Of a stretch of DNA of 64,000 nucleotides, positions 1 to 64,000 are shown one piece after another. The DNA lies in assembly GCA_902802905.1 (NCBI GenBank), contig CADCNT010000002.1, forward strand, positions 1-64,000. The letters run 5' to 3'. Below the pieces are notes generated by a model. That model saw nothing but the letters and a program-made list of their open reading frames with translations, made no database searches and was not told where the DNA came from. The position numbers and the translations under genes were made by a program. Positions within the stretch are counted from its first letter, which is position 1; every line of letters starts with the position of its first letter. Origin of the DNA: an uncultured Erysipelotrichaceae bacterium. GTDB lineage: Bacteria > Bacillota_I > Bacilli_A > RFN20 > CAG-826.

Positions 1-133
1 CGACTTGTCCTCCTAAAAGAAAAGGCTCCCATTTTTGGAAACCTGGATTTTTGAGATTTTTTAGGCCACGCATTTCTGAGGTGGGGCCAGCGGTACTTCG
101 CTTTTTTCTAAAGAAAAGTTGACCGGGGAGGGG
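1..133 (-). other. Non-coding phage segment upstream of an off-window gene
   Basis: No open frame is convincing here. Read on the minus strand, the stretch follows the HEPN-like gene and has G/C-rich tracts alternating with A/T-rich tracts (CCCCTCCCC near 130, GGCCCCACC near 84). At positions 8-13 there is a strong Shine-Dalgarno AGGAGG, 7-8 bases from the window edge. A minus-strand gene should therefore start at or just beyond position 1. In related Firmicutes phages the gene after the HNH region is usually the small terminase, and cos lies nearby. That identity is an inference. Confidence 0.4.
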
Positions 134-553
134 TTATCTTTTGTAAGCTTCAACAGCCTTCAAGCGAACCTTCTCTACACTATCACTCACTCTTTCAAGA
201 CGGTCATGGTCTCTTTGGAGTTTGTTACAAATCTTTTCGTACTCTTTTGAGCTGAGGAAATTCTTCTCATAGACAAAGTCGATGCAACATTGGTGACACC
301 AGTAGTTTCTCTTCTCTGTCATTTGCTTAAGGAAGTTGTAATCATCATTTGAAATGAACGGATTCCCGTCAGAGTTGTCTAGCTCTTTGAGCTTCTTCAC
401 AAGAGCACCAAGAGTTGTTTTTCCTAGCTTTTCAAAGTTTTCGTACTGATCGCCTTTGTGCATATAGGAATAAATCCACTTTAAATCATGCTCTATGCAC
501 TGGCAGTACATGATTGTTTCGCTATGATAAATTTTAAATTGTTCAAATGTCAT
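134..553 (-). CDS. HEPN-like hypothetical protein
   Basis: A 139-residue, mostly helical, charged protein with no named family that I can assign with certainty. Around residue 82 it contains R-N-x3-H (RNYWCH), which fits the Rx4-6H signature of HEPN-fold ribonucleases and their inactive relatives. The sequence before it (KQMTEKRN) looks like the helix that usually carries this motif. It starts three bases after the lipoprotein gene ends, so the two are probably co-transcribed. HEPN proteins often act in abortive infection or toxin-antitoxin systems, so a role in phage exclusion is possible but is only an inference. No signal peptide or membrane segment is visible. Confidence 0.55.
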   Translation of the reverse strand: MTFEQFKIYHSETIMYCQCIEHDLKWIYSYMHKGDQYENFEKLGKTTLGALVKKLKELDNSDGNPFISNDDYNFLKQMTEKRNYWCHQCCIDFVYEKNFLSSKEYEKICNKLQRDHDRLERVSDSVEKVRLKAVEAYKR

Positions 554-556
554 AGC

Positions 557-967
557 TTACATCCAATAAATAACTTTGCCTTTAACAGCATTAACTGTGC
601 CGAGGTATTTCCCGCCTCCGGCAAAGTGGCCATTTCCACCAGCGTTTAATTTAACATCTTCAGTCTTGCTATTAGATTCAGAAGTATCTGTGCTGTTGTA
701 ATACTTAATTGTTATAACAACGTCTTCATAGAAGGCATAGCTTAAGCACCCAGCAAAATCGTATGTTGTTTGGTTATAGCTTGTTGAAGAACTGATATCA
801 AAATAAGTTTGATAATTTGAGGTGCTTAAAGAAACCTCATGTTTTTCCATGGCTTGGGTTGTCGGTGCTGGAGTATTATTACCGCCTTCGTTATTGTTGC
901 TGCTGTTATTTGTACAGCCACCAAGACATAAAGCTAAAAATGGAAGTAAGAATAGCATCTTTTTCAT
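557..967 (-). CDS. Small prophage lipoprotein
   Basis: A 136-residue predicted lipoprotein. The start at 967 gives MKKM followed by a short hydrophobic stretch and the lipobox LGGC, with the lipidated Cys near residue 18. An upstream TTG start would add seven polar residues before the signal and is less likely. After the Cys comes an Asn/Gly/Pro/Thr-rich linker, then about 90 residues of predicted beta-rich domain that I do not recognise. It lies between the HNH gene and the HEPN-like gene on the same strand. Prophage-encoded lipoproteins can block superinfection at the cell surface, and that role is an inference from location only. Confidence 0.6.
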   Translation of the reverse strand: MKKMLFLLPFLALCLGGCTNNSSNNNEGGNNTPAPTTQAMEKHEVSLSTSNYQTYFDISSSTSYNQTTYDFAGCLSYAFYEDVVITIKYYNSTDTSESNSKTEDVKLNAGGNGHFAGGGKYLGTVNAVKGKVIYWM

Positions 968-1000
968 AACGTTTTTACCTGCTTTCAAACAATATTTTAC

Positions 1001-1234
1001 TCAATAAGGTATCAGGTTTCCATCGCTATCGAATTGAGGCTCATTTTTCTTGAACCTTTGGTGCTGAGCATTATGGCAATCTTTGCAAAGGAGAATCAGG
1101 TTGCTTTTTCCAAGAGTAATTTCTGGGTTGTTTATGTTTTCAGGAGTTAGCTCAATGATGTGATGCACTTCTTCCCCTATTCCACCACACTTTTCACAAC
1201 GACCATTAACAGAAGCTGGTTTATTGCTTTGCAT
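1001..1234 (-). CDS. Phage HNH endonuclease (short form)
   Basis: A 77-residue HNH nuclease. A first CxxC (CEKCG) near residue 14 is followed by EVHHI, the first metal/catalytic His pair. Then come a central Asn (SNLILL) and a second zinc pair CKDCH with a following His (AQHQ). Together these form the complete HNH/zinc core. It is shorter than most stand-alone phage HNH proteins because the N-terminal helical arm is missing. In Firmicutes siphophages an HNH protein encoded next to the terminase genes helps DNA packaging, and here it lies just upstream (in transcription) of the predicted packaging module. It starts 11 bases after the metK-like gene ends. Confidence 0.75.
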   Translation of the reverse strand: MQSNKPASVNGRCEKCGGIGEEVHHIIELTPENINNPEITLGKSNLILLCKDCHNAQHQRFKKNEPQFDSDGNLIPY

Positions 1235-1244
1235 TTATTTAGCA

Positions 1245-2033
1245 TCAGATTAAGCCCCATTCTCCCAGCTTTTCAAAACCTCCGATGGAGTTAACATAGT
1301 TTCTAGCAATAAGAACAATCTCTCCATAAGGCTTGCCATCAACAAATTCATCACCAATAGCACAGCTAATAGTGACAGGCTTTCCGGTTTCTTGAGCTTT
1401 TAAGAAGGCGTAAATATTGACTGAAACATCAGCTTTACTTAAATCCTTCCCGTGAATGCCTCCTCCAGTAATTCCGTCACCTAAGTCAGAACCAAGCTTT
1501 CTATTAGCGGCTCCAGTATCAACTTCTGTGCCTCCGCTCCAATCACCAATCGGATTGACATCAGCTTCTGGATAGATCTCTTTTATACACTTGCCTGGAA
1601 CATTGCTTTGACAGATAACAAGGCGGTTTGCTTTTTCGTCAAGTACGCACTTTCCATCGTATTTCCAGTGGCTATAAAGAGAACGGACTATCTTTGATAG
1701 CTTCTTTTGTTCTTCAGTAAGCGGACAACCTTTGAAGATGCCATTATCACCACACCTGAACTTTCCAGCTTGGTTATCAGCTAAGTGAACATCTTGCGGA
1801 TATTCCTTGTAGTCAACCTTGAGCTTTCCAGCGATGCGGTAAACAATCGCTTCCACTTCTTTCTTAGTTAAGTGTGCGGAAGTTTCAGTGATAATGTGAG
1901 CGTGTCCATGGCCTATTAATATTTCAACCGCGATACGAGGTGCTCTTTCTTTAGAATAAGCTAGGTCTACGAGAGCTCCCGCTATTCTATCCGCTAATTT
2001 ATCAGGGTGACTTGGATTTACTTTCTCAAACAT
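1245..2033 (-). CDS. metK: Short phage-type S-adenosylmethionine synthetase
   Basis: Predicted methionine adenosyltransferase (ATP + methionine to SAM). It is only 262 residues, against about 380-400 for cellular MetK. The N-terminal SHPDKLADRI segment matches the ATP-binding S-x-HPDK motif with its catalytic His. GDNGIFKG near residue 95 corresponds to the family GDQG motif. A Gly-rich stretch around residues 163-200 (GTEVDTGAANRKL, then GGGIHGKD) matches the C-terminal phosphate-binding loop. Internal loops are shortened, so it looks like a compact phage version and not a broken gene. A clear Shine-Dalgarno (AAAGGAGAAC) precedes the ATG. It probably supplies SAM to the phage methyltransferase encoded in the same segment. 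Confidence 0.85.
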   Translation of the reverse strand: MFEKVNPSHPDKLADRIAGALVDLAYSKERAPRIAVEILIGHGHAHIITETSAHLTKKEVEAIVYRIAGKLKVDYKEYPQDVHLADNQAGKFRCGDNGIFKGCPLTEEQKKLSKIVRSLYSHWKYDGKCVLDEKANRLVICQSNVPGKCIKEIYPEADVNPIGDWSGGTEVDTGAANRKLGSDLGDGITGGGIHGKDLSKADVSVNIYAFLKAQETGKPVTISCAIGDEFVDGKPYGEIVLIARNYVNSIGGFEKLGEWGLI

Positions 2034-2116
2034 GATGTTCTCCTTTGGAGGCTCGCTCCTAATTTAAAAAATGTGTGAAATGCCTTTACTGATTACAAAG
2101 TAATGAGTAAAGAAGC

Positions 2117-2138
2117 AAAAAAGCACCGAAGTAGGTGC
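2117..2138 (-). terminator. Intrinsic terminator
   Basis: On the minus strand a GGCACC/GGTGC hairpin with a six-base loop is followed by six Ts (plus-strand A run 2117-2122). It ends the transcript of the small-protein genes at 2187-3078 before the metK-like gene. Confidence 0.75.
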
Positions 2139-2144
2139 CTTATT

Positions 2145-2178
2145 GATAGACTCCCTTATTATTAATAGGGAGACTATC
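2145..2178 (-). terminator. Hairpin downstream of small phage gene
   Basis: A long inverted repeat (GATAG-A-CTCCCT paired with AGGGAG-A-CTATC, one A/A mismatch) lies nine bases after the stop of the gene at 2187. It has no T run of its own but sits just before the terminator at 2117-2138. It may protect the mRNA 3' end or form a tandem terminator. Confidence 0.55.
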
Positions 2179-2186
2179 TAATAAAC

Positions 2187-2420
2187 CTATTCGATGTCCA
2201 CTAACCCATGAAGGCTCCCTTCCTCATAGATTTCTTTGAGTTCATCTGAGGTGTAGATGAGAACCTGGGCTTCAGGCATCGTTTTTGGTTTGTCAGTAGC
2301 GAAGACTATGGAGTTATTCCAGAATCCAACTGCTACTCTTGGTTTATTGAAGAGGAGCACCGTGCGGTTAAGCTTGATGCCCTTCTTTTCGGTAATCTTA
2401 ACAATTATTTCTAATCCCAT
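2187..2420 (-). CDS. Hypothetical phage protein (77 aa)
   Basis: A small protein with no family that I recognise. The start at 2420 is chosen because a Shine-Dalgarno GGGAGG lies seven bases upstream; an earlier TTG start would overlap that site. The sequence alternates hydrophobic and charged residues (predicted beta strands) and ends with an acidic helix. It overlaps nothing, begins just after the stop of the upstream 146-residue gene, and is followed by a hairpin and a terminator, so it is the last gene of its transcript. Confidence 0.5.
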   Translation of the reverse strand: MGLEIIVKITEKKGIKLNRTVLLFNKPRVAVGFWNNSIVFATDKPKTMPEAQVLIYTSDELKEIYEEGSLHGLVDIE

Positions 2421-2422
2421 GA

Positions 2423-2863
2423 TTATGCCTCCCAAGGTTTATTAAGCCATTCAACAAGCTCTTTAACTGAGTCTGTTTCAAATAAGGCATTGTCTGAATG
2501 GAATTGACCATCTGGCGTTCTTCCATAAACGGTATATTTCTTTTGGTTCCAGCAGCAGTCTAATTGAATGGTAAATTGAACCTCTCCAGTTTCTAAGTCC
2601 GCAAAGCGGAAGTCGTCATATAAAGGTCCATTCAATGGGCAATTGTTTTTGAACCAAACGTACCAGTTTTTGAAGTTTACTTTTCCACCTTCTCTGAGTT
2701 TAGAAATAATGTTGCCCATTCTTTTGGTTTTTCTACCTAAAGAGCTGTCTTTACAAAACCAGTCGTACCACCCTGCTTTAATTTGGGTTTTAACATCTTC
2801 TGAATCGAAGTCTCCAAGAATGAAGCTTCCTATCCAGGATTGTAAGCAAATTCTGTTTTCCAT
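2423..2863 (-). CDS. Hypothetical phage protein (146 aa)
   Basis: A 146-residue protein rich in Trp, Asp and Phe, with no signal peptide or membrane segment. The start ATG shares bases with the upstream stop (TAATG), and a GGAGGGGG Shine-Dalgarno lies eight bases before it, so translation is coupled. The composition and size resemble conserved accessory proteins found near DNA-modification genes in Firmicutes phages. No function can be given. Confidence 0.55.
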   Translation of the reverse strand: MENRICLQSWIGSFILGDFDSEDVKTQIKAGWYDWFCKDSSLGRKTKRMGNIISKLREGGKVNFKNWYVWFKNNCPLNGPLYDDFRFADLETGEVQFTIQLDCCWNQKKYTVYGRTPDGQFHSDNALFETDSVKELVEWLNKPWEA

Positions 2864-3078
2864 TATCTTAACCCCCTCCAGAGTGGTCTGAGTTCAACAG
2901 GGGTATTCTCCCAATCTACCTCATCCATTGCTAAGCCATCAGCGATGCAGCCTTTGATGCAGCTGATCCATTTGGCTTGGTAAGAATTGTCCTTATCCAT
3001 TGTTTCGTCCGTAACCCCCGCTTCAAGGTATCTCTTGAGAAGGGTTTCTAAGCCTTTTTTGGTTTCAATATAGTGCAT
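2863..3078 (-). CDS. Hypothetical phage protein (71 aa)
   Basis: A 71-residue, mainly helical protein beginning MHYIETKKGL. A strong Shine-Dalgarno (AAAGGAGG) precedes the ATG. It is translationally coupled to the next gene. It probably opens a new transcript, since 124 non-coding bases separate it from the methyltransferase gene. No recognisable domain. Confidence 0.5.
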   Translation of the reverse strand: MHYIETKKGLETLLKRYLEAGVTDETMDKDNSYQAKWISCIKGCIADGLAMDEVDWENTPVELRPLWRGLR

Positions 3079-3202
3079 ATTCTGACCTCCTTTTGGTCAT
3101 GTATATACTCTCGTAAACCTTTAGGTTTATCAACATATATCGACACTATTTTGATACAATTTTTACCTATGCACGTAAAGGGAATAAAACTGGAAAAACT
3201 TG
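3079..3202 (-). promoter_or_regulatory. Intergenic region with possible promoter
   Basis: On the minus strand there is TTGTAT, 16 bases, then TATGTT, a weak promoter match. A small hairpin (AAACC/GGTTT) lies between it and the Shine-Dalgarno of the gene at 3078. The elements are weak and the call is tentative. Confidence 0.3.
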
Positions 3203-4429
3203 TCAATTAAGGAAGTCGCCATCTTCTAAAACGCGGTAATCGCTGATTTCAGAAAGAGGTGTTTTCTTGCCATCTCTCACGAGGTAGCAGTTATCGTAGC
3301 TTTGAACTAATCTGAGGTAGCGTTTAACAATGACATCGACATACTTTTCATCAAGCTCAATGAGATAAGCTTTTCTTTTAAGTTGCTCCGCTGCCATCAT
3401 GGTGCTACCACTACCACCAAATGGATCAAGAACGATCTCTCCTTTTCTGGAGGAGTTTTCGATGGCTTTACAAATAAGCTCAACAGGCTTCATAGTTGGA
3501 TGAAGATCATTGTGCTTAGGCTTATCGAAATCCCAGCGAGTGGTTTGGGTTCTGTCGTTTGTGAAATAATGAGCAGCTCCCTCTTTCCAGCCGTAAGCGA
3601 TAGGCTCTACTTGAGCGTGATAGTCTTTTCTTCCTAAAGGAAAGGTATCCTTAACCCAGCAGATAATCTGAGAAAACTTGAATCCCGCTTCTTTGATTGC
3701 AAGAAGGAAATTAAGTTCTTCAACATCGCTATGGAAAATATAGAAAGGACAGCCAGGCTTACACGCATTGAACGCATTCACAAAAGCTGCCTTTAAGAAA
3801 GAGAGGAACGATTCGCTATCCATTTTGTCGTTTTGAATCTTTCCCGCAGTTCCTTCATAGTCCACGTTATATGGCGGATCCGTAAAGAGGAGATCTACTT
3901 CTTTTCCTTCAATGAGGATATCGAAGTTTTCCTTTTTGGTTGAGTCTCCACATAAAAGCTTATGACCGTTTAATAAAAAGAGATCGCCTTTTTGAGAATA
4001 TGGGTTCTCAGGAAGCTCGTCTTTTATCTCATCTTGTTCAGGTTCTTTTTCAAACTCTAAGTCGAAACCGAATTGCTCCATGTCCATCTCGATGCTGTCG
4101 AGTTCTTCCTGAAGTTTAGAGTCGATCCAGGTTGCGATAGAACTTACTTGATTATCAGCAAGCCTAAAGGCTTTGATTTGGTCTTCATCTAAATCATCCG
4201 CAATGATACAAGGTACTTTGCTAATGCCTAATTTGTGACAAGCTTTAATTCTGGTGTGTCCGCAAACGATCACGTTATCCTTATCAATAACAATAGGGAT
4301 TTTGAAACCGAATTCTCTGATGGAGTTTGCTACTGCTTCCACCGCTTCATCGTTGTTTCTTGGATTGTTTTCATAAGCTTTGAGCTCTGAGACATCCTTA
4401 ATCACTATCTTCGGAATCTTCACTTCCAT
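3203..4429 (-). CDS. ParB-domain DNA methyltransferase (N6A/N4C, beta class)
   Basis: A 408-residue phage DNA methyltransferase. Residues about 10-95 form a ParB/sulfiredoxin-like domain, with the GHTR motif (VCGHTRIKA) that binds nucleotide or DNA in that family. The catalytic domain follows: motif IV TDPPYNVDY near residue 182 comes before the SAM-binding motif LDPFGGSGST near residue 338, the beta-class order. The start at 4429 is preferred because GGGGAGG lies nine bases upstream; it overlaps the preceding gene by 32 bases. Such enzymes usually protect phage DNA from host restriction or mark it for packaging. The SAM synthetase gene downstream fits this job. Confidence 0.9.
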   Translation of the reverse strand: MEVKIPKIVIKDVSELKAYENNPRNNDEAVEAVANSIREFGFKIPIVIDKDNVIVCGHTRIKACHKLGISKVPCIIADDLDEDQIKAFRLADNQVSSIATWIDSKLQEELDSIEMDMEQFGFDLEFEKEPEQDEIKDELPENPYSQKGDLFLLNGHKLLCGDSTKKENFDILIEGKEVDLLFTDPPYNVDYEGTAGKIQNDKMDSESFLSFLKAAFVNAFNACKPGCPFYIFHSDVEELNFLLAIKEAGFKFSQIICWVKDTFPLGRKDYHAQVEPIAYGWKEGAAHYFTNDRTQTTRWDFDKPKHNDLHPTMKPVELICKAIENSSRKGEIVLDPFGGSGSTMMAAEQLKRKAYLIELDEKYVDVIVKRYLRLVQSYDNCYLVRDGKKTPLSEISDYRVLEDGDFLN

Positions 4430-4898
4430 TGAGCCATACCTCCCCGCCTGCTTCAATTTTTTTCTCAGCAAGTTCGTAGTCAAAAGATCTCTCGGAATAC
4501 TCTCTTCCGAAGTTGTGACTTAGAAGATAAACGATGGCTTTGTAGTCGCCAGGAATATGCTTCTTGTACTTGTGAGCTTTTTTCTTTTTGTTTGCTTTAT
4601 TGGAGACACCCTCTTCTAAGTACTGGTCTTCTTCAGTTACTTCGTAACCTATAGCCTTTTTGTACATAGCTCCAATGAGATTTCTTTTGAGATCAAGTCT
4701 GGCATCTTGCTTTAGCCTTTCGATCTCTGGGTGTTTTCTTTTTAACTTTATGAAAGTGGCTTCGTCCATCTGTAGGCGTTCACAGATTTCCTTTTGAGTC
4801 ACTAGCTTTGAGAAGCAGTCGAATAAGAAATCTCGAACCTCTGGCCACTTTCCGGTTTCGTTCCACATTTCAAAAAGGTCTTTTCTGGTTTTGCCCAT
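4398..4898 (-). CDS. HTH protein resembling small terminase subunits
   Basis: A 166-residue protein. An N-terminal helix-turn-helix (TQKEICERLQMDEATFIKLK, about residues 33-52) is followed by a long charged helix. The C-terminal part ends with HIPGDYKAIVYLLSHNFG, similar to the 'N-terminal HTH plus wL-N' arrangement of phage small terminase subunits. The start at 4898 follows an AGGAGG Shine-Dalgarno; 35 upstream in-frame residues are not supported. It lies between the DUF1492 sigma-like gene and the methyltransferase, overlapping the latter. It could instead be a DNA-binding regulator. The terminase role is uncertain because another small terminase may lie off the left edge. Confidence 0.5.
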   Translation of the reverse strand: MGKTRKDLFEMWNETGKWPEVRDFLFDCFSKLVTQKEICERLQMDEATFIKLKRKHPEIERLKQDARLDLKRNLIGAMYKKAIGYEVTEEDQYLEEGVSNKANKKKKAHKYKKHIPGDYKAIVYLLSHNFGREYSERSFDYELAEKKIEAGGEVWLNGSEDSEDSD

Positions 4899-5021
4899 AA
4901 GACTTCCTCCTAAAATGTGTATGAAAAAACCTCTCCTAAGAGAGGCCTTGTTTCTATAGCTTTCGCCTATTTTAACATTATCAGAAGAATGCTGCTTTTT
5001 CAATCTTCTAAAAGCTAGCTT

Positions 5022-5456
5022 TTACTGCCTTTTACTATCTTCTTTTATTTTTACCAGAGATAGAGCTTTTCGATGGAGCTTAAAGACATAAGATTCAGCG
5101 TATCCAAGCTTGTCCGCTACTTCATTCCAATCCCAGCAATTAACATAGCGATAAGTGAGGACTAGTTCCATCACCGCATCATCTACTGTAGCGATCGCTT
5201 CTTGGATCTCATCTTTTAGAGTGAGAAGTTCTTCAATCTTTTCATCGATTTGCTTTCTCTTCTTTTCAAGCTTATCAAGGTAACGTACAAATGGAGCTTT
5301 CAAGGAAGGTGACTTTTGCACTCTTGGTTCATCATAGTTGATGCCCTGTGTTCCATCCGCAAGAAGTTCCAAACAATGAAGTTCTTCTTTTAAGGAGTCC
5401 ACTTTAAGCGATAAGTAATAGTATCTTGATAAATATTCTTTTACGTCATCGTACAT
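5022..5456 (-). CDS. DUF1492-type phage sigma-like transcription factor
   Basis: A 144-residue protein with a long N-terminal coiled coil (residues about 15-95). The C-terminal helix-turn-helix (WNEVADKLGYAESYVFKLHR) resembles sigma-70 region 4. This is the layout of DUF1492/ArpU-like late-gene activators in Firmicutes phages, encoded between the replication genes and the terminase genes. The ATG overlaps the end of the SNF2 helicase gene by 11 bases, so translation is coupled. It probably switches on the late (packaging/structural) operon, which is off the left edge. Confidence 0.75.
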   Translation of the reverse strand: MYDDVKEYLSRYYYLSLKVDSLKEELHCLELLADGTQGINYDEPRVQKSPSLKAPFVRYLDKLEKKRKQIDEKIEELLTLKDEIQEAIATVDDAVMELVLTYRYVNCWDWNEVADKLGYAESYVFKLHRKALSLVKIKEDSKRQ

Positions 5457-6825
5457 CTTCCTTTCCTCCTAACTTGACTTTGACTGCTTCAAAGAGAGCA
5501 TTTTGCATTGTCTCTTTGCCTTCTAATACTTTTAGTATTGTTTCATCAACAGTGTCAGCGGCAACTATATGAGTAACCACTACTGTTGAGGATTTTTGAC
5601 CTTGGCGATAAAGCCTGGCATTTGTTTGCTGATAAAGTTCTAAAGACCAGGTAAGTCCATACCAGCAAATAGCACTTCCACCATCTTGAAGATTTAGTCC
5701 ATGCCCTGCTGAAGCCGGATGAATTAAACCAACCTCTAGCTCACCAGCATTCCACTTTCTAAAGCTTTCGGCAGTATCTAGTTCCATATAGTTGATCTTT
5801 AGCTCATCAAGCCTTCCCTTGATTCTTTCTAAATCAGATCGATACCAGTAAGCAACTAAGAGAGGCTGACCATTTTGGGCTTCAATAATGTCTTCCAGAG
5901 CATCAAGCTTCTTAGAATGGATGATTTCAGTTTTTCCATCTTCGGTATAAACCGCTCCGTTTGCATATTGAGTAAGCTTTCCAGTAAGAACCGCAGCATT
6001 AGCTACTGAGATGTCCTTATCTTCAAGCGAGAGAACTAGTTCTCTTCTGAAATCTTTATAGGCTTTCATCTCCTTGTCAGAGAGATAAACCTTGTAAGCA
6101 TTTGAGATAAGCTTTGGCATCTTGATGTGATCAATGGCTCTCATTGAAATTGTGATATCGCTAATAGAGTCAAAGATTGCTTCTTTAGCTCCTGAGATTG
6201 GTCGATAAGAGAACACCACTTCTCCATTGTGCTTATCTGGTACAAAGTACATGTTGCGGTAATGAGTGATGAATCTTCCTAAGCGTTTCCCGTAATCAAG
6301 AAGTCTGAATTCAGCCCAGAGATCCATGAGCCCATTTCCTGCTGGAGTACCAGTTAATCCAACTATGCGATCAGAATTAGCTCTTACCGCTAATAAGGAT
6401 TTGAACCTTTTAGCTTTATGGTTTTTGAAGCTAGAAAGTTCATCAATTACGATCATGTCGAAGTCGAACTTATATCCGCTTTCTTCTATGAGCCAGGAAA
6501 CGTTTTCCCTATTGATAATGTAGATGTCAGCTTTGCTGTTTAAAGCTTTAAGTCTAGTTTTTAAGTCGCCAACCACTACTGAAGCTTTGAGAATCTTAAG
6601 ATGATCCCACTTCTTTAATTCGTTAGGCCAGGTATCACGAGCAACACGCAAGGGTGCAATTATTAATACTTTCCTTATTTCAAAAGAATCAAAGAGAAGA
6701 TCATTCAATGCAGAAAGAGTAATAACTGTCTTTCCTAAACCCATATCGAGCAAAACTGCAGAGATAGGATTTGCTTCTATGAAGTTAGTCGCGAACTTTT
6801 GATATTCATGAGCTACGTATTGCAT
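5446..6825 (-). CDS. Phage SNF2-family helicase
   Basis: A 459-residue superfamily 2 translocase. The ordered motifs are LLDMGLGKT (Walker A, near residue 26), VIDELSS (DEAH-box equivalent), LTGTPAGN (motif III), and the C-terminal HPASAGHGLN and QTNARLYRQGQ (motifs V and VI, with the arginine finger). This is the compact SNF2 form common in Firmicutes phage replication modules, next to VRR-NUC and VapE. The start overlaps the VRR-NUC gene by 20 bases. It is thought to remodel DNA or displace proteins during phage replication or recombination. Confidence 0.9.
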   Translation of the reverse strand: MQYVAHEYQKFATNFIEANPISAVLLDMGLGKTVITLSALNDLLFDSFEIRKVLIIAPLRVARDTWPNELKKWDHLKILKASVVVGDLKTRLKALNSKADIYIINRENVSWLIEESGYKFDFDMIVIDELSSFKNHKAKRFKSLLAVRANSDRIVGLTGTPAGNGLMDLWAEFRLLDYGKRLGRFITHYRNMYFVPDKHNGEVVFSYRPISGAKEAIFDSISDITISMRAIDHIKMPKLISNAYKVYLSDKEMKAYKDFRRELVLSLEDKDISVANAAVLTGKLTQYANGAVYTEDGKTEIIHSKKLDALEDIIEAQNGQPLLVAYWYRSDLERIKGRLDELKINYMELDTAESFRKWNAGELEVGLIHPASAGHGLNLQDGGSAICWYGLTWSLELYQQTNARLYRQGQKSSTVVVTHIVAADTVDETILKVLEGKETMQNALFEAVKVKLGGKEDVR

Positions 6826-7090
6826 CGATTATTCCTCCTATTTGGCTTTCCTTGTCTAACACGTAGACTTGAAAACCCAGTTCTTGTAGCTGTTTGTGTC
6901 GGATTTTTTGCAGTTTTCTCGGTTTTTTCTTGGGAGCTTTTACTTCAACGAAGCCTATTTTGCCAATAGCGATGAGGATGAGGCGGTCAGGCATACCAGC
7001 AAGACCAGGAGATACAAATTTAAGAGCTAGACCACCAAGAGCTTTGATTTCCTTGCAGAGTTTTTTCTCAAGTTCTGACTCTTTTGCCAT
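6806..7090 (-). CDS. VRR-NUC domain nuclease
   Basis: A 94-residue stand-alone VRR-NUC protein of the PD-(D/E)xK superfamily. The sequence shows GMPDRLIL (catalytic Asp) followed by GFVEVKAPK (the ExK pair) and an LRxxQ-like helix (KIRHKQLQEL). Stand-alone versions are standard parts of phage replication modules and probably cut branched DNA. It is coupled to the SNF2 helicase by overlap. Confidence 0.9.
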   Translation of the reverse strand: MAKESELEKKLCKEIKALGGLALKFVSPGLAGMPDRLILIAIGKIGFVEVKAPKKKPRKLQKIRHKQLQELGFQVYVLDKESQIGGIIDAIRSS

Positions 7091-7093
7091 AGC

Positions 7094-7389
7094 TTGTCCT
7101 GCCTTTTCGGGAGGTTGTCCCGGATTTTTTGTGGTTTTGAGTGTTTTTCATAACAAGTTAATACAAAGTATTACTTCTTTTGGGCGGGACAAGTGGACAG
7201 GACAACCCGGATTTTTCCTATAGATTTATAAAACATATGATTAGTTTTTTTCTTAACAATGCTTTCACATTATTAGCTAAATCTTGTCCAGGTTGTCCAC
7301 TTGTCCTTAAGAACCACTTTTACTCTGTAACTTGTATACTCTTTGGCGGCCATAACCTGGGACAACTTTTCTTTCGCTTGTCCTTGTCC
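7094..7389. repeat. Cluster of ten TTGTCC/GGACAA hexamers (iteron-like)
   Basis: The hexamer TTGTCC occurs on the plus strand at 7094, 7115, 7284, 7293, 7301, 7378 and 7384, and as GGACAA at 7187, 7200 and 7360. There is also an 11-bp direct repeat, CCCGGATTTTT, at about 7119 and 7206. The cluster fills the 216-base gap between the VapE-like and VRR-NUC genes and extends into the VapE 3' end. A random 300-base stretch would hold well under one copy. Iterated sites beside a primase-helicase gene suggest a phage replication origin or a regulator binding array (inference). Confidence 0.6.
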
Positions 7390-9391
7390 ACCCTTCAATG
7401 CTCTTCATGATCGCTGAGATCGCATAGGAGTCGCTGGCTGTGAAATCTTCTTTTCTTTTGCCTAAGCATTCAGTCCAGATTTCAATGTTGCTAACTTCGG
7501 TCCTTTTAACAGTCCCTTCTTTATGCATTTCATGACCTATATCGCCTAAGAAAGAGATTCGAGCCCCTATGTCCATCTTCCACCAGTCTTCAGGAAGAAG
7601 AGTATTAAGGTATTCTCTAACAAGGCCCTCTCTTTCGTCGTGTTCCATTGCACCATTGGTAGCTTCTTCTGCAGCTTGAGATAATTCTTCGCTATCTAAG
7701 AAAAGGTTTTCTCCTTTAGCGGCAATCTCCACTACTTCGGACCAGATTTGATCTATTATATCGGCAGTAAGCTCCCATGCTTTTTTACTACCGGTACCTG
7801 GAGTTCTGACAGGCCAGAAACGTCTGTTTCCTGTAATGTCTCTAAGAAAGCCGTCCTCAGCATTTGTTGTGGCAAAGAAGATGCATTGTCTAGGGTGAGA
7901 ATTAACTCTTCTTCCAAAGGAAGCTCTGTATTTGTCGTCCTGCCTAGAGATAAAAGCTTTAACTTTATCAATGTCGGCCTTTTTCATGCCAGCCAACTCA
8001 CCGATTTCCAAGATCCAATAACCCTGAAGCTTTTCTGCTGCGGTTTTATCGTTCATATCAGAAATGTTCAAAGAGTCCGAATACCAATCCATCCCTAGCT
8101 TTGCAATAGCTGTTGATTTGCCCACCCCTTGAGGGCCATTAAGAACCAGGATATAGTCAAACTTAATGCCTGGATTAAATACTCTTTTGTAAGCAGCGAC
8201 TAGAATTTTCCTAATCACTGCTCTAGTGTATGGAGTATCTTCGGCACCAAAATAGTCGACAAGGAAGGTTTCAACTCTTGGAGTTCCATCCCATTTAGGA
8301 AGTTTTTCAAAATAATTCCTTATTGGATGGTAGCTTCTATCATCAACGACTTTTGTTACTGCGTTGTTATAATTCTCTTTAGAGAAATTGGTATAAGTTT
8401 TGTTAATGTAGCACACAAGTTGGGCATCATCGGCATCTCTCCAGAATCTAGATTTCGCAGGCCATGCTACAGGACCTATTATTTCTATGTCTGTTGCGAG
8501 CTCGTTATAAACAATGTTTTTAAGAAGAGGATCATTGTTAAGAATTAATTCAAGGTTTTCAGTGCAATTCACTATTGCGTGAGTTTTGTCATTCTTGATA
8601 AATTCGTCCTGCCAATTCTTATATTGTTCAGGAGGGACATAACCTTTGGTTAAAATCAAACGATTATAAAAGCTGTTTAAACTCTTCCAAATCGTGTTTT
8701 TGATTTCTTCTTCTTCAAGAGGAGGTTCACATACCTTTTCATTTCTTTCTAAAATGAGAGAGTAGGCTTTATCTGTGTAACCATATCTTTTAACGACTTT
8801 TGCACCAAAGCTAGAAAGATAACCATTTCTATGGCCTTCGCCAACCTTGAATGAAGCATCTTTTTCATCATCAATCCACTTCATGAAATCATCAACATTG
8901 AAAGTACCTTCTATAATCTCAACATTTGGATTTATAGTCCCATAAAAGAACCTAGCTGCATCCACTGCATTAGAGTCAAAAAACGGGAAATAACTATTAA
9001 CCTTCAGTTTTAAGTTTTTATAAGTTTCAATATCTGCTATTTCTTTAATTGGAAAAAGGATGTGAAATTTTGGTCTTGCGGCTTTTCCGTTCTTCGGTTT
9101 GTTGTGGCTTTTTGAGTAATGAATCATCATTGTGACATTAGGAAACCATTCCTTAACCATTTCTAGGTCAACCCAAGTTGATGGATCATCAGAATGATCG
9201 TTATCACAATCAAGCATAAGGCAGTCTGAAGTAATGAAGTTTTTATTGCTTCTGGTGTTCTTTTCATATTCGGCCCCAACGTAATCGTGAGAAACAACTT
9301 CGATCAAATCTTCACGAGTTTTAATCTCTTTGAAATTTGGATAAAGCTTGTTTTGTTGTTTGCCTACAACATTGGCATAAAAACACTTCAT
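7307..9391 (-). CDS. Primase-helicase, virulence-associated E (VapE) type
   Basis: A 694-residue phage replication protein. Residues about 1-170 resemble an archaeo-eukaryotic-type primase: LMLDCDNDHSDD carries metal-binding Asp residues, and RPKFHILFP comes later. A primase C-terminal helical segment (about 175-240) links to the VapE superfamily 3-like helicase: GPQGVGKST (Walker A, near residue 405), WILEIGEL (Walker B), FISRQDDKYR and FFATTN (sensor). The start at 9391 has AGGAGG nine bases upstream. The protein probably primes and unwinds phage DNA. A cluster of repeated hexamers overlaps the 3' end of the gene. Confidence 0.9.
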   Translation of the reverse strand: MKCFYANVVGKQQNKLYPNFKEIKTREDLIEVVSHDYVGAEYEKNTRSNKNFITSDCLMLDCDNDHSDDPSTWVDLEMVKEWFPNVTMMIHYSKSHNKPKNGKAARPKFHILFPIKEIADIETYKNLKLKVNSYFPFFDSNAVDAARFFYGTINPNVEIIEGTFNVDDFMKWIDDEKDASFKVGEGHRNGYLSSFGAKVVKRYGYTDKAYSLILERNEKVCEPPLEEEEIKNTIWKSLNSFYNRLILTKGYVPPEQYKNWQDEFIKNDKTHAIVNCTENLELILNNDPLLKNIVYNELATDIEIIGPVAWPAKSRFWRDADDAQLVCYINKTYTNFSKENYNNAVTKVVDDRSYHPIRNYFEKLPKWDGTPRVETFLVDYFGAEDTPYTRAVIRKILVAAYKRVFNPGIKFDYILVLNGPQGVGKSTAIAKLGMDWYSDSLNISDMNDKTAAEKLQGYWILEIGELAGMKKADIDKVKAFISRQDDKYRASFGRRVNSHPRQCIFFATTNAEDGFLRDITGNRRFWPVRTPGTGSKKAWELTADIIDQIWSEVVEIAAKGENLFLDSEELSQAAEEATNGAMEHDEREGLVREYLNTLLPEDWWKMDIGARISFLGDIGHEMHKEGTVKRTEVSNIEIWTECLGKRKEDFTASDSYAISAIMKSIEGWTRTSERKVVPGYGRQRVYKLQSKSGS

Positions 9392-9447
9392 AACAACCAT
9401 CCTCCTTTTCTTTATTAATTGTTTTATAAACTAGGTTCATATTGTGG

Positions 9448-11371
9448 TTACTCCTTCAAATAGAACTTGCAGCTATAGCCTTCAGCATTAAGGATTAATC
9501 CAGAAGCCCAATCAGGCAGTTTTGCCATGCTTTTCTCCACAAATTCCGGTGATTTACCGCTGAAATCCTCAATAATAAGCTCGTCATGAACGTGCATTAC
9601 TATGCGAGAATCTTTGAGAGTTCTCATGGCAAAGCAGAGAATGTCTCTAGCTGTTCCTTGACTTCTTTTGCTCGCCAATTCCTTCATAAGAAATGGATTC
9701 GTTTCCGTATTCGTTAATGATGATCTTTGGCTTAACGTATGAGAGCTTTCTACCACTTGGAAGAGTGATAAATAGCATTGAACTTTTATAGGTGAAGATA
9801 AGATTTCCGAGCTTCTTCTCACAAGAGCATTTTGTTTTTGTTCCTTCTTCAATCACATAGCGGACAGCATCGCCAACTTCCCACCAAAATTTAGTGATGT
9901 TTTTGTTAGCATTTCGCCATGATTTAACTAGAGGAACAAGCTCTTCTTCAGTGAGGCCAGAGCCTTCATCTAAAGCACCCATTGCAACTAGTGCTCCAGT
10001 GCTTCCACCATATCCAAGAGCAAGCTCGGCGATTTTACCCTTCTTTCTGAGTTCTCCATTAATGCCGTTTTTAACAACAGGAACGCCGAACATCTTACTT
10101 GCGGAAGAGCAATAAATATCTTCGTTATTTTTGAAAGCTTCTATTCTCCAAGTCTCACCTGCATACCAGGCAAGAACACGTGCTTCAATAGCAGAATAAT
10201 CGCTTACCAAGAACTGCCCATCTCCTTCTGGGATAAAAGCTGTCCTTAATAGTTGTGATAGAATATCTGGAACATCTTCATAGAGCATCTTGAGTGCTTC
10301 TACATCTTCTTTAAGAACCAGTTCTCTCACTACCGCTAAATCTGGAAGCTTGTTTTGTGGAAGATTATGAAGCTGAACGATATGGCTAGAAAAGCGGCCT
10401 GTTCTATTTGCTCCATAGAATTGGAACATTCCCCTAATTCTTCCATCACTGCAGACAGCTTCTTTCATGCGTTCATACTTCTTAATTGATGTTTTAGCGA
10501 GCATCTTTCTTAAAGCCATCGCAAGTCCAATTTCTGAATCTGCGAATTGCTTTTCTAAAGAAGTTACTGTCTTTTTGCCTAAATCTTCAGGTTCAACACC
10601 ATATTTAAGTAGCCATTGTTTAAGCTGAGCGACTGAGTTTGGATTATCTAGCTCTGTGATATCTACCATAAGCTTAGAAAGCTCTTCGTGGATCACTCCA
10701 TCGATTTTGATGGCTTTCTCTGCTAAAGCAGTATCTAAGTAAACGCCTCTATCATTGATTTCTTGATCGATGGCGTATTCTTCCCAGAGCCAGTCTGGAA
10801 GCGGATAGTTTTTAAGACGTTGTTGGATAGCAAGCTCCACTTCTACGTCTCTTTTGTTATAACGAAGAAATAAATCGCGTTTCTCTGGATGATTTTTAAA
10901 TAAGTTTTTTGTTGCGCCACCATTACTTTTGGTTGGTTTGACTGGACTACAGAAGAATTTGATAAGATCTCGTCCTTCTTCTAACTTCTGATTCTCTAGC
11001 TTGAGAACAGCTCCGACACCTTTTAGAGATAAAGGAAGTCCGAGATAGCTCGCAGCAACCATTGTGCATCGCCAACTACGAGGATTTAAGAACTTGTTCT
11101 TAGGTAGCCCAAGATATCGAGATAAGCAGACTCTTTCAAAGGAAGCATTGTAAGCATGTTTTATACAAGAATCATCATTAATAAGTCTTAAGATTTCAGA
11201 AGGAATAACTCCTCCTTCTTGTAAATTAACAACTTGAACTTCTCCTTCATTAAGAGAATAGCCGAAGCATAAGATTTCAAAACTTGGATCTTCTGAATAT
11301 CTATATGCCCCGGCTTTATTTAAGTTGACGTCTGAATAAGTCTCGATATCTATCGAAAGATGATTAATCAA
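9448..11371 (-). pseudogene. Phage family A DNA polymerase, frameshifted
   Basis: The first frame (11371-9647) has the 3'-5' exonuclease (LSIDIETYSD near the N-terminus, then AYNASFERV), palm motif A SDYSAIEARV and motif B KIAELALGYGG. It ends early at a stop just after YEGIGEQKK. The other frame (about 9659-9448) continues with QGTARDIL and motif C MHVHDELII, which supplies a catalytic Asp. Family members have roughly 15 residues (W...TYGGKLVEN-like) between KK and QGTARD, so about 47 bases appear deleted together with a +1 frame change. The polymerase is probably inactive unless the assembly is wrong. The TTG at 11371 is a guess; it overlaps the DUF2815 stop. Confidence 0.8.
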
Positions 11372-11927
11372 GGAAATCTTCGGTGTCGTCAGTTGCGAAG
11401 TCTTTTTCAGCCGAGACTTTACCACCTAAGTGGTCACCATCTGCAAGCTTGAGAACGTTATTGAGTCCAACAGCGATTCCCTTTGCACCATTTTTGTTAT
11501 AGGCATAGAAGCTGATTGAGACTTTTCCGTACATTCCTGAGTAGATTTCGCTAGGATCAAGAATTGGGTTTAAAGCGGCATCGACAATACCGACAGCACT
11601 AATGGAAGACGCATTTAAGAAATAGCTATCTTTATAGGCTGGATCGTCTGCTTTTTCAACATCTCCATCTCTTAATGGGATATGGATTGCTGAGAGAGCT
11701 GGTACTGTTTTGCCTGTGCCACGAAGCTTTGCTTCGCCTTCGTTATAGGCGGCTTCAATGGCTTTGTTGATCTTCTCTAAAGTGACAGTATCACTCTTAG
11801 GGATGATGATTGATGTTGAGTATTTTTCTTGACCACCCTCAACGGTAGCCTTCGCTTCTAAAATATTGCAATAAGAGAAACGAACTTTTCCGGTAATAAC
11901 CTTTGTTGGATTTACGACTTTTGTCAT
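11364..11927 (-). CDS. DUF2815 phage single-strand DNA-binding-like protein
   Basis: A 187-residue protein of the DUF2815 family, found beside DUF2800 and phage polymerase genes. It starts with TGKVRFSYCNILEAK, then shows STSIIIPKSD and a later MYGKVSISFYAYNKNG..AVGLNNVLKL segment, and has an acidic C-terminus (DDTEDFLD). The beta-rich fold and acidic tail are typical of single-strand DNA-binding proteins that recruit partners by their tail. Start and stop lie within a few bases of the neighbouring replication genes, which shows a single transcript. Confidence 0.85.
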   Translation of the reverse strand: MTKVVNPTKVITGKVRFSYCNILEAKATVEGGQEKYSTSIIIPKSDTVTLEKINKAIEAAYNEGEAKLRGTGKTVPALSAIHIPLRDGDVEKADDPAYKDSYFLNASSISAVGIVDAALNPILDPSEIYSGMYGKVSISFYAYNKNGAKGIAVGLNNVLKLADGDHLGGKVSAEKDFATDDTEDFLD

Positions 11928-11929
11928 AA

Positions 11930-13088
11930 TTAATTTTCTCCTTCTAAATTGTTTAGTTCTTCCGCAAAGTCAGCTGCGGCACTGTTGATTTCCTCTCTTT
12001 TATCACTGCGAGGAACGAGTGTTGGTTTGCCTTCTGGTTTAATTACATAGGGAGCCACTATCTCATTGAACTTAACTTTTCCTAATACTTTCTGGATATC
12101 GGTTAAGCTGAGAAGGGTTCTCTTGTAAGGATCAATTCCTTCGGCTTGAAGTGAAGCAACCACTGCTTCTTCATCTTTGATGACTCTGTTAGATTTACCA
12201 GCAACGAGCTTATGGTTTTTCCAGATCTTACCCTTGATTGCTTCATTAAGGGCATAGTCTTTGATTTGATTAGCCCAGCTAACGAGGGAGTCGATTCTGT
12301 CTAATACATCTTCAACTTCTTCATCAGTTAATAAAGGCGGTTCTTTTTGCTCATACTTTTCAAGTTCAAGAAGAGAATTCGACTTAGCCCTACATGTGCT
12401 ACGAATTCTACAAAAACGACAATTTTCACCTGGGTGGAATTCTCCCTTTCCTTCATAAGCATCAGCAGCGGCTGGTCTTACCACTTCTTCGGCCCATTTG
12501 AGCAACTCCTCTTTAGAGATTTCACTAGTTTGGACGTTACCCATTCTTGGTTGGAAGATGCTCATCTTTACTGTCTTAAAGTCATAAAGGCAGTCAAACA
12601 TTGATATTGCTCCTAAAGCGTACAATTTGGTTTGCGGATTCCCCTCACATTCCACTAAAACGTTCTTTCCGTATTTGAGATCAATTACGTGGATCGTGTC
12701 TTTAGATAGAATTAGGGCATCTGCGGTACCAAAACTCTCAGGAACGAATTCTGATATGTCTACCTCCTGTTCGATGAATAGAACTGCATTTTTGTCATGT
12801 TTCTCGGCTTCATTAAGCTTTTCTAAGACAAATGCGACGTAGTCATCGGTATAACCATCCATTTCAGCATTGAAGTATTCGCTTTTTCTAGGATTAAGGT
12901 CTTCCATGTTTTCTGGCCTCCAAAGCTTTTATAAGCTTCTCTTCTGATAATGCATGAGCTACGGTGCCTTCCGCTGAAGCAGTACTATCTTGATCCTCGA
13001 TAAATTCTGCTAACCTGGCGGAAGGTGTGCAAACTAGCCAAATGTGACTAGAACTTGCAGATAGAAGTGCGTGTCCTTTAGCTGCCAT
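11930..13088 (-). pseudogene. DUF2800 nuclease-like phage protein, split by a frameshift
   Basis: The N-terminal part (13088 to about 12896) reads HALLSASSSHIWLVCTPSARL..AEGTVAHALSEEKL, the normal DUF2800 start. It stops shortly after ALEARK. The C-terminal part (ATG at 12907 to 11930, 325 residues) continues with EYFNAEMDGYTDDYV, the PD-(D/E)xK-like core (GTADALI..VIDLKYGK) and a Cys cluster GENCRFCRIRSTC. Together they give about 389 residues, a full-length family member, so a single +1 frameshift near 12900 splits it. GGAGG lies nine bases before the internal ATG, so the C-terminal part might still be made. The role in phage DNA replication is unknown. Confidence 0.75.
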
Positions 13089-13380
13089 GTCTAATTTCAG
13101 CCGCTTCATCAAGGATCGCTTCCCATTCATCTGGATTAACTTCAGATAAGCGAGAGGCACCATGACGTTTAAGGATTGCTTTCACTTCTTGTGTTTTCCC
13201 ATCTCTACTTAGTTCAGCAAGAACAGTTCTTACTTCTTCTAAGGTGATAGGGACTAGCTCGCAGGCTTGTTCTGCCTTTGGCTCTTCCTCGCTATCAAGG
13301 GCTTCGATAAAGAGGTTTAATTCTTTAGCTAACTTGATCGCGAGCTCTTTAACGGTTGTGAAGTCTTTACTTTTTGCCAT
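13078..13380 (-). CDS. Small conserved phage protein upstream of DUF2800
   Basis: A 100-residue protein with an N-terminal helix and a C-terminal segment LSRDGKTQEVKAILKRHGASRLSEV. This matches a small protein always encoded ahead of DUF2800 in Firmicutes phages (sometimes mislabelled as an rRNA biogenesis protein). The ATG follows AAGGAGG, and the stop overlaps the DUF2800 start, so translation is coupled. The function is not known. Confidence 0.7.
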   Translation of the reverse strand: MAKSKDFTTVKELAIKLAKELNLFIEALDSEEEPKAEQACELVPITLEEVRTVLAELSRDGKTQEVKAILKRHGASRLSEVNPDEWEAILDEAAEIRHGS

Positions 13381-13519
13381 TTTTTCGGCCCTCCTTTTGA
13401 GTTGATACGGAGTTCCTAATGATTTGTTTCGCTCTTGAATCTGCTAAGACGGAGATTAGAGCAAGGGTATCCACCACTTGTTGGTCTTGCTTAGAGAGAG
13501 CTACTTTTGATTTGATCAT
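13367..13519 (-). CDS. Small phage protein (50 aa)
   Basis: A 50-residue basic protein, MIKSKVALSKQDQQV onwards, predicted helical. The start at 13519 has AAAGGAG nine bases upstream. Upstream in-frame codons lack a ribosome site and run into the neighbouring gene, so they are not included. The stop overlaps the next start by 14 bases. No domain is recognised. Confidence 0.5.
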   Translation of the reverse strand: MIKSKVALSKQDQQVVDTLALISVLADSRAKQIIRNSVSTQKEGRKNGKK

Positions 13520-13604
13520 TTTCGTTTTCTCCTTTGAGGATGCTTCTGTCCTCACTTTCCCCTTTCCGGAAAAAGGTGTTTTGTCCCAGAAAAAATTCAT
13601 AAAG

Positions 13605-14210
13605 TTAAAAACCTCGGCATTTTTCTTGTAAAACCTGGATGATTCGTTTGACTTCTCTATCAACTGAGCTTTTAGACATTTTTAATTCATTAGCTATATC
13701 GCGGACAGGTACGCCACGTGACCACATGTCTAAAATCGCCTGTTCCTTTTCATTTAATGAATGGATTTCAGACCACATCTTCTCTTTGCGTTCTTGATAG
13801 TAAATATCGGTAACGAAGTCCTCATCTGAAGCAGGTTCAAATTCATTTCCCTCTTCATCAGTGAGTTCTCCGAATGTTAGCGGTAATCTTTGTTGAAATT
13901 GATCATAGTCAAGCGGACTAGGATTCTTTGATAATTCTGGATCATCTGGATCATATCTAAATGGGCACTTCTCGCAGCTATGTTCGCAAACGATAAGTTT
14001 TCCTTTTTTGCCTGGTATTAGGCATTTGGTAATTTTTTCATGATATTGTTTTTCTTTATCAATGATGTCCTTAAGCTTCATTCCTAGCTCGTAGGAAACA
14101 TAAATTTTGACACCACCGGTCATTTCAAGAGGAAGATAGTAAGTTCTATCGCTACTCTTCTTGGAGTAATCAACTCCATCACATACTAAGTTAATTTTGA
14201 TCTTTGCCAT
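13605..14210 (-). CDS. Phage HTH protein with Cys-rich centre
   Basis: A 201-residue protein. Residues about 70-85 hold CEHSCEKCPF, a possible small metal site. The C-terminus (about 155-195) is a helix-turn-helix, EKEQAILDMWSRGVPVRDIA followed by MSKSSVDREVKRI, similar to sigma region 4 or LuxR-type HTHs. A GGAGAC Shine-Dalgarno precedes the ATG. It is near the start of the early operon and probably regulates transcription. I cannot assign a family with confidence. Confidence 0.6.
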   Translation of the reverse strand: MAKIKINLVCDGVDYSKKSSDRTYYLPLEMTGGVKIYVSYELGMKLKDIIDKEKQYHEKITKCLIPGKKGKLIVCEHSCEKCPFRYDPDDPELSKNPSPLDYDQFQQRLPLTFGELTDEEGNEFEPASDEDFVTDIYYQERKEKMWSEIHSLNEKEQAILDMWSRGVPVRDIANELKMSKSSVDREVKRIIQVLQEKCRGF

Positions 14211-14369
14211 GTTCTGGTCTCCTTTTTGTTCGGTTTGGAAACCAGTTCTGGCATCGAGGCAGCACTAAAAGAGCTAAATCGGAATTACAGGAATGGTTTC
14301 CTAGTAGTTCGCTTTCAGCTCTTAATTACTGATTGCTATGTTCGGCTCTGAATATTAAGAATTTGTCGA

Positions 14370-14537
14370 CTAAGACAGAGCCATTTGTTTGAGGTTTTGT
14401 TCACTATCAAGATCCACTTCGGTTAAGAACTTTTTAATTTCTGAAATAATGACACCTAATGTGCGTAACAACTTGATGCTGATTTCGACACCCTTTTGGG
14501 CATCGCTGCAGCCTTGAATAAGTTCGTTCTTTTTCAT
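14370..14537 (-). CDS. First small protein of the phage early operon (55 aa)
   Basis: A 55-residue protein beginning MKKNELIQGCSDAQK, with helix-rich amphipathic sequence. The start at 14537 follows AAAGGAGG nine bases upstream. It is the first gene after the structured leader at 14580-14726 and would be controlled by it. The next gene is 159 bases downstream. No recognised domain. Confidence 0.5.
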   Translation of the reverse strand: MKKNELIQGCSDAQKGVEISIKLLRTLGVIISEIKKFLTEVDLDSEQNLKQMALS

Positions 14538-14579
14538 GCTTCTTCGCCTCCTTTCCGTTTGCATTTGCGGCAGGGAAAC

Positions 14580-14627
14580 AAAAAAGCGCCTAACAAATAC
14601 AAACTAATAGCTGTTCATCGTTAGGCG
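14580..14627 (-). terminator. Alternative terminator/attenuator hairpin in the leader
   Basis: CGCCTAAC (plus-strand 14620-14627) pairs with GTTAGGCG (14587-14594) across a 25-base loop and is followed by the same six Us. This hairpin and the 19-bp helix share the 3' arm, so they exclude each other. That is the layout of an attenuator upstream of the gene at 14537. Confidence 0.55.
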
Positions 14628-14726
14628 TTCCTTCTAGGCTATTGCCTATTCTACGTCTGTCATAAATAGTCCTTGTTCTGCCGAGCAGAAGTCTCTATCT
14701 GTAGCTTGTTTGTATTTGTTAAACGC
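14580..14726 (-). ncRNA. Structured leader RNA with closing 19-bp helix
   Basis: Minus-strand arms at 14726-14708 and 14604-14586 can pair over 19 continuous base pairs (GCGTTTAACAAATACAAAC with its partner; two G-U pairs), immediately followed by six Us at 14585-14580. Inside are two small hairpins (TTCTGC/GCAGAA and AGGC/GCCT). An alternative local hairpin uses part of the 3' arm (see the terminator entry). This is a designed-looking RNA of about 147 nt, either a stable small RNA with a terminator end or the leader of the early operon. I do not recognise a named RNA family. Confidence 0.6.
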
Positions 14727-14785
14727 TTCACTAATTGTGGATTGTCCAACAAATCGATATCATAGCTCGATTGCATTTTTTGCAT
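14660..14785 (-). CDS. Possible 41-aa leader peptide
   Basis: A short frame, MQKMQSSYDIDLLDNPQL onwards, ends TTATGA at 14660. It runs straight through the 5' arm (14708-14726) of the leader helix, so a ribosome on it would break that helix. No Shine-Dalgarno is visible, an in-frame TGA lies directly before the ATG, and the frame may be chance. It is listed because its position fits a translation-controlled attenuator. Confidence 0.25.
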   Translation of the reverse strand: MQKMQSSYDIDLLDNPQLVKRLTNTNKLQIETSARQNKDYL

Positions 14786-14975
14786 TCAAGCACCGCTATT
14801 GTATAGTATTTGTCGTGTTTTTTCTAGTTTTATCGGTTTTAAGTCATTTGAGTTTCCTCCGTTTTACCCAGACTTCGCTGAGCTTTTCTGACTACATTGT
14901 CGCCCATCGTTTTTATTAAAAATAGGGAAAACAGCACCCCTAATAACCGATAATGGGTACCCACTTTTTTGCATT
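14728..14975. other. Non-coding region between defence operon and phage leader
   Basis: About 250 bases with no convincing gene apart from the possible leader peptide. It holds an AATCGA...TCGATT inverted repeat (about 14752-14773) and a doubled TTGCATT. It should contain the early promoter of the phage operon on the minus strand, but no clean -35/-10 pair is visible. Confidence 0.35.
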
Positions 14976-15002
14976 AAAAAAAGCCAGATAAAATCTGGCT
15001 TT
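14976..15002 (-). terminator. Intrinsic terminator of the defence operon
   Basis: A perfect 10-bp stem AAAGCCAGAT/ATCTGGCTTT with a three-base loop, followed on the minus strand by seven Ts. It lies 20 bases after the ABC ATPase stop and separates the defence operon from the phage early operon. Confidence 0.9.
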
Positions 15003-15022
15003 ATGGCATCATTTTCACGAAC

Positions 15023-16789
15023 CTAATCTTGATAATTTTTCACGAAACCATAACGTCCGTTGTTAGGATCTTTCGTGAATTCTATTCTATTAACTCCTTC
15101 GTAATCTATGTCAGGAATATCGTTTTCGATTGCGATGATTTGCATGTCCCTAGCGCACTCCTTCAAATAGGTGAATAAGGCTTTCTTTATTTGATCCGGA
15201 AGCTCTTCATTTCTCTTTTCTCTTAGTGACAAGATAGGAGAATCGACTAGAAGCAATCCAGGCTTATAGTATCCTCTTTCTATCAAAACCTGCTGAAGAG
15301 CCAGTGCAAGTATCGTGTTGTAAAAACCCTTGAAGCCTTCGCCTTCATATTTCTTTTCGCTGCCGTTGATTTTAATATCAAAGTCACCATAGACGAAATC
15401 GATTTCATTTTCCCTGCCATTACATCTATCAATGCCGGCTTTCGCCTTAGTCACAAGGAAGCCAGAAAGAAGTGATTCAATGTATTCTCTAGGATTGTAT
15501 TTCGTAATTTCGACCTTTATCTTCTCGACCTTCTTATGCTCTTCGATTGCATCATTAAGGTTTTGGACGGCATTATTGTACTCAGCTTCGGAAACAACCG
15601 CGGTCTGATAGCTGTTAATCTTACTTTGAAGCTGCTTGACTAACGGCTTTAACTCATGATTGATCTCGGCATCAATAGCTTTCTTTTTGCCGACCAATTC
15701 GGAAACTTTCTCTTTTAGAGAAGCAAGCTCATCTTCGATAGCTTTTTTCGCTTCTTTCAAATCCTTTATTTGAGGTACAAGCTTCTTGAGCTCTGCTTCT
15801 GCAGCTTCTTCGCACGTCTCCTCTTCTTCTTTCTCAAGCTTGCCATTGCAGAATGGACATCTTTGAGGCTCTTCGACATCCGAGGAATGAGCCTTTCCAT
15901 CGACAATAAGCTCCATCCTTCTTAAATCCGATTCGTATTGGCTAAGGAGCGTGTTGTATTTTTCTATGAAGTTGTTAAGTTCAGCGATTCTATCGTTCAG
16001 GCCGATGATTTGGTTGGAGAGGCCTTTGCTCTCTTCGATCTTCTTGTTAAGCTCTTCATTCACTTCGTTGAGCCTTCTGATAAGCTCATCGATATCCTTT
16101 TTGAATTGCTCAGGCTCGCCAATCTTGAACCCTTCGTATGATTTCAACTTCTCAGTAAGCTTATCAACTTGCTCTTTCAGGTATTTTTCGAGCGCTTTCT
16201 TTCTGGCGGCTTTTTCAATAGGATTGCCTTCAGGATCTATGTGATTGTCCCTGGACAAAAGGTAGATTAATGCCGATTTGAACGAAGTCGCGCTTGTGTT
16301 CTGCTCTGGGGCGAGGATACTTTCTTCTTTGCTTACATCGTTTTCTTTAATTACAAAAGTATGGGAGAACGTTCTGAAAGTTAGATTGTTCTTTTCCCAA
16401 TTCTCGTTCTTAAGGATCTCCACTCTCTCGGTAAAGCCGATAAGCCTTAGCAATACATCGCTGTAGCTCATCCCATTTTCGTCTTTTTGCTTATATTCTC
16501 TGCATTCCAAACCTTGGATGTTCGTTTCTACAACCACAAGAGTCTTCTTGCCTATGGACCTAAGCAAAACAGCATATCCATCGTCGCATTCCACTCTCGC
16601 TTTGATCTCTTTTGCGTTGAAGTGCGGATTGACTTCTTTCTTTGCGCCGAAGATGAAATCGATGCAATCCAAAATGACGGACTTACCAGTATTAGATGGG
16701 CCATAAACAACGTTAAATCCATCGTCAAAGCTCACAGCAGACACTTCATCATTGTTCTGAATAAGCTGTATTTCTTTAATTCTTAACAT
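15023..16789 (-). CDS. ABC-3C system Rad50/SbcC-like ATPase
   Basis: A 588-residue SMC/Rad50-type ATPase. Walker A is GPSNTGKSV (near residue 31). A long coiled coil runs from about 190 to 430, interrupted by a zinc-hook-like CPFCNGKLE..C near residue 303. A C-terminal Walker B, GLLLVDSPIL, with D and S in the family position, is followed by IIAIEND. It is the last gene of the operon, after the ABC-3C effector and middle component, with a GAGGAGG site eight bases before the ATG. In ABC-three-component systems this subunit is thought to sense foreign nucleic acid and activate the effector. That function is family knowledge and not shown here. Confidence 0.85.
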   Translation of the reverse strand: MLRIKEIQLIQNNDEVSAVSFDDGFNVVYGPSNTGKSVILDCIDFIFGAKKEVNPHFNAKEIKARVECDDGYAVLLRSIGKKTLVVVETNIQGLECREYKQKDENGMSYSDVLLRLIGFTERVEILKNENWEKNNLTFRTFSHTFVIKENDVSKEESILAPEQNTSATSFKSALIYLLSRDNHIDPEGNPIEKAARKKALEKYLKEQVDKLTEKLKSYEGFKIGEPEQFKKDIDELIRRLNEVNEELNKKIEESKGLSNQIIGLNDRIAELNNFIEKYNTLLSQYESDLRRMELIVDGKAHSSDVEEPQRCPFCNGKLEKEEEETCEEAAEAELKKLVPQIKDLKEAKKAIEDELASLKEKVSELVGKKKAIDAEINHELKPLVKQLQSKINSYQTAVVSEAEYNNAVQNLNDAIEEHKKVEKIKVEITKYNPREYIESLLSGFLVTKAKAGIDRCNGRENEIDFVYGDFDIKINGSEKKYEGEGFKGFYNTILALALQQVLIERGYYKPGLLLVDSPILSLREKRNEELPDQIKKALFTYLKECARDMQIIAIENDIPDIDYEGVNRIEFTKDPNNGRYGFVKNYQD

Positions 16790-17231
16790 TGGTAAATCCT
16801 CCTCTTTTCACTAAGTCGGCCATGAATTTTCGAACGCTTTCATCTTTTTGAAGATCGTACTTCTCAAACGCTCCTTCTGCTGTCGACATATAATTTTCGC
16901 CGTACACATTGTCGAGCGAATCTATAAAGTTAATGCCATTATCATTGATTTGGTACTTGAAACCATTATCTTGCGTCACATCGACAAGTCCTCTAGTAAC
17001 CAATTCCTTAATCGCCATATCCACAAGTTCTTTTCTTGAGGCAATTTCTCCAAACTTATAAGCACTATCGCCATGGAGATTGGACTCAGAAACCCCATAG
17101 TCCTTCCCATAACAGCAGATAAAGTCATAGCAGACAAATTGGTATTTATCCATCTTGTCGAAAGGGCAATTGATGAGAAGCATCAATATCCTCAGTTGCA
17201 TTTCAAATGGCGTGTTGAAAAATCTATTCAT
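16776..17231 (-). CDS. ABC-3C system middle component (MC)
   Basis: A 151-residue protein. It starts FFNTPFEMQLRILMLL, continues YDFICCYG, and has a central SNLHGDSAYKFGEIASRKEL, the pattern I know for ABC-3C middle components (short winged-helix-like adaptor). It ends with an alpha-helical segment. The start at 17231 has GGAGGAG seven bases upstream and overlaps the effector gene by eight bases. It probably bridges the effector and the ATPase. It is coupled to both neighbours by overlap. Confidence 0.8.
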   Translation of the reverse strand: MNRFFNTPFEMQLRILMLLINCPFDKMDKYQFVCYDFICCYGKDYGVSESNLHGDSAYKFGEIASRKELVDMAIKELVTRGLVDVTQDNGFKYQINDNGINFIDSLDNVYGENYMSTAEGAFEKYDLQKDESVRKFMADLVKRGGFTNVKN

Positions 17232-18240
17232 CCAGTTTCTCCTCCACCCATTTGATTTTTTCATCATTAACTAGCATGTGGGTGATTCCTTTTCTCTCTT
17301 GGGTTTTGATCCATCCAGGGAGATGCATGAGAACGCTATTAAGAGGAATAAACGTCACCCTTTCCATTATTGCGTTCATTTTTTCTTTTCCAGAAGCATA
17401 GCTTTTGTTGCATGTGTCTTCTAGACCAGTGAAAATTTCGCTCTTTAGCTCATCGAAAAAATGATAGCCATAGGTTTCAGTGTCCCTAAGGCCAACTCTT
17501 ATTGATTCGGCAGCGTAATAGTAGCCGCGTTGTTTGTTAAAATCATCGAGACACGCGGTATCTGAAACAAGGTCGCTCTTCTTCACGAAGATAACATGTG
17601 CGGCCTCAGAGTAAACCTTTAGAAGCTCTTTGACGTAGTTTAATTCTTCGTCTTTAATATCATCTGGTGTCACGATGGCGACTGGGTGCTCCCTGCTATT
17701 GAGAATATCAATGATATCGTTCGTAGTGAGATTGTTATCGCCTAGTGATCTGTTTGCTTTTTTAGCCACAGGATTTGTTTTGTTGTCTGCGACAATCGCA
17801 AGCATGAAAACCTCTCTGAAGAAAAGCTTGTCTTCATTCCCTTTGTTGGCATTATAAAGCCCATTGACATAGCGCCTCTTTGCTATATCGATTTCTTCAT
17901 CTGATTGCACCAATTCGTTTAATTCTTTGAAAATATATCGATTTTGCAGACTATTTGTCACGATTCTGTTCAAAAGCAACATTGAAATGCTTCCGTCTTT
18001 GTCGTGGCCGTTGAAGTATCTAGTCATTCCTGCCCTCAACAATGGATAAACATCTTCGTTACCCTTATAAAGCGATCCGCACATTTTCGGAGTAAGACGG
18101 TATTGCTTATGTGATCTATCCCTGATATCCGCCTTTTTGATAGGATCCTCCAATAAACCTTTCACCAAAAAAGTCATTTGCTTCTTTTTAGCAAATTTAG
18201 TGATTACCTTTAAAAATGATGAGAAGGTTAAGACGGCCAT
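17224..18240 (-). CDS. ABC-3C system effector with ABC-3C C-terminal domain
   Basis: A 338-residue protein. The C-terminal third carries the ABC-3C C-terminal domain: RGYYYAAESIRVGLRD, FFDELKSEIFTGLED and GITHMLVNDEKIKWV. The N-terminal 210 residues should hold the effector activity, but I see no nuclease, TIR, protease or membrane motif that I can name; the segment is helical with acidic and basic patches. Gene order effector-MC-ATPase is normal for this class. It starts two bases after the upstream GIY-YIG gene stop. What it attacks is unknown. Confidence 0.75.
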   Translation of the reverse strand: MAVLTFSSFLKVITKFAKKKQMTFLVKGLLEDPIKKADIRDRSHKQYRLTPKMCGSLYKGNEDVYPLLRAGMTRYFNGHDKDGSISMLLLNRIVTNSLQNRYIFKELNELVQSDEEIDIAKRRYVNGLYNANKGNEDKLFFREVFMLAIVADNKTNPVAKKANRSLGDNNLTTNDIIDILNSREHPVAIVTPDDIKDEELNYVKELLKVYSEAAHVIFVKKSDLVSDTACLDDFNKQRGYYYAAESIRVGLRDTETYGYHFFDELKSEIFTGLEDTCNKSYASGKEKMNAIMERVTFIPLNSVLMHLPGWIKTQERKGITHMLVNDEKIKWVEEKLDE

Positions 18241-18241
18241 A

Positions 18242-18937
18242 TTATTCTTCGTTATCCTCTTTTTCCTTCTTGCGATAGACGTTTATTGGATTTCCGTCTT
18301 TATCTCTCCAGCAATTCCAGCCGTTGTCATTGTGACCTGAGATCATTGCCGCGGCTTGGGAAACGGACGAGCACACAACATCTTCTTGTAAGATTGATCC
18401 TTTGAGCGGTAAGGACATCCTAAAAGGGACCCACGAGAATATTGATGGAGTTTTTTCAGATAAAGGAGCACAAGTAGAATCTTTTTTAAGTGTTAGAACA
18501 CCATTAGCAACGGCTAAAACACCAGAATAAGTATTTCTATCTGCCTTTGATTTAACTTGATAATAATACTCTCCATCAGGAAGCGATGAACTTTCTACCG
18601 CTTCTGTGGCTTGCTCAAACACCTCTTTCTTATCTTCTTCTGGATACACCACTCTTCCGTCGAGAGAAGAAAGGAGCTGACGAACCATATTGACGTCCAA
18701 AGAGAACATTTCGGTATCGCCTACTCTACTCTTGGAGAAAATTTCATGAAGCAGAACTTCTTTTTCATCGTAGTTGTCAAGTTCTATTGCGAAGTTTCTT
18801 TTTAATCCGCTGACATTTCTATAACCATTACTTTCAAGGAATCTCATTCTTTCCTCGAAATTGTCTGTTTTGGTTTTTCCTATTTTGACTAAGCCGCTAA
18901 CAACGGTTGTCATCAAATAAATAATTCCTTTCGCCAT
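18242..18937 (-). CDS. GIY-YIG (T5orf172) nuclease with DUF4357 domain
   Basis: A 231-residue protein. The N-terminal domain, MAKGIIYLMTTVVSGLVKIGKT, carries the GIY-YIG-like Y..L...VKIG.T core of the T5orf172/MUG113 family, with downstream Arg and a Glu-His pair (LLHEIF). The C-terminal DUF4357 domain shows SVSQAAAMISGHNDNGWNCW and KDGNPI. An AAAGGAGG site precedes the ATG. It lies between the helicase fusion and the ABC-3C effector in the same operon. It could be a nuclease for the R-M arm or a DNA-binding accessory to ABC-3C; the sequence does not decide. Confidence 0.8.
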   Translation of the reverse strand: MAKGIIYLMTTVVSGLVKIGKTKTDNFEERMRFLESNGYRNVSGLKRNFAIELDNYDEKEVLLHEIFSKSRVGDTEMFSLDVNMVRQLLSSLDGRVVYPEEDKKEVFEQATEAVESSSLPDGEYYYQVKSKADRNTYSGVLAVANGVLTLKKDSTCAPLSEKTPSIFSWVPFRMSLPLKGSILQEDVVCSSVSQAAAMISGHNDNGWNCWRDKDGNPINVYRKKEKEDNEE

Positions 18938-18951
18938 TCTCTATTCCTCCT

Positions 18952-21900
18952 TTATTTCAGCTTCCAATTAAAGAAGAAATCAGAAACAAACACATCTCTG
19001 TTGGCATACAAGATCTTGTTGATCTCTTTTTTGGAAACACCAAGAATGTCTGCGATCTTTCCAGATTTCATTCCTTTGCCCGATTCTCTTAAAACTTTTA
19101 CTATTTGATCTTTCAAAGAGAGAGGTTCTTCTTCAACTATCGCTTTTGGCTTAGCTACTACCTTTGGAGAGCTGAATTCAATAGCTTCATCTAGTAGCCT
19201 AGAGTCAAAACCAAATGCTTTGTATCCCTCAGAAACTCGTTCAACATATTCATCAGAAGGTCTTCCGAGTTTTCTATCCTCGTGCATAATGTAAACGAAT
19301 GCTTCGATTTGGCTGAATGATCCATCATCAGCCTTAAGTTCAACTTTTATATCTTTTTTATAGTAGAAAGCAGGGTATCCTTCGTATCTATCTAGCGATG
19401 CTTCGTCATTTTCATTAACGACGAAAACACCAACAGGAACAGCATATCCGTTAGCCCTCTCGATTGTGAGGTAGTTTCCAGAGGAACTTCCCTTAAACAT
19501 CAAGCGATAGTCATGGATAACTGATGTCCCTACTTTCCTTGCGGTTGGGCATCTGCTGGACATTTGTTCCAAATTGAGATTGCTGCCATAAGCCAAATAA
19601 TAGCGAATTGGTTTCTGTGGTTTTTCTTCCACCACTAGTTCTGGTTCTTCTTCAGCAGGCTTTTCCACAGCATTTACAGGTTCCTCAACAGGTTTGCTTG
19701 AAACAAACGTTCTCGAAATTCTTGTTTGTTCTGGAGCTTCAGTATGTGTTTCGCCTTCAATTCCAAATTCAAACCAATCAAAGCTGTTTCTATAGTTCTT
19801 TCTTACTTCTTCATTTGATAAATCTAAAGTAGATCCAATTGATTCGTTTTCAAAGAATTCTCTAATGAAGCCATTAAGGATATCTTCTTTGAAGATGTGA
19901 TACTTGTTGAGAACCTCAAAGTCCTTCTTAGTGATACCGACAGCTTCTAAGAACCTATCCGGATCTGCATTCTTAAAGATTTCATCAAATGTCGTTTCTC
20001 TATAAACAGAAATATATAGGAATTCAAATAAACGAGCCAAGATGTGCTGCATGACGTTATCTGCATCTTGGATAGAAGTGTCATCGGCGTTTTTGATTAC
20101 AGGTACCAAGGCTTTCTTTACTGCTTTTCTAAATGAATCACAGTACCAGCGCTTGTAGATCTTTCCCCTATATTCCTGAGGAATGTTGTTTATGTCATTA
20201 AGATAGGCAACAACAAAGTTCTCTATCTTTTGCTTTGTTTCAGTTGTATATGTAATTTTTTCGCCGAAATGTTCTCTTACTTTGTCGACAAACTTAAGAC
20301 CATCGGCTTTGCCGCATTGGAGCTTCTTAATAGGAGCGTTGACGCCTTGTTCATAGCCTTTCTTGAAGCCATTAATAAAGTATTTCTTATGGAGCTCATC
20401 TAAATCTGAAGGAATGTTTTCTTTGATGTGCTTTTCTTCGTTTGCATCGTATTGTTCTTGGACTTCATTATCATCTAAATCAAGGTAAAGCTTACTATCA
20501 GCCATACCTAAGGCATAGCCTTTATCTCTTCCTTCTAAAGTAACCTTATCCTTAAAACTTGCATCATCTGGTTTAGGAGGGACGTCTCTATCCTTGGATT
20601 TTCCAAATTTTGCATGTGCAAAGACATGTTTAATAATGTCGCTAACCTCCTCGTCATTGAGCATAGCGGCGATTGTATCTTCATCTTGGATCCAGGTCGT
20701 ATTTTTGGTGTCCCTGATTTTCTTTGAAAGCGGCTTTCCTCTGCTATCACCAAACTCAGCAAGCTTGAAGAATGTATCTTCGCCAATTGGGTGTTCCATG
20801 TCGCCATCCATGAAAATAGGTAAGTACTTAACGATCAGTCTAGCGACTTGCATCTTCGTATATGCATTTTCCTTAGATGATTCTTCGGCATATTTTAAAA
20901 GAAGCGAAGCTGCTCTATCTATGTTGAAATCATATACATAACCATCAGTTTTGAGGATCTTTCCGTTTTCAACCAATGGTGTCTGAATTCTAAATATCGC
21001 CTGGAAATATGATTCAGGGCTAGCTAAGTCCTTCAAAACGAAAACACTAAACCACTTCTTAACCGTGACACCTATAGTTAGCTTATTAACAGTGATTGAA
21101 ATGCTGCCGATTTTACCGGTGTTTTCTCCAGCGGTCATGCTTTCATTTAAAAATGTAAGGGCGTTTGTACCACTACCAACGTTCCTATCGGATAGATTGA
21201 TGATCTGGTATCTAGAGAAATAATCATCTTCTTGAAGCAACTTTGCCATCGCATAGCATGAGTTGACAGTTGGCATGAGCCAAATCGTATGTTTGCTGTT
21301 AGGTGTAAGTTTTGGATTAGAATATGGGAAATTCTTTCCGTGCATTGAAGCGCCTTTTATAATTTCAAGCCAAAGTTTAATCTCATCCTCATAAAGGAAT
21401 TGGTATCCAAAGGCTTCGTCGTAATCTTTCCTCGTCTCAAAGAATTTGTTCAAGGAAAAATAACTTCTTCCCAATACCTTATCATCCGAAACCACCGAAT
21501 TGGCTAGCCCAGGGAACAAAGACTTCATGTCATAACCGAAGATGCTCATATCTGGGAATTGGGCATAATCTTTATTCGGGGTCCAATCGTCGTTCTCACT
21601 ATTAGGATATTTCCTCTTTTGCTCATCAAAGTATGAATATGTGCTTGATGTTTTATCTGTAAATTCGCCTCTTGCTAAAGCTCTGAAAGGAGTTCCTGAG
21701 AGACAGATTGTTTTCTTTGTTTTGATTTCGAATTTCTTAACGACATCCTTCGTGTCTTTGAGGTTTTTCTGATAGTCCTTATCAAGGTCCTCGAAAGTAT
21801 CCTGAGTTCTAGCATTCCAGGCTCCAAAATGGTATTCATCGAGAACCACCAAATCCCAATCAACATCTTGAAGCTTTTTGATTTTGTCTTTTGTTGTTTG

Positions 21901-22731
21901 GCTTTGGCTGTCTTTGCCTAAGTAGTTCTGCAACGATAAAAACACAACGAAAGGCTCAGTCTTACCTTTTAAGGTAAAATCATTCCTTCTGATGTTGTCG
22001 TCGGTATAGTACTTATATACCTTATTTATATGAAGCAAGTCATCCTGCCATGATTTCTCAACTGCTGGGATGAATGTCAAAATTAAAATCTTATTGATAT
22101 TGTTGTCTTCTGCAAACTTATAGGTCGTATAGCATTTTCCGAACCTCATTTTGCAGTTGAGAAGGAATCTTCCTCCTACTGGATGTTTGTCAAAATATGC
22201 AACTAAATCATCTATCGCTTTTTGCTGCTCAGCTCTAGGAGTATAAACAACTCTGCTGCTTCCGCTTTTTCTGATCTCGTTGAAAATAGAAATCAATTCA
22301 TCAGGATGGATGTTGACAAACCACTCCTGCTCTTTTTCTTGAATTCCTGCGTACTTAGCTTTGATCTCGGCATGAACGCGATAATCTTTGAAGGATTCGC
22401 TATTGGTGTCTAAGCAGATGCCCCAATAGATGACTTCTCTGATGTCACCATAGCCTTTAGCAAATTGATCATCGGTCAAAGCTAATTCATGTTGTTGATC
22501 CTTAATTCTAGATTTGATTGCATGCCAAAAGGTCTCTCCCATTTTGCACTTGGTCATGCCTACCTTGACTCCATGATAAACGAAGTTAGGAAGTTGGTAC
22601 ATATAAATCAAGATCAAGTCTTGATCGGTTGTGTTTTTGTCATCCAGTTGGAAAAGAACGTCCTTTCCACTGAATCTGACTGTATCCTCAGAATTTATAT
22701 TCTGGCCACGTTGGATTACTACTTCGCTCAT
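18952..22731 (-). CDS. GIY-YIG/SF2 helicase/GGCT-like/HTH fusion restriction protein
   Basis: A 1,259-residue multi-domain protein. Residues about 35-160 resemble a GIY-YIG (T5orf172-like) domain: YMYQLPN then GVKVGMT, with HAEIKAKY and EWF later. A superfamily 2 restriction-type helicase follows: MRFGKCYTT (Walker A variant, near residue 200), VLDEYHFG (motif II) and LSGTPF (motif III), with a long C-terminal helical region to about 1000. Residues about 1042-1180 form a gamma-glutamylcyclotransferase/AIG2-like domain: LAYGSNL and later LDRYEGYPAFYY, with the catalytic-type Glu. A C-terminal winged-helix segment (GKIADILGVSKKEINKIL) ends the protein. It is presumably the restriction subunit partnering the methyltransferases upstream. 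The cyclotransferase-like domain is unexpected. Confidence 0.8.
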   Translation of the reverse strand: MSEVVIQRGQNINSEDTVRFSGKDVLFQLDDKNTTDQDLILIYMYQLPNFVYHGVKVGMTKCKMGETFWHAIKSRIKDQQHELALTDDQFAKGYGDIREVIYWGICLDTNSESFKDYRVHAEIKAKYAGIQEKEQEWFVNIHPDELISIFNEIRKSGSSRVVYTPRAEQQKAIDDLVAYFDKHPVGGRFLLNCKMRFGKCYTTYKFAEDNNINKILILTFIPAVEKSWQDDLLHINKVYKYYTDDNIRRNDFTLKGKTEPFVVFLSLQNYLGKDSQSQTTKDKIKKLQDVDWDLVVLDEYHFGAWNARTQDTFEDLDKDYQKNLKDTKDVVKKFEIKTKKTICLSGTPFRALARGEFTDKTSSTYSYFDEQKRKYPNSENDDWTPNKDYAQFPDMSIFGYDMKSLFPGLANSVVSDDKVLGRSYFSLNKFFETRKDYDEAFGYQFLYEDEIKLWLEIIKGASMHGKNFPYSNPKLTPNSKHTIWLMPTVNSCYAMAKLLQEDDYFSRYQIINLSDRNVGSGTNALTFLNESMTAGENTGKIGSISITVNKLTIGVTVKKWFSVFVLKDLASPESYFQAIFRIQTPLVENGKILKTDGYVYDFNIDRAASLLLKYAEESSKENAYTKMQVARLIVKYLPIFMDGDMEHPIGEDTFFKLAEFGDSRGKPLSKKIRDTKNTTWIQDEDTIAAMLNDEEVSDIIKHVFAHAKFGKSKDRDVPPKPDDASFKDKVTLEGRDKGYALGMADSKLYLDLDDNEVQEQYDANEEKHIKENIPSDLDELHKKYFINGFKKGYEQGVNAPIKKLQCGKADGLKFVDKVREHFGEKITYTTETKQKIENFVVAYLNDINNIPQEYRGKIYKRWYCDSFRKAVKKALVPVIKNADDTSIQDADNVMQHILARLFEFLYISVYRETTFDEIFKNADPDRFLEAVGITKKDFEVLNKYHIFKEDILNGFIREFFENESIGSTLDLSNEEVRKNYRNSFDWFEFGIEGETHTEAPEQTRISRTFVSSKPVEEPVNAVEKPAEEEPELVVEEKPQKPIRYYLAYGSNLNLEQMSSRCPTARKVGTSVIHDYRLMFKGSSSGNYLTIERANGYAVPVGVFVVNENDEASLDRYEGYPAFYYKKDIKVELKADDGSFSQIEAFVYIMHEDRKLGRPSDEYVERVSEGYKAFGFDSRLLDEAIEFSSPKVVAKPKAIVEEEPLSLKDQIVKVLRESGKGMKSGKIADILGVSKKEINKILYANRDVFVSDFFFNWKLK

Positions 22732-22732
22732 A

Positions 22733-24400
22733 TCAAATCATCTCTCTAATTAAGGATTCGATATCCTTTATCTCAGTTTCGTCAAGGCCATACATTTCAT
22801 AGAGTTCCTTGTCGCTCCACGATTTTTCATAAGTCAAATTCGGGACAAATTTAAAATTATCTTTTGTAATATGCATAGAACTTAAGGTCAATAAAACTAA
22901 ATATCTAGCAAATTTTGTCTTAATATACGATGCATAATTATTTGCCTCTTGTTCCGTGTCAAAAGCACCAAGTAATAAATAAGTAGCTGTAAACGCTTCC
23001 CCTGGTTTGTAAATTTTTATTTTTGTTGTGACATTAGACATACCATCGCTAGCGTTATTAACACCTCCTCTATCAGGGTTTAACTGACCGATAGAAACTT
23101 TATATTTATCGATAATATCTGCTCCTTTTGGGAGGGAATCTTTTTTAATATAGAATTCGCCAGCACTAGCAATAACCTTTATTGAATTATCAAAAGGTTT
23201 TTCTTCACCTCTTGTATTGGTTGGAAGCCCAAATGGGGATATCGGATAAACTAGCCTGTCAAGGAATACTTTTGTTTTAGCCCTTATTTTGTCAATAATT
23301 CCAATTCCGATATTGCTTCGTATAAATACATCGAAATCATTGAGTAGTCGATTCTTTGATGTTGTTTTTCCACCGACGCTACTGACGACTTGACATTTTC
23401 CTTGATGTTCAGAATCCCACAAGAAATAGCAAACGCCTCCAGCTATATCAACGTTTGGAAAGCAGTCTCTGCTCTTTGGAAAATCAACCAATAAAGCCAT
23501 TCTCTTATCATTCAGCATCTTCTCTCTGAATAAATCCATTCCCATTCCGCCAGTAAACCATCTCGAAGGAATAATCATTGAAATATACTTCGGAGATAAC
23601 GAGATAGCTTGTTCAACAAATTTGTGATAGATAGGCGTTGCCTGAATTCCTGAGTCGTTTGTACTCAATTGATATGGTGGGTTGCCTATTATAATGTCGA
23701 ATTTCATATTCTTATCTCCTTTAAAAAACCTATTTCTTAAATGTCTTTCTATAACCAAATGGTTAACATGCATAAATTCATAAGCATATTGTTCTCTTTG
23801 GTTCGCATCTAAATATTTTGAATCGTGTGCCACGCCACAATACTTGCATTTCTTTGTTTTCGGATCTATTTCATGGCTTGTATTTGGAGTTTTAATGTTC
23901 CCCTCGGTATCTGAAAACCATGTTCCGTTTCCTATGGCATATCCATTAACAAAGTGACCGTCTGGAGCTTTTATTCCGTCACATGCTCTATTCGCTTCTG
24001 AACAATAATAAACGGTTCTTCTGGCTACATTAGCAGTGAACTTAGTTAGTCCAATAGAAAAGACCATATTTTGTAAAATGTGTTTTCTTCTTGTTTCTTT
24101 ATCAGGAATAACATCTTTTAATCCTTCGTCAAGCCTAATAGCAATTTCACGTTCAAAAATACCATTTTTTGTTGCAGGATTTAGCCACTTATAATTTGGA
24201 TTATGCCAAACTTCATCAGGCAAAGAGTCAAGCATCATATCAGCAGTTTTTCTAGGTGTGAAAACTTCGTCATTGCCGACGTTTGTAATAGTTTCAAGAA
24301 TGTCGAAGTGCTCTATATAATCGCTAGCTTCTTCTACAGCTGTATTGTATTTCTTCTCAGCGCTTAGGCCTTCGCTGGTCTTTTTATCTTCATCTACCAT
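22733..24400 (-). CDS. Eco57I-type DNA adenine methyltransferase (modification subunit)
   Basis: A 555-residue N6-adenine methyltransferase. Near residue 65 comes a motif I variant LNPATKNGIFEREIA, in place of the usual D-P-x-C-G-x-G. A zinc-like CKYCG..H follows. The catalytic IIGNPPYQLS is near residue 238, then PIYHKFVEQA and MIIPSRWFTGG, typical of this restriction-associated family. The C-terminal half probably recognises DNA. The start overlaps the upstream gene by seven bases, and the helicase starts two bases after its stop. It probably methylates the host site that the helicase-nuclease restricts. Confidence 0.85.
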   Translation of the reverse strand: MVDEDKKTSEGLSAEKKYNTAVEEASDYIEHFDILETITNVGNDEVFTPRKTADMMLDSLPDEVWHNPNYKWLNPATKNGIFEREIAIRLDEGLKDVIPDKETRRKHILQNMVFSIGLTKFTANVARRTVYYCSEANRACDGIKAPDGHFVNGYAIGNGTWFSDTEGNIKTPNTSHEIDPKTKKCKYCGVAHDSKYLDANQREQYAYEFMHVNHLVIERHLRNRFFKGDKNMKFDIIIGNPPYQLSTNDSGIQATPIYHKFVEQAISLSPKYISMIIPSRWFTGGMGMDLFREKMLNDKRMALLVDFPKSRDCFPNVDIAGGVCYFLWDSEHQGKCQVVSSVGGKTTSKNRLLNDFDVFIRSNIGIGIIDKIRAKTKVFLDRLVYPISPFGLPTNTRGEEKPFDNSIKVIASAGEFYIKKDSLPKGADIIDKYKVSIGQLNPDRGGVNNASDGMSNVTTKIKIYKPGEAFTATYLLLGAFDTEQEANNYASYIKTKFARYLVLLTLSSMHITKDNFKFVPNLTYEKSWSDKELYEMYGLDETEIKDIESLIREMI

Positions 24401-25035
24401 AGATCCACTCCTTCCTCGTGAACATTTATTTCATTTTCACTTATTTCCCATACCGGCATATCAAGCGGCTTCAAATTCCCTTTTTCTGCCTCAGGCATCT
24501 TATAGGCCACGTCTATTCCTAAAAGCAATCCTTCATCACTTTGAGTGTTTGACATTGCCCACATGAAGTTTCTCACAATAATGCATCTAAGAATATCGAA
24601 GTAGGAAGTATCGACTTGAATTTTGTTTTCAACAATAAAGTGCTTCACTAAAGTGAATATATTATTTCTTTGCTTTTCAATTAATTCTTCATCCATTTCT
24701 ATAGAGTAGATAGTAGATAAAGCTCTGAGTGATTCAATTTCAAAATTCTTAGTTATCTTCTCAAGACGCTTTTGGAGAATGTATGTAGTAAACGCACCAT
24801 CACCAGAGGTTGGTTCGAGGACGGTTTTTGAAGAATCAAAAATATCAGGACCTATGGCTTGACACATATCTTTGACAATGAAATCGGGAGTAAAAATTTG
24901 ATAACCCTCAGTATCATTATGGCCCATAGAGGCAAGTTGAATAGTTTCAAAAGCTTCAATTAAGTCAAAAGCTTTAATCTGTTCTTTTTTAAATTCAGCC
25001 TTTATTTGATTAACATAATTTGAAAAATCAATCAT
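24394..25035 (-). CDS. Methyltransferase-fold accessory protein without NPPY
   Basis: A 213-residue protein. SAM-binding motif I is intact (VLEPTSGDGAFTTYIL, near residue 72), followed by YSIEMDEELI, an acidic motif II. No NPPY or DPPY catalytic motif is present and the protein ends soon after. IFTPDFIVKDM matches the start of an Eco57I-type catalytic domain. Its partner gene has NPPY but a degenerate motif I, so the two may form one split enzyme. The ATG overlaps the XRE stop (ATGA), showing coupled translation. Confidence 0.7.
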   Translation of the reverse strand: MIDFSNYVNQIKAEFKKEQIKAFDLIEAFETIQLASMGHNDTEGYQIFTPDFIVKDMCQAIGPDIFDSSKTVLEPTSGDGAFTTYILQKRLEKITKNFEIESLRALSTIYSIEMDEELIEKQRNNIFTLVKHFIVENKIQVDTSYFDILRCIIVRNFMWAMSNTQSDEGLLLGIDVAYKMPEAEKGNLKPLDMPVWEISENEINVHEEGVDLW

Positions 25036-25223
25036 TCTTCCACCTCTATTCCATATTCTTTAAATAAAGGAGCGAGTTTCCTTTTAACTTTCATCGTTGG
25101 TTCACAATGACCATTCTCCCAGCGATTGATGCTTATAAAAGCAACACCCACTTTCTGGGCAAGTTCAGTCTGCGTTAAAAGCATTCTTTTCCTTAATAAT
25201 TTTATTGCTTGAGCGTAATTCAT
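25032..25223 (-). CDS. XRE-family controller of the defence operon
   Basis: A 63-residue single-domain HTH (LTQTELAQKVGVAFISINRWE, residues about 16-36), the size and position of restriction-modification C proteins. A GAGGTG site precedes the ATG, and a TATAAT box lies at 25252-25257 on the minus strand. It is the first gene of the operon and overlaps the next by ATGA. It probably sets the level or timing of the R-M and ABC-3C genes. Confidence 0.85.
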   Translation of the reverse strand: MNYAQAIKLLRKRMLLTQTELAQKVGVAFISINRWENGHCEPTMKVKRKLAPLFKEYGIEVEE

Positions 25224-25251
25224 TATTGCACCTCAACGAATTTCAAAATTG

Positions 25252-25257
25252 ATTATA
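25252..25257 (-). promoter_or_regulatory. Candidate -10 box of the defence operon
   Basis: TATAAT on the minus strand, 28 bases upstream of the XRE start. No good -35 is seen, which fits activation or repression by the XRE protein. It is the only strong -10 before an eight-gene operon. Confidence 0.5.
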
Positions 25258-25342
25258 TCACTTTTATATCTTTTCCGCTATCCCTTATAAAGGGAAAACT
25301 ACAGATACTCCTGGAAAACAACCTAAATGCCCAATTCGCAAT

Positions 25343-25380
25343 CGTATGTGATATAGGTAAAGCGTATGTGCGATAGGTAA
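25343..25380. repeat. Two 18-bp direct repeats, 20-bp period
   Basis: CGTATGTGATATAGGTAA and CGTATGTGCGATAGGTAA (16 of 18 identical) are spaced by exactly two helical turns. They lie between the XRE gene and tRNA-Arg, at the element edge. They could be arm-type integrase sites or a regulator's operator. Confidence 0.55.
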
Positions 25381-25446
25381 GAAATCACCCGGCAAATGAC
25401 CTCCAAAAATAAGGCAAATCAAATGAAAAGCGGTTAATAAATAAGA

Positions 25447-25472
25447 AAAAATGCCCATTTCTGAGCATTTTT
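25447..25472 (-). terminator. Intrinsic terminator after tRNA-Arg
   Basis: Minus-strand AAAAATGCTCA-GAAA-TGGGCATTTTT forms an 11-bp stem (one G-U) with a GAAA tetraloop and a T run. It is 48 bases beyond the tRNA 3' end. It also works in the plus direction, so it insulates tRNA and XRE transcripts. Confidence 0.85.
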
Positions 25473-25519
25473 GCGGTTTTTCGCATATTTCACTTTGTAT
25501 CAAAGTATGTATACGATTA

Positions 25520-25596
<77 letters not shown>

Positions 25597-25620
25597 ATCT
25601 ATGTCTTTCGACGCCTATAT

Positions 25621-25649
25621 ATTATCCATAAGGATGCAATGATTTTCAA
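25621..25649 (-). promoter_or_regulatory. Promoter of tRNA-Arg
   Basis: Minus-strand TTGAAA (25644-25649), a 17-base spacer, then GATAAT (25621-25626). It starts transcription about 20 bases upstream of the tRNA. Confidence 0.7.
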
Positions 25650-25652
25650 GAC

Positions 25653-27404
25653 TTAATTTTTTAATTTATTATATAAATCAGTTGCAACATCCTTTGGTAA
25701 TATCTGACATAAATTATCTAGCGATGCTTCTTTTAAAGAATTAATATCAGGATAGAAACGTTGTAAGAGTTCTCTTCTTTTATTTCCTAGCCCTTTTATT
25801 TCATCAAAAATAGAGACAGTCATCGCTTTATTTCTTTTCTCTTTATGGAAAGATATCGCAAAGCGATGCACTTCATCTTGCATTCTTGTAAGCATGAAGA
25901 AGAGCTTCTTATTTTCAATCGGATAAGTCTCACTATTGATGTCGATTAATCCGGAGGTTGAATGCTTATCATCTTTATATAAACCAAATATAGGAATCTC
26001 CACTTCTATTTCTTTTAAAGCTTCGGTTGCGCTTTTAACTTGTGGTAGACCACCATCGACTAAGATGAGATCAGGCATCTTCTTATTGTCTTTTTTAAGT
26101 CTAGAATAGTGACGGGTAATCACTTCTTTCATGCTTGCAAAATCATCACGGGTTTCTTCGTGTTCAATTTTGAATTTACGGTAAAGCGATTTATTTGGTT
26201 CTCCGTTAATAAAGGCCACCATCGCTCCTACAGGAGAAGAACCCTGTAAATGTGAATTATCAAATAATTCAATGTGATATGGGGTCGAGATTTTTAATAA
26301 TTCTCCTAATTCTTCAAGAAGAGCAATCTTATCAGTATCTAGTTTTGAAGAAAGGAAATATTCATCAAGCGCGTTATCGGCATTTGCTTTTGCGGAAATC
26401 ACTAATTCATACACTCTTCCCTTACTAACAGAAGTGATCGAAGCATCTAAATAATCACTTAATTCATTAACAATTGTTTCTGAGTTAATGACAATTTCAC
26501 TAGGTAAAGGACATCTTTCATAGAATTGAGTGATGAGATCCACTACTTGTTCTTCTTCCTCATCAAATTGCTCCACGACATGACTTTCCTTACCTAAAAG
26601 CATGCCTTTACGATAGATGAAAACCACTAAAGCGAGATATCCATTTCTTACCGAGTAAGCAAATATATCACGGTCCGTTTTATCATTCATCTCTACATTT
26701 TGTGAGTCATTGATATGCTCGATGGATTTGATTAAGGAATGATATTCCGCTGCTAGTTCATATTCTTGTTTTTCACTAGCCTCATTCATCTTAGCTTTCA
26801 GTTCTTGAATTTGCTTATGGTTATTGCCTTTTAAGAAGTCTTTAATTTCTTCTTTTAAGCGGTTATTAGTCTCATCATCAATTTTATTGATGCATGGAGC
26901 CAGGCATTGTCCCAAATGATAATATAGGCAAACTTGCGTTGGGATGCTTTTACATTTTCTAATTGGAAAGATTTTATGAATAAGGTCCACCATTTTATAG
27001 GCCGCTCCTGAATTTGGGAACGGGCCAAAATAGTCATAGCTTTTATCTTTATTATTTCTTTTGATGGTTAAAGTAACATCACCCTTCTTTTTTAAAGCGA
27101 TATACGGATAGTGACTGCCATCTTTTAAAAGAATGTTATATCTCGGGAAATATTGATGAATTAAATTCATCTCAAGCACCAAAGCTTCTTTTTCGTTTTT
27201 AACGATAATGGTTTTAAAATAGTCGACATTTTGCACCATCTTAAAAACTTTACCGGTTTGTGGTCTAAGAAAATACTGGGACACTCTTTTTTGTAAGTCT
27301 TTGGCTTTGCCAACATAAATCACTGTGTCATTTTTATCAAACATTAAATACACCCCTGGAGAGTGCTTTAAGTTAGAAATTAATACTTTAATTTTCTCAG
27401 TCAT
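25653..27404 (-). CDS. uvrC: UvrABC excinuclease subunit C
   Basis: A 583-residue subunit making both cuts in nucleotide excision repair. The N-terminal GIY-YIG nuclease (HSPGVYLMFD..VIYVGKAKDL) is followed by a Cys-rich region near residue 150, a UvrB-binding UVR motif (KMNEASEKQEYELAAEYH), the RNase H-like C-terminal nuclease (FDNSHLQGS, LILVDGGLPQV) and a helix-hairpin-helix (IKGLGNKRRELL). The start at 27404 overlaps the mutS2 end (CATGACTGA), with no nearby Shine-Dalgarno, so translation is coupled to mutS2. The length is normal. Confidence 0.95.
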   Translation of the reverse strand: MTEKIKVLISNLKHSPGVYLMFDKNDTVIYVGKAKDLQKRVSQYFLRPQTGKVFKMVQNVDYFKTIIVKNEKEALVLEMNLIHQYFPRYNILLKDGSHYPYIALKKKGDVTLTIKRNNKDKSYDYFGPFPNSGAAYKMVDLIHKIFPIRKCKSIPTQVCLYYHLGQCLAPCINKIDDETNNRLKEEIKDFLKGNNHKQIQELKAKMNEASEKQEYELAAEYHSLIKSIEHINDSQNVEMNDKTDRDIFAYSVRNGYLALVVFIYRKGMLLGKESHVVEQFDEEEEQVVDLITQFYERCPLPSEIVINSETIVNELSDYLDASITSVSKGRVYELVISAKANADNALDEYFLSSKLDTDKIALLEELGELLKISTPYHIELFDNSHLQGSSPVGAMVAFINGEPNKSLYRKFKIEHEETRDDFASMKEVITRHYSRLKKDNKKMPDLILVDGGLPQVKSATEALKEIEVEIPIFGLYKDDKHSTSGLIDINSETYPIENKKLFFMLTRMQDEVHRFAISFHKEKRNKAMTVSIFDEIKGLGNKRRELLQRFYPDINSLKEASLDNLCQILPKDVATDLYNKLKN

Positions 27405-29703
27405 GGAGAATAACGACGGTGGCTCCGCCTCCTCCTTCGTGAGCGTCACCTAAACGGAACTTTACTCCCTTAAGTGTTGATAAATATTCGTGGGTCATCT
27501 TACGAAGAATACCACTACCAAAGCCATGGATAATTCTTACTTGTTTGATGTTTTTTACGATGCAGGCATCGATATATTTTTTTAAGGCGTCCAAAGCTTC
27601 ATCTCGACGCATACCAATAATATTGAGTTCTAATCCTAAAGAAGTATTGATTTTATCTTCATAGTGAGATGACTTCATTCTTGTAGAACTTGCTTTAGGA
27701 GGTTCGATTTTATGAAGTTTTTTTATTTCTACTTCCACAGTTAAACCGTCTAAACTCATTAATGTAGCTTTATTGCCTTTAGTTCTTATGACTTTACCTT
27801 CTAAATTCATTGAAGGGATAGAGGCATAATCACCAACATTAATCTCTTCATCATAAATGATGGATTCAATATCATCTTGGAGATTCTCCACTTTTTTCTT
27901 TAACTCCACGACTTCATGAAGTTTGATATCTTCTTTTGATAAAGCTTTGATAATCTCATCGATTTCCGCTTTTGTGTCTTCGATAATTTGTTCTTTTTCT
28001 TTTCTAACATCTTCTAAGAGGTGTTCTTTTTGATTCTTTAGTCTTTCTTGGGCTAATTCCAAAGTTTTTCTTTCTGCCTTGAGATTTTCTCTTTCCTTTT
28101 CAAGTTCGTCTTTTAAACGCTCGTTTTGTTCAACATTACTTTGTAAGATTTTCAAAAGGTTTTCAAAGCGGTTATTAGATTGATTGTCTAATTCTTTTTT
28201 AGCTTCATTGATTATTTCATCCTTGATGCCATATCGTTTAGCGACTTCTAAGCCATATGATTTACCAGGCACTGTGTATTTATATCGATATGTTGGTCTT
28301 AAATTCTCTTCATCAAAGAGCATAGAGCTGTTTTCAATGTTTTCAGATATAAAAGCGTATTCTTTGATTTTGCTATAGTGAGAAGAAATCATCGCTAAAG
28401 GATGTTTATGTTCTAAATATTTAACAATGCCTAATGCGATTAGTTCTCCTTCAATAGGATCAGTTCCAGTACCAAGTTCATCTAGAAGGACAATATCTCT
28501 GCCTTTCACCACATCTAAAATTTCCCCGATATTTTTCATATGTGCTGAAAACGTAGATAGGTTATCACTGAGTGATTGATTATCACCAATATCAAGGTAG
28601 ATATGATTAAAGATTCCTAGCTCTGCTTCTTTAGCGGGAATAGCTAGTCCTGATTGATTCATATAAATAAGTAACCCCACCGTTTTAATAGAGACAGTTT
28701 TACCTCCAGCATTTGGTCCAGAGATAATCACAATTCGTTTGTCTTCATTTAAGAAATAGTCATTAGAAACAACTTTACTTCTATCAATAAGTGGGTGTCT
28801 TGCTTCGATTAATTTGACGTTTTGACTTTCACTTAATTTAGCGATACACATCTCATTAGTTAAGGCATAGTTTGCTTTAGCGTTTAAGAAATCTAATTCT
28901 GCGATAATTTCGTTGTTTTTAATCACTTCTACTTCTTGAAGTAGCACTAAAGCAGTGATCTTCTTTAAGATCTTTCTAACCTCTTCAGCTTCCTCTATCT
29001 TTTTAGAGGCGATATCATTATTAACTTGGACGATTTCTAATGGTTCAATAAAGGTGGTATTACCACTGTCGGAAACATCATAGATAATACCTAATACTTT
29101 GCTTTTATTTACAGTCTTCACTGGTAAAACAAAGTGACCATCACGGATAGTGACATTGCTATCACTTAGATAGGTGCCATATTTATAAGCAATTGAGGCA
29201 ACTTTGGAGTTGAGATTAGCCTCAAGAGTTCTAATCTTTTGCCTGATCTCTTTTAGTTCAGGAGAGGCATTATCACTAACTGTTAAAGACGGGGTGACAA
29301 TCCTTTTGATTTCTTTATGCAAAGAGGTTAAATCAGAAAAGTTCTCCACTAGTGATTTGATAAGCGGAAATTCTTCTTCAACTTTCTTTAAATGTTGGGC
29401 TAATTTAATGGATTGCTCAATGTCGTTAGCGATGTAATTTAAATCTTGAGGAGTTAATAACGCTGTCTTTTTGGCGATTTCAATTAACTTTAAGATATAC
29501 ACACTACTTTGTAATGGGAGTTGATTATATCTCGAGATTAAATCCATCATCTCTTTCAAGATATCTAAAGAATTTTTTATTTGTTCTTTTTCACTGCTAA
29601 AAGAAAGGGAAGAAACATATTCCTTTCCTAGTTCAGTTTTAGCGAATTCTTGGATGGCTTCCTTGATTTTAAAGAATTCAAGGGTGGTTTCGACATTTTG
29701 CAT
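27397..29703 (-). CDS. mutS2: MutS2, ribosome rescue/recombination ATPase
   Basis: A 768-residue MutS2: core and clamp domains, Walker A GPNAGGKTV (near residue 335), Walker B VLLDELGTGTDP, a long coiled coil (about 520-630) and a C-terminal Smr domain with IHGFGSGILR. It resolves collided ribosomes and limits recombination in relatives. The start at 29703 fits the conserved N-terminus (MQNVETTLEFFKI). TATAAT at 29713-29718 is nine bases upstream with no ribosome site, suggesting a leaderless mRNA. uvrC overlaps its end. Confidence 0.95.
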   Translation of the reverse strand: MQNVETTLEFFKIKEAIQEFAKTELGKEYVSSLSFSSEKEQIKNSLDILKEMMDLISRYNQLPLQSSVYILKLIEIAKKTALLTPQDLNYIANDIEQSIKLAQHLKKVEEEFPLIKSLVENFSDLTSLHKEIKRIVTPSLTVSDNASPELKEIRQKIRTLEANLNSKVASIAYKYGTYLSDSNVTIRDGHFVLPVKTVNKSKVLGIIYDVSDSGNTTFIEPLEIVQVNNDIASKKIEEAEEVRKILKKITALVLLQEVEVIKNNEIIAELDFLNAKANYALTNEMCIAKLSESQNVKLIEARHPLIDRSKVVSNDYFLNEDKRIVIISGPNAGGKTVSIKTVGLLIYMNQSGLAIPAKEAELGIFNHIYLDIGDNQSLSDNLSTFSAHMKNIGEILDVVKGRDIVLLDELGTGTDPIEGELIALGIVKYLEHKHPLAMISSHYSKIKEYAFISENIENSSMLFDEENLRPTYRYKYTVPGKSYGLEVAKRYGIKDEIINEAKKELDNQSNNRFENLLKILQSNVEQNERLKDELEKERENLKAERKTLELAQERLKNQKEHLLEDVRKEKEQIIEDTKAEIDEIIKALSKEDIKLHEVVELKKKVENLQDDIESIIYDEEINVGDYASIPSMNLEGKVIRTKGNKATLMSLDGLTVEVEIKKLHKIEPPKASSTRMKSSHYEDKINTSLGLELNIIGMRRDEALDALKKYIDACIVKNIKQVRIIHGFGSGILRKMTHEYLSTLKGVKFRLGDAHEGGGGATVVILHD

Positions 29704-29770
29704 TGCACTACTATTATATGTTTTTGCTATAAATTTTAGAACAAAATTGATAGAGTTATTATATATGAGC
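29704..29770. promoter_or_regulatory. Divergent promoter region mutS2/rnhC
   Basis: About 65 A/T-rich bases carry TATAAT (29713-29718, minus) for mutS2 and TATTAT (29757-29762, plus) for the RNase HIII gene. Each lies eight or nine bases before a plausible ATG. Confidence 0.5.
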
Positions 29771-30667
29771 ATGATTACACTCAAATTTGATATCGAGCAA
29801 TATGAAAAAGTCAAAGAGTTCTATAAGGACTTTTTAAAAGATGAATCTGGCGATTATTTAGATTTCTCCGCTGAAGTTAATGGAGTCACTATCAAAGGTT
29901 ATTCTTCTAAGAAATCTCGACGTAGTGTTGTTTTTTCTGGTGCTAACGCTGAACAAGAAGTGATGATTTGGCAAGAATTTGCAATTGCCGAGCAAAAAGA
30001 ACCAAAGAAAAAAGAAAATTTACATATTGTAGATTTTGGAGAACAAATCGGCAGCGACGAAGTTGGAGTTGGTGATTTTTATTTACCAATGATTGTGGTT
30101 GCCGCTTATATCAATTCTCATCAATATCAACGTTTAAAAGAACTAGGCATCACCGATTCTAAGAAGATGTCTGATGCAAAAATCAGGGAATTAGGACCTA
30201 CATTAATTAAAGAATTTGAGTTTTCTAAACTCACTCTTTCAAACGAAAAATATAATGAAATGATTGAAAAGGGAGAAAATATCAACTCCTTAAAAGCGAA
30301 AATGCATAATCGCGCTTTAAATAATTTGCACGAGAAATATATCGATGTGATTGCAATTTATGTCGATCAATTCGTTAACGAAGAAAAGTATTATTCCTAC
30401 CTCACTAGTAAGGATGAACCAATTTTAAGAGGTATCTCATTTAAAACTAAAGGCGAATCTAGATTCCCTAGTGTCGCTCTTGCTAGTGTGATTGCAAGAT
30501 ACTCTTTCTTATTAGAAAAAGATAAATTAAAAACTAAATACGGCTTAGAATTCCCATTTGGAGCAGGCAAACAAGCTGACGAATTTAAAAAAGTCCTCCT
30601 TGATAAAGTTGGACCAGTTGAATTTGATAAATTAGTAAAGAAAAATTTTAAGAATTATTCTAAGTGA
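29771..30667 (+). CDS. rnhC: Ribonuclease HIII
   Basis: A 298-residue RNase H type 2 of the HIII branch. The N-terminal TBP-like substrate-binding domain (about residues 1-85) precedes the catalytic domain GSDEVGVGDFYLP (D-E-G-x-G motif, near residue 92). Then come ITDSKKMSD, YVDQF and FKTKGESRFPSVALASVIAR. It removes RNA from RNA-DNA hybrids. ATGs at 29765 and 29771 are both possible; the second is eight bases from TATTAT. The 3' end overlaps the convergent rluD-like gene by 13 bases. Confidence 0.93.
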   Translation: MITLKFDIEQYEKVKEFYKDFLKDESGDYLDFSAEVNGVTIKGYSSKKSRRSVVFSGANAEQEVMIWQEFAIAEQKEPKKKENLHIVDFGEQIGSDEVGVGDFYLPMIVVAAYINSHQYQRLKELGITDSKKMSDAKIRELGPTLIKEFEFSKLTLSNEKYNEMIEKGENINSLKAKMHNRALNNLHEKYIDVIAIYVDQFVNEEKYYSYLTSKDEPILRGISFKTKGESRFPSVALASVIARYSFLLEKDKLKTKYGLEFPFGAGKQADEFKKVLLDKVGPVEFDKLVKKNFKNYSK

Positions 30668-31560
30668 TCTATGATTTCCTTAAAATAATCCGGTAAATCA
30701 ATCTTAAATTCCATTTCTTCTTTAGAAGAAGGGTGAATAAGTTTTAAAGAAGTGGCCACTAAAAGTTGGCCATTTTTATATAGCGTGTCATATTTCTTGC
30801 CGCAATAAAGTGGGTCGCCTTCAACAGGGAAACCAATATATGACATGTGCACTCTGATTTGATGGGTTCTACCAGTTTTTAGCTTACATTCGATAAGAGT
30901 GTTATTAGAAAAGCGCTTAATAACTTTAAAATAAGTAATGGCTTCTTTAGAGTTTGTGCGAGTAACCGCCATTTTTTGACGATTATTTCTATCTCTTCCT
31001 ATTGGCATATTGATTTCGCCACTATTTTCAGGAATAACACCTCTAACTAAAGCGGTATATTCTCTTGCCATTGTGTGGTCTTTAAGTTGCTCAGCAAGAA
31101 AGAGATGGGCTTTGTCATTTTTAGCGACGCAGATTAACCCACTAGTATCTTTATCAATACGATGGACAATTCCAGGTCTCATCACTCCATTTATGCCACT
31201 AAGGTCGTTGCAGTGATGTAAGATGGCGTTCACCAAAGTATGTTCATAATGTCCATTTGCAGGATGAACCACCATTCCTTGTGGTTTATTAATGATAAGA
31301 ATGTCACTATCTTCATAAACAACATCAAGTTCAATATCTTCTTTTTCTATCTCTAAAGGTTTCACTTCTGGGATATCAATTTCGACGATATCACCTTGTT
31401 TTAGTTTTAAAGAGCTTTTAGCGACCTTGCCGTTTACTTTGCAGTTTTCTTCATCGATGATTTTTGCAATATGAGTACGTGAAAAATCCTTCAATTGGCT
31501 AGATAAAAACTTATCTAATCTTTGATTAGCAAATTCTTCACTTACAACAATTCTATTCAT
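30655..31560 (-). CDS. rluD: RluD-like 23S rRNA pseudouridine synthase
   Basis: A 301-residue RluA-family enzyme. The N-terminal S4 RNA-binding domain (RLDKFLSSQL..SRTHIAKII) is followed by the catalytic domain with HRIDKDTSGLI, where the Asp is the catalytic residue, and later LKTGRTHQIRVH. It isomerises uridines in 23S rRNA helix 69 or a similar target; the exact site is not evident. It overlaps lspA by eight bases and so is in the ileS-lspA-rluD operon. Confidence 0.9.
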   Translation of the reverse strand: MNRIVVSEEFANQRLDKFLSSQLKDFSRTHIAKIIDEENCKVNGKVAKSSLKLKQGDIVEIDIPEVKPLEIEKEDIELDVVYEDSDILIINKPQGMVVHPANGHYEHTLVNAILHHCNDLSGINGVMRPGIVHRIDKDTSGLICVAKNDKAHLFLAEQLKDHTMAREYTALVRGVIPENSGEINMPIGRDRNNRQKMAVTRTNSKEAITYFKVIKRFSNNTLIECKLKTGRTHQIRVHMSYIGFPVEGDPLYCGKKYDTLYKNGQLLVATSLKLIHPSSKEEMEFKIDLPDYFKEIIDHLE

Positions 31561-32224
31561 CTTTGTTTTCGTTTTCTTTTAGATATTTGTTCTTTTCTTG
31601 TTCGGTTTTAGACACTACTTTTGTGTTGTCCTCTACCTTTTTAGGTTCTTTTTTCTTTTTGTTACGATAGTCAATGATTTCCATGACAATCATATAGATA
31701 ATAAGCATAAAAGCAGCAACAACTACAGCGATATCGGCAACATTAAAGTTAAATTTCCAAACACCATAGAAATCAATCCAGTCCACAACACCAGTGATAT
31801 ATTTTCCAGTTGATGGATCAACATAATTTAAGTAGCTTGCACTATAGAAAAGACGGTCAATACAGTTACCTAGTGCACCAGCAATAATCATAAACATAGT
31901 GGCTTTATAGAAACGGTTAATCTTATCCCACTTTCTAATCATGAAGAATAGGATTCCTGCCACTACTAAAAGAGCTACAACAACGAATACAATTCTATTC
32001 GCATCTGCGTTTTTAAATACATCCCAACCAAAGACAATGTTCTTATTAACGAGGTAATTAATTCTTAAAAAGTTAGGGATTAACACCACTCCATCTGGTC
32101 TAATATTGTCTTGATTTTGGACAATAATATTTTTAGAAACAATGTCAGCAACAAGGAAAAGTACTCCAAGCCAAATGTAGGAGTTAAAAAACCACTTTAA
32201 GCCTTTAATAATTTTTGCTTTCAT
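31553..32224 (-). CDS. lspA: Lipoprotein signal peptidase LspA
   Basis: A 223-residue membrane aspartic protease cutting lipoprotein signal peptides. Four membrane segments are visible. The two catalytic Asp motifs are GNCIDRL (near residue 129) and FNVADIAV. The C-terminal 45 residues are a charged tail (KKKKEPKK..ENENKDE), longer than in typical LspA (about 160 residues). The start shares bases with the ileS stop (TAATG). Its substrates here include the two lipoproteins in this window. Confidence 0.93.
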   Translation of the reverse strand: MKAKIIKGLKWFFNSYIWLGVLFLVADIVSKNIIVQNQDNIRPDGVVLIPNFLRINYLVNKNIVFGWDVFKNADANRIVFVVVALLVVAGILFFMIRKWDKINRFYKATMFMIIAGALGNCIDRLFYSASYLNYVDPSTGKYITGVVDWIDFYGVWKFNFNVADIAVVVAAFMLIIYMIVMEIIDYRNKKKKEPKKVEDNTKVVSKTEQEKNKYLKENENKDE

Positions 32225-34965
32225 TATTCATGAATCACTTTCTGACATCTTGGGCATAAGTAAGTGCCATCTTCTTGCACTAAAGCAAATTTAGAGTAAT
32301 TCCAACATCTTTCACAGAATTTGCCATCATGATGTTTAATTTCTACTTTCGAATGCTCAAATTCTTTTTGATTTGGATTAGACTCTAACACTACTTCAGA
32401 AACCACAAATAAGGTCGCTAATTCTTCTAAAGAAAGTTTATCAGCGACTTCTTTTACTGATTCATCAGTAATTTCAAGGCTCACTAAAGCTTCTTGAGCG
32501 GAACCAATCACCTTTTGATTTCTACTTTCTTCAAGTGCTTTTAAGACGTCACTTCTTAAAGAAAGAATTAGCTCATATTGTTTTAATAATTCTTCATCAT
32601 CTTTTTCTTCATATGTTGGATAATCAAGATATTGGACATTATCCACTCTTTTTCCAGGCATATTCTTATTAAATTCATCCATGGTGAATGGAAGAATTGG
32701 ATTTAAGATTCTTAGCAAAGCTTCGCCAACTTTATATAAGACAGTTTGGGTTTGATTTCTTCTCTTACTGTTAACGTCATCGCAATATAAGACATCTTTA
32801 GAAATGTCTAAATAGAAGCTAGATAAATCACTACTACAGAAGTTAAAGATTTCACTAGTTGCGCTACTAAAGTCATATTTATCAAAGCTATTTCTGCAGA
32901 TTCTAATAAGCTTATTTAGCTTTGCTAAAATATATTGGTCAATTAATGAGAACTCTTTAGCTTCTTTATTTACATCAAAGTCTTTTAAGTTCCAAGAAAT
33001 GAACTTTAAGGTATTACGAATCTTACGGTATTGTTCGGCAACTTGTTTGATTAAGTTTTCGCCGATTCTTACGTCTTGTTGATAATCAATGGAAGCGGTC
33101 CAAAGTCTTAAGATATCCGCACCATACACATTAGCGATCTTAGTAGGATCTACACCATTACCTTTAGATTTATGCATTTGTTCACCGTGTTCATCTAAAA
33201 CCCAACCATGGGAAACCACACTCTTATAAGGAGCAACGTGATTACATGCCACAGAAACGATTAAAGAAGAGTTAAACCAACCACGATATTGGTCGCTTCC
33301 TTCTAAATATAAATCACTTGGATAGGTGGTGCCTCTTTCTCTTAAACAACCATTCCAAGAAGATCCACTATCAAACCAGACATCCATGATGTCTTTTTCT
33401 TTTGTGAATTTGCCGTTAGGAGAATGAGGATTTGTGTATCCTTCTGGTAATAAATCTTTAGCGTCTAATTCATACCAAATGTTACTTCCATGTTCTCTAA
33501 ATAAATTTTCAATATGTTTAAAGACTTTTTCATCAATAACTGGGGTATCATCTTCGCAATAGAAGATAGGAATTGGTACACCCCATGCTCTTTGTCTGGA
33601 AATACACCAGTCACCACGATCTTTAATCATGTTGACCATTCTATTTTCACCCCATGCAGGGTACCATTTTGTTTCATGAATTACCTTGAGTAATTCTTCT
33701 CTAATTGGTTCAATTGAGCAGAACCACTGAGAGGTCGCTCTAAAGATAAGCGGTTTTTTCGTTCTCCAGTCATGAGGATAGCTATGGGTAAATGTAGTAT
33801 GTTTAAGTAAAGCACCTTTTTCTTTAAGGATATCTAAGACTGCCTTATTAGCGTCTTCGTAGAATAGGCCTTCAATACCTTCGCCTGTACCTTTCATCAT
33901 GTAACCATGTTCATCAACTGGGCAATATGGTTCTAACCCTTTTCCAGGATAATTTAAGCACACTTGATAGTCTTCGACACCATGTCCTGGAGCAGTATGG
34001 ACTAAGCCAGTGCCAGCGTCGTTAGTGACATGAGTGCCAACGATGACTAAGGAATCTCGATCATAGAAAGGATGTTGACAGACTACAAATTCTAAATCTT
34101 TACCTTTGAACTCTTTTAAGAGCTTAACATCTTCAAATTCAAGTTCTTTTGTTAAAGCTTCTTCAAACTCTTTTAAGAAAACGAATTTGCCTTTATTAGT
34201 TTGATATAAGCCATATATAAAGTCTGGATGCGCAGATATTGCTAAGTTAGCAGGTAAAGTCCATGGAGTTGTTGTCCAAATAATAAGGGAAGTATCGTTA
34301 TCTAATAAGCCTTTGCCGTCTTTTACTTTAAAAGCAACATAGATGGAATTAGACAAGACATCAGCGTATTCAATCTCGGCTTCCGCTAAAGCGGATTCAC
34401 TACTTGGAGACCAATAAACAGGTTTAAGTCCTTTATAGATTAAGCCCGCTAGTGCCATCTTGGAAAAAGCTTCAATTTGACGAGCTTCGTATTCTTTTTT
34501 TAGTGTTAAATAGGGATGATCAAAATCACCAACTAAACCTAAACGTCTAATTTGCTCTTTTTGTCTTTCCACTTGTTTAAGAGCGTATTCTTCACATTTT
34601 TTACGGAATTCGACGATTGGTGTGGTTTTTCTATTTACTCCGTTTTTGGTGACTTGGTTTTCAATTGGAAGGCCATGAGTGTCCCAGCCAAAAACAAAAG
34701 GAGTTTTATAGCCACACATATTTTGATAACGAACCACAAAATCTTTTAAGATACGATTAAGCATATGTCCACAGTGCATGTCTCCGTTAGCGTAAGGAGG
34801 ACCATCATGAAGGACAAATTCTTTCGCCTCTTTGCGATTTAAGTTCATTTGTTCATAAATATTTTCGTTTTTCCATTTCTCTACGAGAACAGGCTCTTTT
34901 TGATTGAGATTGCCTCTCATTTCGAAATCGGTTTTGTTCATTAGTAACGTATTTTTATAATCCAT
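32224..34965 (-). CDS. ileS: Isoleucyl-tRNA synthetase
   Basis: A 913-residue class I synthetase. The HIGH motif reads HCGH after GPPYANGDM. The editing domain has WTTTPWTLPANLA. The KMSKS loop reads MHKSKGNG, a variant. The C-terminal zinc site has CERCW and CPRC. This is the bacterial (type 1) IleS length. No T-box leader fits in the 40-base gap before it. AAAGGAAG precedes the ATG. It is first in the ileS-lspA-rluD operon. Confidence 0.97.
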   Translation of the reverse strand: MDYKNTLLMNKTDFEMRGNLNQKEPVLVEKWKNENIYEQMNLNRKEAKEFVLHDGPPYANGDMHCGHMLNRILKDFVVRYQNMCGYKTPFVFGWDTHGLPIENQVTKNGVNRKTTPIVEFRKKCEEYALKQVERQKEQIRRLGLVGDFDHPYLTLKKEYEARQIEAFSKMALAGLIYKGLKPVYWSPSSESALAEAEIEYADVLSNSIYVAFKVKDGKGLLDNDTSLIIWTTTPWTLPANLAISAHPDFIYGLYQTNKGKFVFLKEFEEALTKELEFEDVKLLKEFKGKDLEFVVCQHPFYDRDSLVIVGTHVTNDAGTGLVHTAPGHGVEDYQVCLNYPGKGLEPYCPVDEHGYMMKGTGEGIEGLFYEDANKAVLDILKEKGALLKHTTFTHSYPHDWRTKKPLIFRATSQWFCSIEPIREELLKVIHETKWYPAWGENRMVNMIKDRGDWCISRQRAWGVPIPIFYCEDDTPVIDEKVFKHIENLFREHGSNIWYELDAKDLLPEGYTNPHSPNGKFTKEKDIMDVWFDSGSSWNGCLRERGTTYPSDLYLEGSDQYRGWFNSSLIVSVACNHVAPYKSVVSHGWVLDEHGEQMHKSKGNGVDPTKIANVYGADILRLWTASIDYQQDVRIGENLIKQVAEQYRKIRNTLKFISWNLKDFDVNKEAKEFSLIDQYILAKLNKLIRICRNSFDKYDFSSATSEIFNFCSSDLSSFYLDISKDVLYCDDVNSKRRNQTQTVLYKVGEALLRILNPILPFTMDEFNKNMPGKRVDNVQYLDYPTYEEKDDEELLKQYELILSLRSDVLKALEESRNQKVIGSAQEALVSLEITDESVKEVADKLSLEELATLFVVSEVVLESNPNQKEFEHSKVEIKHHDGKFCERCWNYSKFALVQEDGTYLCPRCQKVIHE

Positions 34966-35005
34966 AGTTACTTCCTTTCTATGTCGTTAAATTATTGAAA
35001 ATTTA

Positions 35006-38000
35006 TTAAGCGTAATTAAACGCGATACCAGCAAACTTGATGCCGTTAACGCCAGTAAACACGATTTTGACTTTTCCTGTACATTCTTCAAAGGTACCAC
35101 CAATAATTTGTGGGGTGCTTCCTGAAATAGTACCACTGAGTTTTTGAATGTCATTTACATAAATCGCATAGTTAATAGTCATGTCTTGTGAGGCTGAAGC
35201 TAAAGCGAATGCGGCGTTAACATCTGTGTATGATTGCTGAGTTTCAATTGTAAATGAAGTAATAGGGTTATTCTTAGATCCTGCAGTAACTCCACCTGTA
35301 CCAAGGTTTTGGAAAAGTGATGTAGCAGTTCCAAATGTAACATCAAACTTCACGCCATCAAATGTTGCTACCCAGGTTGTACCACTACCAACATAGGCGC
35401 TTCTATTACCTGCTGAAGGAGCGTAAGAGAACTTACAGTTATCAAATGTAAGAACACTATCACTTGTCACTTTCACCGGAACTTGTAAGGTGTTCTTATC
35501 AGTAGTAATTGTGATTACTTTGCCAGTTAAGACATCATCATCGGTAAATGTATAATCTTCAACATGAATCTTAGATTTATCTAATGTGCCTTCACTTAAA
35601 TCATTTTTAATCGCCTTAAGTTTGAAATCATCCACTGTTGGCTTAGTTCCTGATTTAAAGGCCGCCAGAGTAGCGCTATTAACGGAATAATGATGAATTT
35701 CGTCTTTATCCATCTCTAAAGCTAAATATGTTGGAGTTAAATCAGCTAAGGAACCTGGAACGTCTTTTAAATCCCCATAGATGTAATCCACAAGTTGAGG
35801 ATAATCAACAAATGGATTTCTATTGCCTTGTTTGCCGTTTCCTGCTGTGCAGTTATATGAATAAACGGATTCATTATGTTGCACTTCTTGATGGTCAACA
35901 GCTAAGCTGTTCCACTTGAGTAAATCAGTGAAATATCCAATCGAATACGGCATAGAGGTTGTTAAGTATCTCTCATACGCTAATTCTCTAAAAGTGTCAT
36001 AATTAGAAGTTTCTAAGTTTGGTTGTTCTTGTCTAATTAAGTCACGGAAATATTCTACATATGTCTCGTTAGCAGCTTTAGTTGGATACATGAATTCATT
36101 AATGGAAATACGATTATAATCAACATAGCCATCAACAATTTCTAATGCCTGTTCTTTAGAATTGACGTGCACAGATTTGGTGCTACCACTGTGTGTGGTT
36201 GCGTCATCACCTTTATATGTCCATGTTTCAGTCACATCAACACCAACTTCTTCGTTATACATCACGCTCATATAGAAGATGGCTCTTGCTAATCTGCCTT
36301 TATCAACATCATTTGGTTCAAAAGCATTTCTGGTAAATAAACAGTTTTCTTTCGAAGTTAATTCTGCACTATCAGGATTAACATAGCCTAAATTTTTGTT
36401 GCCTCTACTACTATTTGCACCAGCACTAGCAGCGAGCAAATTATGGAAATCAGTGGCTCTACCAAGAGCTTTGACCGCACTTCCGGTAGAGAATCCAGTC
36501 ATCAAACTAGCAGCAAAAGCATGTTCTCTTTGCCATCCAGTTTGAGTGGCTGTTTTATCAATTGGAGTATCATTATAAACACCATTAACATAGGCGTAAT
36601 CATATAAGTCTTGATCAGCAACTTGATTAGTCTCCCAGTTAGGGGTGTCGTATTTTAAAGCTTTAACATCTTTAGAAATAATATTGTGAAGTTTGGCTTT
36701 TAAATCCTCGCCATTTTCCCAAGTTAAATTTCCATAATAGTTATTATAATAACTACCTTGTGTATTCGCTTGGTCTTTAACAGTAACCAAAACACGAGTG
36801 AATTTTCCGTTTTCCGTAGTTAAAGTAATTGTGGCGGTACCGCCCTTAACAGCTGTAATTGATTTATCAGCGTTAACTTTAACAACGCTGGAATTATTAG
36901 ATGTGACACTTGCTAATTTATCAACAGCGTTATCAGGTAAGATTTGATAAGAAAGGGTTTTAGATTCGCCTTTATTCATTAAAAGATTATCGCTAGATTT
37001 AACTGCGCTAGCTCTAATGCCTTTATCATCTTGATTATCAACAACAGTAACATTGCAATACGCTCTATAGCCTTGTAAAGAAACAGAGACACGAGTTGTA
37101 CCGGCTTTATGTCCTTTAACTGTGCCAGCAGAGATTGTGCAAATTGATTCATCATCACTATAAAACCCATATTCCATGCCATAAGCATCTATATTATTAG
37201 AGGAATAAGTCAGTTTCTTTGATTCATCAACTTTGATGGTGATTTCACTATCAACTGTCACTGATTTAGATGGATCTGGTTCTGTGATTGCAAACGCCAT
37301 AACAGCATATGGTTCGTCATTGTCTCTAACGTTATCGTTATCATCGTCATTATAAGCAAACACCAAAGTGTTACCTGCTCCGCTTGCGGTTGCGACATTA
37401 TTACTAACGTTTAATAAAGCCGGTTTTTCAACATCATATTTGATGTTTTTATTCGCATTATTTGGAACTACTGTTGGTCTAATTGAGTATGTATATCCGT
37501 TAAATAAATCAACGTTAGGATTTGGAAGGTACACTCTTTCAACTTTAACAGGATTATATGCGTAATTTTCATCAAATCTATATCCACATGTTTGACAAAT
37601 CTTGTGGCGATGACCATCTTGAGATTCGCTAGCTTCAGAATCAATGATCCATTCTCCATAATTGTGATCAGAAAAACTACCCTTAAGATTTTCGTATCCT
37701 TCATCAGTGCAAGCATGCCAGTGAGAATAACCATCACTAGACCAATCAGGACTATAATGATGTTCTAATTCATCAACATAATTATCTTTATAAGAATAAT
37801 CGCACACTTTACATTCATGTAATGTGTATCCTTTAGCCTCATAGGTAGGATTGATTGTCGTTTCTTTAAAATCATGTTCTGCTTTATCACTAACTACATC
37901 ATGACCACAAGTCGCGTCATGCCAATGATAGGTTTCATCATAGCTCCATTCACTAGAAAAAGTATGTGTATGGCCTTGTTGGCCACCATTACCACCACAA

Positions 38001-38068
38001 GCAACAACTCCTAAAGAAATAGATAGGAATAATGTCGATAAAATTCTAATGGTCGTTTTCTTTTTCAT
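35006..38068 (-). CDS. Large secreted endonuclease I lipoprotein with BIG2 domains
   Basis: A 1,020-residue surface protein. The signal peptide ends at lipobox VVAC (Cys near residue 24). The N-terminus has two repeats of the form H..W..D..HWH.C, then a C..C pair. Two Ig-like (BIG2) segments follow (about 190-430). Then comes the endonuclease I domain: QREHAFAASLM and ATDFHNLLAASAGANSSRGN, with the catalytic His-Asn pattern. A C-terminal beta-rich domain (about 830-1020) ends the protein. It probably degrades extracellular DNA at the cell surface for nutrition. A TATAAT box lies upstream, overlapping a 12-bp palindrome. Confidence 0.85.
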   Translation of the reverse strand: MKKKTTIRILSTLFLSISLGVVACGGNGGQQGHTHTFSSEWSYDETYHWHDATCGHDVVSDKAEHDFKETTINPTYEAKGYTLHECKVCDYSYKDNYVDELEHHYSPDWSSDGYSHWHACTDEGYENLKGSFSDHNYGEWIIDSEASESQDGHRHKICQTCGYRFDENYAYNPVKVERVYLPNPNVDLFNGYTYSIRPTVVPNNANKNIKYDVEKPALLNVSNNVATASGAGNTLVFAYNDDDNDNVRDNDEPYAVMAFAITEPDPSKSVTVDSEITIKVDESKKLTYSSNNIDAYGMEYGFYSDDESICTISAGTVKGHKAGTTRVSVSLQGYRAYCNVTVVDNQDDKGIRASAVKSSDNLLMNKGESKTLSYQILPDNAVDKLASVTSNNSSVVKVNADKSITAVKGGTATITLTTENGKFTRVLVTVKDQANTQGSYYNNYYGNLTWENGEDLKAKLHNIISKDVKALKYDTPNWETNQVADQDLYDYAYVNGVYNDTPIDKTATQTGWQREHAFAASLMTGFSTGSAVKALGRATDFHNLLAASAGANSSRGNKNLGYVNPDSAELTSKENCLFTRNAFEPNDVDKGRLARAIFYMSVMYNEEVGVDVTETWTYKGDDATTHSGSTKSVHVNSKEQALEIVDGYVDYNRISINEFMYPTKAANETYVEYFRDLIRQEQPNLETSNYDTFRELAYERYLTTSMPYSIGYFTDLLKWNSLAVDHQEVQHNESVYSYNCTAGNGKQGNRNPFVDYPQLVDYIYGDLKDVPGSLADLTPTYLALEMDKDEIHHYSVNSATLAAFKSGTKPTVDDFKLKAIKNDLSEGTLDKSKIHVEDYTFTDDDVLTGKVITITTDKNTLQVPVKVTSDSVLTFDNCKFSYAPSAGNRSAYVGSGTTWVATFDGVKFDVTFGTATSLFQNLGTGGVTAGSKNNPITSFTIETQQSYTDVNAAFALASASQDMTINYAIYVNDIQKLSGTISGSTPQIIGGTFEECTGKVKIVFTGVNGIKFAGIAFNYA

Positions 38069-38086
38069 AGTGCGTGCCTATATATT

Positions 38087-38102
38087 ATTATACACATGTG
38101 TA
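38087..38102 (-). promoter_or_regulatory. -10 box with palindromic operator, nuclease gene
   Basis: TATAAT (38087-38092) overlaps the perfect palindrome TACACATGTGTA (38091-38102) upstream of the endonuclease lipoprotein. A repressor binding there would cover the promoter. Confidence 0.45.
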
Positions 38103-38107
38103 AGCAC

Positions 38108-38133
38108 AAAAAAAGAGCGAAATCGCTCTTTTT
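38108..38133 (-). terminator. Terminator of ftsA-ftsZ
   Basis: A 10-bp stem AAAAAGAGCG/CGCTCTTTTT with a four-base loop, with a long T run on the minus strand, 17 bases after the ftsZ stop. The stem is symmetric, so it may also work in the other direction. Confidence 0.9.
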
Positions 38134-38149
38134 GGTTTGCTTTATTTAC

Positions 38150-39250
38150 TTAGTTCTTTAAGAAGTTAGGAATGATGCTATCTTCTTCTAGATATCTTTC
38201 TTTTTCTCTTTCGGCAGTGTCTTCTAATTCTTCAATCTTAGCTTCAGATTCCACTGGTTTAACTGGTGAGACCACGGTTTGTGCAGTGAAGTCGACATCG
38301 TTTTCAAAGTCACTAGCGATCACTGAGACCATGATTTCATCTGATAATTGGTCATTGATGGTAATGCCAAATTTGATATCAATACTACCACCGACAGCTT
38401 CAATAATGAGGTTAACGCATTCTTGAGCTTCAAATAGGGAGACTTGTGGTCCACAGGTAATAGCCACGATTGCTCTTCTAGCCCCGGCAATACTTCCTTC
38501 AAGCAAAGGAGAATTCATCGCATTAGTGGCTGCTTCCTTAGCACGGTTAGCACCACTTCCCATACCAAATCCGATTAAACCAACACCACTATCTTTTAAT
38601 GTGTTTCTCACATCAGCAAAGTCAAGGTTGATAATGGCTGGCAATAAAATTAAGTTAACAACTGTTTTCACAGATTGAGCTAAAACTTTATCAGAAGCAA
38701 CAAAAGCTTCAGCAATAGAACTATTGCCGTTGGTGACCAATAGTTTGTCGTTAGAAACGACAATTAAGGAATCAACTGCGGATTTTAATTTATTTAATCC
38801 TTCAATGGAATAAACGATTCTCTTCTTACCTTCAAAGGTAAATGGACGTGTGACGATGGCCACAACTAAAGCACCAGCTTCTTTAGCAATTCTTGCCACT
38901 ACTGGAGCCGCTCCGGTACCGGTGCCACCACCCATACCAGCAGCAATAAAGACCATATTAGCGTCTTTAACGATTTCTCGAATATCATCTGCACTTGCTT
39001 CTGCAGCTTGTTCACCCATTTCCGGTTCACCGCCCGCTCCTAGTCCACCAGTTAAGGCTTCGCCTAAGATAATGCGGTTATAAGCTTTAGAGGTTGCTAA
39101 GGCTTGCTTATCGGTATTGGCAACGTAAAATTCAACATTGGAAATCTCTTCATCAATCATTCGATTGACAGCGTTATTACCAGCGCCTCCTACACCAATG
39201 ACAACGATTTTGGCAGCAGGTTCGAAATTGTCTAAATCATAATTTTGCAT
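38150..39250 (-). CDS. ftsZ: Cell division GTPase FtsZ
   Basis: A 366-residue tubulin homologue forming the division ring. It has [11 protein letters not shown] at the N-terminus, the GTP signature [10 protein letters not shown] (near residue 105) and the T7 loop NLDFADV. A variable acidic linker leads to the C-terminal peptide IIPNFLKN, which binds FtsA. AAGGAAGG precedes the ATG, and it starts 14 bases after ftsA. Confidence 0.97.
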
Positions 39251-39264
39251 AAGACACCTTCCTT

Positions 39265-40458
39265 TTATTCATCTCGAGAAACCGTGACATGTGCCGGGGT
39301 TTCTACTTTATTAACTGGATATCTATTTTCCACTAATAGAGCGCCAAGAAGAGCAGTTAATGAACTGTCTCTAGCTCCTATGGAACGATTCTTTAAGAAT
39401 CGTAGATTTGTAGATCTAATGTTGTTATATAAGAATTGTTTGAATCCTTTAAGTTTTGATCCACCACCGATAATTACAAGTGGAATGGAGCTTGGTTCAT
39501 CAATGTTATAGGCATTGGATAATTGTTCAATGCCGACATCAAGCATGTTCTTAAAGGTTTGTAATTCCTTTTCAATAATTTCATTTAATTGCTTAATGGT
39601 GTAACTGAGTTCTCCAGCAGGAGACATGCTCTTAGCGACCACGTAATCAAATCTCATTTCACGTTTGTCTAAGCCATATAAGCATTTAATGCTTTCTGCT
39701 TCTTTTTCTGAAATATTGAAGCTAGACACTATACTGTTGGTGATGTTATCTCCACCCCATGAGAAGCTTCTAGTAGCGAATAGTTGATGATTATCTATCA
39801 ATGATAACGTCATCGAACCCGCTCCGATATCGAGCAAGAAATAAGTAGAAGGCATATCACTATAAGTAGAGATAAGTTCACTTACCGCAAATGGAGCCAC
39901 CACTCTTCTTCTCACCTTGATATTACTATCAACCAAGCAAGAGGTGTGTTCATCATTGATTCTTCTTGGTAGAGTATGCACTTTTACATGCACTGTAATC
40001 GCACTGCTTTCTTTACCAATTGGGGCTTGCGCGTATCTATTGCCGTTATCTAAACAGAAGGAATCAGGAATGATATCAATTAATTCATTATCAACAGGTA
40101 ATTTCTTGTTTCTAATGATGCTATAAATGTTTCTGATATCAATCTCACCCACAATCTTTTCTGGAGAAATTACGGAAGTAAATTGTTGAGTTTCATAAAT
40201 TTCTAAGCCGTATGGAGGCAAGATTAAAACAGCGTTATCAATTAAGCGATTGAAATGATAATCATTATCAATCACTGGATTGTTTTTTGATAATTCTTTA
40301 ACTATAGAAGCGTGATCTTTTATCACTCCGTTTTCTAAAGGATGAGCAAGAGGAATCTTCTTTACATAGTTAACAATGACCTGGTTATCTTTAATATAAC
40401 CAAAGACAATTTTTAAGTATTTGTGTGATATTTCTAAAGCGGTAATTGGATCTTTCAT
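39265..40458 (-). CDS. ftsA: Divergent FtsA
   Basis: A 397-residue actin-like protein. ALEISHKYLKIVFGY is the phosphate-1 loop, YFLLDIGAGSMTLSL the phosphate-2 loop, and PLVIIGGGSKLKGF the adenosine motif. The sequence is diverged, and the C-terminus (VSRDE) lacks a clear membrane-binding amphipathic helix, so how it tethers FtsZ is unclear. It has its own promoter region after a terminator: TATAAT at 40473-40478. Confidence 0.85.
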   Translation of the reverse strand: MKDPITALEISHKYLKIVFGYIKDNQVIVNYVKKIPLAHPLENGVIKDHASIVKELSKNNPVIDNDYHFNRLIDNAVLILPPYGLEIYETQQFTSVISPEKIVGEIDIRNIYSIIRNKKLPVDNELIDIIPDSFCLDNGNRYAQAPIGKESSAITVHVKVHTLPRRINDEHTSCLVDSNIKVRRRVVAPFAVSELISTYSDMPSTYFLLDIGAGSMTLSLIDNHQLFATRSFSWGGDNITNSIVSSFNISEKEAESIKCLYGLDKREMRFDYVVAKSMSPAGELSYTIKQLNEIIEKELQTFKNMLDVGIEQLSNAYNIDEPSSIPLVIIGGGSKLKGFKQFLYNNIRSTNLRFLKNRSIGARDSSLTALLGALLVENRYPVNKVETPAHVTVSRDE

Positions 40459-40472
40459 GCCAAATATTTTAC

Positions 40473-40478
40473 ATTATA
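40473..40478 (-). promoter_or_regulatory. Candidate -10 of ftsA-ftsZ
   Basis: TATAAT lies 14 bases before the ftsA ATG. No Shine-Dalgarno is visible, so the leader would be very short. Confidence 0.5.
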
Positions 40479-40527
40479 TGTTTCATATTAACAATAATTT
40501 GTTAATTTGAATTTCACAATGTGCGAT

Positions 40528-40559
40528 AAAAAAAGATGAAGCGAGGTTATCTTCATCTT
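40528..40559 (-). terminator. Terminator of the mraZ operon
   Basis: A 9-bp stem AAGATGAAG/CTTCATCTT with a nine-base loop and seven Ts on the minus strand. It lies 24 bases after the small membrane protein and separates mraZ-rsmH from ftsA-ftsZ. Confidence 0.9.
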
Positions 40560-40582
40560 CAACATAAATGCAAATTTAATAA

Positions 40583-40813
40583 TTAGAACGCTAAAAGTTC
40601 ATCAGGAATATCAGCGGTTTCTGTATCCTTCACTTCATCTTCTTCTGTCTGTGCTTTAGCGGCAATTTGTTGTTCTTTAATAGAAGAGATGTAGGTTGGA
40701 ATTGCAATGGATAAACCAATACCTAATAAACCAACAAAAACAAAGGAGAGATTACGGACATAGAAAAACGCTTTGCTCTTATGATGTTTGAATAATTTGT
40801 TTTTCATGTTCAT
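40583..40813 (-). CDS. FtsL-position single-pass membrane protein
   Basis: A 76-residue protein with a basic N-terminus (KHHKSKAFFYV), one membrane helix (LSFVFVGLLGIGLSIAI), then a short acidic extracytoplasmic tail. It is in the place ftsL occupies in other Bacilli (after rsmH), but the usual leucine-zipper coiled coil is missing. AAAGGAGG seven bases upstream supports the start. It may be a reduced division protein; this rests on position and topology only. Confidence 0.55.
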   Translation of the reverse strand: MNMKNKLFKHHKSKAFFYVRNLSFVFVGLLGIGLSIAIPTYISSIKEQQIAAKAQTEEDEVKDTETADIPDELLAF

Positions 40814-40830
40814 CGTCTTTCCTCCTTTTC

Positions 40831-41760
40831 TTATTTCTTTTCGATGATTCTTAGTGTTGCCGAAGCTGATCTAGGATTTCTTTCTAGCTCTTCTTGACTT
40901 GGTCTAATTCCTTTCCTGGTGATTAAGATATAATCTTTTTCTTCCACCTTTATCGGGAAGTTATCTCTATTACCTTCAACGACCGCTAAGTCTTTGAAGT
41001 ATTTTTTGACGATTTTATCTTCCAACGAATGGAAGGTAATGACTGCTAATCTTCCATTGCTATTTAAGTATTTCACTACTTTGCTCAATGCATCTTTTAG
41101 GACATTAAGTTCGTTATTCACTTCAATACGAAGTGCTTGGAAGATTTGTTTAGCAGGATGACCAACTTTTTTTAGTTCTTTAGTAGGTTTACTTCTTTTG
41201 ATGATATCTACTAATTCGAATGTGGTCTCAATTTCTTTATTTTGACGATATTTAACAATGTTTCTAGCTATTGAAGCGGAGTATTTATCTTCTCCGTATT
41301 CATAGAAGATACTTCTTAATTCAGCTTCTGAATAGGTATTCACCACTTCTTTAGCGGTAAGTTTTTGTTCTTGATCCATCCTCATGTCTAGAGGTGCATT
41401 ATAGCGATAGGAGAATCCTCTATCACTTTCATCAAATTGTGGGGAGGAAACACCTAAGTCCATCAGGACTCCATCAACTTTGTTGATTCCTAACTCATCT
41501 AACACTTGATCAACATTTACGAAGTTAGATTTAATAATTTTGAAGTTAGGAGCAATCTTTTCTAATCTTTCTTGTGATTCTTTGATTGCATCTTTATCCT
41601 GGTCTACTCCGATGAGTAAGCCGTTAGTGGATAATCTTTTTAAGATTTCTGAACTGTGACCAGCTCTACCAAGCGTTAAGTCTAGATAGATTCCATTATC
41701 TTTGATGTTTAATCCTTCAATCACTTCATTAAGAAGAACTGGGATATGTTTATTTTCCAT
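40831..41760 (-). CDS. rsmH: 16S rRNA m4C1402 methyltransferase RsmH (MraW)
   Basis: A 309-residue SAM-dependent enzyme methylating C1402 of 16S rRNA. It has LNEVIEGLNI, YLDLTLGRAGHS (SAM motif), GVLMDLGVSSPQ, RGFSYRYNAPLDMRMD and a C-terminal FHSLEDKIVK. It overlaps the mraZ end by 11 bases. The length is normal. Confidence 0.97.
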   Translation of the reverse strand: MENKHIPVLLNEVIEGLNIKDNGIYLDLTLGRAGHSSEILKRLSTNGLLIGVDQDKDAIKESQERLEKIAPNFKIIKSNFVNVDQVLDELGINKVDGVLMDLGVSSPQFDESDRGFSYRYNAPLDMRMDQEQKLTAKEVVNTYSEAELRSIFYEYGEDKYSASIARNIVKYRQNKEIETTFELVDIIKRSKPTKELKKVGHPAKQIFQALRIEVNNELNVLKDALSKVVKYLNSNGRLAVITFHSLEDKIVKKYFKDLAVVEGNRDNFPIKVEEKDYILITRKGIRPSQEELERNPRSASATLRIIEKK

Positions 41761-42190
41761 TTTCTTCTTCCATCTTTTCAGCTATTTCTTCGAAATTATC
41801 ATTAGTCGCCTTTTCATAAGCGAGATAGATTTCTTGATCCCAGATTTCGAAGTGATCACCAACACCAAGGATGATGACATCTTTTTTAATGTTGTATTTG
41901 TTTAGAATTAGGCTTGGAAGTTGAATACGCCCCACCTTATCTAAGCTGAGCTGCACCACACTACCAAGAACAATTCTTAAGTACGAACGTGAATTCTTGT
42001 GGTTGAAAGAGATTTTTTCACACTCTAAGCAAAGCTTATTGAATTCTGCTTCGTTATAAACAGATAAACAACCTTCAAAACCTTTAAGAACGTAAAGGGA
42101 AGAAGATTCATTTAATCCTTCCTTCATTCTTTTAGGTAATAAAAGACGACCTTTGTCATCTAGAGTATGTTCGAAATATCCAAAGTACAT
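41750..42190 (-). CDS. mraZ: Transcriptional regulator MraZ
   Basis: A 146-residue MraZ with two SpoVT/AbrB-like halves: MYFGYFEHTLDDKGRLLLP and later QLSLDKVGRIQLP. The start at 42190 gives the family N-terminus; a GTG three codons upstream is not needed. It binds GTGGG repeats upstream of its own gene, and three such repeats lie at 42195-42219. It controls the mraZ-rsmH-small protein operon. Confidence 0.95.
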   Translation of the reverse strand: MYFGYFEHTLDDKGRLLLPKRMKEGLNESSSLYVLKGFEGCLSVYNEAEFNKLCLECEKISFNHKNSRSYLRIVLGSVVQLSLDKVGRIQLPSLILNKYNIKKDVIILGVGDHFEIWDQEIYLAYEKATNDNFEEIAEKMEEENGK

Positions 42191-42194
42191 ATTT

Positions 42195-42219
42195 CCCACT
42201 TTCTCCCACTTTTTACCAC
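42195..42219 (-). promoter_or_regulatory. MraZ operator: three 10-bp direct repeats
   Basis: On the minus strand, AGTGGTAAAA, AGTGGGAGAA and AGTGGGAAAT follow with a 10-base period, directly upstream of the mraZ ATG. This is the MraZ box layout known from other bacteria and mycoplasmas. Confidence 0.85.
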
Positions 42220-42227
42220 TTGACTAC

Positions 42228-42256
42228 ATTATATATGCATATAAAAGAGATGGCAA
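42228..42256 (-). promoter_or_regulatory. mraZ promoter
   Basis: Minus-strand TTGCCA (42251-42256), a 17-base spacer and a perfect TATAAT (42228-42233). The start site would be about 30 bases before the ATG, next to the MraZ boxes. Confidence 0.85.
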
Positions 42257-42278
42257 CATAAAAATTAATCTTTTTTAT

Positions 42279-42307
42279 AAAATAAAAGTGAGGTAAAACC
42301 TCACTTT
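42279..42307 (-). terminator. Terminator of pheS-pheT-yceD
   Basis: A 9-bp stem AAAGTGAGG/CCTCACTTT with a five-base loop and a T-rich tail on the minus strand, at the stop of the DUF177 gene. Confidence 0.85.
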
Positions 42308-42791
42308 ATAATTCAACATCGTCTAATTTCGACCAACGAGAATCTTTCTTTTCTTCTTTCTCTTTAAGATACTCGTCCTCGCTCAACACCCGATATCCTT
42401 TGCCGCTACTTGGTAGCTTTGCCCCCTTCTTTACTAACTTCATTGGGGTTTCCGCGATAATCAATTCAAGGACATAAGGGTCGAGATCAAAGATTGGTTT
42501 TTCTTCATAAATAATTTCTTCATCATCTTGGATTTCATTAGAAAATTCTAATGTATCTTTGAATTTGAGTTTAAGTGGAACATCTTCTAATGAATAAGAA
42601 CAGACTCCCACTACCTCCGCTTCAATTTTTAATTCCAGGACCATCAAATCATCATATTCATGAGCGTGCACTTTGACATGGCATGAATTAATTTTACGAA
42701 TGTGATTTTGATCTAACTCGGCATGAGAAAAATCAATATCATCTTCGAGATCTAAAACATCATTTTGAAAACTAAAACGTCTAAATTTCAT
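42306..42791 (-). CDS. yceD: DUF177 (YceD) family protein
   Basis: A 161-residue DUF177 protein, linked to 23S rRNA accumulation and usually encoded before rpmF. The sequence has an early VHAHEYDDLMVLELKIEAEVVGVCSYSLE and an acidic central stretch, then IFDLDPYVLELIIAETP, the family motif region. No rpmF follows; a terminator does. It starts two bases after pheT ends. Confidence 0.85.
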   Translation of the reverse strand: MKFRRFSFQNDVLDLEDDIDFSHAELDQNHIRKINSCHVKVHAHEYDDLMVLELKIEAEVVGVCSYSLEDVPLKLKFKDTLEFSNEIQDDEEIIYEEKPIFDLDPYVLELIIAETPMKLVKKGAKLPSSGKGYRVLSEDEYLKEKEEKKDSRWSKLDDVEL

Positions 42792-42793
42792 TT

Positions 42794-45190
42794 TTACATT
42801 CTGAGTTCAACTTTAAAGGATTTGGCTAAATCATATTTGATTTTGTCCATTAAGTCGGTAATCTCTTTGTCGGTTAAAGTGCCTTCTTTGGCAATCACGA
42901 TATTAACAGCGATACTCTTAAGGTTTTTAACAATGCCTTCACCTTCATAAACATCAAAGATTCTGGCATCTTTAACTAAACCCTTCCCGCTTACTTTAAT
43001 TAATTTGATAATATCGCTGGCAGGAATTTTCTTATCCACTAGCATAGCTAAATCTCTACTCACTGATGGGAATTTAGAGATTGGATTCATCTTTGCTAAT
43101 GTGACTTTGGCGTTTAAAAGTGGGTCAATATTCATCTCTAAAACGACACAGTTTGTCTTATTTAATCCTAAGGCTTGTAAGGCAATTGGATGAAGCTCAC
43201 CAAAAACACCAATAACTTGATTTTGGAATAAGATTTTGGCGGATTTTCCTGGATGTAGTTCTTCTTTTTCAGAGCTATATCTTTCAAATTTATAGCGGCT
43301 TGCTTCCACTCCTAATAAGGAGAATAATCCTTCCACTAAACCTTTCATATCAAAGAAGTCATAAGGGGTTTTCTTCATCATGTCTCTTTCAAGCTTGTTG
43401 CCAAGTAAGACAATTGATAAGTGTTCACTTCTTGATGTCTTTGACATCATATTTGAAGTTTCAAATAAGGCTAAGTCCTTATTTTGACGATTATAGTTAT
43501 ATAAAGCACTCTCAAGTAAAGAGAAGAGAATATGAGTTCTAAACACTTCTCTTTCATCAGTAAGAGGATTTAATAATTCATATTTATCTTCATCATGAAG
43601 GAGATTAAATTTAGTGGCGTTCTCCTTAGACAATAAAGAATATGTTAAGCATTCATCTAAACCGTTGAGCAAGAGATAATCTCTAATCTTTCTCAGTCTA
43701 GATTGACTTAATGTCAATCCACCAACCTTAGTGTCCAAAGCAGGGAGTTCACTCTTAACATGCTTGAAGCCTAAAATTCTAATCACTTCCTCAGAAATAT
43801 CAGCTTCACAAGTAACATCTAATCTGAATTCAGGAATATTAACCACAAATTCATCTTCGCCTAGTTGTTCGGCTTTGAAATATAAACGATTTAAGACATC
43901 AATGATTTCTTTATTAGAGAAATCTGTACCTAAACGATTATTGATATGAGAGAAACGACATTTTAATGTGGATTCTGGTTTCTTTTCACTTTGATAAACG
44001 ACGATATTGGAGAATTGTTCTCCTTCACATAACTCTTTAATTAGATTAGAAGCAAAATTGATTACTGCTTCGCTTTGATAATGGTTAGTGCCTTTAACAA
44101 ATCTTTGGCTAGATTCGCTAGATAAGCCTAAGCGATTTGAAGTATGACGGATTGACGCTCCATCAAAGCTAGCGGCTTCGATATAAATGTTTTTGGTGTT
44201 TTCATCAACAGCGCATTTATTAGCACCCATCACCCCACCTAAACACATCGCTTCATTATTTGAAGAGATAACGATATCTCCTGGGATGACTTTATAAGTT
44301 TGTTCATCAAGAGCGACAAAGTCACAGGAGAAATCGCTTTTAGCGATAAGTTCAGCTTTTTCTAATTTATCTTTGTCATACATATGGAGTGGTTGTCCAG
44401 TTAAAAGCATGACATAGTTACCAATATCAACGATGTTGTTAATACTTCTAACACCCATCGCCAACAAGGCTTCTTTCATATATTTTGGTGATTCTTTGAT
44501 TTTGATATTTTTGATTTCGCGACCAGAGAATTGTGTACATTTATCGGTTTCACTACCTACTTTCAAGTCGGTAGTAAATGTATTTTTCACTTCGTAAGTT
44601 GGAATTTTCACTTCTCGATCAAAAATAGCGCCGATTTCTCTAGCGACATTATATAAAGATAATAAGTCAGGTCGATTAGCAAGAACCTTAAGGTTTAAGA
44701 CTTGATCGTCTAAACCAAGGTAGCCTAAAACATCTTCATTACCAACTTCAGCGTCAGCAGGTAATTCTTCAATGCCTTCAGTTTGTTCTTTTCTTAAATT
44801 TTTGGCATCAACGCCTAATTCTAATAAAGAGCAACACATGCCATTGGATTCAACACCTCTAATTTTTGAAGCTTTAATTTCTCCGCCAGGGAGTTTAGCT
44901 CCGATATTAGCAACGATGACTTTTAAGCCTTCTCTAGCATTTGGAGCGCCACAAACGATTTGTTGAATGCCATATTTAGGACCTAAATCCACTTTTAAAA
45001 CATGGAGATGGTCGCTATCAGGATGAGCAACACATTCAAGAATGTGGCCAATCACTAAATTAGTGCCACTAGCAAGAGTTACTACTTCTTCGACTTCAAT
45101 ACCAGCAAAGGTCAAACCATTAGCGATATCTTCAGCACTTAATCCGTCTAAATTAACGAATTGTCTAACTGTTTTTAAACTAACTAACAT
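42794..45190 (-). CDS. pheT: Phenylalanyl-tRNA synthetase beta subunit
   Basis: A 798-residue beta subunit. It begins with a tRNA-binding OB-fold (VIGHILECVAHPDSDHLHVLKVDLG), then the B5 and B3/4 editing domains, the catalytic-like core and a C-terminal ferredoxin-like anticodon-binding domain (FPSVSRDLAMLVD). Length and order are standard. GGGAGG precedes the ATG, and pheS is upstream. Confidence 0.97.
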   Translation of the reverse strand: MLVSLKTVRQFVNLDGLSAEDIANGLTFAGIEVEEVVTLASGTNLVIGHILECVAHPDSDHLHVLKVDLGPKYGIQQIVCGAPNAREGLKVIVANIGAKLPGGEIKASKIRGVESNGMCCSLLELGVDAKNLRKEQTEGIEELPADAEVGNEDVLGYLGLDDQVLNLKVLANRPDLLSLYNVAREIGAIFDREVKIPTYEVKNTFTTDLKVGSETDKCTQFSGREIKNIKIKESPKYMKEALLAMGVRSINNIVDIGNYVMLLTGQPLHMYDKDKLEKAELIAKSDFSCDFVALDEQTYKVIPGDIVISSNNEAMCLGGVMGANKCAVDENTKNIYIEAASFDGASIRHTSNRLGLSSESSQRFVKGTNHYQSEAVINFASNLIKELCEGEQFSNIVVYQSEKKPESTLKCRFSHINNRLGTDFSNKEIIDVLNRLYFKAEQLGEDEFVVNIPEFRLDVTCEADISEEVIRILGFKHVKSELPALDTKVGGLTLSQSRLRKIRDYLLLNGLDECLTYSLLSKENATKFNLLHDEDKYELLNPLTDEREVFRTHILFSLLESALYNYNRQNKDLALFETSNMMSKTSRSEHLSIVLLGNKLERDMMKKTPYDFFDMKGLVEGLFSLLGVEASRYKFERYSSEKEELHPGKSAKILFQNQVIGVFGELHPIALQALGLNKTNCVVLEMNIDPLLNAKVTLAKMNPISKFPSVSRDLAMLVDKKIPASDIIKLIKVSGKGLVKDARIFDVYEGEGIVKNLKSIAVNIVIAKEGTLTDKEITDLMDKIKYDLAKSFKVELRM

Positions 45191-45204
45191 TGTTCTGTCC
45201 TCCC

Positions 45205-46242
45205 TTATGCTTTCTTACGATATTGATGTAAGAATCTCACATCATTTTGATAGAACTTACGGATATCATCGATACCGTATCTTAAGATAGCGACACGTTC
45301 AATACCGATACCAAAGGCAAATCCACTATAGACTTCTGGATCGTAGCCATTCATCTTTAAAACGTTTGGATGGACCATACCACCACCAAGGATTTCAATA
45401 TAGCCTGTTCCTTTACACATGGAACAACCTTTGCCGTCACAATTAGCACAGGTAATATCAACTTCCACACTTGGTTCAGTGAATGGGAAATAAGATGGTC
45501 TTAATCTAATTTCTCTTTTTTCACCAAACATCTTTTTAGCAAAGAGCTCTAATGTGGCTTTTAAGTGGCCAATATTGATATTTTTGTCTATGACAAGGCC
45601 TTCGATTTGTGCGAATTGATGTGAATGTGTCGCATCATCGTCATCTCGGCGATATGTCTTTCCTGGGCAGATGATTCTAATTGGTTTTCCTCCCGCAACT
45701 TGCATAGTGTGTGCTTGCACTGGAGAAGTATGAGTTCTTAATAAAACGTTATCGGAAATGTAAAAAGTATCTTGCATATCTCTTGCAGGATGGTCTTTTG
45801 GAATATTAAGCAATTCAAAGTTAAATAAATCAGTTTCCACTTCTGGCCCATCAGCAACTTCAAATCCCATATTTAAGAAAATATCAGTGATTTCGTCTTT
45901 GACGACATAAAATGGATTTTGTCCACCAACATCTGCATTTCTTCCTGGAAGAGTAATATCAATTTCTTCTCTTTCAAGTTTCTTTTGGAGTTCTTGTTTT
46001 CTGATTTCAGTTTCTTTTTGCTCAATAAGTGCGGAGATTTTTGTGCGGGTTTCATTTAGCATTTGGCCAAATGATTTTCTTTCTTCTGGAGGGAGTTTAC
46101 CTAACTCACTCATTAAAGACATAAGCACGCTTTTCTTTGCTAAAAATTTAATCTTTAGTTCTTGTAAGCGTTCGCTTGTACTAGCAGAGGCAATCTCCGT
46201 ATTAGCCTCTTCAAGAATTTCAATTACAGTTTCATTTTTCAT
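45205..46242 (-). CDS. pheS: Phenylalanyl-tRNA synthetase alpha subunit
   Basis: A 345-residue class II alpha subunit. The N-terminal coiled coil (about 1-100) is followed by motif 2 at FRNDATHSHQFAQIEGLVID-like sequence (here YRRDDDDATHSHQFAQIEG), then a four-Cys cluster (CANCDGKGCSMC), and motif 3 GFAFGIGIERVAILRYG. A TATACT box is about 20 bases upstream. There is no T-box leader. Confidence 0.97.
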   Translation of the reverse strand: MKNETVIEILEEANTEIASASTSERLQELKIKFLAKKSVLMSLMSELGKLPPEERKSFGQMLNETRTKISALIEQKETEIRKQELQKKLEREEIDITLPGRNADVGGQNPFYVVKDEITDIFLNMGFEVADGPEVETDLFNFELLNIPKDHPARDMQDTFYISDNVLLRTHTSPVQAHTMQVAGGKPIRIICPGKTYRRDDDDATHSHQFAQIEGLVIDKNINIGHLKATLELFAKKMFGEKREIRLRPSYFPFTEPSVEVDITCANCDGKGCSMCKGTGYIEILGGGMVHPNVLKMNGYDPEVYSGFAFGIGIERVAILRYGIDDIRKFYQNDVRFLHQYRKKA

Positions 46243-46279
46243 ATAGATACCTACATTTCGCTGTGTATGAGTATATCAC

Positions 46280-46313
46280 AAAAAAAGGTGATTGAAATTC
46301 TATTTCACCTTTT
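46280..46313 (-). terminator. Terminator of ygjP-spoU
   Basis: A 9-bp stem AAAAGGTGA/TCACCTTTT with a 13-base loop and seven Ts on the minus strand. It lies between the SpoU-family gene and pheS. Confidence 0.85.
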
Positions 46314-46334
46314 CTTTTATGTTTATACTTATTG

Positions 46335-46350
46335 GACCACTAAAGTGGTC
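46335..46350. repeat. Perfect 16-bp inverted repeat
   Basis: GACCACTAAAGTGGTC forms a 7-bp stem with a two-base centre, just after the SpoU gene stop. It may be a second hairpin or an operator. Confidence 0.35.
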
Positions 46351-46354
46351 AATT

Positions 46355-47071
46355 TTAATGAATTTTATTCATTAATATTCCACCCGCTACTGCGACATTA
46401 AGCGAGTCGATATTTTTAATTGGGATTATTATTTCTTTATCTGCTAGGGTAATTGATTCTTTGCTGACGCCGTGTGATTCATTACCAAGAACTAAGACAA
46501 AGTCTTTTTCAACTTCAAGAGTGTTGAAATCCACTGCTTTCTTGCTTAAGTTTGTCACTAGTATTTGGTGACTTCCTTTAAATTCCTTAAGTTTTCCCAC
46601 TTTTACAGGAATTTCAAATATAGCGCCTTTAGAAGAATTAATTACTTTTTCGTTATAGATAGAAACACAGTTTTCACTAACTACAACTAAGTCATAGGAG
46701 AAGGCTAAAGCAGTTCTAAGTAATGTACCCATATTGCCTGGATCAGAGATATCATCAAGGAATAAAACTTTGTGTGGATTATTAACCTCAATTTCCATCA
46801 TTTTCGCAATGAAAACAACTCCTTCAGGATTGACATTGCTGGATAGCTTTTTTAAGACATCTTCACTAACTAAATTAAGAGGTATGTCATCGGATAACTC
46901 AACATATTCAGTGGAAAACACTTCAACCACCGCTTTATTTTTTAAAGCCATTTCTAAAGACTTTTTAGTCTCGGCCAAAAACATGCCGTATTTTTTACGG
47001 TTTTTTGTCTCTTTTAATGAGAAAGCAAATTTTACCCTTTCGTTGTTTTTACTGGTGATGGCTTTAATCAT
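46355..47071 (-). CDS. SpoU-family (TrmH-type) RNA 2'-O-methyltransferase
   Basis: A 238-residue SPOUT enzyme. An N-terminal substrate-binding segment precedes the knot domain with VLFLDDISDPGNMGTLLRTA (motif 1), LVLGNESHGVS (motif 2) and IPIKNIDSLNVAVAGGIL (motif 3). It probably methylates 23S rRNA (RlmB-like) or tRNA; the target is not evident. It overlaps the upstream ygjP-like gene by eight bases. Confidence 0.9.
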   Translation of the reverse strand: MIKAITSKNNERVKFAFSLKETKNRKKYGMFLAETKKSLEMALKNKAVVEVFSTEYVELSDDIPLNLVSEDVLKKLSSNVNPEGVVFIAKMMEIEVNNPHKVLFLDDISDPGNMGTLLRTALAFSYDLVVVSENCVSIYNEKVINSSKGAIFEIPVKVGKLKEFKGSHQILVTNLSKKAVDFNTLEVEKDFVLVLGNESHGVSKESITLADKEIIIPIKNIDSLNVAVAGGILMNKIH

Positions 47072-47702
47072 GGTAAATACCTCTAATCAACATTTTACGA
47101 TATTTAGGATAATCTGGGCAGTACTTATATACTACATCATAGAATTTTTTGGAGTGATTATAGACCAAAATGTGAGCGAGTTCATGAACCACTACTGAAT
47201 CTATAATTGGCATTGAATAATGAATAAGCGTGAGACTAAATGACAAGCTTTTAGTGTGTTTTGAATTGCTGCCATATCTGCTTTTCATTTTTCTAACCCC
47301 TACCTTATAGGAAGGTAATTTCATAATTGATTCGTAGTATCTCACTCTTTTGGTGATTATATCTAAGAAAATAGGCTTAAGTTTTTTATATAGTTCATCT
47401 TCATTTTTAAAGATAATTGTTGGATAACCATCAATAGTGATTTTTCCAGGATATGATAAATCATATTTGTTACCAAAAATGTAGATGTAGTTCTCATTTA
47501 TAGCCTGTGGAACCACGCTAGATTTAATTAGTTTTTCGGCATACTTATCTAAGCCTTTGATAATAAATCCTTTACTGGTCAAACGATTGCAAGAAACGAT
47601 AAATTTATTATCACGAAAACGATAATGGACATTTTTGATTCGTTTATAAATCACTTCCACTTCATAATCTACGCCGTTTACTTTGTAAAAGAAATTGTTC
47701 AT
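47064..47702 (-). CDS. YgjP-like zinc metallopeptidase (DUF45)
   Basis: A 212-residue M48-like predicted metallopeptidase. The zinc site HELAH (VVVHELAHILV) near residue 177 is followed by H (NHSKKFYDVV). The upstream segment KVGVRKMKSRYGSNSK is the family RxxxxRWGS-like motif. The ATG at 47702 is eight bases after TATAAT (47711-47716), with no ribosome site, suggesting a leaderless mRNA. The substrate is unknown. Confidence 0.85.
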   Translation of the reverse strand: MNNFFYKVNGVDYEVEVIYKRIKNVHYRFRDNKFIVSCNRLTSKGFIIKGLDKYAEKLIKSSVVPQAINENYIYIFGNKYDLSYPGKITIDGYPTIIFKNEDELYKKLKPIFLDIITKRVRYYESIMKLPSYKVGVRKMKSRYGSNSKHTKSLSFSLTLIHYSMPIIDSVVVHELAHILVYNHSKKFYDVVYKYCPDYPKYRKMLIRGIYHD

Positions 47703-47757
47703 CGCCACTTATTATATATTGATTAGATTTTCATAGAAATATAAAATAATGAGCGGT
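47703..47757. promoter_or_regulatory. Divergent promoters ygjP-like/DUF523
   Basis: TATAAT (47711-47716, minus) faces TTGATT (47719-47724) with a 17-base spacer to TAAAAT (47742-47747, plus). Both lie eight to ten bases from a start codon. Confidence 0.6.
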
Positions 47758-48195
47758 ATGGAAAAAATATTGATAAGTGCATGCTTAATTGGCGATAAAA
47801 CTCGTTATGATGGAAAAAGCAACTACAATCCATTAGTGAAAGAGTTGCTTGAAAAATATGAGTTAGTACCTTTCTGCAGTGAAGTTGAAGGTGGACTACC
47901 TGTTCCTAGAAAACCAAGTGAAATTGTCAACGACAAAGTCATTAATATCGACGGCAAAGATGTCACTAGAAACTACCTTAAAGGAGCAGAATTAGCACTC
48001 AATATTTGTAAGTATTTGCATATCAAAGTCGCGATTTTAAAAGATGGATCTCCAGCATGTGGGGCACATCAAATACACGATGGCAAATTCTCTGGTAAAA
48101 AAATAAAAGGAATGGGTATAACCGCATCCCTATTAACTAAAAACGGTATCAAAGTGATTTCTGAAGATGAAATCGCTGAATTCCTTAATAATTAG
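47758..48195 (+). CDS. DUF523 family protein
   Basis: A 145-residue DUF523 protein. It has MEKILISACLIGDKTRYDG at the N-terminus, FCSEVEGGLPVPR and LKDGSPACGAHQIHDG, with conserved Cys residues that may bind a metal or catalyse. The start at 47758 is preferred over 47749 because it gives the family N-terminus and lies ten bases after TAAAAT. The 3' end overlaps the convergent dUTPase gene by 11 bases. The function is not established. Confidence 0.85.
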   Translation: MEKILISACLIGDKTRYDGKSNYNPLVKELLEKYELVPFCSEVEGGLPVPRKPSEIVNDKVINIDGKDVTRNYLKGAELALNICKYLHIKVAILKDGSPACGAHQIHDGKFSGKKIKGMGITASLLTKNGIKVISEDEIAEFLNN

Positions 48196-48676
48196 TGTCT
48201 TGTCGATGATGGTTCTCTTCTAATTTCTTGAAGTAAGCATCATCAGCTTCGGACCATGAATATCCTAGCGACGCTAGGATTTTTAAATAGTTTTCAAACG
48301 CCATCAAGTATTTTGTGAGGCTTCTATCAATATAGAATTCATTGATATAGTGGTAGCTTCTTAAAATTGCGTCAGTTGGCTCCACTTTTTCTTCTTCAAC
48401 TTCAATGGAGTCGACTTGATAGTGATACGCTAAACCAATTGATAATAAGAAATGAAGTCCATCAGCGTATTCGTCTAGCACTCTTTCTTTAGATTCACTT
48501 GGTTTAAATGACCAGAATTTAAAACATCTTGTCGCATTTGCAAGTTCACCAAGTTCCACCAGCAAAGCAAGGATTCTTTTATCTTTAGTGTCTTCATAAG
48601 AAATATGATGATTATTAGCAATTTCTAAATCCAACTCTAATTGTTTTTTATACATTTCTTTTAATACGCAAAGCAT
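48185..48676 (-). CDS. Dimeric dUTPase family protein
   Basis: A 163-residue all-alpha NTP pyrophosphohydrolase of the dUTPase_2 type. VELGELANATRCFKFWS carries the first acidic metal motif, and LDEYADGLHFLLSIG the second. It probably hydrolyses dUTP to dUMP, keeping uracil out of DNA. GGAG lies six bases before the ATG. It follows the phosphatase gene by three bases. Confidence 0.85.
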   Translation of the reverse strand: MLCVLKEMYKKQLELDLEIANNHHISYEDTKDKRILALLVELGELANATRCFKFWSFKPSESKERVLDEYADGLHFLLSIGLAYHYQVDSIEVEEEKVEPTDAILRSYHYINEFYIDRSLTKYLMAFENYLKILASLGYSWSEADDAYFKKLEENHHRQDTNY

Positions 48677-48679
48677 AAT

Positions 48680-49453
48680 CTACTCCAAATATAATTCTCG
48701 TAACTTTTCAATGTCGATTTTTAATACATTGACTAAATAATTATCCATGGAACCAAAGGTTTCTTCAATCACTTCTAGTGCATGATTTAAATATCTAACG
48801 TCCACAGAAAACACATCTTCTAATGATTTTTCATATCTCTCATTATAAAAAGGCTGATTCTTTGTTTGCTCTTTGAGGTTTTTGATTTTGCTTTCCATGG
48901 CTTCATTAGTGAGCAAATAATCTTCCAAAGCATCTTCTTTAGAGACACCTAACGCTATTTCTAAGAAATAGGCTGCTAAGCCAGCGCGATCTTTTCCTTG
49001 CGAGCAATGGAAATAGAAAACGCCATCATCTCTAGAGACTAAAAGAGCAAAGAATTTTCTAAAAGCTTCAATTCCTGCAGGATCAACACAGATTTTGGGA
49101 TAAATTTTGTACATGTGCTGAAATCCGTTATCTCCTTCTTCAATAAACCAAAGGAGATTGCTGTCTTCATTTTTATTATTGTCCTTCTTTACGTCATTGA
49201 TTAATGCCACAAAATTATGGAACGTGACACCTTCAAAAGGATAATCTGGTCGATTGATAAACTCAGTAGTACTACGAAAATCCACGATATCGGTCAGGTG
49301 TAATGAGTTAATTACTTCCACATCTTCTGGGGTAACTCTACCTAAAAAGCCACCGCGATAAATGCGTCCAGATTTAACCTTCTTACCTTTATATCCAACT
49401 AGACCACCAAGGTCTCTAATGTTCTTTTGATGAGTGAGTATAATTTTTCTCAT
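48680..49453 (-). CDS. Tyrosine phosphatase-like protein
   Basis: A 257-residue dual-specificity-type phosphatase. It has NIRDLGGLVGYKGKKVKSGR, DFRSTTEF (general-acid region) and the P-loop FHCSQGKDRAGL (HCx5R). There is no signal peptide, so it is cytoplasmic. The substrate could be a phosphoprotein or phosphoinositide. It is co-transcribed with the dUTPase. Confidence 0.85.
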   Translation of the reverse strand: MRKIILTHQKNIRDLGGLVGYKGKKVKSGRIYRGGFLGRVTPEDVEVINSLHLTDIVDFRSTTEFINRPDYPFEGVTFHNFVALINDVKKDNNKNEDSNLLWFIEEGDNGFQHMYKIYPKICVDPAGIEAFRKFFALLVSRDDGVFYFHCSQGKDRAGLAAYFLEIALGVSKEDALEDYLLTNEAMESKIKNLKEQTKNQPFYNERYEKSLEDVFSVDVRYLNHALEVIEETFGSMDNYLVNVLKIDIEKLRELYLE

Positions 49454-49552
49454 AACATAACTATATCAGTTTTTGAGTAATTCTCTTATTATTTTCTTTT
49501 CAATAATATTGAACTTATGCGATAATTACTTCGGTAAATATAGGAGTTTTTT

Positions 49553-50749
49553 ATGGCAAAAGTATTAACTATTAACTCTGGCTCATCCTCTTTAAAATTC
49601 AAATTATACGAGATGCCAGAAGAAAGAGAACTTTGCTCCGGTAACTGCGAAAAAATCGGATTAAGCGAAGGCATTTTTACAATTAAATATAACGGCAAAA
49701 AAGATGAAAGTCATCCCGTTTTCCCTAACCACAAAGTGGCAGCGAAGATGGTTGTTGATGCTTTATTAGAGAAGAAAATTATTTCTTCTTATGATGAGAT
49801 TGCAGCAGCAGGACATAGAATCGTTCAAGGTGGTAAATATTTCTCTCATTCTGCGATGTTTGATAAAGACACCGAAGACAAGATTGAATCATTAATTCCT
49901 CTTGCCCCACTTCATAACGCTGCTCACTTAACATGCTTTAGAGCGTTTAAAGAAGTCTTACCAAATTGTCCAATGATTGCAGTATTTGACACCGCCTATC
50001 ATCAAAGTATGGAACCAGAAGACTATGTCTTCCCAATTCCAAATGAATTAACTGAAAAATACGATATTAGAAGATATGGCGCTCATGGCACTTCCCATAA
50101 CTATTTAGCCTTAGAAGGTGAAAAATATCTTAAAGATACAGCAGGAAAAAGAATTATCTCCTGCCACATTGGTTCTGGTGCCTCCATCACCGCGATTAAA
50201 GACGGCAAATGTGTCGCCACATCAATGGGCCTTACACCTTTAGGTGGCATTATGATGGGAACAAGAACTGGCGATATGGATCCAAGTGTTTTCAATTATG
50301 TAGTCAAAGTCACTGGTTTATCCGCCGAAGAAGTTTATCAAATGTTCAACAAGAAAAGCGGCTTTGCCGGCATGTCCACAGTCGGACCAGACAGCAGAGA
50401 CGTCTTAAAAGCTGTTGAAGAAGGTAATGAACACGCTATCTTAGCAAATAAATTATTCAATAGAAGAATTGCAGACTATATTGGACAATATTATGTCCGT
50501 TTAGGCGGAGCCGACTTAATCATCTTCTCTGCTGGTATTGGCGAAAATGAGCCAAGAACTAGAAGAGATGTCTGTGCTTTAATTAAGGATGCATTAGGTG
50601 TAGAAATTGATAACGAAATCAATATGTCAATCCACGGCAAAGAATGCTTGATTTCTACTCCAAAGAGCAAAATTAAAGTGGCGGTTATCCCAACTAACGA
50701 AGAAGTGATGATTGCGCGTGATGCGTATAAAATGTGCGTTGCTAAATAG
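49553..50749 (+). CDS. ackA: Acetate kinase
   Basis: A 398-residue enzyme making ATP from acetyl phosphate, a main energy step in fermentation. It has the N-terminal NSGSSSLKFKL, GHRIVQGG, DTAYHQSM, HGTSHNY, GSGASITAI and GGIMMGTRTGD. AGGAG precedes the ATG. nrnA follows by eight bases. Confidence 0.97.
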   Translation: MAKVLTINSGSSSLKFKLYEMPEERELCSGNCEKIGLSEGIFTIKYNGKKDESHPVFPNHKVAAKMVVDALLEKKIISSYDEIAAAGHRIVQGGKYFSHSAMFDKDTEDKIESLIPLAPLHNAAHLTCFRAFKEVLPNCPMIAVFDTAYHQSMEPEDYVFPIPNELTEKYDIRRYGAHGTSHNYLALEGEKYLKDTAGKRIISCHIGSGASITAIKDGKCVATSMGLTPLGGIMMGTRTGDMDPSVFNYVVKVTGLSAEEVYQMFNKKSGFAGMSTVGPDSRDVLKAVEEGNEHAILANKLFNRRIADYIGQYYVRLGGADLIIFSAGIGENEPRTRRDVCALIKDALGVEIDNEINMSIHGKECLISTPKSKIKVAVIPTNEEVMIARDAYKMCVAK

Positions 50750-50757
50750 GAGAACTT

Positions 50758-51756
50758 ATGAAGTTAAATCCCGAAATTAAAAAACTTGGTAAAAAATTTA
50801 AACCAGAAATTTTAGGTATTGAAAAAGCAATCAAAAAATATAACAAGATTGCCATCTTTAGACATGTGATGCCTGATTTCGACGCCCTTGGAACACAAAT
50901 GGGTTTATATCATTTCTTAAAAGATAATTTCCCAGGAAAAGATATCAAAGTGCTTGGTGATAACCATGTCACATTTACTCCACGTCTTTTCCCGGAAATG
51001 GATAAAGTTAGTGAATCTTGGTTTGATGAACCATTCTTAGCTATTATTGTTGATGTCTCTAATAAGAGCAGAATTGCTGATCCAAGATTTGAAAAAGCAG
51101 AATTCATCATTAAAGTCGACCACCATCCAAATGTGGAAGATTTCGCTAATATCAATATCGTTGATACATCTATGGCTGCTGCCAGCGAATTATTAGTTTC
51201 AATTTTATTGAACTTCAAAGGCAAATACGTTTTAAGTAAAGAAAGCGCCACTAATTTCTATATTGGCATTGCTGGAGATTCTGGAAGATTCCAATATAGC
51301 TCAACTAGCGCCCATACATTCGCAGTCGCAAGTGAATTAATTGCCGCTAAGATTGTGCTAAATGAAATCTACGCGAAGATGTATGTCAAAGCTATCGATG
51401 ATTTAGCGGTAACTGCCTATATTCTTAATAACTACAAGATTTCTCCAAAAGGTGTTGCTTACTATGTTTTAGATAGCAAGATCCAAAAAGATTTAAAAAT
51501 CACCACAGAGCGCGGTAAAGAGAATGTTAACCTATTCTCCAATATCACTGGTATCAACATTTGGTGTTCCATCACTCAAGATGATGATCCAAAAGAACCA
51601 TGCTGGAGAATCTCTATTAGAAGTAGAGACTATGTCATCAATGGTGTCGCTACTGAATTCGGTGGAGGCGGACACGCTCAAGCAAGCGGAGCCAAGATTG
51701 CTACCCTTGACGAATTACCAAAATTCATCGCTGCACTTGATGCATTAATCAAATAA
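50758..51756 (+). CDS. nrnA: DHH/DHHA1 oligoribonuclease/pAp phosphatase (NrnA-like)
   Basis: A 332-residue DHH phosphoesterase that degrades very short RNAs and pAp. It has FRHVMPDFDALGTQM (first motif), VDHHPN (DHH), GDSGRFQYSST, and the C-terminal DHHA1 motif FGGGGHAQASGA. AGGAG precedes the ATG, and a terminator follows. Confidence 0.93.
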   Translation: MKLNPEIKKLGKKFKPEILGIEKAIKKYNKIAIFRHVMPDFDALGTQMGLYHFLKDNFPGKDIKVLGDNHVTFTPRLFPEMDKVSESWFDEPFLAIIVDVSNKSRIADPRFEKAEFIIKVDHHPNVEDFANINIVDTSMAAASELLVSILLNFKGKYVLSKESATNFYIGIAGDSGRFQYSSTSAHTFAVASELIAAKIVLNEIYAKMYVKAIDDLAVTAYILNNYKISPKGVAYYVLDSKIQKDLKITTERGKENVNLFSNITGINIWCSITQDDDPKEPCWRISIRSRDYVINGVATEFGGGGHAQASGAKIATLDELPKFIAALDALIK

Positions 51757-51758
51757 AT

Positions 51759-51781
51759 AGAGCCCTTCGGGGTTCTTTTTT
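51759..51781 (+). terminator. Terminator of ackA-nrnA
   Basis: AGAGCCC-TTCG-GGGTTCT hairpin with six Ts, right after the nrnA stop. The UUCG tetraloop makes it strong. Confidence 0.9.
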
Positions 51782-51866
51782 AATAAGCTCCGCTATTCCT
51801 CACTTTTATAAAATAAGAGCGAACAATAATTCTATTTATTTTATATAAAAATAGAGACTTTTGTTG

Positions 51867-51881
51867 TACACTAATAGTGTA
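51867..51881. promoter_or_regulatory. Palindrome at the dnaE start
   Basis: TACACTAATAGTGTA is a perfect 7-1-7 palindrome that ends on the A of the dnaE ATG. TACACT could act as the -10. It resembles the palindrome at the nuclease gene (TACACATGTGTA). Confidence 0.5.
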
Positions 51882-54800
51882 TGTTCACTCCACTTAGAAT
51901 TATTTCTGGTTATTCCTTCCTTAAAAGCGGACTAACCATGGATAAAATCACGCAATCAGTAGTCAAAAATAAATATGACGCTGCTGGTTTAGCGGATTTT
52001 AATTTTCTTTATGGAGTTCCTAGCTTTATTGAAGCCATGCAAAAAGCAGGTAAAAAAGCAATTGTAGGCGCCAGTGTTATTATCGAAGGCTACTCTTTAG
52101 TGCTCTATGTTTTATCTGAAGCTGGATACCGCAATTTAATTAAAGTTTCTGCTTTAGCGTCAAAAGATGAACCTGTCTACGATTATCTTAAAGATAACCA
52201 TCAAGGTTTACTTGGAGTATTAGAAGCTAACTATGGTGCTTTCATAGAGAAATTCATAGATGAGAATATCGCTAAAGATGTCGCTAGATTATCTAACCTT
52301 GTTGATTCTTTCTATATTGGGATCGAAAACAACAGCCCAAATGATTTCCCTTACACTGAAAAAGTTAGAGTATTTGCTAAAGAACATACTTATGAAACTG
52401 TTGCCTTCCCAAGAATTCTTTATCAAAAGAAGGATGACGCGATTATCTTAAATATCCTTTCTGCAATTGATAAAGGCGAAAAAATTGAAGAAAAACAAAT
52501 TGAAGGTGAACAATATTTTAAACCAATAGAAACTTACGAATCTTTATATAATAAAGAAGAAATCGAATTAACAAATAAAATTGCAAGTTTATCCTCCTTT
52601 GATTTATCTAAGAAAAGAGGAGAAATCATTCATTATCCAGTTGAAGACAGTGTCTATACTTTAAAACGTAATGTTTTTGACGGCTTAAAAGCTAAAGGAA
52701 TCGCGGATGATAAGCATATTGCTAGAGCAAAATATGAGATCGACACAATTATTGAAATGGGTTATGAAGACTATTTCTTAATTGTCTCAGACTATGTGAA
52801 ATACGCTAAAGAACATGACATTTTAGTAGGACCAGGTAGAGGAAGTGCTGCTGGCTCTTTAGTGTCCTACGCTTTAGATATCACTGAAGTTGATCCTTTA
52901 GATTATGATTTACAGTTTGAAAGATTTTTAAATAAAGCCAGAAAATCCATGCCTGATATTGATGTTGACTTTATGGATACATCAAGAGACAAAATGGTTG
53001 ATTATATGAGAGAAAAATATGGTTCTGACCATGTCGGAAATATTTGCACATTCCAAACCATCCAGGCTAAACAAGCCTTAAGAGATATTGGTAGAATCTA
53101 TGATTATCCAAGTAGACACATCGATAAATTATCAAAATCAATCACAGATAAAGTTACATTAAGAGAAGCATATAAGACTCTACCAACTTTTAAAAACCTA
53201 GTTGATAGCGATAAATACTTCCTAGAATACGTTTCTTTAGCCTCCAAAATTGAAGGCTTACCACGTCAAGCTGGTCTACACGCAGCTGGTGTGATTTTAA
53301 ACAAATCACCTTTAGAAGATGTTTTACCAGTCACTATTGATTTTGAAGATCACTACACTTCACAATACGAAAAAGATTATCTAGAAGCGCAAGGCTTCTT
53401 AAAGATGGATTTCTTAGCGTTAAGAAATCTCACAATCATTGATTATTGTTTGAAATTAATTAACGATAGACATAGTCTAAATCTTGATTTTTATCACTTA
53501 CCTTTCAAAGATGAAAAGATTTTCTCGCTTTTAAGAGCGGGACAAACCATCGGTGTTTTCCAACTTGAATCTTCAGGTATGAAAAACGCGATTAAAATCT
53601 TACAGCCAACCGTTTTTGAAGATGTTGTTACTTTGCTCGCTATCTTTAGACCAGGACCAATGGACAACATCAAAAACTATGTTGACCGTAAAAAAGGCAA
53701 AATTAAGCCAGTCTATCTCTCTGAAGATTTAAAAAAGATTTTAGCTCCAACATATGGAGTACTTATCTATCAAGAACAAATTAACCAAATCGCTCAAGTT
53801 ATGGCAGGATTCTCCCCTGAAAACGCTGACTTATTTAGAAGAGCGGTTTCACATAAAGAAAAAGCAGTATTAGAGTCGAGCAAAAAAGATTTTATTGCTG
53901 GATCCATTAAAAATGGATATAGCGAAGTTAACGCCACAAAGATGTTTAATGAAATCTTAAAATTTGCTAACTATGGATTTAATAAATCTCACGCAGTGGT
54001 TTACGCAATTATCGCTTGCCGCATGGCGTGGCTTAAATACTACTATCCACTTGAATTCTATGCTTCTATTCTCACCATTTCTTCAGGAGCGTCAGACACT
54101 AAATTTGGCGAGTATGTTGCTGAATTAAGAAGAAGAAAACTCAATGTTTTACTACCAAGCATCAATAAATCAAATAGAAACTTCCAAATTGAAGAAAAAG
54201 GACTTTTATATCCTTTAAGCATGATTAGAGGAGTTAATGTTGACGCGGTTAGCAAGATTATCGATGAAAGAATGGCTAGAGGTCAATTCACCGACTTCTT
54301 TAACGCAGTCAGTCGCTTATTTGCTATTGGCATTTCCGAAGGAGTTATGAGCAAACTCATTGATGCTGGAGCATTAGATGAATTCGGAAAGAATCGCGCT
54401 ACTTTAAGAGCTACACTCCACTATGCCTACCAATTAGCGGAACTCTCTTTAGATAACGAAGGTCAGCTTATTCTTGATGAAACACTTAATAACCAGCAAC
54501 AATACTTTGAGTCAAAAGATGACCCACTTCTAAATTTAAATTTAGAATATGAAGAACTTGGGATTATGTTATCTGATAATCCACTTAAATATAAAAAAGA
54601 CTTACTTGAGATCAATCATGTCGTTCCTCTTACCGATGTCAAAGACACTTATGGCACTGTTAACATCGCCGGAATTGTTTCTAGCGTGAAGACAATTAAG
54701 TCACGAAAGAACAACTCCACTATGGCGTTCCTAAAAATCTTTGATGATATGAGTGAACTTGAAGTTGTAGTCTTTGCCCGTGTTTATGAAAACACATTCT

Positions 54801-54904
54801 CTATTTTAGAGAAAAATAACATATTGCTTATTAAAGGTCGTTTTGACCAAAAAGATGATAAAGAATCCTTTATCGCAGATGAAATTACATTACTGGAGGA
54901 ATAA
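51881..54904 (+). CDS. dnaE: DNA polymerase III alpha subunit, DnaE type
   Basis: A 1,007-residue C-family polymerase. The PHP domain at the N-terminus has SGYSFLKSG where relatives have LHxHSxYS, so its metal site is degenerate. The palm shows GPGRGSAAGSLVSY and PDIDVDFMD with the catalytic Asp residues. A helix-hairpin-helix region, an OB fold near residue 920 (VNIAGIVSSVKTI) and no PolC-type exonuclease complete it. It probably extends primers or acts as the lesion-tolerant DnaE; PolC is not in the window. polA follows two bases later. Confidence 0.95.
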   Translation: MFTPLRIISGYSFLKSGLTMDKITQSVVKNKYDAAGLADFNFLYGVPSFIEAMQKAGKKAIVGASVIIEGYSLVLYVLSEAGYRNLIKVSALASKDEPVYDYLKDNHQGLLGVLEANYGAFIEKFIDENIAKDVARLSNLVDSFYIGIENNSPNDFPYTEKVRVFAKEHTYETVAFPRILYQKKDDAIILNILSAIDKGEKIEEKQIEGEQYFKPIETYESLYNKEEIELTNKIASLSSFDLSKKRGEIIHYPVEDSVYTLKRNVFDGLKAKGIADDKHIARAKYEIDTIIEMGYEDYFLIVSDYVKYAKEHDILVGPGRGSAAGSLVSYALDITEVDPLDYDLQFERFLNKARKSMPDIDVDFMDTSRDKMVDYMREKYGSDHVGNICTFQTIQAKQALRDIGRIYDYPSRHIDKLSKSITDKVTLREAYKTLPTFKNLVDSDKYFLEYVSLASKIEGLPRQAGLHAAGVILNKSPLEDVLPVTIDFEDHYTSQYEKDYLEAQGFLKMDFLALRNLTIIDYCLKLINDRHSLNLDFYHLPFKDEKIFSLLRAGQTIGVFQLESSGMKNAIKILQPTVFEDVVTLLAIFRPGPMDNIKNYVDRKKGKIKPVYLSEDLKKILAPTYGVLIYQEQINQIAQVMAGFSPENADLFRRAVSHKEKAVLESSKKDFIAGSIKNGYSEVNATKMFNEILKFANYGFNKSHAVVYAIIACRMAWLKYYYPLEFYASILTISSGASDTKFGEYVAELRRRKLNVLLPSINKSNRNFQIEEKGLLYPLSMIRGVNVDAVSKIIDERMARGQFTDFFNAVSRLFAIGISEGVMSKLIDAGALDEFGKNRATLRATLHYAYQLAELSLDNEGQLILDETLNNQQQYFESKDDPLLNLNLEYEELGIMLSDNPLKYKKDLLEINHVVPLTDVKDTYGTVNIAGIVSSVKTIKSRKNNSTMAFLKIFDDMSELEVVVFARVYENTFSILEKNNILLIKGRFDQKDDKESFIADEITLLEE

Positions 54905-54906
54905 AA

Positions 54907-57510
54907 ATGCCAAAGCTAACAATTATCGATGGTAACTCGCTTCTATTTAGAGCCTATTTTGCTACCGCTTATCCAGGAATGGAAATCATGCGTAATCAAG
55001 AAGGTATTCCTACTAACGCAATTTTTGCTTTTAGCAACATGATGAATAAAATCGTCGCTAACTTAAAAGAAGGCGAAGGTATCTTCGTGGCTTTTGATGC
55101 GGCAAAGCACAATTTTAGACATGATCAATTAGAAACGTATAAAGCCAATAGAAAACCAGCTCCTCAAGAATTAGTTGAGCAATTCCCAATCGCTAGAGAT
55201 TTTTTAAGAAACTTTGGCATCTTCCAATTTGAAGAAGAAGGATTTGAAGGTGATGATATTGCCGGCACAATGGCTAAAAAGGCTGAAAAAGCTGGTTATG
55301 ATGTCGTTATCTATACATCCGACAGAGACTTCCTCCAATTAGTGGACTCCAAAATCACCGTTAACATCATTAGAAAAGGTTTAAGTGACGTTGTCGCTAT
55401 GACCCCAGAACTAGTTAAAGAAACGTATGGTTTTGAGCCACTACAAATTATTGACTATAAGGGTCTAAGAGGAGATAGTTCTGATAATCTTCCTGGTATT
55501 CCAGGAATTGGTGAGAAAACCGCTGTTAAATTAATTGAAGAATATGGTAGCTTTGATAACATCATTGCCCACGCTAGTGAAATCAAAGGCAAGGTTGGAG
55601 AAGCTATTCAGCAAAACGCGGAGATTGGAAGAATCTCTAGAGATTTAGCGATTATCAAAACAGATATTGAATTGCCATTCTCTTTAGATGACACAATTTA
55701 TCAAGGCTATTCCTTTAAAGCCATCAATGAATTCTGTCAAAAGTATGGTTTAAAGCAATTCTTACTTAAGATTTCTCCAAAATGGAAAAAGAATGATGAT
55801 TCGATTTCTTTAGAAGTAGAAAAAGTAAGTTCTTTAAAAGGCTTACCATTAGATAAAGAGGTTGGTATTGCTTTAGACTACGAAAACTATGACGATTATT
55901 ATCGTAGTGAACTTTATGGTATCGCTCTAAGCGATAAAGCACATCATTATTACATTGCAATTGAAGACGCTTTAAAAGATGAGGTGCTTAAAGAAATCCT
56001 TAAAAATGCAGAGTATCATAAGTACTGCTTTGATTATAAAGCCATTAAGGTTGCTCTTAATAATCAAGGCATGGAGATTAACGGCTTAGAGTTAGATATT
56101 CTTATTGCCTCTTATTTAATCGACACCACTATTAAGAATAATCCAGTATCCGTGTTCGGCTTATATGGAGTGGGTATTGTTGATGAGAAAAAAGAAGAAG
56201 ATTTATCTTTATTTACTACCGAAAATCCATTCTTTGTTGGTCAAATTGCTTATCATAGCCTATCTTTAGCGGGCAAAGTTAAAGCAGAACTAGTGAAAAT
56301 TGCAACATTAGATTTATATAAATCAGTCGAATTACCTTTGATTGATGTTCTAGCAAATATTGAAATTGAAGGTTTCCCACTTGATATCAAAGTTCTAGAC
56401 GAATTTGGCGAAGCATTTAAAACTAAGCTAAAAGCAATCGAGGAAGAAATCTACGAATTAGCAGGAGAAAAATTCAATATATCTTCTAGTAAGCAAGTTG
56501 CAGATATTCTTTATAACAAATTACAACTCCCTGGAAATAGGAAAGATTCCACTTCCGTTGACCATTTAAAAGAGATTATCGATCTACACCCAATCGTGGG
56601 CAAGATTTTAGAATATCGTAAATATTTCAAGCTTATTTCTACTTATGTAGAAGGATTAAAGCCTCATGTTTATAGTGATGGTAAGATCCACGCTTGTTTT
56701 AATCAAGCATTAACACAAACTGGAAGATTATCTTCCTCTAATCCAAACTTACAAAACATCTCGATTCGCGATGAAGAAGGAAAAGCAATTAGAAAAGCCT
56801 TTTACTATCCAAACTATGAATACGAGATTCTTTCTCTTGACTACTCACAAATCGAATTAAGAATATTAGCCCATCTTTCAGGTTGCGAAGCTCTGAAAAA
56901 TGTCTTCCTTTCTGGAGAGGATATTCACACCGCTACAGCTAAGAGAGTTTTTAACCTAGAAGGAGAGCCAACCGCTCTTCAAAGAAGAAAAGCCAAAGCA
57001 GTTAATTTCGGCATTATCTATGGTATCAGCGACTGGGGATTAAGCGAGCAACTTGAGATTCCAGTTCAAGAATCTAGAAACATTATTAATAGCTTCTACA
57101 CAGCATTCCCAGAAGTTAATGAATTCTTTAAAGATATCGTCGCTAAAGCACAAAAAGACGGCTATGTTTCCACCATGCTTGGAAGACGCAGATATCTTAG
57201 AGAATTACATGATTCCAATTATCAAGTAAGAGAATTTGCAAAGCGCGCCGCAATGAATGCACCAATTCAAGGAAGCGCTGCTGATTTAATCAAAATCGCA
57301 ATGATTTCCACTGAAAACGCATTAAGAGCCGCTAAATTAAAAACGAAGATGGTTCTTCAAATTCACGATGAACTCATTTTCAAAGTCCCTAAAGAAGAAA
57401 AGGAGAAAGCCTATCAAATCATCAAAGAACAAATGACTAAAGCGATGGATTTATCCATTCCACTAGAAGTCGATGGTGGCTTTGGTGATACTTGGTATGA
57501 CTGTAAATAA
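54907..57510 (+). CDS. polA: DNA polymerase I
   Basis: An 867-residue family A polymerase. The 5' nuclease (AFDAAKHNFRHD, GFEGDDIAG, GLRGDSSDNLPG) is intact. The 3'-5' exonuclease segment (about 305-470) lacks the DxE metal residues, so proofreading is probably lost. The polymerase has motif A LSLDYSQIELR, motif B RRKAKAVNFGIIYG and motif C QIHDELIF. GGAGG precedes the ATG. It replaces Okazaki primers and repairs DNA. Confidence 0.97.
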   Translation: MPKLTIIDGNSLLFRAYFATAYPGMEIMRNQEGIPTNAIFAFSNMMNKIVANLKEGEGIFVAFDAAKHNFRHDQLETYKANRKPAPQELVEQFPIARDFLRNFGIFQFEEEGFEGDDIAGTMAKKAEKAGYDVVIYTSDRDFLQLVDSKITVNIIRKGLSDVVAMTPELVKETYGFEPLQIIDYKGLRGDSSDNLPGIPGIGEKTAVKLIEEYGSFDNIIAHASEIKGKVGEAIQQNAEIGRISRDLAIIKTDIELPFSLDDTIYQGYSFKAINEFCQKYGLKQFLLKISPKWKKNDDSISLEVEKVSSLKGLPLDKEVGIALDYENYDDYYRSELYGIALSDKAHHYYIAIEDALKDEVLKEILKNAEYHKYCFDYKAIKVALNNQGMEINGLELDILIASYLIDTTIKNNPVSVFGLYGVGIVDEKKEEDLSLFTTENPFFVGQIAYHSLSLAGKVKAELVKIATLDLYKSVELPLIDVLANIEIEGFPLDIKVLDEFGEAFKTKLKAIEEEIYELAGEKFNISSSKQVADILYNKLQLPGNRKDSTSVDHLKEIIDLHPIVGKILEYRKYFKLISTYVEGLKPHVYSDGKIHACFNQALTQTGRLSSSNPNLQNISIRDEEGKAIRKAFYYPNYEYEILSLDYSQIELRILAHLSGCEALKNVFLSGEDIHTATAKRVFNLEGEPTALQRRKAKAVNFGIIYGISDWGLSEQLEIPVQESRNIINSFYTAFPEVNEFFKDIVAKAQKDGYVSTMLGRRRYLRELHDSNYQVREFAKRAAMNAPIQGSAADLIKIAMISTENALRAAKLKTKMVLQIHDELIFKVPKEEKEKAYQIIKEQMTKAMDLSIPLEVDGGFGDTWYDCK

Positions 57511-57512
57511 AT

Positions 57513-58925
57513 ATGCCTGAACTACCAGAAGTTGAAACAGTTAAAAACATTCTTCTACCAGTCGTAAAAGGTCGTAAGATCATTAAGATTGATGTTTTAA
57601 GATCGTCTATTATTGAAGGGGATATTAATGAATTTGTTTCTAACCTTCAAGGTGAAACTTTTAACGACATTACTAGAATTGGTAAATACATGATTTTTCA
57701 TCTCACCAATAATAAGGTGATGCTTTCCCATTTACGTATGGAAGGTAAGTACTATGAATTCATAGAAAACGAAGAAAACAGTAAATACGCTAGAGTGGTT
57801 TTCCATTTTGATAATGGGCATAAACTTTGCTATGACGATTCAAGAACTTTTGGGATTTTGAAACTATTAAGTGAAGAAAACTATATGCAAGATGAAATGA
57901 TTGCTAAACTCGGTCCAGAACCATTTGTGATTAACGATGTTTCATCTCTGATGAAGAAAACCAAAAAATTAAGAAAACCAATTAAATCTACTTTGTTAGA
58001 TCAAACTCTAATGACCGGATTAGGAAACATTTATGTTGATGAAGTCTTATTTGCTTGTAAGATTCATCCTTTAACTCCTGCTTGTCTCATTTCTAAAAAA
58101 GAATGGGAAGCGATTGTAGAAAACGCGAAAGCAATTTTAAATAACGCGATTCAAGCAGGTGGCTCCACTATTAAGAGTTATCATCCAGGTAAAGATATCG
58201 ATGGCAATTTCCAAACTAGACTAAAAGTCTACGGCAAAGCCGGAGAAATGTGCGCTGCCTGTAAAAGCAGAGAATATCGTTTTATTAAGGTAGGTGGAAG
58301 AGGCACCACTTTCTGTCCTAACTGCCAAAAGAAAAAAGGTGCTCCAATTACTGTAGCAATTACTGGCAAAATTGCGTCCGGAAAATCCACCGCTACTGAA
58401 ACATTTGCCTTAAAAGGATATGATACTTTATCTAGTGATAAGGTTGTATCCGAGCTTTATGAAAGAAAAGATGTCGCCCATAAAATTGAACAACTTTTAG
58501 GAATTGAATTTCATCAAGATAAAGTAGATAAAGCGATTTTAAGAAATCATCTTTTAACACATCCAAAGGATAAAAGAAAATTAGAAAGATTTGTGCATCC
58601 ACTTGTTGCCAAAGAAATTATTAATTTCTTAGATGACTCAAAATCTAAGATTCAAGTTGTGGAAGTTCCACTTCTATTTGAATCCAAATTAGATTCACTT
58701 TTTGATGTGATAATCGTCATTGATATCTCTGAAGAAAAACAAAGTGAACTCATTGCTGCTAGAGACAAAGATAAAGCACTTTATCTTAAAGAAATTAATA
58801 AGACTAATCAAATCGATAAAAATAAAAATAAGGCAAGTTACCTTATTTCTAATAATTCTAATAAAAATATATTTATTAAAGAGATTAACAAAGTAATTAC
58901 TGAGCTAGAAGGCTTGGCAGATTAA
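57513..58925 (+). CDS. Fused MutM (Fpg) glycosylase and CoaE dephospho-CoA kinase
   Basis: A 470-residue fusion. Residues 1-about 272 are a formamidopyrimidine-DNA glycosylase: MPELPEVETV with catalytic Pro2, MLSHLRMEGK, TRLKVYG, and a C-terminal zinc finger C..C/C..C. The chain then continues without a stop into CoaE: P-loop GKIASGKST (near residue 286), RKLERFVHP, VEVPLLFES and NKASYLISNN. The lid and tail are present, but the DAD-like motif reads SSDK. In Bacilli mutM and coaE are often neighbours, so the fusion joins adjacent genes. It starts two bases after polA. Confidence 0.93.
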   Translation: MPELPEVETVKNILLPVVKGRKIIKIDVLRSSIIEGDINEFVSNLQGETFNDITRIGKYMIFHLTNNKVMLSHLRMEGKYYEFIENEENSKYARVVFHFDNGHKLCYDDSRTFGILKLLSEENYMQDEMIAKLGPEPFVINDVSSLMKKTKKLRKPIKSTLLDQTLMTGLGNIYVDEVLFACKIHPLTPACLISKKEWEAIVENAKAILNNAIQAGGSTIKSYHPGKDIDGNFQTRLKVYGKAGEMCAACKSREYRFIKVGGRGTTFCPNCQKKKGAPITVAITGKIASGKSTATETFALKGYDTLSSDKVVSELYERKDVAHKIEQLLGIEFHQDKVDKAILRNHLLTHPKDKRKLERFVHPLVAKEIINFLDDSKSKIQVVEVPLLFESKLDSLFDVIIVIDISEEKQSELIAARDKDKALYLKEINKTNQIDKNKNKASYLISNNSNKNIFIKEINKVITELEGLAD

Positions 58926-59802
58926 TCTCTTCTTTGCACATAATTGTTAAGAGTTGTCTAATCTGCTCTACTTTTGGTTTACTCATGTTACTTGTTTGAT
59001 ACATGGTGCAAATATCGGCGATTGAGTAATTACTTGTAATCATGGTAAATAACTTATTCTTACCTCTATAAGAGAGGATTGGGAATAAGACGTTATCTCT
59101 GACAAAGTCAGATTTAAATTCATTACCAAAGTCATCAAGAACAAGCATCTCACTATTTTTGATTCTATCTAATAACTCAGAAAACTTAGGACTCTTTTGA
59201 AACGCTAAATCGGTGAGTTCTTTAAATCTTTCAGGAACATCGATAAAGGAAATAGAGTCATAAGCTTTATTTCTAGCTGCATCAACACATAAGACGGAAG
59301 CAAAGAAGGATTTACCGGTAGACATATCACCTTTAACATAAATCCATTCATTGCTCTTCTTATCAAGAGCGGTCTTTTTGTATTTGAGCAAGATTTCTTT
59401 TTTGTTTTTACTTTGTAAATTACTAACATCTGTGGTGATGTATGTATCAAAGAATTCTTCACCAAAATCAATTAAGACAAATCTCTTTTTGAAGTTGATT
59501 TGCTCTAAATATTTTTTACAAGGAAGAATGTTTCTATCCACTACACCTTCTTCATAGGTGATGTTAGTCACTAAATATTTAGGATCCTTGTTGCAGTATT
59601 TTAAGCCTTTACAATTTTTACAATTTTTAATGTCTTCGGAGAAATCATAGATTTTAGGAGCGTTATCTCTAATATCTTGGTCAGACAAACCTAAAGCATG
59701 ACAGTATTTAACTGCGACTGGGTTTTCAAAGATTGAGTCTTCAATTTGTTTGAGATACTTTTCACTGATAGTGATGTTTTGTTCTACTGTTAATCTTTCC
59801 AT
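58897..59802 (-). CDS. dnaI: Primosomal protein DnaI (helicase loader)
   Basis: A 301-residue AAA+ loader. An N-terminal Cys cluster (CKNCKGLKYC..C) precedes Walker A GDMSTGKSF (near residue 160), Walker B MLVLDDFG, and an arginine-rich C-terminus. It loads the replicative helicase onto DNA with DnaB/DnaD. The start follows the DnaB stop by two bases, and the end overlaps the convergent mutM-coaE gene by 29 bases. Confidence 0.92.
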   Translation of the reverse strand: MERLTVEQNITISEKYLKQIEDSIFENPVAVKYCHALGLSDQDIRDNAPKIYDFSEDIKNCKNCKGLKYCNKDPKYLVTNITYEEGVVDRNILPCKKYLEQINFKKRFVLIDFGEEFFDTYITTDVSNLQSKNKKEILLKYKKTALDKKSNEWIYVKGDMSTGKSFFASVLCVDAARNKAYDSISFIDVPERFKELTDLAFQKSPKFSELLDRIKNSEMLVLDDFGNEFKSDFVRDNVLFPILSYRGKNKLFTMITSNYSIADICTMYQTSNMSKPKVEQIRQLLTIMCKEEINLPSLLAQ

Positions 59803-59804
59803 AC

Positions 59805-61070
59805 TTATCTGTCCTTAAAAAAGTCTAAGAGTTCGTCATCTTCTTCGTTTGTTTCAGTTTCAGAGGAGGATGTAACTTCCACTTCCTCTTCCACTTTCGG
59901 TGATTTTCTTCTCGCTTTTTTATTCTCCTTTACATAATTTTCGCGTAAATATTCCATCGCATCGATTGCGGTTTCAATCTTTTCTCTACTAAGTGAAGCA
60001 GCGATTTTCTCAGCACTGTACTTAGATAAGACGTTGTTGTTCATCTGTAAGACGAAGTCAATCAATACGTTAATAACTGGGTTAGGTAAGTTATAGTCTT
60101 TTGAGAGCATATCGATGATGTTTAAATCTGCTTTAGCAGGTTTAGTCCCATTTTGTAAGGCAGATAAGACATCTTTTGGACTAGCAACTTCAAAGAATTT
60201 AATCTTTGCCGCTAAGCCATCATCTCCCATGACTTTATTTTTATTTCTAGCGTTAGATTTTCTACTCGCTTTAGAATAAGTAACTTCGTTTTTAAAGTCT
60301 TCATTAACTTGTTTGAGGTCCACTCTTTTGCCTTTTTCTTTTTCTGGGTCGTAGCAATTGATAACTACATGAGCGGCGACAGTCTCACTAATGCCATAGA
60401 GTGTCGCTAATCTTTCGATTTCCTTCATCTCTTTTTTAGAGAAGGCGGTTTCGGCAATTTGGCTTTCACTCTTTAAGGCAGCGAAGAATTCTTCATAGAC
60501 GAATTCAGTGGAGACTTTTCCTTTATTTCTTCCCGCTAGAGCAGAAGATTCGCCGCTCGCTTTCATAAAGGCTGCATCTTCAAAGTCTGGATGGAAAACA
60601 TCATTAAATGATGAGGATACATCTTCACCGACTGGTTCGGCTTCATGGACTTCATACACTCTTTTGATTCTTTGGGCTTCAAAGTCACCTAAAGCTTGAA
60701 TCAATAAACCATATAAAAGAGTGTCATTAAAGAATCCTTTTGGGGTTTTTGGAGCTAGGATTTCATAGTGATAAATACTAAATCCATTCACTTTTTCTAA
60801 TCTAGTTTTTACTAAGCCAACTGCTTCAAGTACTTTTCTTGCTTCAGTAAAGGTTCCTGGGCTCATTTTCATTCTCGCTAAGAATTGTTCGTGAGAGGAA
60901 TATGAAAGCACTTTTTGGTTTCTAGCTTCGCTCCAAAATGAGAAATAGATGGCTAAGGCTATATAGCCGATAATTGGCTGATACAAGTTGGTGATCGTGT
61001 CTCGATCATAGTCTGCTAAAAGAGTTGAGACTTTGACTTCGAACATGTCTTTTTCTGATAAAATTACCAT
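59805..61070 (-). CDS. dnaB: DnaB/DnaD-family replication initiation protein
   Basis: A 421-residue helicase-loading protein of the Firmicutes DnaB type. The N-terminal winged-helix domain (VSTLLADYDRDTITNLYQPI) is followed by a middle region with a DnaB-2/DnaD C-terminal-like repeat (VASPKDVLSAL; NPVINVLIDFVLQMNN), and an acidic tail. The start at 61070 has GGGGAG upstream. It lies beside a cluster of DnaA boxes, so DnaA may control it. Confidence 0.88.
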   Translation of the reverse strand: MVILSEKDMFEVKVSTLLADYDRDTITNLYQPIIGYIALAIYFSFWSEARNQKVLSYSSHEQFLARMKMSPGTFTEARKVLEAVGLVKTRLEKVNGFSIYHYEILAPKTPKGFFNDTLLYGLLIQALGDFEAQRIKRVYEVHEAEPVGEDVSSSFNDVFHPDFEDAAFMKASGESSALAGRNKGKVSTEFVYEEFFAALKSESQIAETAFSKKEMKEIERLATLYGISETVAAHVVINCYDPEKEKGKRVDLKQVNEDFKNEVTYSKASRKSNARNKNKVMGDDGLAAKIKFFEVASPKDVLSALQNGTKPAKADLNIIDMLSKDYNLPNPVINVLIDFVLQMNNNVLSKYSAEKIAASLSREKIETAIDAMEYLRENYVKENKKARRKSPKVEEEVEVTSSSETETNEEDDELLDFFKDR

Positions 61071-61146
61071 CCTATTTTCTCCCCTTTGTTGAATTATTAT
61101 GCGGGGTATAAAAGCAAGTTTCAATTATAAAAATAATATTATTTTT

Positions 61147-61252
61147 TGTGGAAAAAGTTATCCACATTGTTTCCACAAGGATTTATATTAATATAAATCA
61201 ATCCACAATAAAGGAAAAATATAGAGTTATCCACAATGCATTTTGTGGAAAA
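61147..61252. promoter_or_regulatory. DnaA-box cluster around a 20-bp palindrome
   Basis: Perfect TTATCCACA occurs at 61158-61166 and 61227-61235. One-mismatch boxes (TGTGGAAAA) are at 61147-61155 and 61244-61252, and weaker boxes are near 61169 and 61199. Between them lies the perfect palindrome GATTTATATTAATATAAATC (61180-61199). The region is A/T-rich. It may be a replication origin, a DnaA-controlled promoter for dnaB-dnaI, or both. Confidence 0.8.
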
Positions 61253-61333
61253 TCTTATGATTTTATTTTTACACTTGCAAAAAACGAATTATAATATCAA
61301 CGTGCTATATAATAGCAAAAGAGAGAAAAACTT

Positions 61334-62296
61334 ATGGTTAAAAAAATTGCAGTCTTAACAAGCGGGGGCGACGCTCCTGGAATGAATGCCTGTCTTAGAG
61401 CCGTTATTAGAGCAGCTTTATTTCAGGGATTAGAAACATTCGTGGTCTATGATGGTCTAAGAGGTTTAGTCGAAGGACAGATTGAACAAGTCACTAAAGA
61501 CTTCACCCAAGATATCATCAATAGAGGTGGCACAATCATTAGAAGTGCGAGATTACCTGAATTTAAAGATCCTAAAGTGGTTAAAAGAGCCGCAAGAAAT
61601 CTTCAAGATTTCGAAATCGATGCTTTAGTTGGTATTGGTGGCGATGGCACATTTAGAGGATTAAATGACTTATCCAAATTTGGTATTAAAGTCGTTGGTA
61701 TTCCAGGCACTATCGATAATGATGTTGGTAGTACCGAACAAACAATCGGTTTCTCCACCGCTTTAAACACTATCTGTGAATGTGTCGATAAACTTAAAGA
61801 CACATCTGGTTCACATCAAAGATGTTCCTTAATTGAAGTTATGGGACGTCATTGTGGTGACTTAGCATTATATGCTGCTTTAGCAGAAGGTGCTGAAGGT
61901 GTCATCTGTGTGGAACACCCACTCAAAGAAGAAGTCTTATTTAGAAAACTTCGTAAGATGAAAGCACAAAATAAGAACCACGCGATTATTATTGTCAGTG
62001 AAAACTTATTAGACATTAAAGAACTCGCTAAACAAATCGAGGAAGAAACCGGATTTGATACCAGAACTGAAGTCCTTGGTCGTTTACAAAGAGGTGGCTC
62101 ACCATCCGCTGAAGACAGAGTCTTAGCAGCAAGAATGGGCGCAAAGAGTATCGAAATCTTAATGTCTGATGATCCAACCAGTAAAGTTATTGGAGTTAAA
62201 GGCGGACAAATCATCGACTTACCAATTTCTGAAGCTGTGGAAATGAAACATGAGCATACACATGGATTAAGAGACTTAATCGATATGCTCCAATAA
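61334..62296 (+). CDS. pfkA: ATP-dependent 6-phosphofructokinase
   Basis: A 320-residue PfkA catalysing the committed glycolysis step. It has TSGGDAPGMNACLRAV, GIGGDGTFRG, the catalytic PGTIDNDVG and LGRLQRGGSPSAEDR. The ATG is 23 bases after a TATAAT (in CTATATAATAG). The DnaA-box cluster is upstream. The length is standard. Confidence 0.97.
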   Translation: MVKKIAVLTSGGDAPGMNACLRAVIRAALFQGLETFVVYDGLRGLVEGQIEQVTKDFTQDIINRGGTIIRSARLPEFKDPKVVKRAARNLQDFEIDALVGIGGDGTFRGLNDLSKFGIKVVGIPGTIDNDVGSTEQTIGFSTALNTICECVDKLKDTSGSHQRCSLIEVMGRHCGDLALYAALAEGAEGVICVEHPLKEEVLFRKLRKMKAQNKNHAIIIVSENLLDIKELAKQIEEETGFDTRTEVLGRLQRGGSPSAEDRVLAARMGAKSIEILMSDDPTSKVIGVKGGQIIDLPISEAVEMKHEHTHGLRDLIDMLQ

Positions 62297-62364
62297 GGCA
62301 AAGCAATTTATTTAATAAATTTTATAGAAAGAAGCCCGCTATTGTATTGCGGAGGTAATGAATT

Positions 62365-64000
62365 ATGAAAGTACAACAACATGATGGTTCAATTATTGAA
62401 CTAGAAAAATCTTCAAAAGAAGCCTTTGAAGTATTAAATCACTCCACTTCTCACTTGTTAGCAGAAGCGGTACAGGAATTATATCCAGAAGCTAAATTTG
62501 GCTTTGGTCCAGCGATTGAAGAAGGTTTCTATTACGACATCGACTTCCCGGAACAAATTGGAGAAGAAGATTTAAGAAAAATCGAAAAGAAAATGCACGA
62601 ACTTTCATCTAAAGATGAAAGAATCGTCAGAGAAGTTCTTAGCAAAGAACAAGCTTTGGAAAGATTTAAAGATAATCCATATAAAGTAGAATTAATTAAA
62701 GATATCGATGAAGATATCACTATTTTCACACAAGGTAAGTTTACCGACCTTTGTCGTGGACCTCACTTAATGAGTACAGGCCAAATCAAATACTTTAAGT
62801 TATTGAACTTAGCTGGCGCTTATTGGCGAGGTGATAGCAAGAATAAGATGCTTGTAAGAATTTATGGTACAAGCTGGTTTAGCGCTGCTGAGTTAGAAAA
62901 TCATCTCAATGTTCTTGAAGAAAGAAAGAAAAGAGATCACCGTATCCTAGGTAGACAACTCGGCTTATTCATGCTTTCTGAATATGGTCCAGGATTCCCA
63001 TTCTGGCTACCAAATGGCATGATCATGCTTGAAGAAATTAAAAAGTATTGGCGTGAAGTTCACACCAGATATGGTTATCAATTTATTAATACCCCTATCA
63101 TCCTTTCCCGTGAATTATGGGAAACCTCAGGACACTGGGACCACTATCAAGAAAATATGTACACCACCAAAATCGATGAAAAAGACTTTGCGATTAAACC
63201 AATGAACTGTCCAGGAAGTATTCTTGTTTACAAGAATTCTCTCCACTCCTATAAAGATTTACCAATTAGATTAGCCGAATTAGGACTTGTTCATAGACAT
63301 GAAGCTAGTGGCGCACTTAACGGCTTGTTCCGTGTGAGAAGTTTCACACAAGATGACGCTCATACTTATGTTAGAGAAGATCAAATTGAAGATGAAATTT
63401 CTAGCATCATCAAGCTTTATGATGAGATCTATAATGTCTTTGGTTTAGATTATAAAATTGAACTCTCAACAAGACCAGAAGAAGGTTATATTGGTGACAT
63501 CAATATTTGGAACAAATCCGAGGCCATTTTAAAGGAAGTTTGTCTCAAGACTGGCAAAGAATTTAAAATCAATCCAGGAGACGGAGCTTTCTATGGACCA
63601 AAGCTCGACTTCAAGCTTAAGGATAGTATGAATAGAGTGTGGCAATGCGGCACGATTCAACTTGATATGAACTTACCAGAAAGATTCGATTTGTTCTACA
63701 TAAATAAGGACGGAGAAAAAGAAAGACCAATCATGATTCACCGTGCTTGCTTAGGTAGTATTGAGCGTTTCACTGGTATGATTATTGAAAACTACGCCGG
63801 TGCATTCCCAAGCTGGTTTGCTCCTGTGCAAGTTATTCTTCTTCCTGTGAATAATGAATTCCATCTTGAATACGCGCAAGCTGTTAAAGAAAGTATGTTA
63901 AAAGAAGGATTCAGAGTTGAGCTTGATGACGCTAATGAAAAATTAGGTTATAGACTCAGAAATTCACAAGTAAGAAAGATTCCATACACTATCGTTTTAG
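62365..64000 (+). CDS. thrS: Threonyl-tRNA synthetase, 3' end cut by window
   Basis: A class II synthetase running off the right edge after 545 codons. The N2 editing domain has HSTSHLLAEA (HxxxH) and CRGPHL. The catalytic core has MNCPGS, VHRHEASGAL, FTQDDAHTY, PGDGAFYGPKLD and IHRACLGSIER, and the anticodon domain begins PVQVILLPV. Only about the first 15 residues of the TGS domain precede N2, so most of TGS is missing. GGAGG precedes the ATG. Confidence 0.95.
   Translation, partial: MKVQQHDGSIIELEKSSKEAFEVLNHSTSHLLAEAVQELYPEAKFGFGPAIEEGFYYDIDFPEQIGEEDLRKIEKKMHELSSKDERIVREVLSKEQALERFKDNPYKVELIKDIDEDITIFTQGKFTDLCRGPHLMSTGQIKYFKLLNLAGAYWRGDSKNKMLVRIYGTSWFSAAELENHLNVLEERKKRDHRILGRQLGLFMLSEYGPGFPFWLPNGMIMLEEIKKYWREVHTRYGYQFINTPIILSRELWETSGHWDHYQENMYTTKIDEKDFAIKPMNCPGSILVYKNSLHSYKDLPIRLAELGLVHRHEASGALNGLFRVRSFTQDDAHTYVREDQIEDEISSIIKLYDEIYNVFGLDYKIELSTRPEEGYIGDINIWNKSEAILKEVCLKTGKEFKINPGDGAFYGPKLDFKLKDSMNRVWQCGTIQLDMNLPERFDLFYINKDGEKERPIMIHRACLGSIERFTGMIIENYAGAFPSWFAPVQVILLPVNNEFHLEYAQAVKESMLKEGFRVELDDANEKLGYRLRNSQVRKIPYTIVL

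Follow-up and report, generated by a model that had tools for sequence, protein, structure and literature searches.

The window, the 64,000-nt stretch of DNA analysed here, is the start of a 148-kb contig (G000:C2) in a 1.54-Mb genome. It carries a minus-strand prophage that reaches from the vicinity of a tRNA gene (25596-25523) to position 1, with the gene order methyltransferase, helicase, GIY-YIG, ABC-three-component (ABC-3C) set and then the replication operon. The cargo block between the tRNA gene and the replication operon (15023-25035, minus strand) contains methyltransferases, a 1259-aa helicase-like protein, GIY-YIG and the ABC-3C genes (MC2 and CTD6 by Pfam). G246, the closest relative at the protein level (DUF2800 54% identical), carries ABC-3C genes at the corresponding position and has the same ABC-3C and replication gene order. 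The replication operon encodes an HTH/sigma-like protein, DUF2800, an Enc34-type ssDNA-binding protein, DNA polymerase A and VapE. The DNA polymerase gene of the window is split in two frames (about 9661; 9448-11425, minus strand), where the otherwise matching sequence of another genome, G002, has an extra 46 nt; the split may reflect prophage decay or an assembly error. The near-identical G002 element runs on into genes that, by our reading of their sequences, resemble terminase, portal, protease, capsid and tail genes.

The leader studied here lies between the terminator of the upstream ABC-3C operon (15002-14980) and the replication operon (Table 1). Its putative promoter is the best promoter-like site in 14211-15010, with a score that is ordinary for the genome. 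The U6 run at the end of the leader is 27 nt from the Shine-Dalgarno of the first gene, with no room for an obvious second promoter between U6 and this gene, whose product of 55 aa is 50 aa long in G002 because 36 nt differ near its end (window ~14390). Two further signals were seen on the minus strand upstream of the putative promoter. One is a perfect Shine-Dalgarno (GGAGG) followed by AUG ACU UAA (14860-14839), relevant only if transcription starts further upstream; the other is a long-range inverted repeat, UUAUCGGUUAUUAG / CUUAAAACCGAUAA (14953-14940 and 14843-14830), a possible operator pair.

Table 1. Features of the leader region in the window and pseudoknotted RNAs in related prophage sequences.
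Feature	Position	Strand	Basis
Putative promoter, TAGAAA-17-TACAAT; transcription start near 14791	14798..14826	-	inferred
41-codon open frame over the distal 5' arm, probably not translated	14660..14785	-	no Shine-Dalgarno, off-frame-like codon score
Distal 5' arm of the 21-bp far helix, AAGCGUUUAACAAAUACAAAC	14708..14728	-	pairing analysis
Proximal 5' arm of the 10-bp near hairpin, CGCCUAACGA	14618..14627	-	pairing analysis
Shared 3' arm: 21 nt in the far helix, GUUUGUAUUUGUUAGGCGCUU; 14596-14587 in the near hairpin, UUGUUAGGCG	14584..14604	-	
U6 run, presumed termination point of both structures	14580..14585	-	sequence
First gene after the terminator, 55 aa; Shine-Dalgarno AAAGGAGG at 14553-14546	14373..14537	-	coding signal 0.369
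Hairpin hiding the Shine-Dalgarno of the HTH gene, 9 bp, CUGGUUUCC/GGAGACCAG (14245-14237 x 14222-14214)	14214..14245	-	predicted fold
HTH/sigma-like gene, start of the replication operon proper	13605..14210	-	Pfam HTH_38, PHROG sigma factor matches
Pseudoknotted RNA	L047:8879-9039	+	
Pseudoknotted RNA	L048:13115-13276	-	
Pseudoknotted RNA	L050:8016-8172	-	
Pseudoknotted RNA	L089:2315-2476	-	
Pseudoknotted RNA	L090:9158-9319	+	
Pseudoknotted RNA	L091:2574-2735	-	
Pseudoknotted RNA	L113:1501-1664	+	

The minus-strand sequence of the leader can form two alternative structures that have U6 and one 3' arm in common. The far helix consists of 21 contiguous pairs, two of them G-U, between arms separated by 103 nt; without the two A-U pairs that reach into the U-run it counts 19 bp, as in the initial annotation. 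The near hairpin has 10 bp (8 Watson-Crick pairs, a G-U and an A-U), a loop of 21 nt and a computed stability of about -15.5 kcal/mol. The long helix and shorter terminator hairpin of the initial annotation, sharing one 3' arm and the same six Us, are thus confirmed, at 21 and 10 bp when fully counted. The 215-nt fold has a minimum free energy of -58.2 kcal/mol (z -4.35), and its last 75 nt give a z of -3.67. On the minus strand, the two imperfect pairs of the far helix are G-U wobbles; read from the plus strand, both would be A-C mismatches. In the near hairpin, these two Gs are engaged in full G-C pairs. As the wobble is compatible with pairing on the minus strand only, an RNA function of this strand is favoured. 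The pattern points to selection acting on the minus-strand RNA, although the indication comes from no more than two positions.

At 8,125 T5-runs in composition-matched Markov sequence, far helices reached at most 16 bp, and none of these runs combined a far helix of at least 14 bp with a near hairpin of at least 8 bp. Among 2,664 real T5-runs from the window and its relatives, this site alone exceeded 16 bp, and it is the sole site in the window, on either strand, with a near hairpin of at least 6 bp and a far helix of at least 11 bp jointly. The two-armed structure is therefore unlikely to be due to chance, the length of the far helix being far beyond random expectation. A repeat element was rejected, as no second copy of the leader was found elsewhere in the genome.

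In stepwise folding of the transcript, the far helix is favoured as soon as the whole 3' arm is available (-60.9 kcal/mol at 14584). If the distal arm is blocked, the near hairpin takes its place at this U6 (-46.6 kcal/mol), and with the proximal arm blocked, the far helix forms; when both 5' arms are blocked the terminator is lost (-41.7 kcal/mol). In these predicted folds, the terminator structure survives the block of either 5' arm and disappears only with both. Since both alternatives use one common 3' arm and run up to one and the same U6, neither is an antiterminator in this model, and an exchange between far helix and near hairpin would leave a terminator in place. The short open frame reported to cover the 5' arm is indeed present. 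In contrast to the 55-aa gene behind the terminator, it has neither a Shine-Dalgarno nor a codon signal: its codon score is 0.002, where real genes give 0.30 ± 0.18 and off-frame sequence -0.05 ± 0.17. No credible homologues of its peptide were detected; the frame is probably untranslated. According to the folding model, a ribosome on it would merely exchange one terminator for the other. Of the attenuator-like leader of a phage early operon that was initially proposed, the structured leader, the terminator-like 3' end, the coding strand and the position directly upstream of the replication operon stand, while the switch between the structures by translation or a protein is not supported, both being terminators and the frame having neither a Shine-Dalgarno nor a coding signal.

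The most economical reading of the predicted folds is a leader terminator with a spare 5' arm, to which we give about an even chance. The RNA polymerase would start near 14791 on the minus strand, and the emerging 3' arm would pair preferentially with the distal arm (duplex about -27 kcal/mol) or, if this arm is occupied, with the proximal one (about -14 kcal/mol). Either helix would end at U6 and stop transcription, which would confine most transcripts to a leader RNA of about 205 nt and keep the operon low in the lysogen. With the second arm, the stop would be robust, and the release of a single arm would not switch it. The operon would then be expressed by read-through, brought about by an antitermination factor or by an agent that sequesters the shared 3' arm, or both 5' arms together. 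A far helix beyond chance and a near hairpin at the same U-run, the response of the folds to blocked arms and the G-U pairs that exist on the minus strand only, with the same Gs in G-C pairs of the near hairpin, all speak for this leader terminator, as does its position after the terminator of the upstream operon and 27 nt before a Shine-Dalgarno and coding gene. On the other side, intrinsic terminators do not usually have loops like the two seen here (21 and 103 nt), the site is not listed by the terminator scan and the putative promoter is an average match only.

The leader is present in one other genome, G002, where its sequence is identical and thus uninformative on covariation. No divergent homologues of the leader were found in 96 related genomes or in the phage collection, so the leader terminator reading has no homologue of different sequence to draw on, and the gap of about 335 nt in G246 contains no such terminator element in spite of the same gene order, which also counts against it. 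When viral contigs were searched for exact copies of the 3' arm, a single match appeared, in a short reading frame of L106, a phage contig that is otherwise unrelated. No viral-contig relatives of the HTH and 64-aa proteins were found.

We then compared the leaders of 58 distinct DUF2800 or ssDNA-binding loci, window included. A long helix was found at 6 of 586 U-runs upstream on the sense strand, at 1 of 944 on the other strand and at 0 of 421 downstream, and this excess on the upstream sense strand favours the leader terminator, although two of the six sense-strand sites are better read as operators. These are L100 (about 2125-2275, minus strand) and L102 (8251-8365, plus strand), which present repeat pairs of the GGACA-N-TGTCC type upstream of the operon. 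Being palindromic, these repeats are probably repressor operators, and both loci were rejected as analogues of the two-armed leader. Apart from the window, only L100 among the 58 loci combines a near hairpin with a far helix, and it is operator-like. The parallel between the leader and the helices of its relatives is consequently weak. A long leader hairpin with U7 precedes the HTH gene in the viral contig L084 (6472-6576, plus strand; leader z -5.25). This hairpin is possibly an independent leader terminator, and its occurrence at the same leader position in a distant DUF2800 phage supports the leader terminator reading.

Searches with Rfam 15 at gathering threshold returned a tRNA alone in the window and nothing credible for the leader at E up to 10, in agreement with the initial view that it is not a known RNA family; no Rfam model of the P4 CI, IsrK or C4 RNA families matched. 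In the relatives, tRNAs, a tmRNA and a twister ribozyme were the only hits, with nothing credible in the leaders of two relatives. The twister, of type P5, lies in a viral contig with a DUF2800 gene (L085:2535-2591, plus strand). The DUF2800 and DUF2815 candidate RNA motifs of Weinberg et al. 2017 are reportedly putative regulatory RNAs near the same phage genes; the window, its tRNA apart, has no match at gathering threshold in the Rfam copy used, which may or may not include these motifs.

As in an attenuator, a predicted terminator hairpin with U6 precedes the operon, but the alternative helix would not keep a terminator from forming, as it borders on that U6 as well, and a translated leader peptide, as in ribosome-controlled attenuators, is not apparent from the Shine-Dalgarno and codon signals. 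The trp, pyr and T-box attenuators (PMC7430163) likewise have a leader with mutually exclusive helices upstream of an operon; there, a terminator competes with an antiterminator, whereas here both helices end at the same U-run. The 5' leader terminators known from premature-terminator analysis (PMC2965389) resemble this leader in having no visible antiterminator, as in the rimP leader, but differ by the second 5' arm found here, the host and gene, and the lack of family membership. By analogy, the leader would work most like a 5' leader terminator, with a layout that recalls P4 CI immunity and IsrK. In P4, the CI RNA pairs with seqA and seqC, leading to termination, and the Gifsy-1 IsrK transcript partly reads through its own terminator (PMC4825925). 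The likeness would consist in termination of a short or leader RNA ahead of phage genes, several mutually complementary segments and downstream expression that needs read-through (PMC4825925), while here the complementary segment carries the U-run, two 5' arms precede it and neither sequence nor model matches.

A trans-acting leader RNA of the P4 CI or IsrK type, of about 205 nt, that pairs with nascent leaders and gives RNA immunity or activation, is suggested by the layout, in which two 5' segments can each pair with a single 3' segment ahead of phage replication genes (PMC4825925). We regard it as unlikely, since no Rfam model matches, the segment order is unlike that of P4, and the complementarity of the leader to prophage mRNAs, its own arms excluded, is not above that of shuffled leaders. 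A leader with a double lock, where two inputs would have to free the two 5' arms for the common terminator to open, or a terminated RNA acting in trans as a P4-like lysogeny layer, would be distinctly less probable. At a similarly low level stands the proposal that the arms are DNA operators bound by the phage repressor, with the ACAAATAC sites as candidates for repressor binding. ACAAATACNA is found four times in the 64-kb window, three of them in the leader (at the putative -10 and once per arm), and the similar-looking repeats of L100 and L102 are palindromic and precede the operon as operators would; the arms here, however, lack palindromic symmetry, both mismatches can be wobble pairs on just one of the strands, and the near hairpin with U6 is left unexplained. 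A chance or relic structure with no regulatory role would agree with its being unique to one prophage lineage, yet the joint presence of so long a far helix and a near hairpin, together with the fold z-scores, makes this very improbable. The initial model, in which translating the short frame would expose or mask the distal arm and thereby turn the operon on or off, is the least probable of all: the frame does overlie the distal arm, but both alternatives are terminators, the frame has no Shine-Dalgarno or coding signal, and its peptide has no homologue. The leader terminator is, on the modelled folds, the likeliest role for what is one unreplicated sequence with sound anatomy.

Prophages usually keep their replication genes off by a repressor protein, and two redundant 5' arms in a leader terminator would add a second lock at the RNA level. 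The trans-acting or double-lock reading, if true, would represent a P4-like RNA layer in phages of a small-genome host group. We found no regulatory studies of this phage group in the literature. The leader, the hidden ribosome site of the HTH gene and the structured RNAs of the relatives suggest that early control leans on RNA structure.

Directly before the HTH gene, region 14211-14370 forms a second structured leader (z -4.42). A translational switch at this gene through the pairing GGAAACCA/UGGUUUCC was rejected, with -23.3 vs -43.7 kcal/mol for the hairpin that hides the Shine-Dalgarno. Relatives share structure at the HTH gene start. Hairpins enclose the Shine-Dalgarno adjoining the start codon in G246 and L084, and a pseudoknotted RNA of about 160 nt overlaps the start of the gene in seven other prophage sequences. 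In an alignment of six of them, 11 of 33 pairs are changed on both sides, which was reached by 0 of 500 shuffles; as the sequences are related, this is a strong result and not a probability. The corresponding model, R1, gave strong scores in 8 of 279 genomes, one of them new to the set. Its best match in the window, outside the leader, had 11.1 bits (E 3.2), and none was found in the genome; the L047 sequence had no Rfam match. In six of the seven RNAs, the Shine-Dalgarno is directly followed by AUG-UAG, and in L050 by UUG-UGA. In these prophages, the HTH frame apparently starts further downstream, perhaps by reinitiation, at an AUG or UUG that has no Shine-Dalgarno of its own. Upstream of the HTH gene in L043, L092, L094 and L102, a different shared structure was recognised by eye, made of a CAGCC..GGCUGU hairpin and a GCGAGAU..AUCUCGC helix, the latter as GCGGAGU..ACUCCGC in L043; a pseudoknot is likely in this structure.

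Follow-up and report, generated by a model that had tools for sequence, protein, structure and literature searches.

A dense group of DnaA boxes (61147–61252) lies between dnaB and pfkA in a 64,000-nucleotide stretch of DNA from an uncultured Erysipelotrichaceae bacterium (hereafter the window). Does this group mark a replication origin away from dnaA, or is it a switch through which DnaA controls the adjacent helicase loader genes? Both readings had been offered in an earlier note, and we compared the locus with its relatives to decide between them.

Organization of the dnaB–pfkA intergenic region

A scan against TTATCCACA confirmed the six boxes of the earlier note: two copies of TTATCCACA, two of TTTTCCACA and two weaker sites. 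In the dnaB orientation, to which the signs in the box names refer, the order is L+/L−, a spacer with an inverted repeat, R−, R+ and the promoter. The distal pair consists of an outer TTTTCCACA box (L+, 61244–61252, minus strand of the window) and an inner TTATCCACA box (L−, 61227–61235, plus strand), which converge across an 8-bp gap; the distance from start to start is 17 bp in nearly all core members. This pair usually combines one TTATCCACA with one variant box, and which member is TTATCCACA differs by genus. The promoter-proximal pair diverges, with a 2-bp gap between R− (TTATCCACA, 61158–61166, plus strand) and the outer R+ box (TTTTCCACA, 61147–61155, minus strand). R− is 33 bp from the dnaB −35 hexamer, and its core, TGTGGA, is invariant in our alignment A2 (see below). 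R+ is present in many loci and is retained as TTTTCCACA or a weaker form in part of the family. The two weak box-like sites, each with two mismatches, are GTTTCCACA (61169–61177, plus strand), 2 bp from R−, and CAATCCACA (61199–61207, plus strand), found in the same scan; neither was found in the relatives shown. A perfect 20-bp palindrome, GATTTATATTAATATAAATC (61180–61199), forms the central inverted repeat. The arrangement had been called almost symmetrical, a fair description given that the centre of the cluster is 10 bp from that of the palindrome. On the promoter side of the R pair, before the dnaB −35 hexamer, a second perfect palindrome, AAAAATAATATTATTTTT, occupies 61129–61146; it is not evident in the relatives shown.

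The dnaB gene (59805–61070, minus strand) encodes a helicase-loading and membrane-attachment protein with a DnaB_2 domain, and its ATG at 61070 is a start position common to relatives. Downstream and in the same direction lies dnaI (58897–59802, minus strand), whose product, a helicase loader ATPase, had no Pfam match and was recognized by its match to the DnaI structures 4m4w and 2w58. The divergent neighbour, pfkA (61334–62296, plus strand), encodes a PFK domain. Consensus matching placed a dnaB promoter at a −35-like hexamer TTGAAA (61119–61124, minus strand), whose position is kept across genera, and a −10-like hexamer CATAAT (61096–61101, minus strand), with a 17-nt spacer; the dnaB transcript is predicted to begin near 61089. 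A promoter-like TTTACA-N16-TATAAT (61268–61295, plus strand) precedes pfkA. Because both promoters face away from the inverted repeat, neither predicted transcript should cover it. An RNA family was considered for 60900–61500 and rejected, every Rfam match being far under the gathering score. Elsewhere in the window, a single 470-aa reading frame (57513–58925, plus strand) joins a MutM-type glycosylase to CoaE, and so represents either a gene fusion or a stop codon lost in the metagenome-assembled genome (MAG).

A box group of this density is otherwise confined to dnaA loci

Within the 64-kb window, at least three boxes with no more than one mismatch occur in 110 bp at one place only, the element itself; TTATNCACA alone is not enriched there (four found, 2.9 expected). 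The motif TTWTCCACA has 73 sites in the 1.54-Mb genome, and reading through the list of sites gave three groups of at least three within 300 bp. One is the element upstream of dnaB (four in 106 bp), another lies upstream of the dnaA gene at C5:82401 (five boxes, C5:82035–82288) and the last lies beside a second dnaA on the small contig C22 (three boxes). The dnaB element is the sole such group away from any dnaA gene in this genome, and in two related genomes (G082 and G099) the listed sites show a box density that is likewise unique outside dnaA loci. With several near-consensus boxes in a short intergenic stretch, the element resembles DnaA-box clusters outside oriC in its sequence. In G099, a TTATCCACA/TTTTCCACA pair 16 bp apart (C2:193341–193365) lies away from both dnaA and dnaB and may be a further DnaA site.

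The second dnaA (C22:1238–2569) is full length, is accompanied by dnaN and is 54% identical to the dnaA on C5. It is no closer to the genus than to others. The seven other members of the genus that were searched have one full-length dnaA apiece, so that the C22 copy is probably contamination.

The boxes follow dnaB within one family

Relatives were collected with the dnaB protein from named MAG contigs (17 loci, labelled 'Erysipelotrichaceae', 'Bacillales' or 'Bacilli') and from genomes of the window's family, where matches were found in 89 of 96 genomes. These gave 92 places, and upstream DNA was read at 70 of them (30 loci and 40 stretches); the other 22 were split genes, one gene at a contig edge and low-scoring matches. 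Two of the genomes left out in this way were covered by further loci (L227 and L231), neither of which had more than one box in the right range.

At least two boxes with no more than one mismatch were present within 260 bp upstream of dnaB at 52 of the 70 family loci (29 of the 30 from closer members, 23 of the 40 from more distant ones); all 30 closer loci and 30 of the 40 distant ones had at least one such box. Only 0.6% of 1693 background stretches from the same loci contained two boxes. In other families of the order, one locus in 19 had at least one box and none had two, and boxes were found at none of 15 class-level loci outside the order, where 450 bp was examined. Ten more distant members (of 40) lack boxes altogether, so dnaB can do without the element. 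On comparative grounds, the element appears to belong to the window's family and to have been lost from, or never present in, part of it. A variant layout was seen in genus g13 (L069, L080 and L081), where TTTTCCACA boxes occur singly on the plus strand, about 68 bp from one another, and the minus-strand pair is missing.

Among 73 loci with adjacent pfkA, 59 carry boxes and 14 do not. The gap to the PfkA motif is 262–371 bp in the 59 loci with boxes as against 150–253 bp in 12 of the 14 without. Boxes stay with dnaB in five loci where pfkA is not adjacent (L008, L043, L078, L079 and L091), and they are absent from four f3 family members (L151–L154) in which it is.

The R− box keeps a fixed distance to the dnaB promoter

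Distances were counted in loci with two minus-strand boxes 52–90 bp apart, of which 45 were distinct and 44 had a promoter match. In this set of 44 loci, 31 have the R− box 33–34 bp from a −35 hexamer of the sigma-70 type. When the DNA between box and gene was shuffled (200 rounds, kinship between loci being ignored), a mean of one locus, and at most five, fell at this distance. Three further loci (L030, L036 and L042) have weaker hexamers at 33 bp by eye and are outside the count of 31. In 12 genera, one member or more has a distance of 33–35 bp; deviating, more distant genera have 22 or 44–49 bp, roughly one helical turn off, and the few scattered values are probably mis-picked hexamers. By contrast with this constant distance, that between the L and R boxes varies from 52 to 81 bp. 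Helical phasing of the latter was considered and dropped, as the values fill the range of 63–75 bp (with two core outliers at 59 and 81 bp). The dnaA promoters of the genus itself mostly have a box in the same orientation whose end is 21–22 bp from a −35 of the TTAAAA type, which again differs by about one turn from the 33 bp at dnaB.

Boxes at a conserved promoter position are one feature expected of a DnaA-regulated promoter, and it is mainly because of the kept distance from R− to the −35 that we read the element as one of promoter control. At the level of sequence there is good support for a DnaA-box element that is conserved at the helicase-loader promoter and specific to the family. The proposal of a DnaA switch for the helicase loader genes thus gains support from comparison: the boxes follow dnaB, persist where pfkA is not next door and keep a fixed promoter distance across 12 genera. 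The element would probably act on transcription, as a DnaA-responsive control element for the dnaB–dnaI operon.

The central inverted repeat covaries

The arms of the repeat vary in sequence and length between genera while their self-complementarity is kept. Alignment A2 was built from sequence alone and holds 30 sequences, near-duplicates and L017 (which has Ns and odd spacing) having been left out. For the nine pairs proposed, 88.5% of its cells are paired, compared with 79.0% after shuffling, and 21 cells show double-sided changes, compared with 7.9 ± 2.2 (none of 500 shuffles reached this number; kinship was ignored in both comparisons). The covariation score was 0.225, against 0.105 ± 0.018 in shuffled alignments and no more than 0.101 in slid versions. 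Five pairs have a double-sided change, which is unexceptional (55 of 500 shuffles).

A joint test of the inner segments used 33 spacers anchored on the conserved TTTA and TAAA; L017, L043 and L049 lack these anchors and were dropped. Between the anchors, 61 of 62 pairs are formed, as compared with 27.3 ± 3.8 in shuffles (0/5000, ignoring kinship), and the sole counted mismatch is one G–T pair beside the loop. There are 22 distinct inner segments of four to 12 bases, for example CATAG, TACTATGTA, TCTTTAGA and TCTATAAGTAGA. L017 and L043 have other perfect arms, and L049 (genus g16) has no convincing repeat; in distant family members the repeat is lost or unrecognizable. Shuffle tests on single loci were weak (22 of 45 below 0.05), so that the joint inner-segment test carries the argument. 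Relative to the L− box, the repeat is centred at about 38 bp, and in 30 of 32 spacers this distance has a spread of 1.2 bp.

Folded as a DNA hairpin, the window's repeat has a predicted energy of −3.8 kcal/mol. The outcome of DNA-fold tests varied among the five pieces used, for three of which the reference truncated the repeat, and RNAalifold found no structure on A2. A regulon of many such palindromes was considered and rejected, as the window's own genome has a single copy even at up to three mismatches. Exact half-sites were found in 14 of the 25 genomes searched (the window's own included), all 14 among the 16 genomes of genus g1; G105 has one extra copy, without boxes, by a lipoprotein-like gene. 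The variable inner length fits poorly with a rigid dimer site and would be better explained by a requirement for a hairpin or a simple dyad. One could go further and suppose that the repeat is selected for a DNA hairpin, extruded or single-stranded, that is opened or presented by the DnaA pairs. Such a DnaA-gated hairpin would govern the dnaB promoter and might be read by DnaB/DnaI or PriA, a form of autoregulation on a primosome-type hairpin. This idea draws support from an inner segment of four to 12 bases that stays self-complementary, for which a rigid dimeric site offers no explanation, but we hold it as a speculation with rather little chance of being right.

Alternatives to promoter control

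The origin reading, in which the element would be a main or dormant chromosomal origin away from dnaA, has some local appeal: DnaA boxes adjoin an AT-rich palindrome, the neighbouring gene encodes a helicase loader, and the GC skew climbs between about 52 and 66 kb. However, third-position skew flips with the coding strand in this genome, which indicates that the local rise near 61 kb reflects gene direction. GC skew had been named as a check on this proposal, and the cumulative curve turns at dnaA on C5, where the typical bipartite arrangement of DnaA boxes is also found; on C2 its minimum is at about 111 kb, not at 61 kb. The element thus has no switch from negative to positive skew of the kind that marks oriC. 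In the two relatives whose skew was sampled, G164 (a single contig) and G041, the change from negative to positive falls at dnaA, with some scatter upstream in G041. In relatives, dnaB is about half a chromosome away from dnaA. The two genes are separated by 507 kb in G041 and by 826 kb in G019, whose contig measures 1.48 Mb; in G164, with a contig of 1.06 Mb, the distance is 616 kb, or 446 kb in the opposite direction should the contig be circular. G041 is the only one of the three with boxes at dnaB, so that boxes there accompany a dnaB far from the skew switch. Between dnaA and dnaN of this genome, tandem boxes are followed by an AT-rich unwinding region; in the window, a weak second tandem box likewise adjoins AT-rich DNA and is not kept in relatives. 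We judge an origin at the element highly improbable, with a small chance left for a dormant or backup one, and that part of the earlier proposal found no support.

A DnaA titration site like the B. subtilis clusters would lower free DnaA without any specific effect on dnaB. B. subtilis has six clusters outside oriC, and such clusters affect the timing of initiation, according to PMC13220808; the box density of the element is also comparable to that of the dnaA region. Yet a pure titrator would need neither a fixed promoter distance, which is kept at 33–34 bp in 31 of 44 loci, nor a constant pair geometry, and would not have to stay with dnaB when the neighbour changes. We consider titration unlikely. 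The element might also be a datA- or DARS-like site, where a central element holds assemblies of DnaA that alter the protein's nucleotide state. Its two box groups, flanking a non-box centre at restricted spacing, recall datA, where boxes 2 and 3 surround an IHF site (PMC4585315), and dnaB is distant from dnaA in three relatives. Here, though, the centre is a varying inverted repeat with no fixed binding consensus, a three-box DARS core is not evident, the weak third box of the window is not conserved, and the promoter-phased R site would be left unexplained; moreover, B. subtilis is stated to be without datA and DARS (PMC13220808). A datA- or DARS-like function is very unlikely. The boxes might instead serve pfkA, linking glycolysis to replication, and the distal pair is indeed only 15 bp upstream of the pfkA −35-like hexamer. 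The five loci that keep boxes without adjacent pfkA, and the four f3 loci that have adjacent pfkA and no boxes, leave this idea with scarcely any likelihood.

A model for DnaA control of helicase loader supply

The sequence itself shows the boxes and how they are conserved, the constant distance to the promoter and the covariation of the repeat; from these we infer DnaA binding, an effect on transcription and its sign, and a role for the repeat. In the favoured reading, control of the dnaB–dnaI promoter, DnaA would bind the L and R box pairs, about 70 bp apart, and the R site, which keeps the same rotational setting relative to the dnaB promoter downstream of it, would alter RNA polymerase activity there. 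Activation seems somewhat likelier than repression, because the boxes leave the promoter itself clear and lie farther upstream than the −35. The AT-rich inverted repeat may serve as a dyad- or hairpin-forming hinge, or as the site of a further factor, between the DnaA complexes on either side. In this way, helicase loader would be supplied in step with the amount or state of DnaA.

If the model is true, the helicase-loader operon, which serves the step right after DnaA opens the origin, is under DnaA control in a large uncultured family of Bacilli, and a feed-forward or feedback link would join DnaA to helicase-loader supply. The conserved geometry makes a contact between DnaA and RNA polymerase testable, and the covarying inverted repeat offers a natural mutant set of the element.

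Comparison with known DnaA-box systems

The nearest comparison is with the same genus's dnaA promoter and oriC. Both places share a converging strong/weak pair, which at dnaA is TTATCCACA, a 9-bp gap and TGTGGAAAA (L002, 1297–1323), and both have a box at a set distance from a −35, 21–22 bp at dnaA. This L002 pair closely resembles the window's L pair (61227–61252), as if one module served both places. Unlike the dnaB element, the dnaA region has no matching inverted repeat; conversely, the element appears to lack the tandem box pair and following AT-rich DNA seen between dnaA and dnaN.

In B. subtilis, sda is a direct target of activation by DnaA, which also appears to act as a repressor of several operons (PMC4447404). 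As at the element, several boxes lie upstream of these promoters, where DnaA acts as a transcription factor. The targets differ, being sda, ywlC, vpr and others and not dnaB–dnaI, and the available part of that source mentions no covarying inverted repeat. In its Table 1, dnaB is not among the top 20 regions bound by DnaA in vitro, so a link between DnaA and dnaB would seem not to be general. The B. subtilis timing clusters resemble the element as box clusters outside oriC, and differ in that the element has a fixed geometry at one promoter, with two conserved pairs and a repeat (PMC13220808). The E. coli sites datA, DARS1 and DARS2 (PMC4585315) likewise lie outside oriC and have another element flanked by boxes whose spacing is constrained; relative to them, the relation to a promoter is new, and no IHF- or Fis-type site or three-box core was identified at the dnaB element. 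E. coli DnaA favours box pairs 2–3 bp apart (PMC11317965). In Caulobacter, boxes are predicted upstream of dnaB (PMC8203912, section 9), and a replication gene of that name belongs to the DnaA regulon, as proposed here; that dnaB, however, is the replicative helicase and not the Bacillus-type loading protein, and the lineage is unrelated. DnaA control of dnaB–dnaI in Bacillus-type bacteria was not reported in the literature searched, some of it available in part, and primary B. subtilis papers may mention it. The element is of a kind already known, a DnaA-box regulatory cluster, and its target operon, fixed geometry and covarying palindrome appear to be new within the literature searched.
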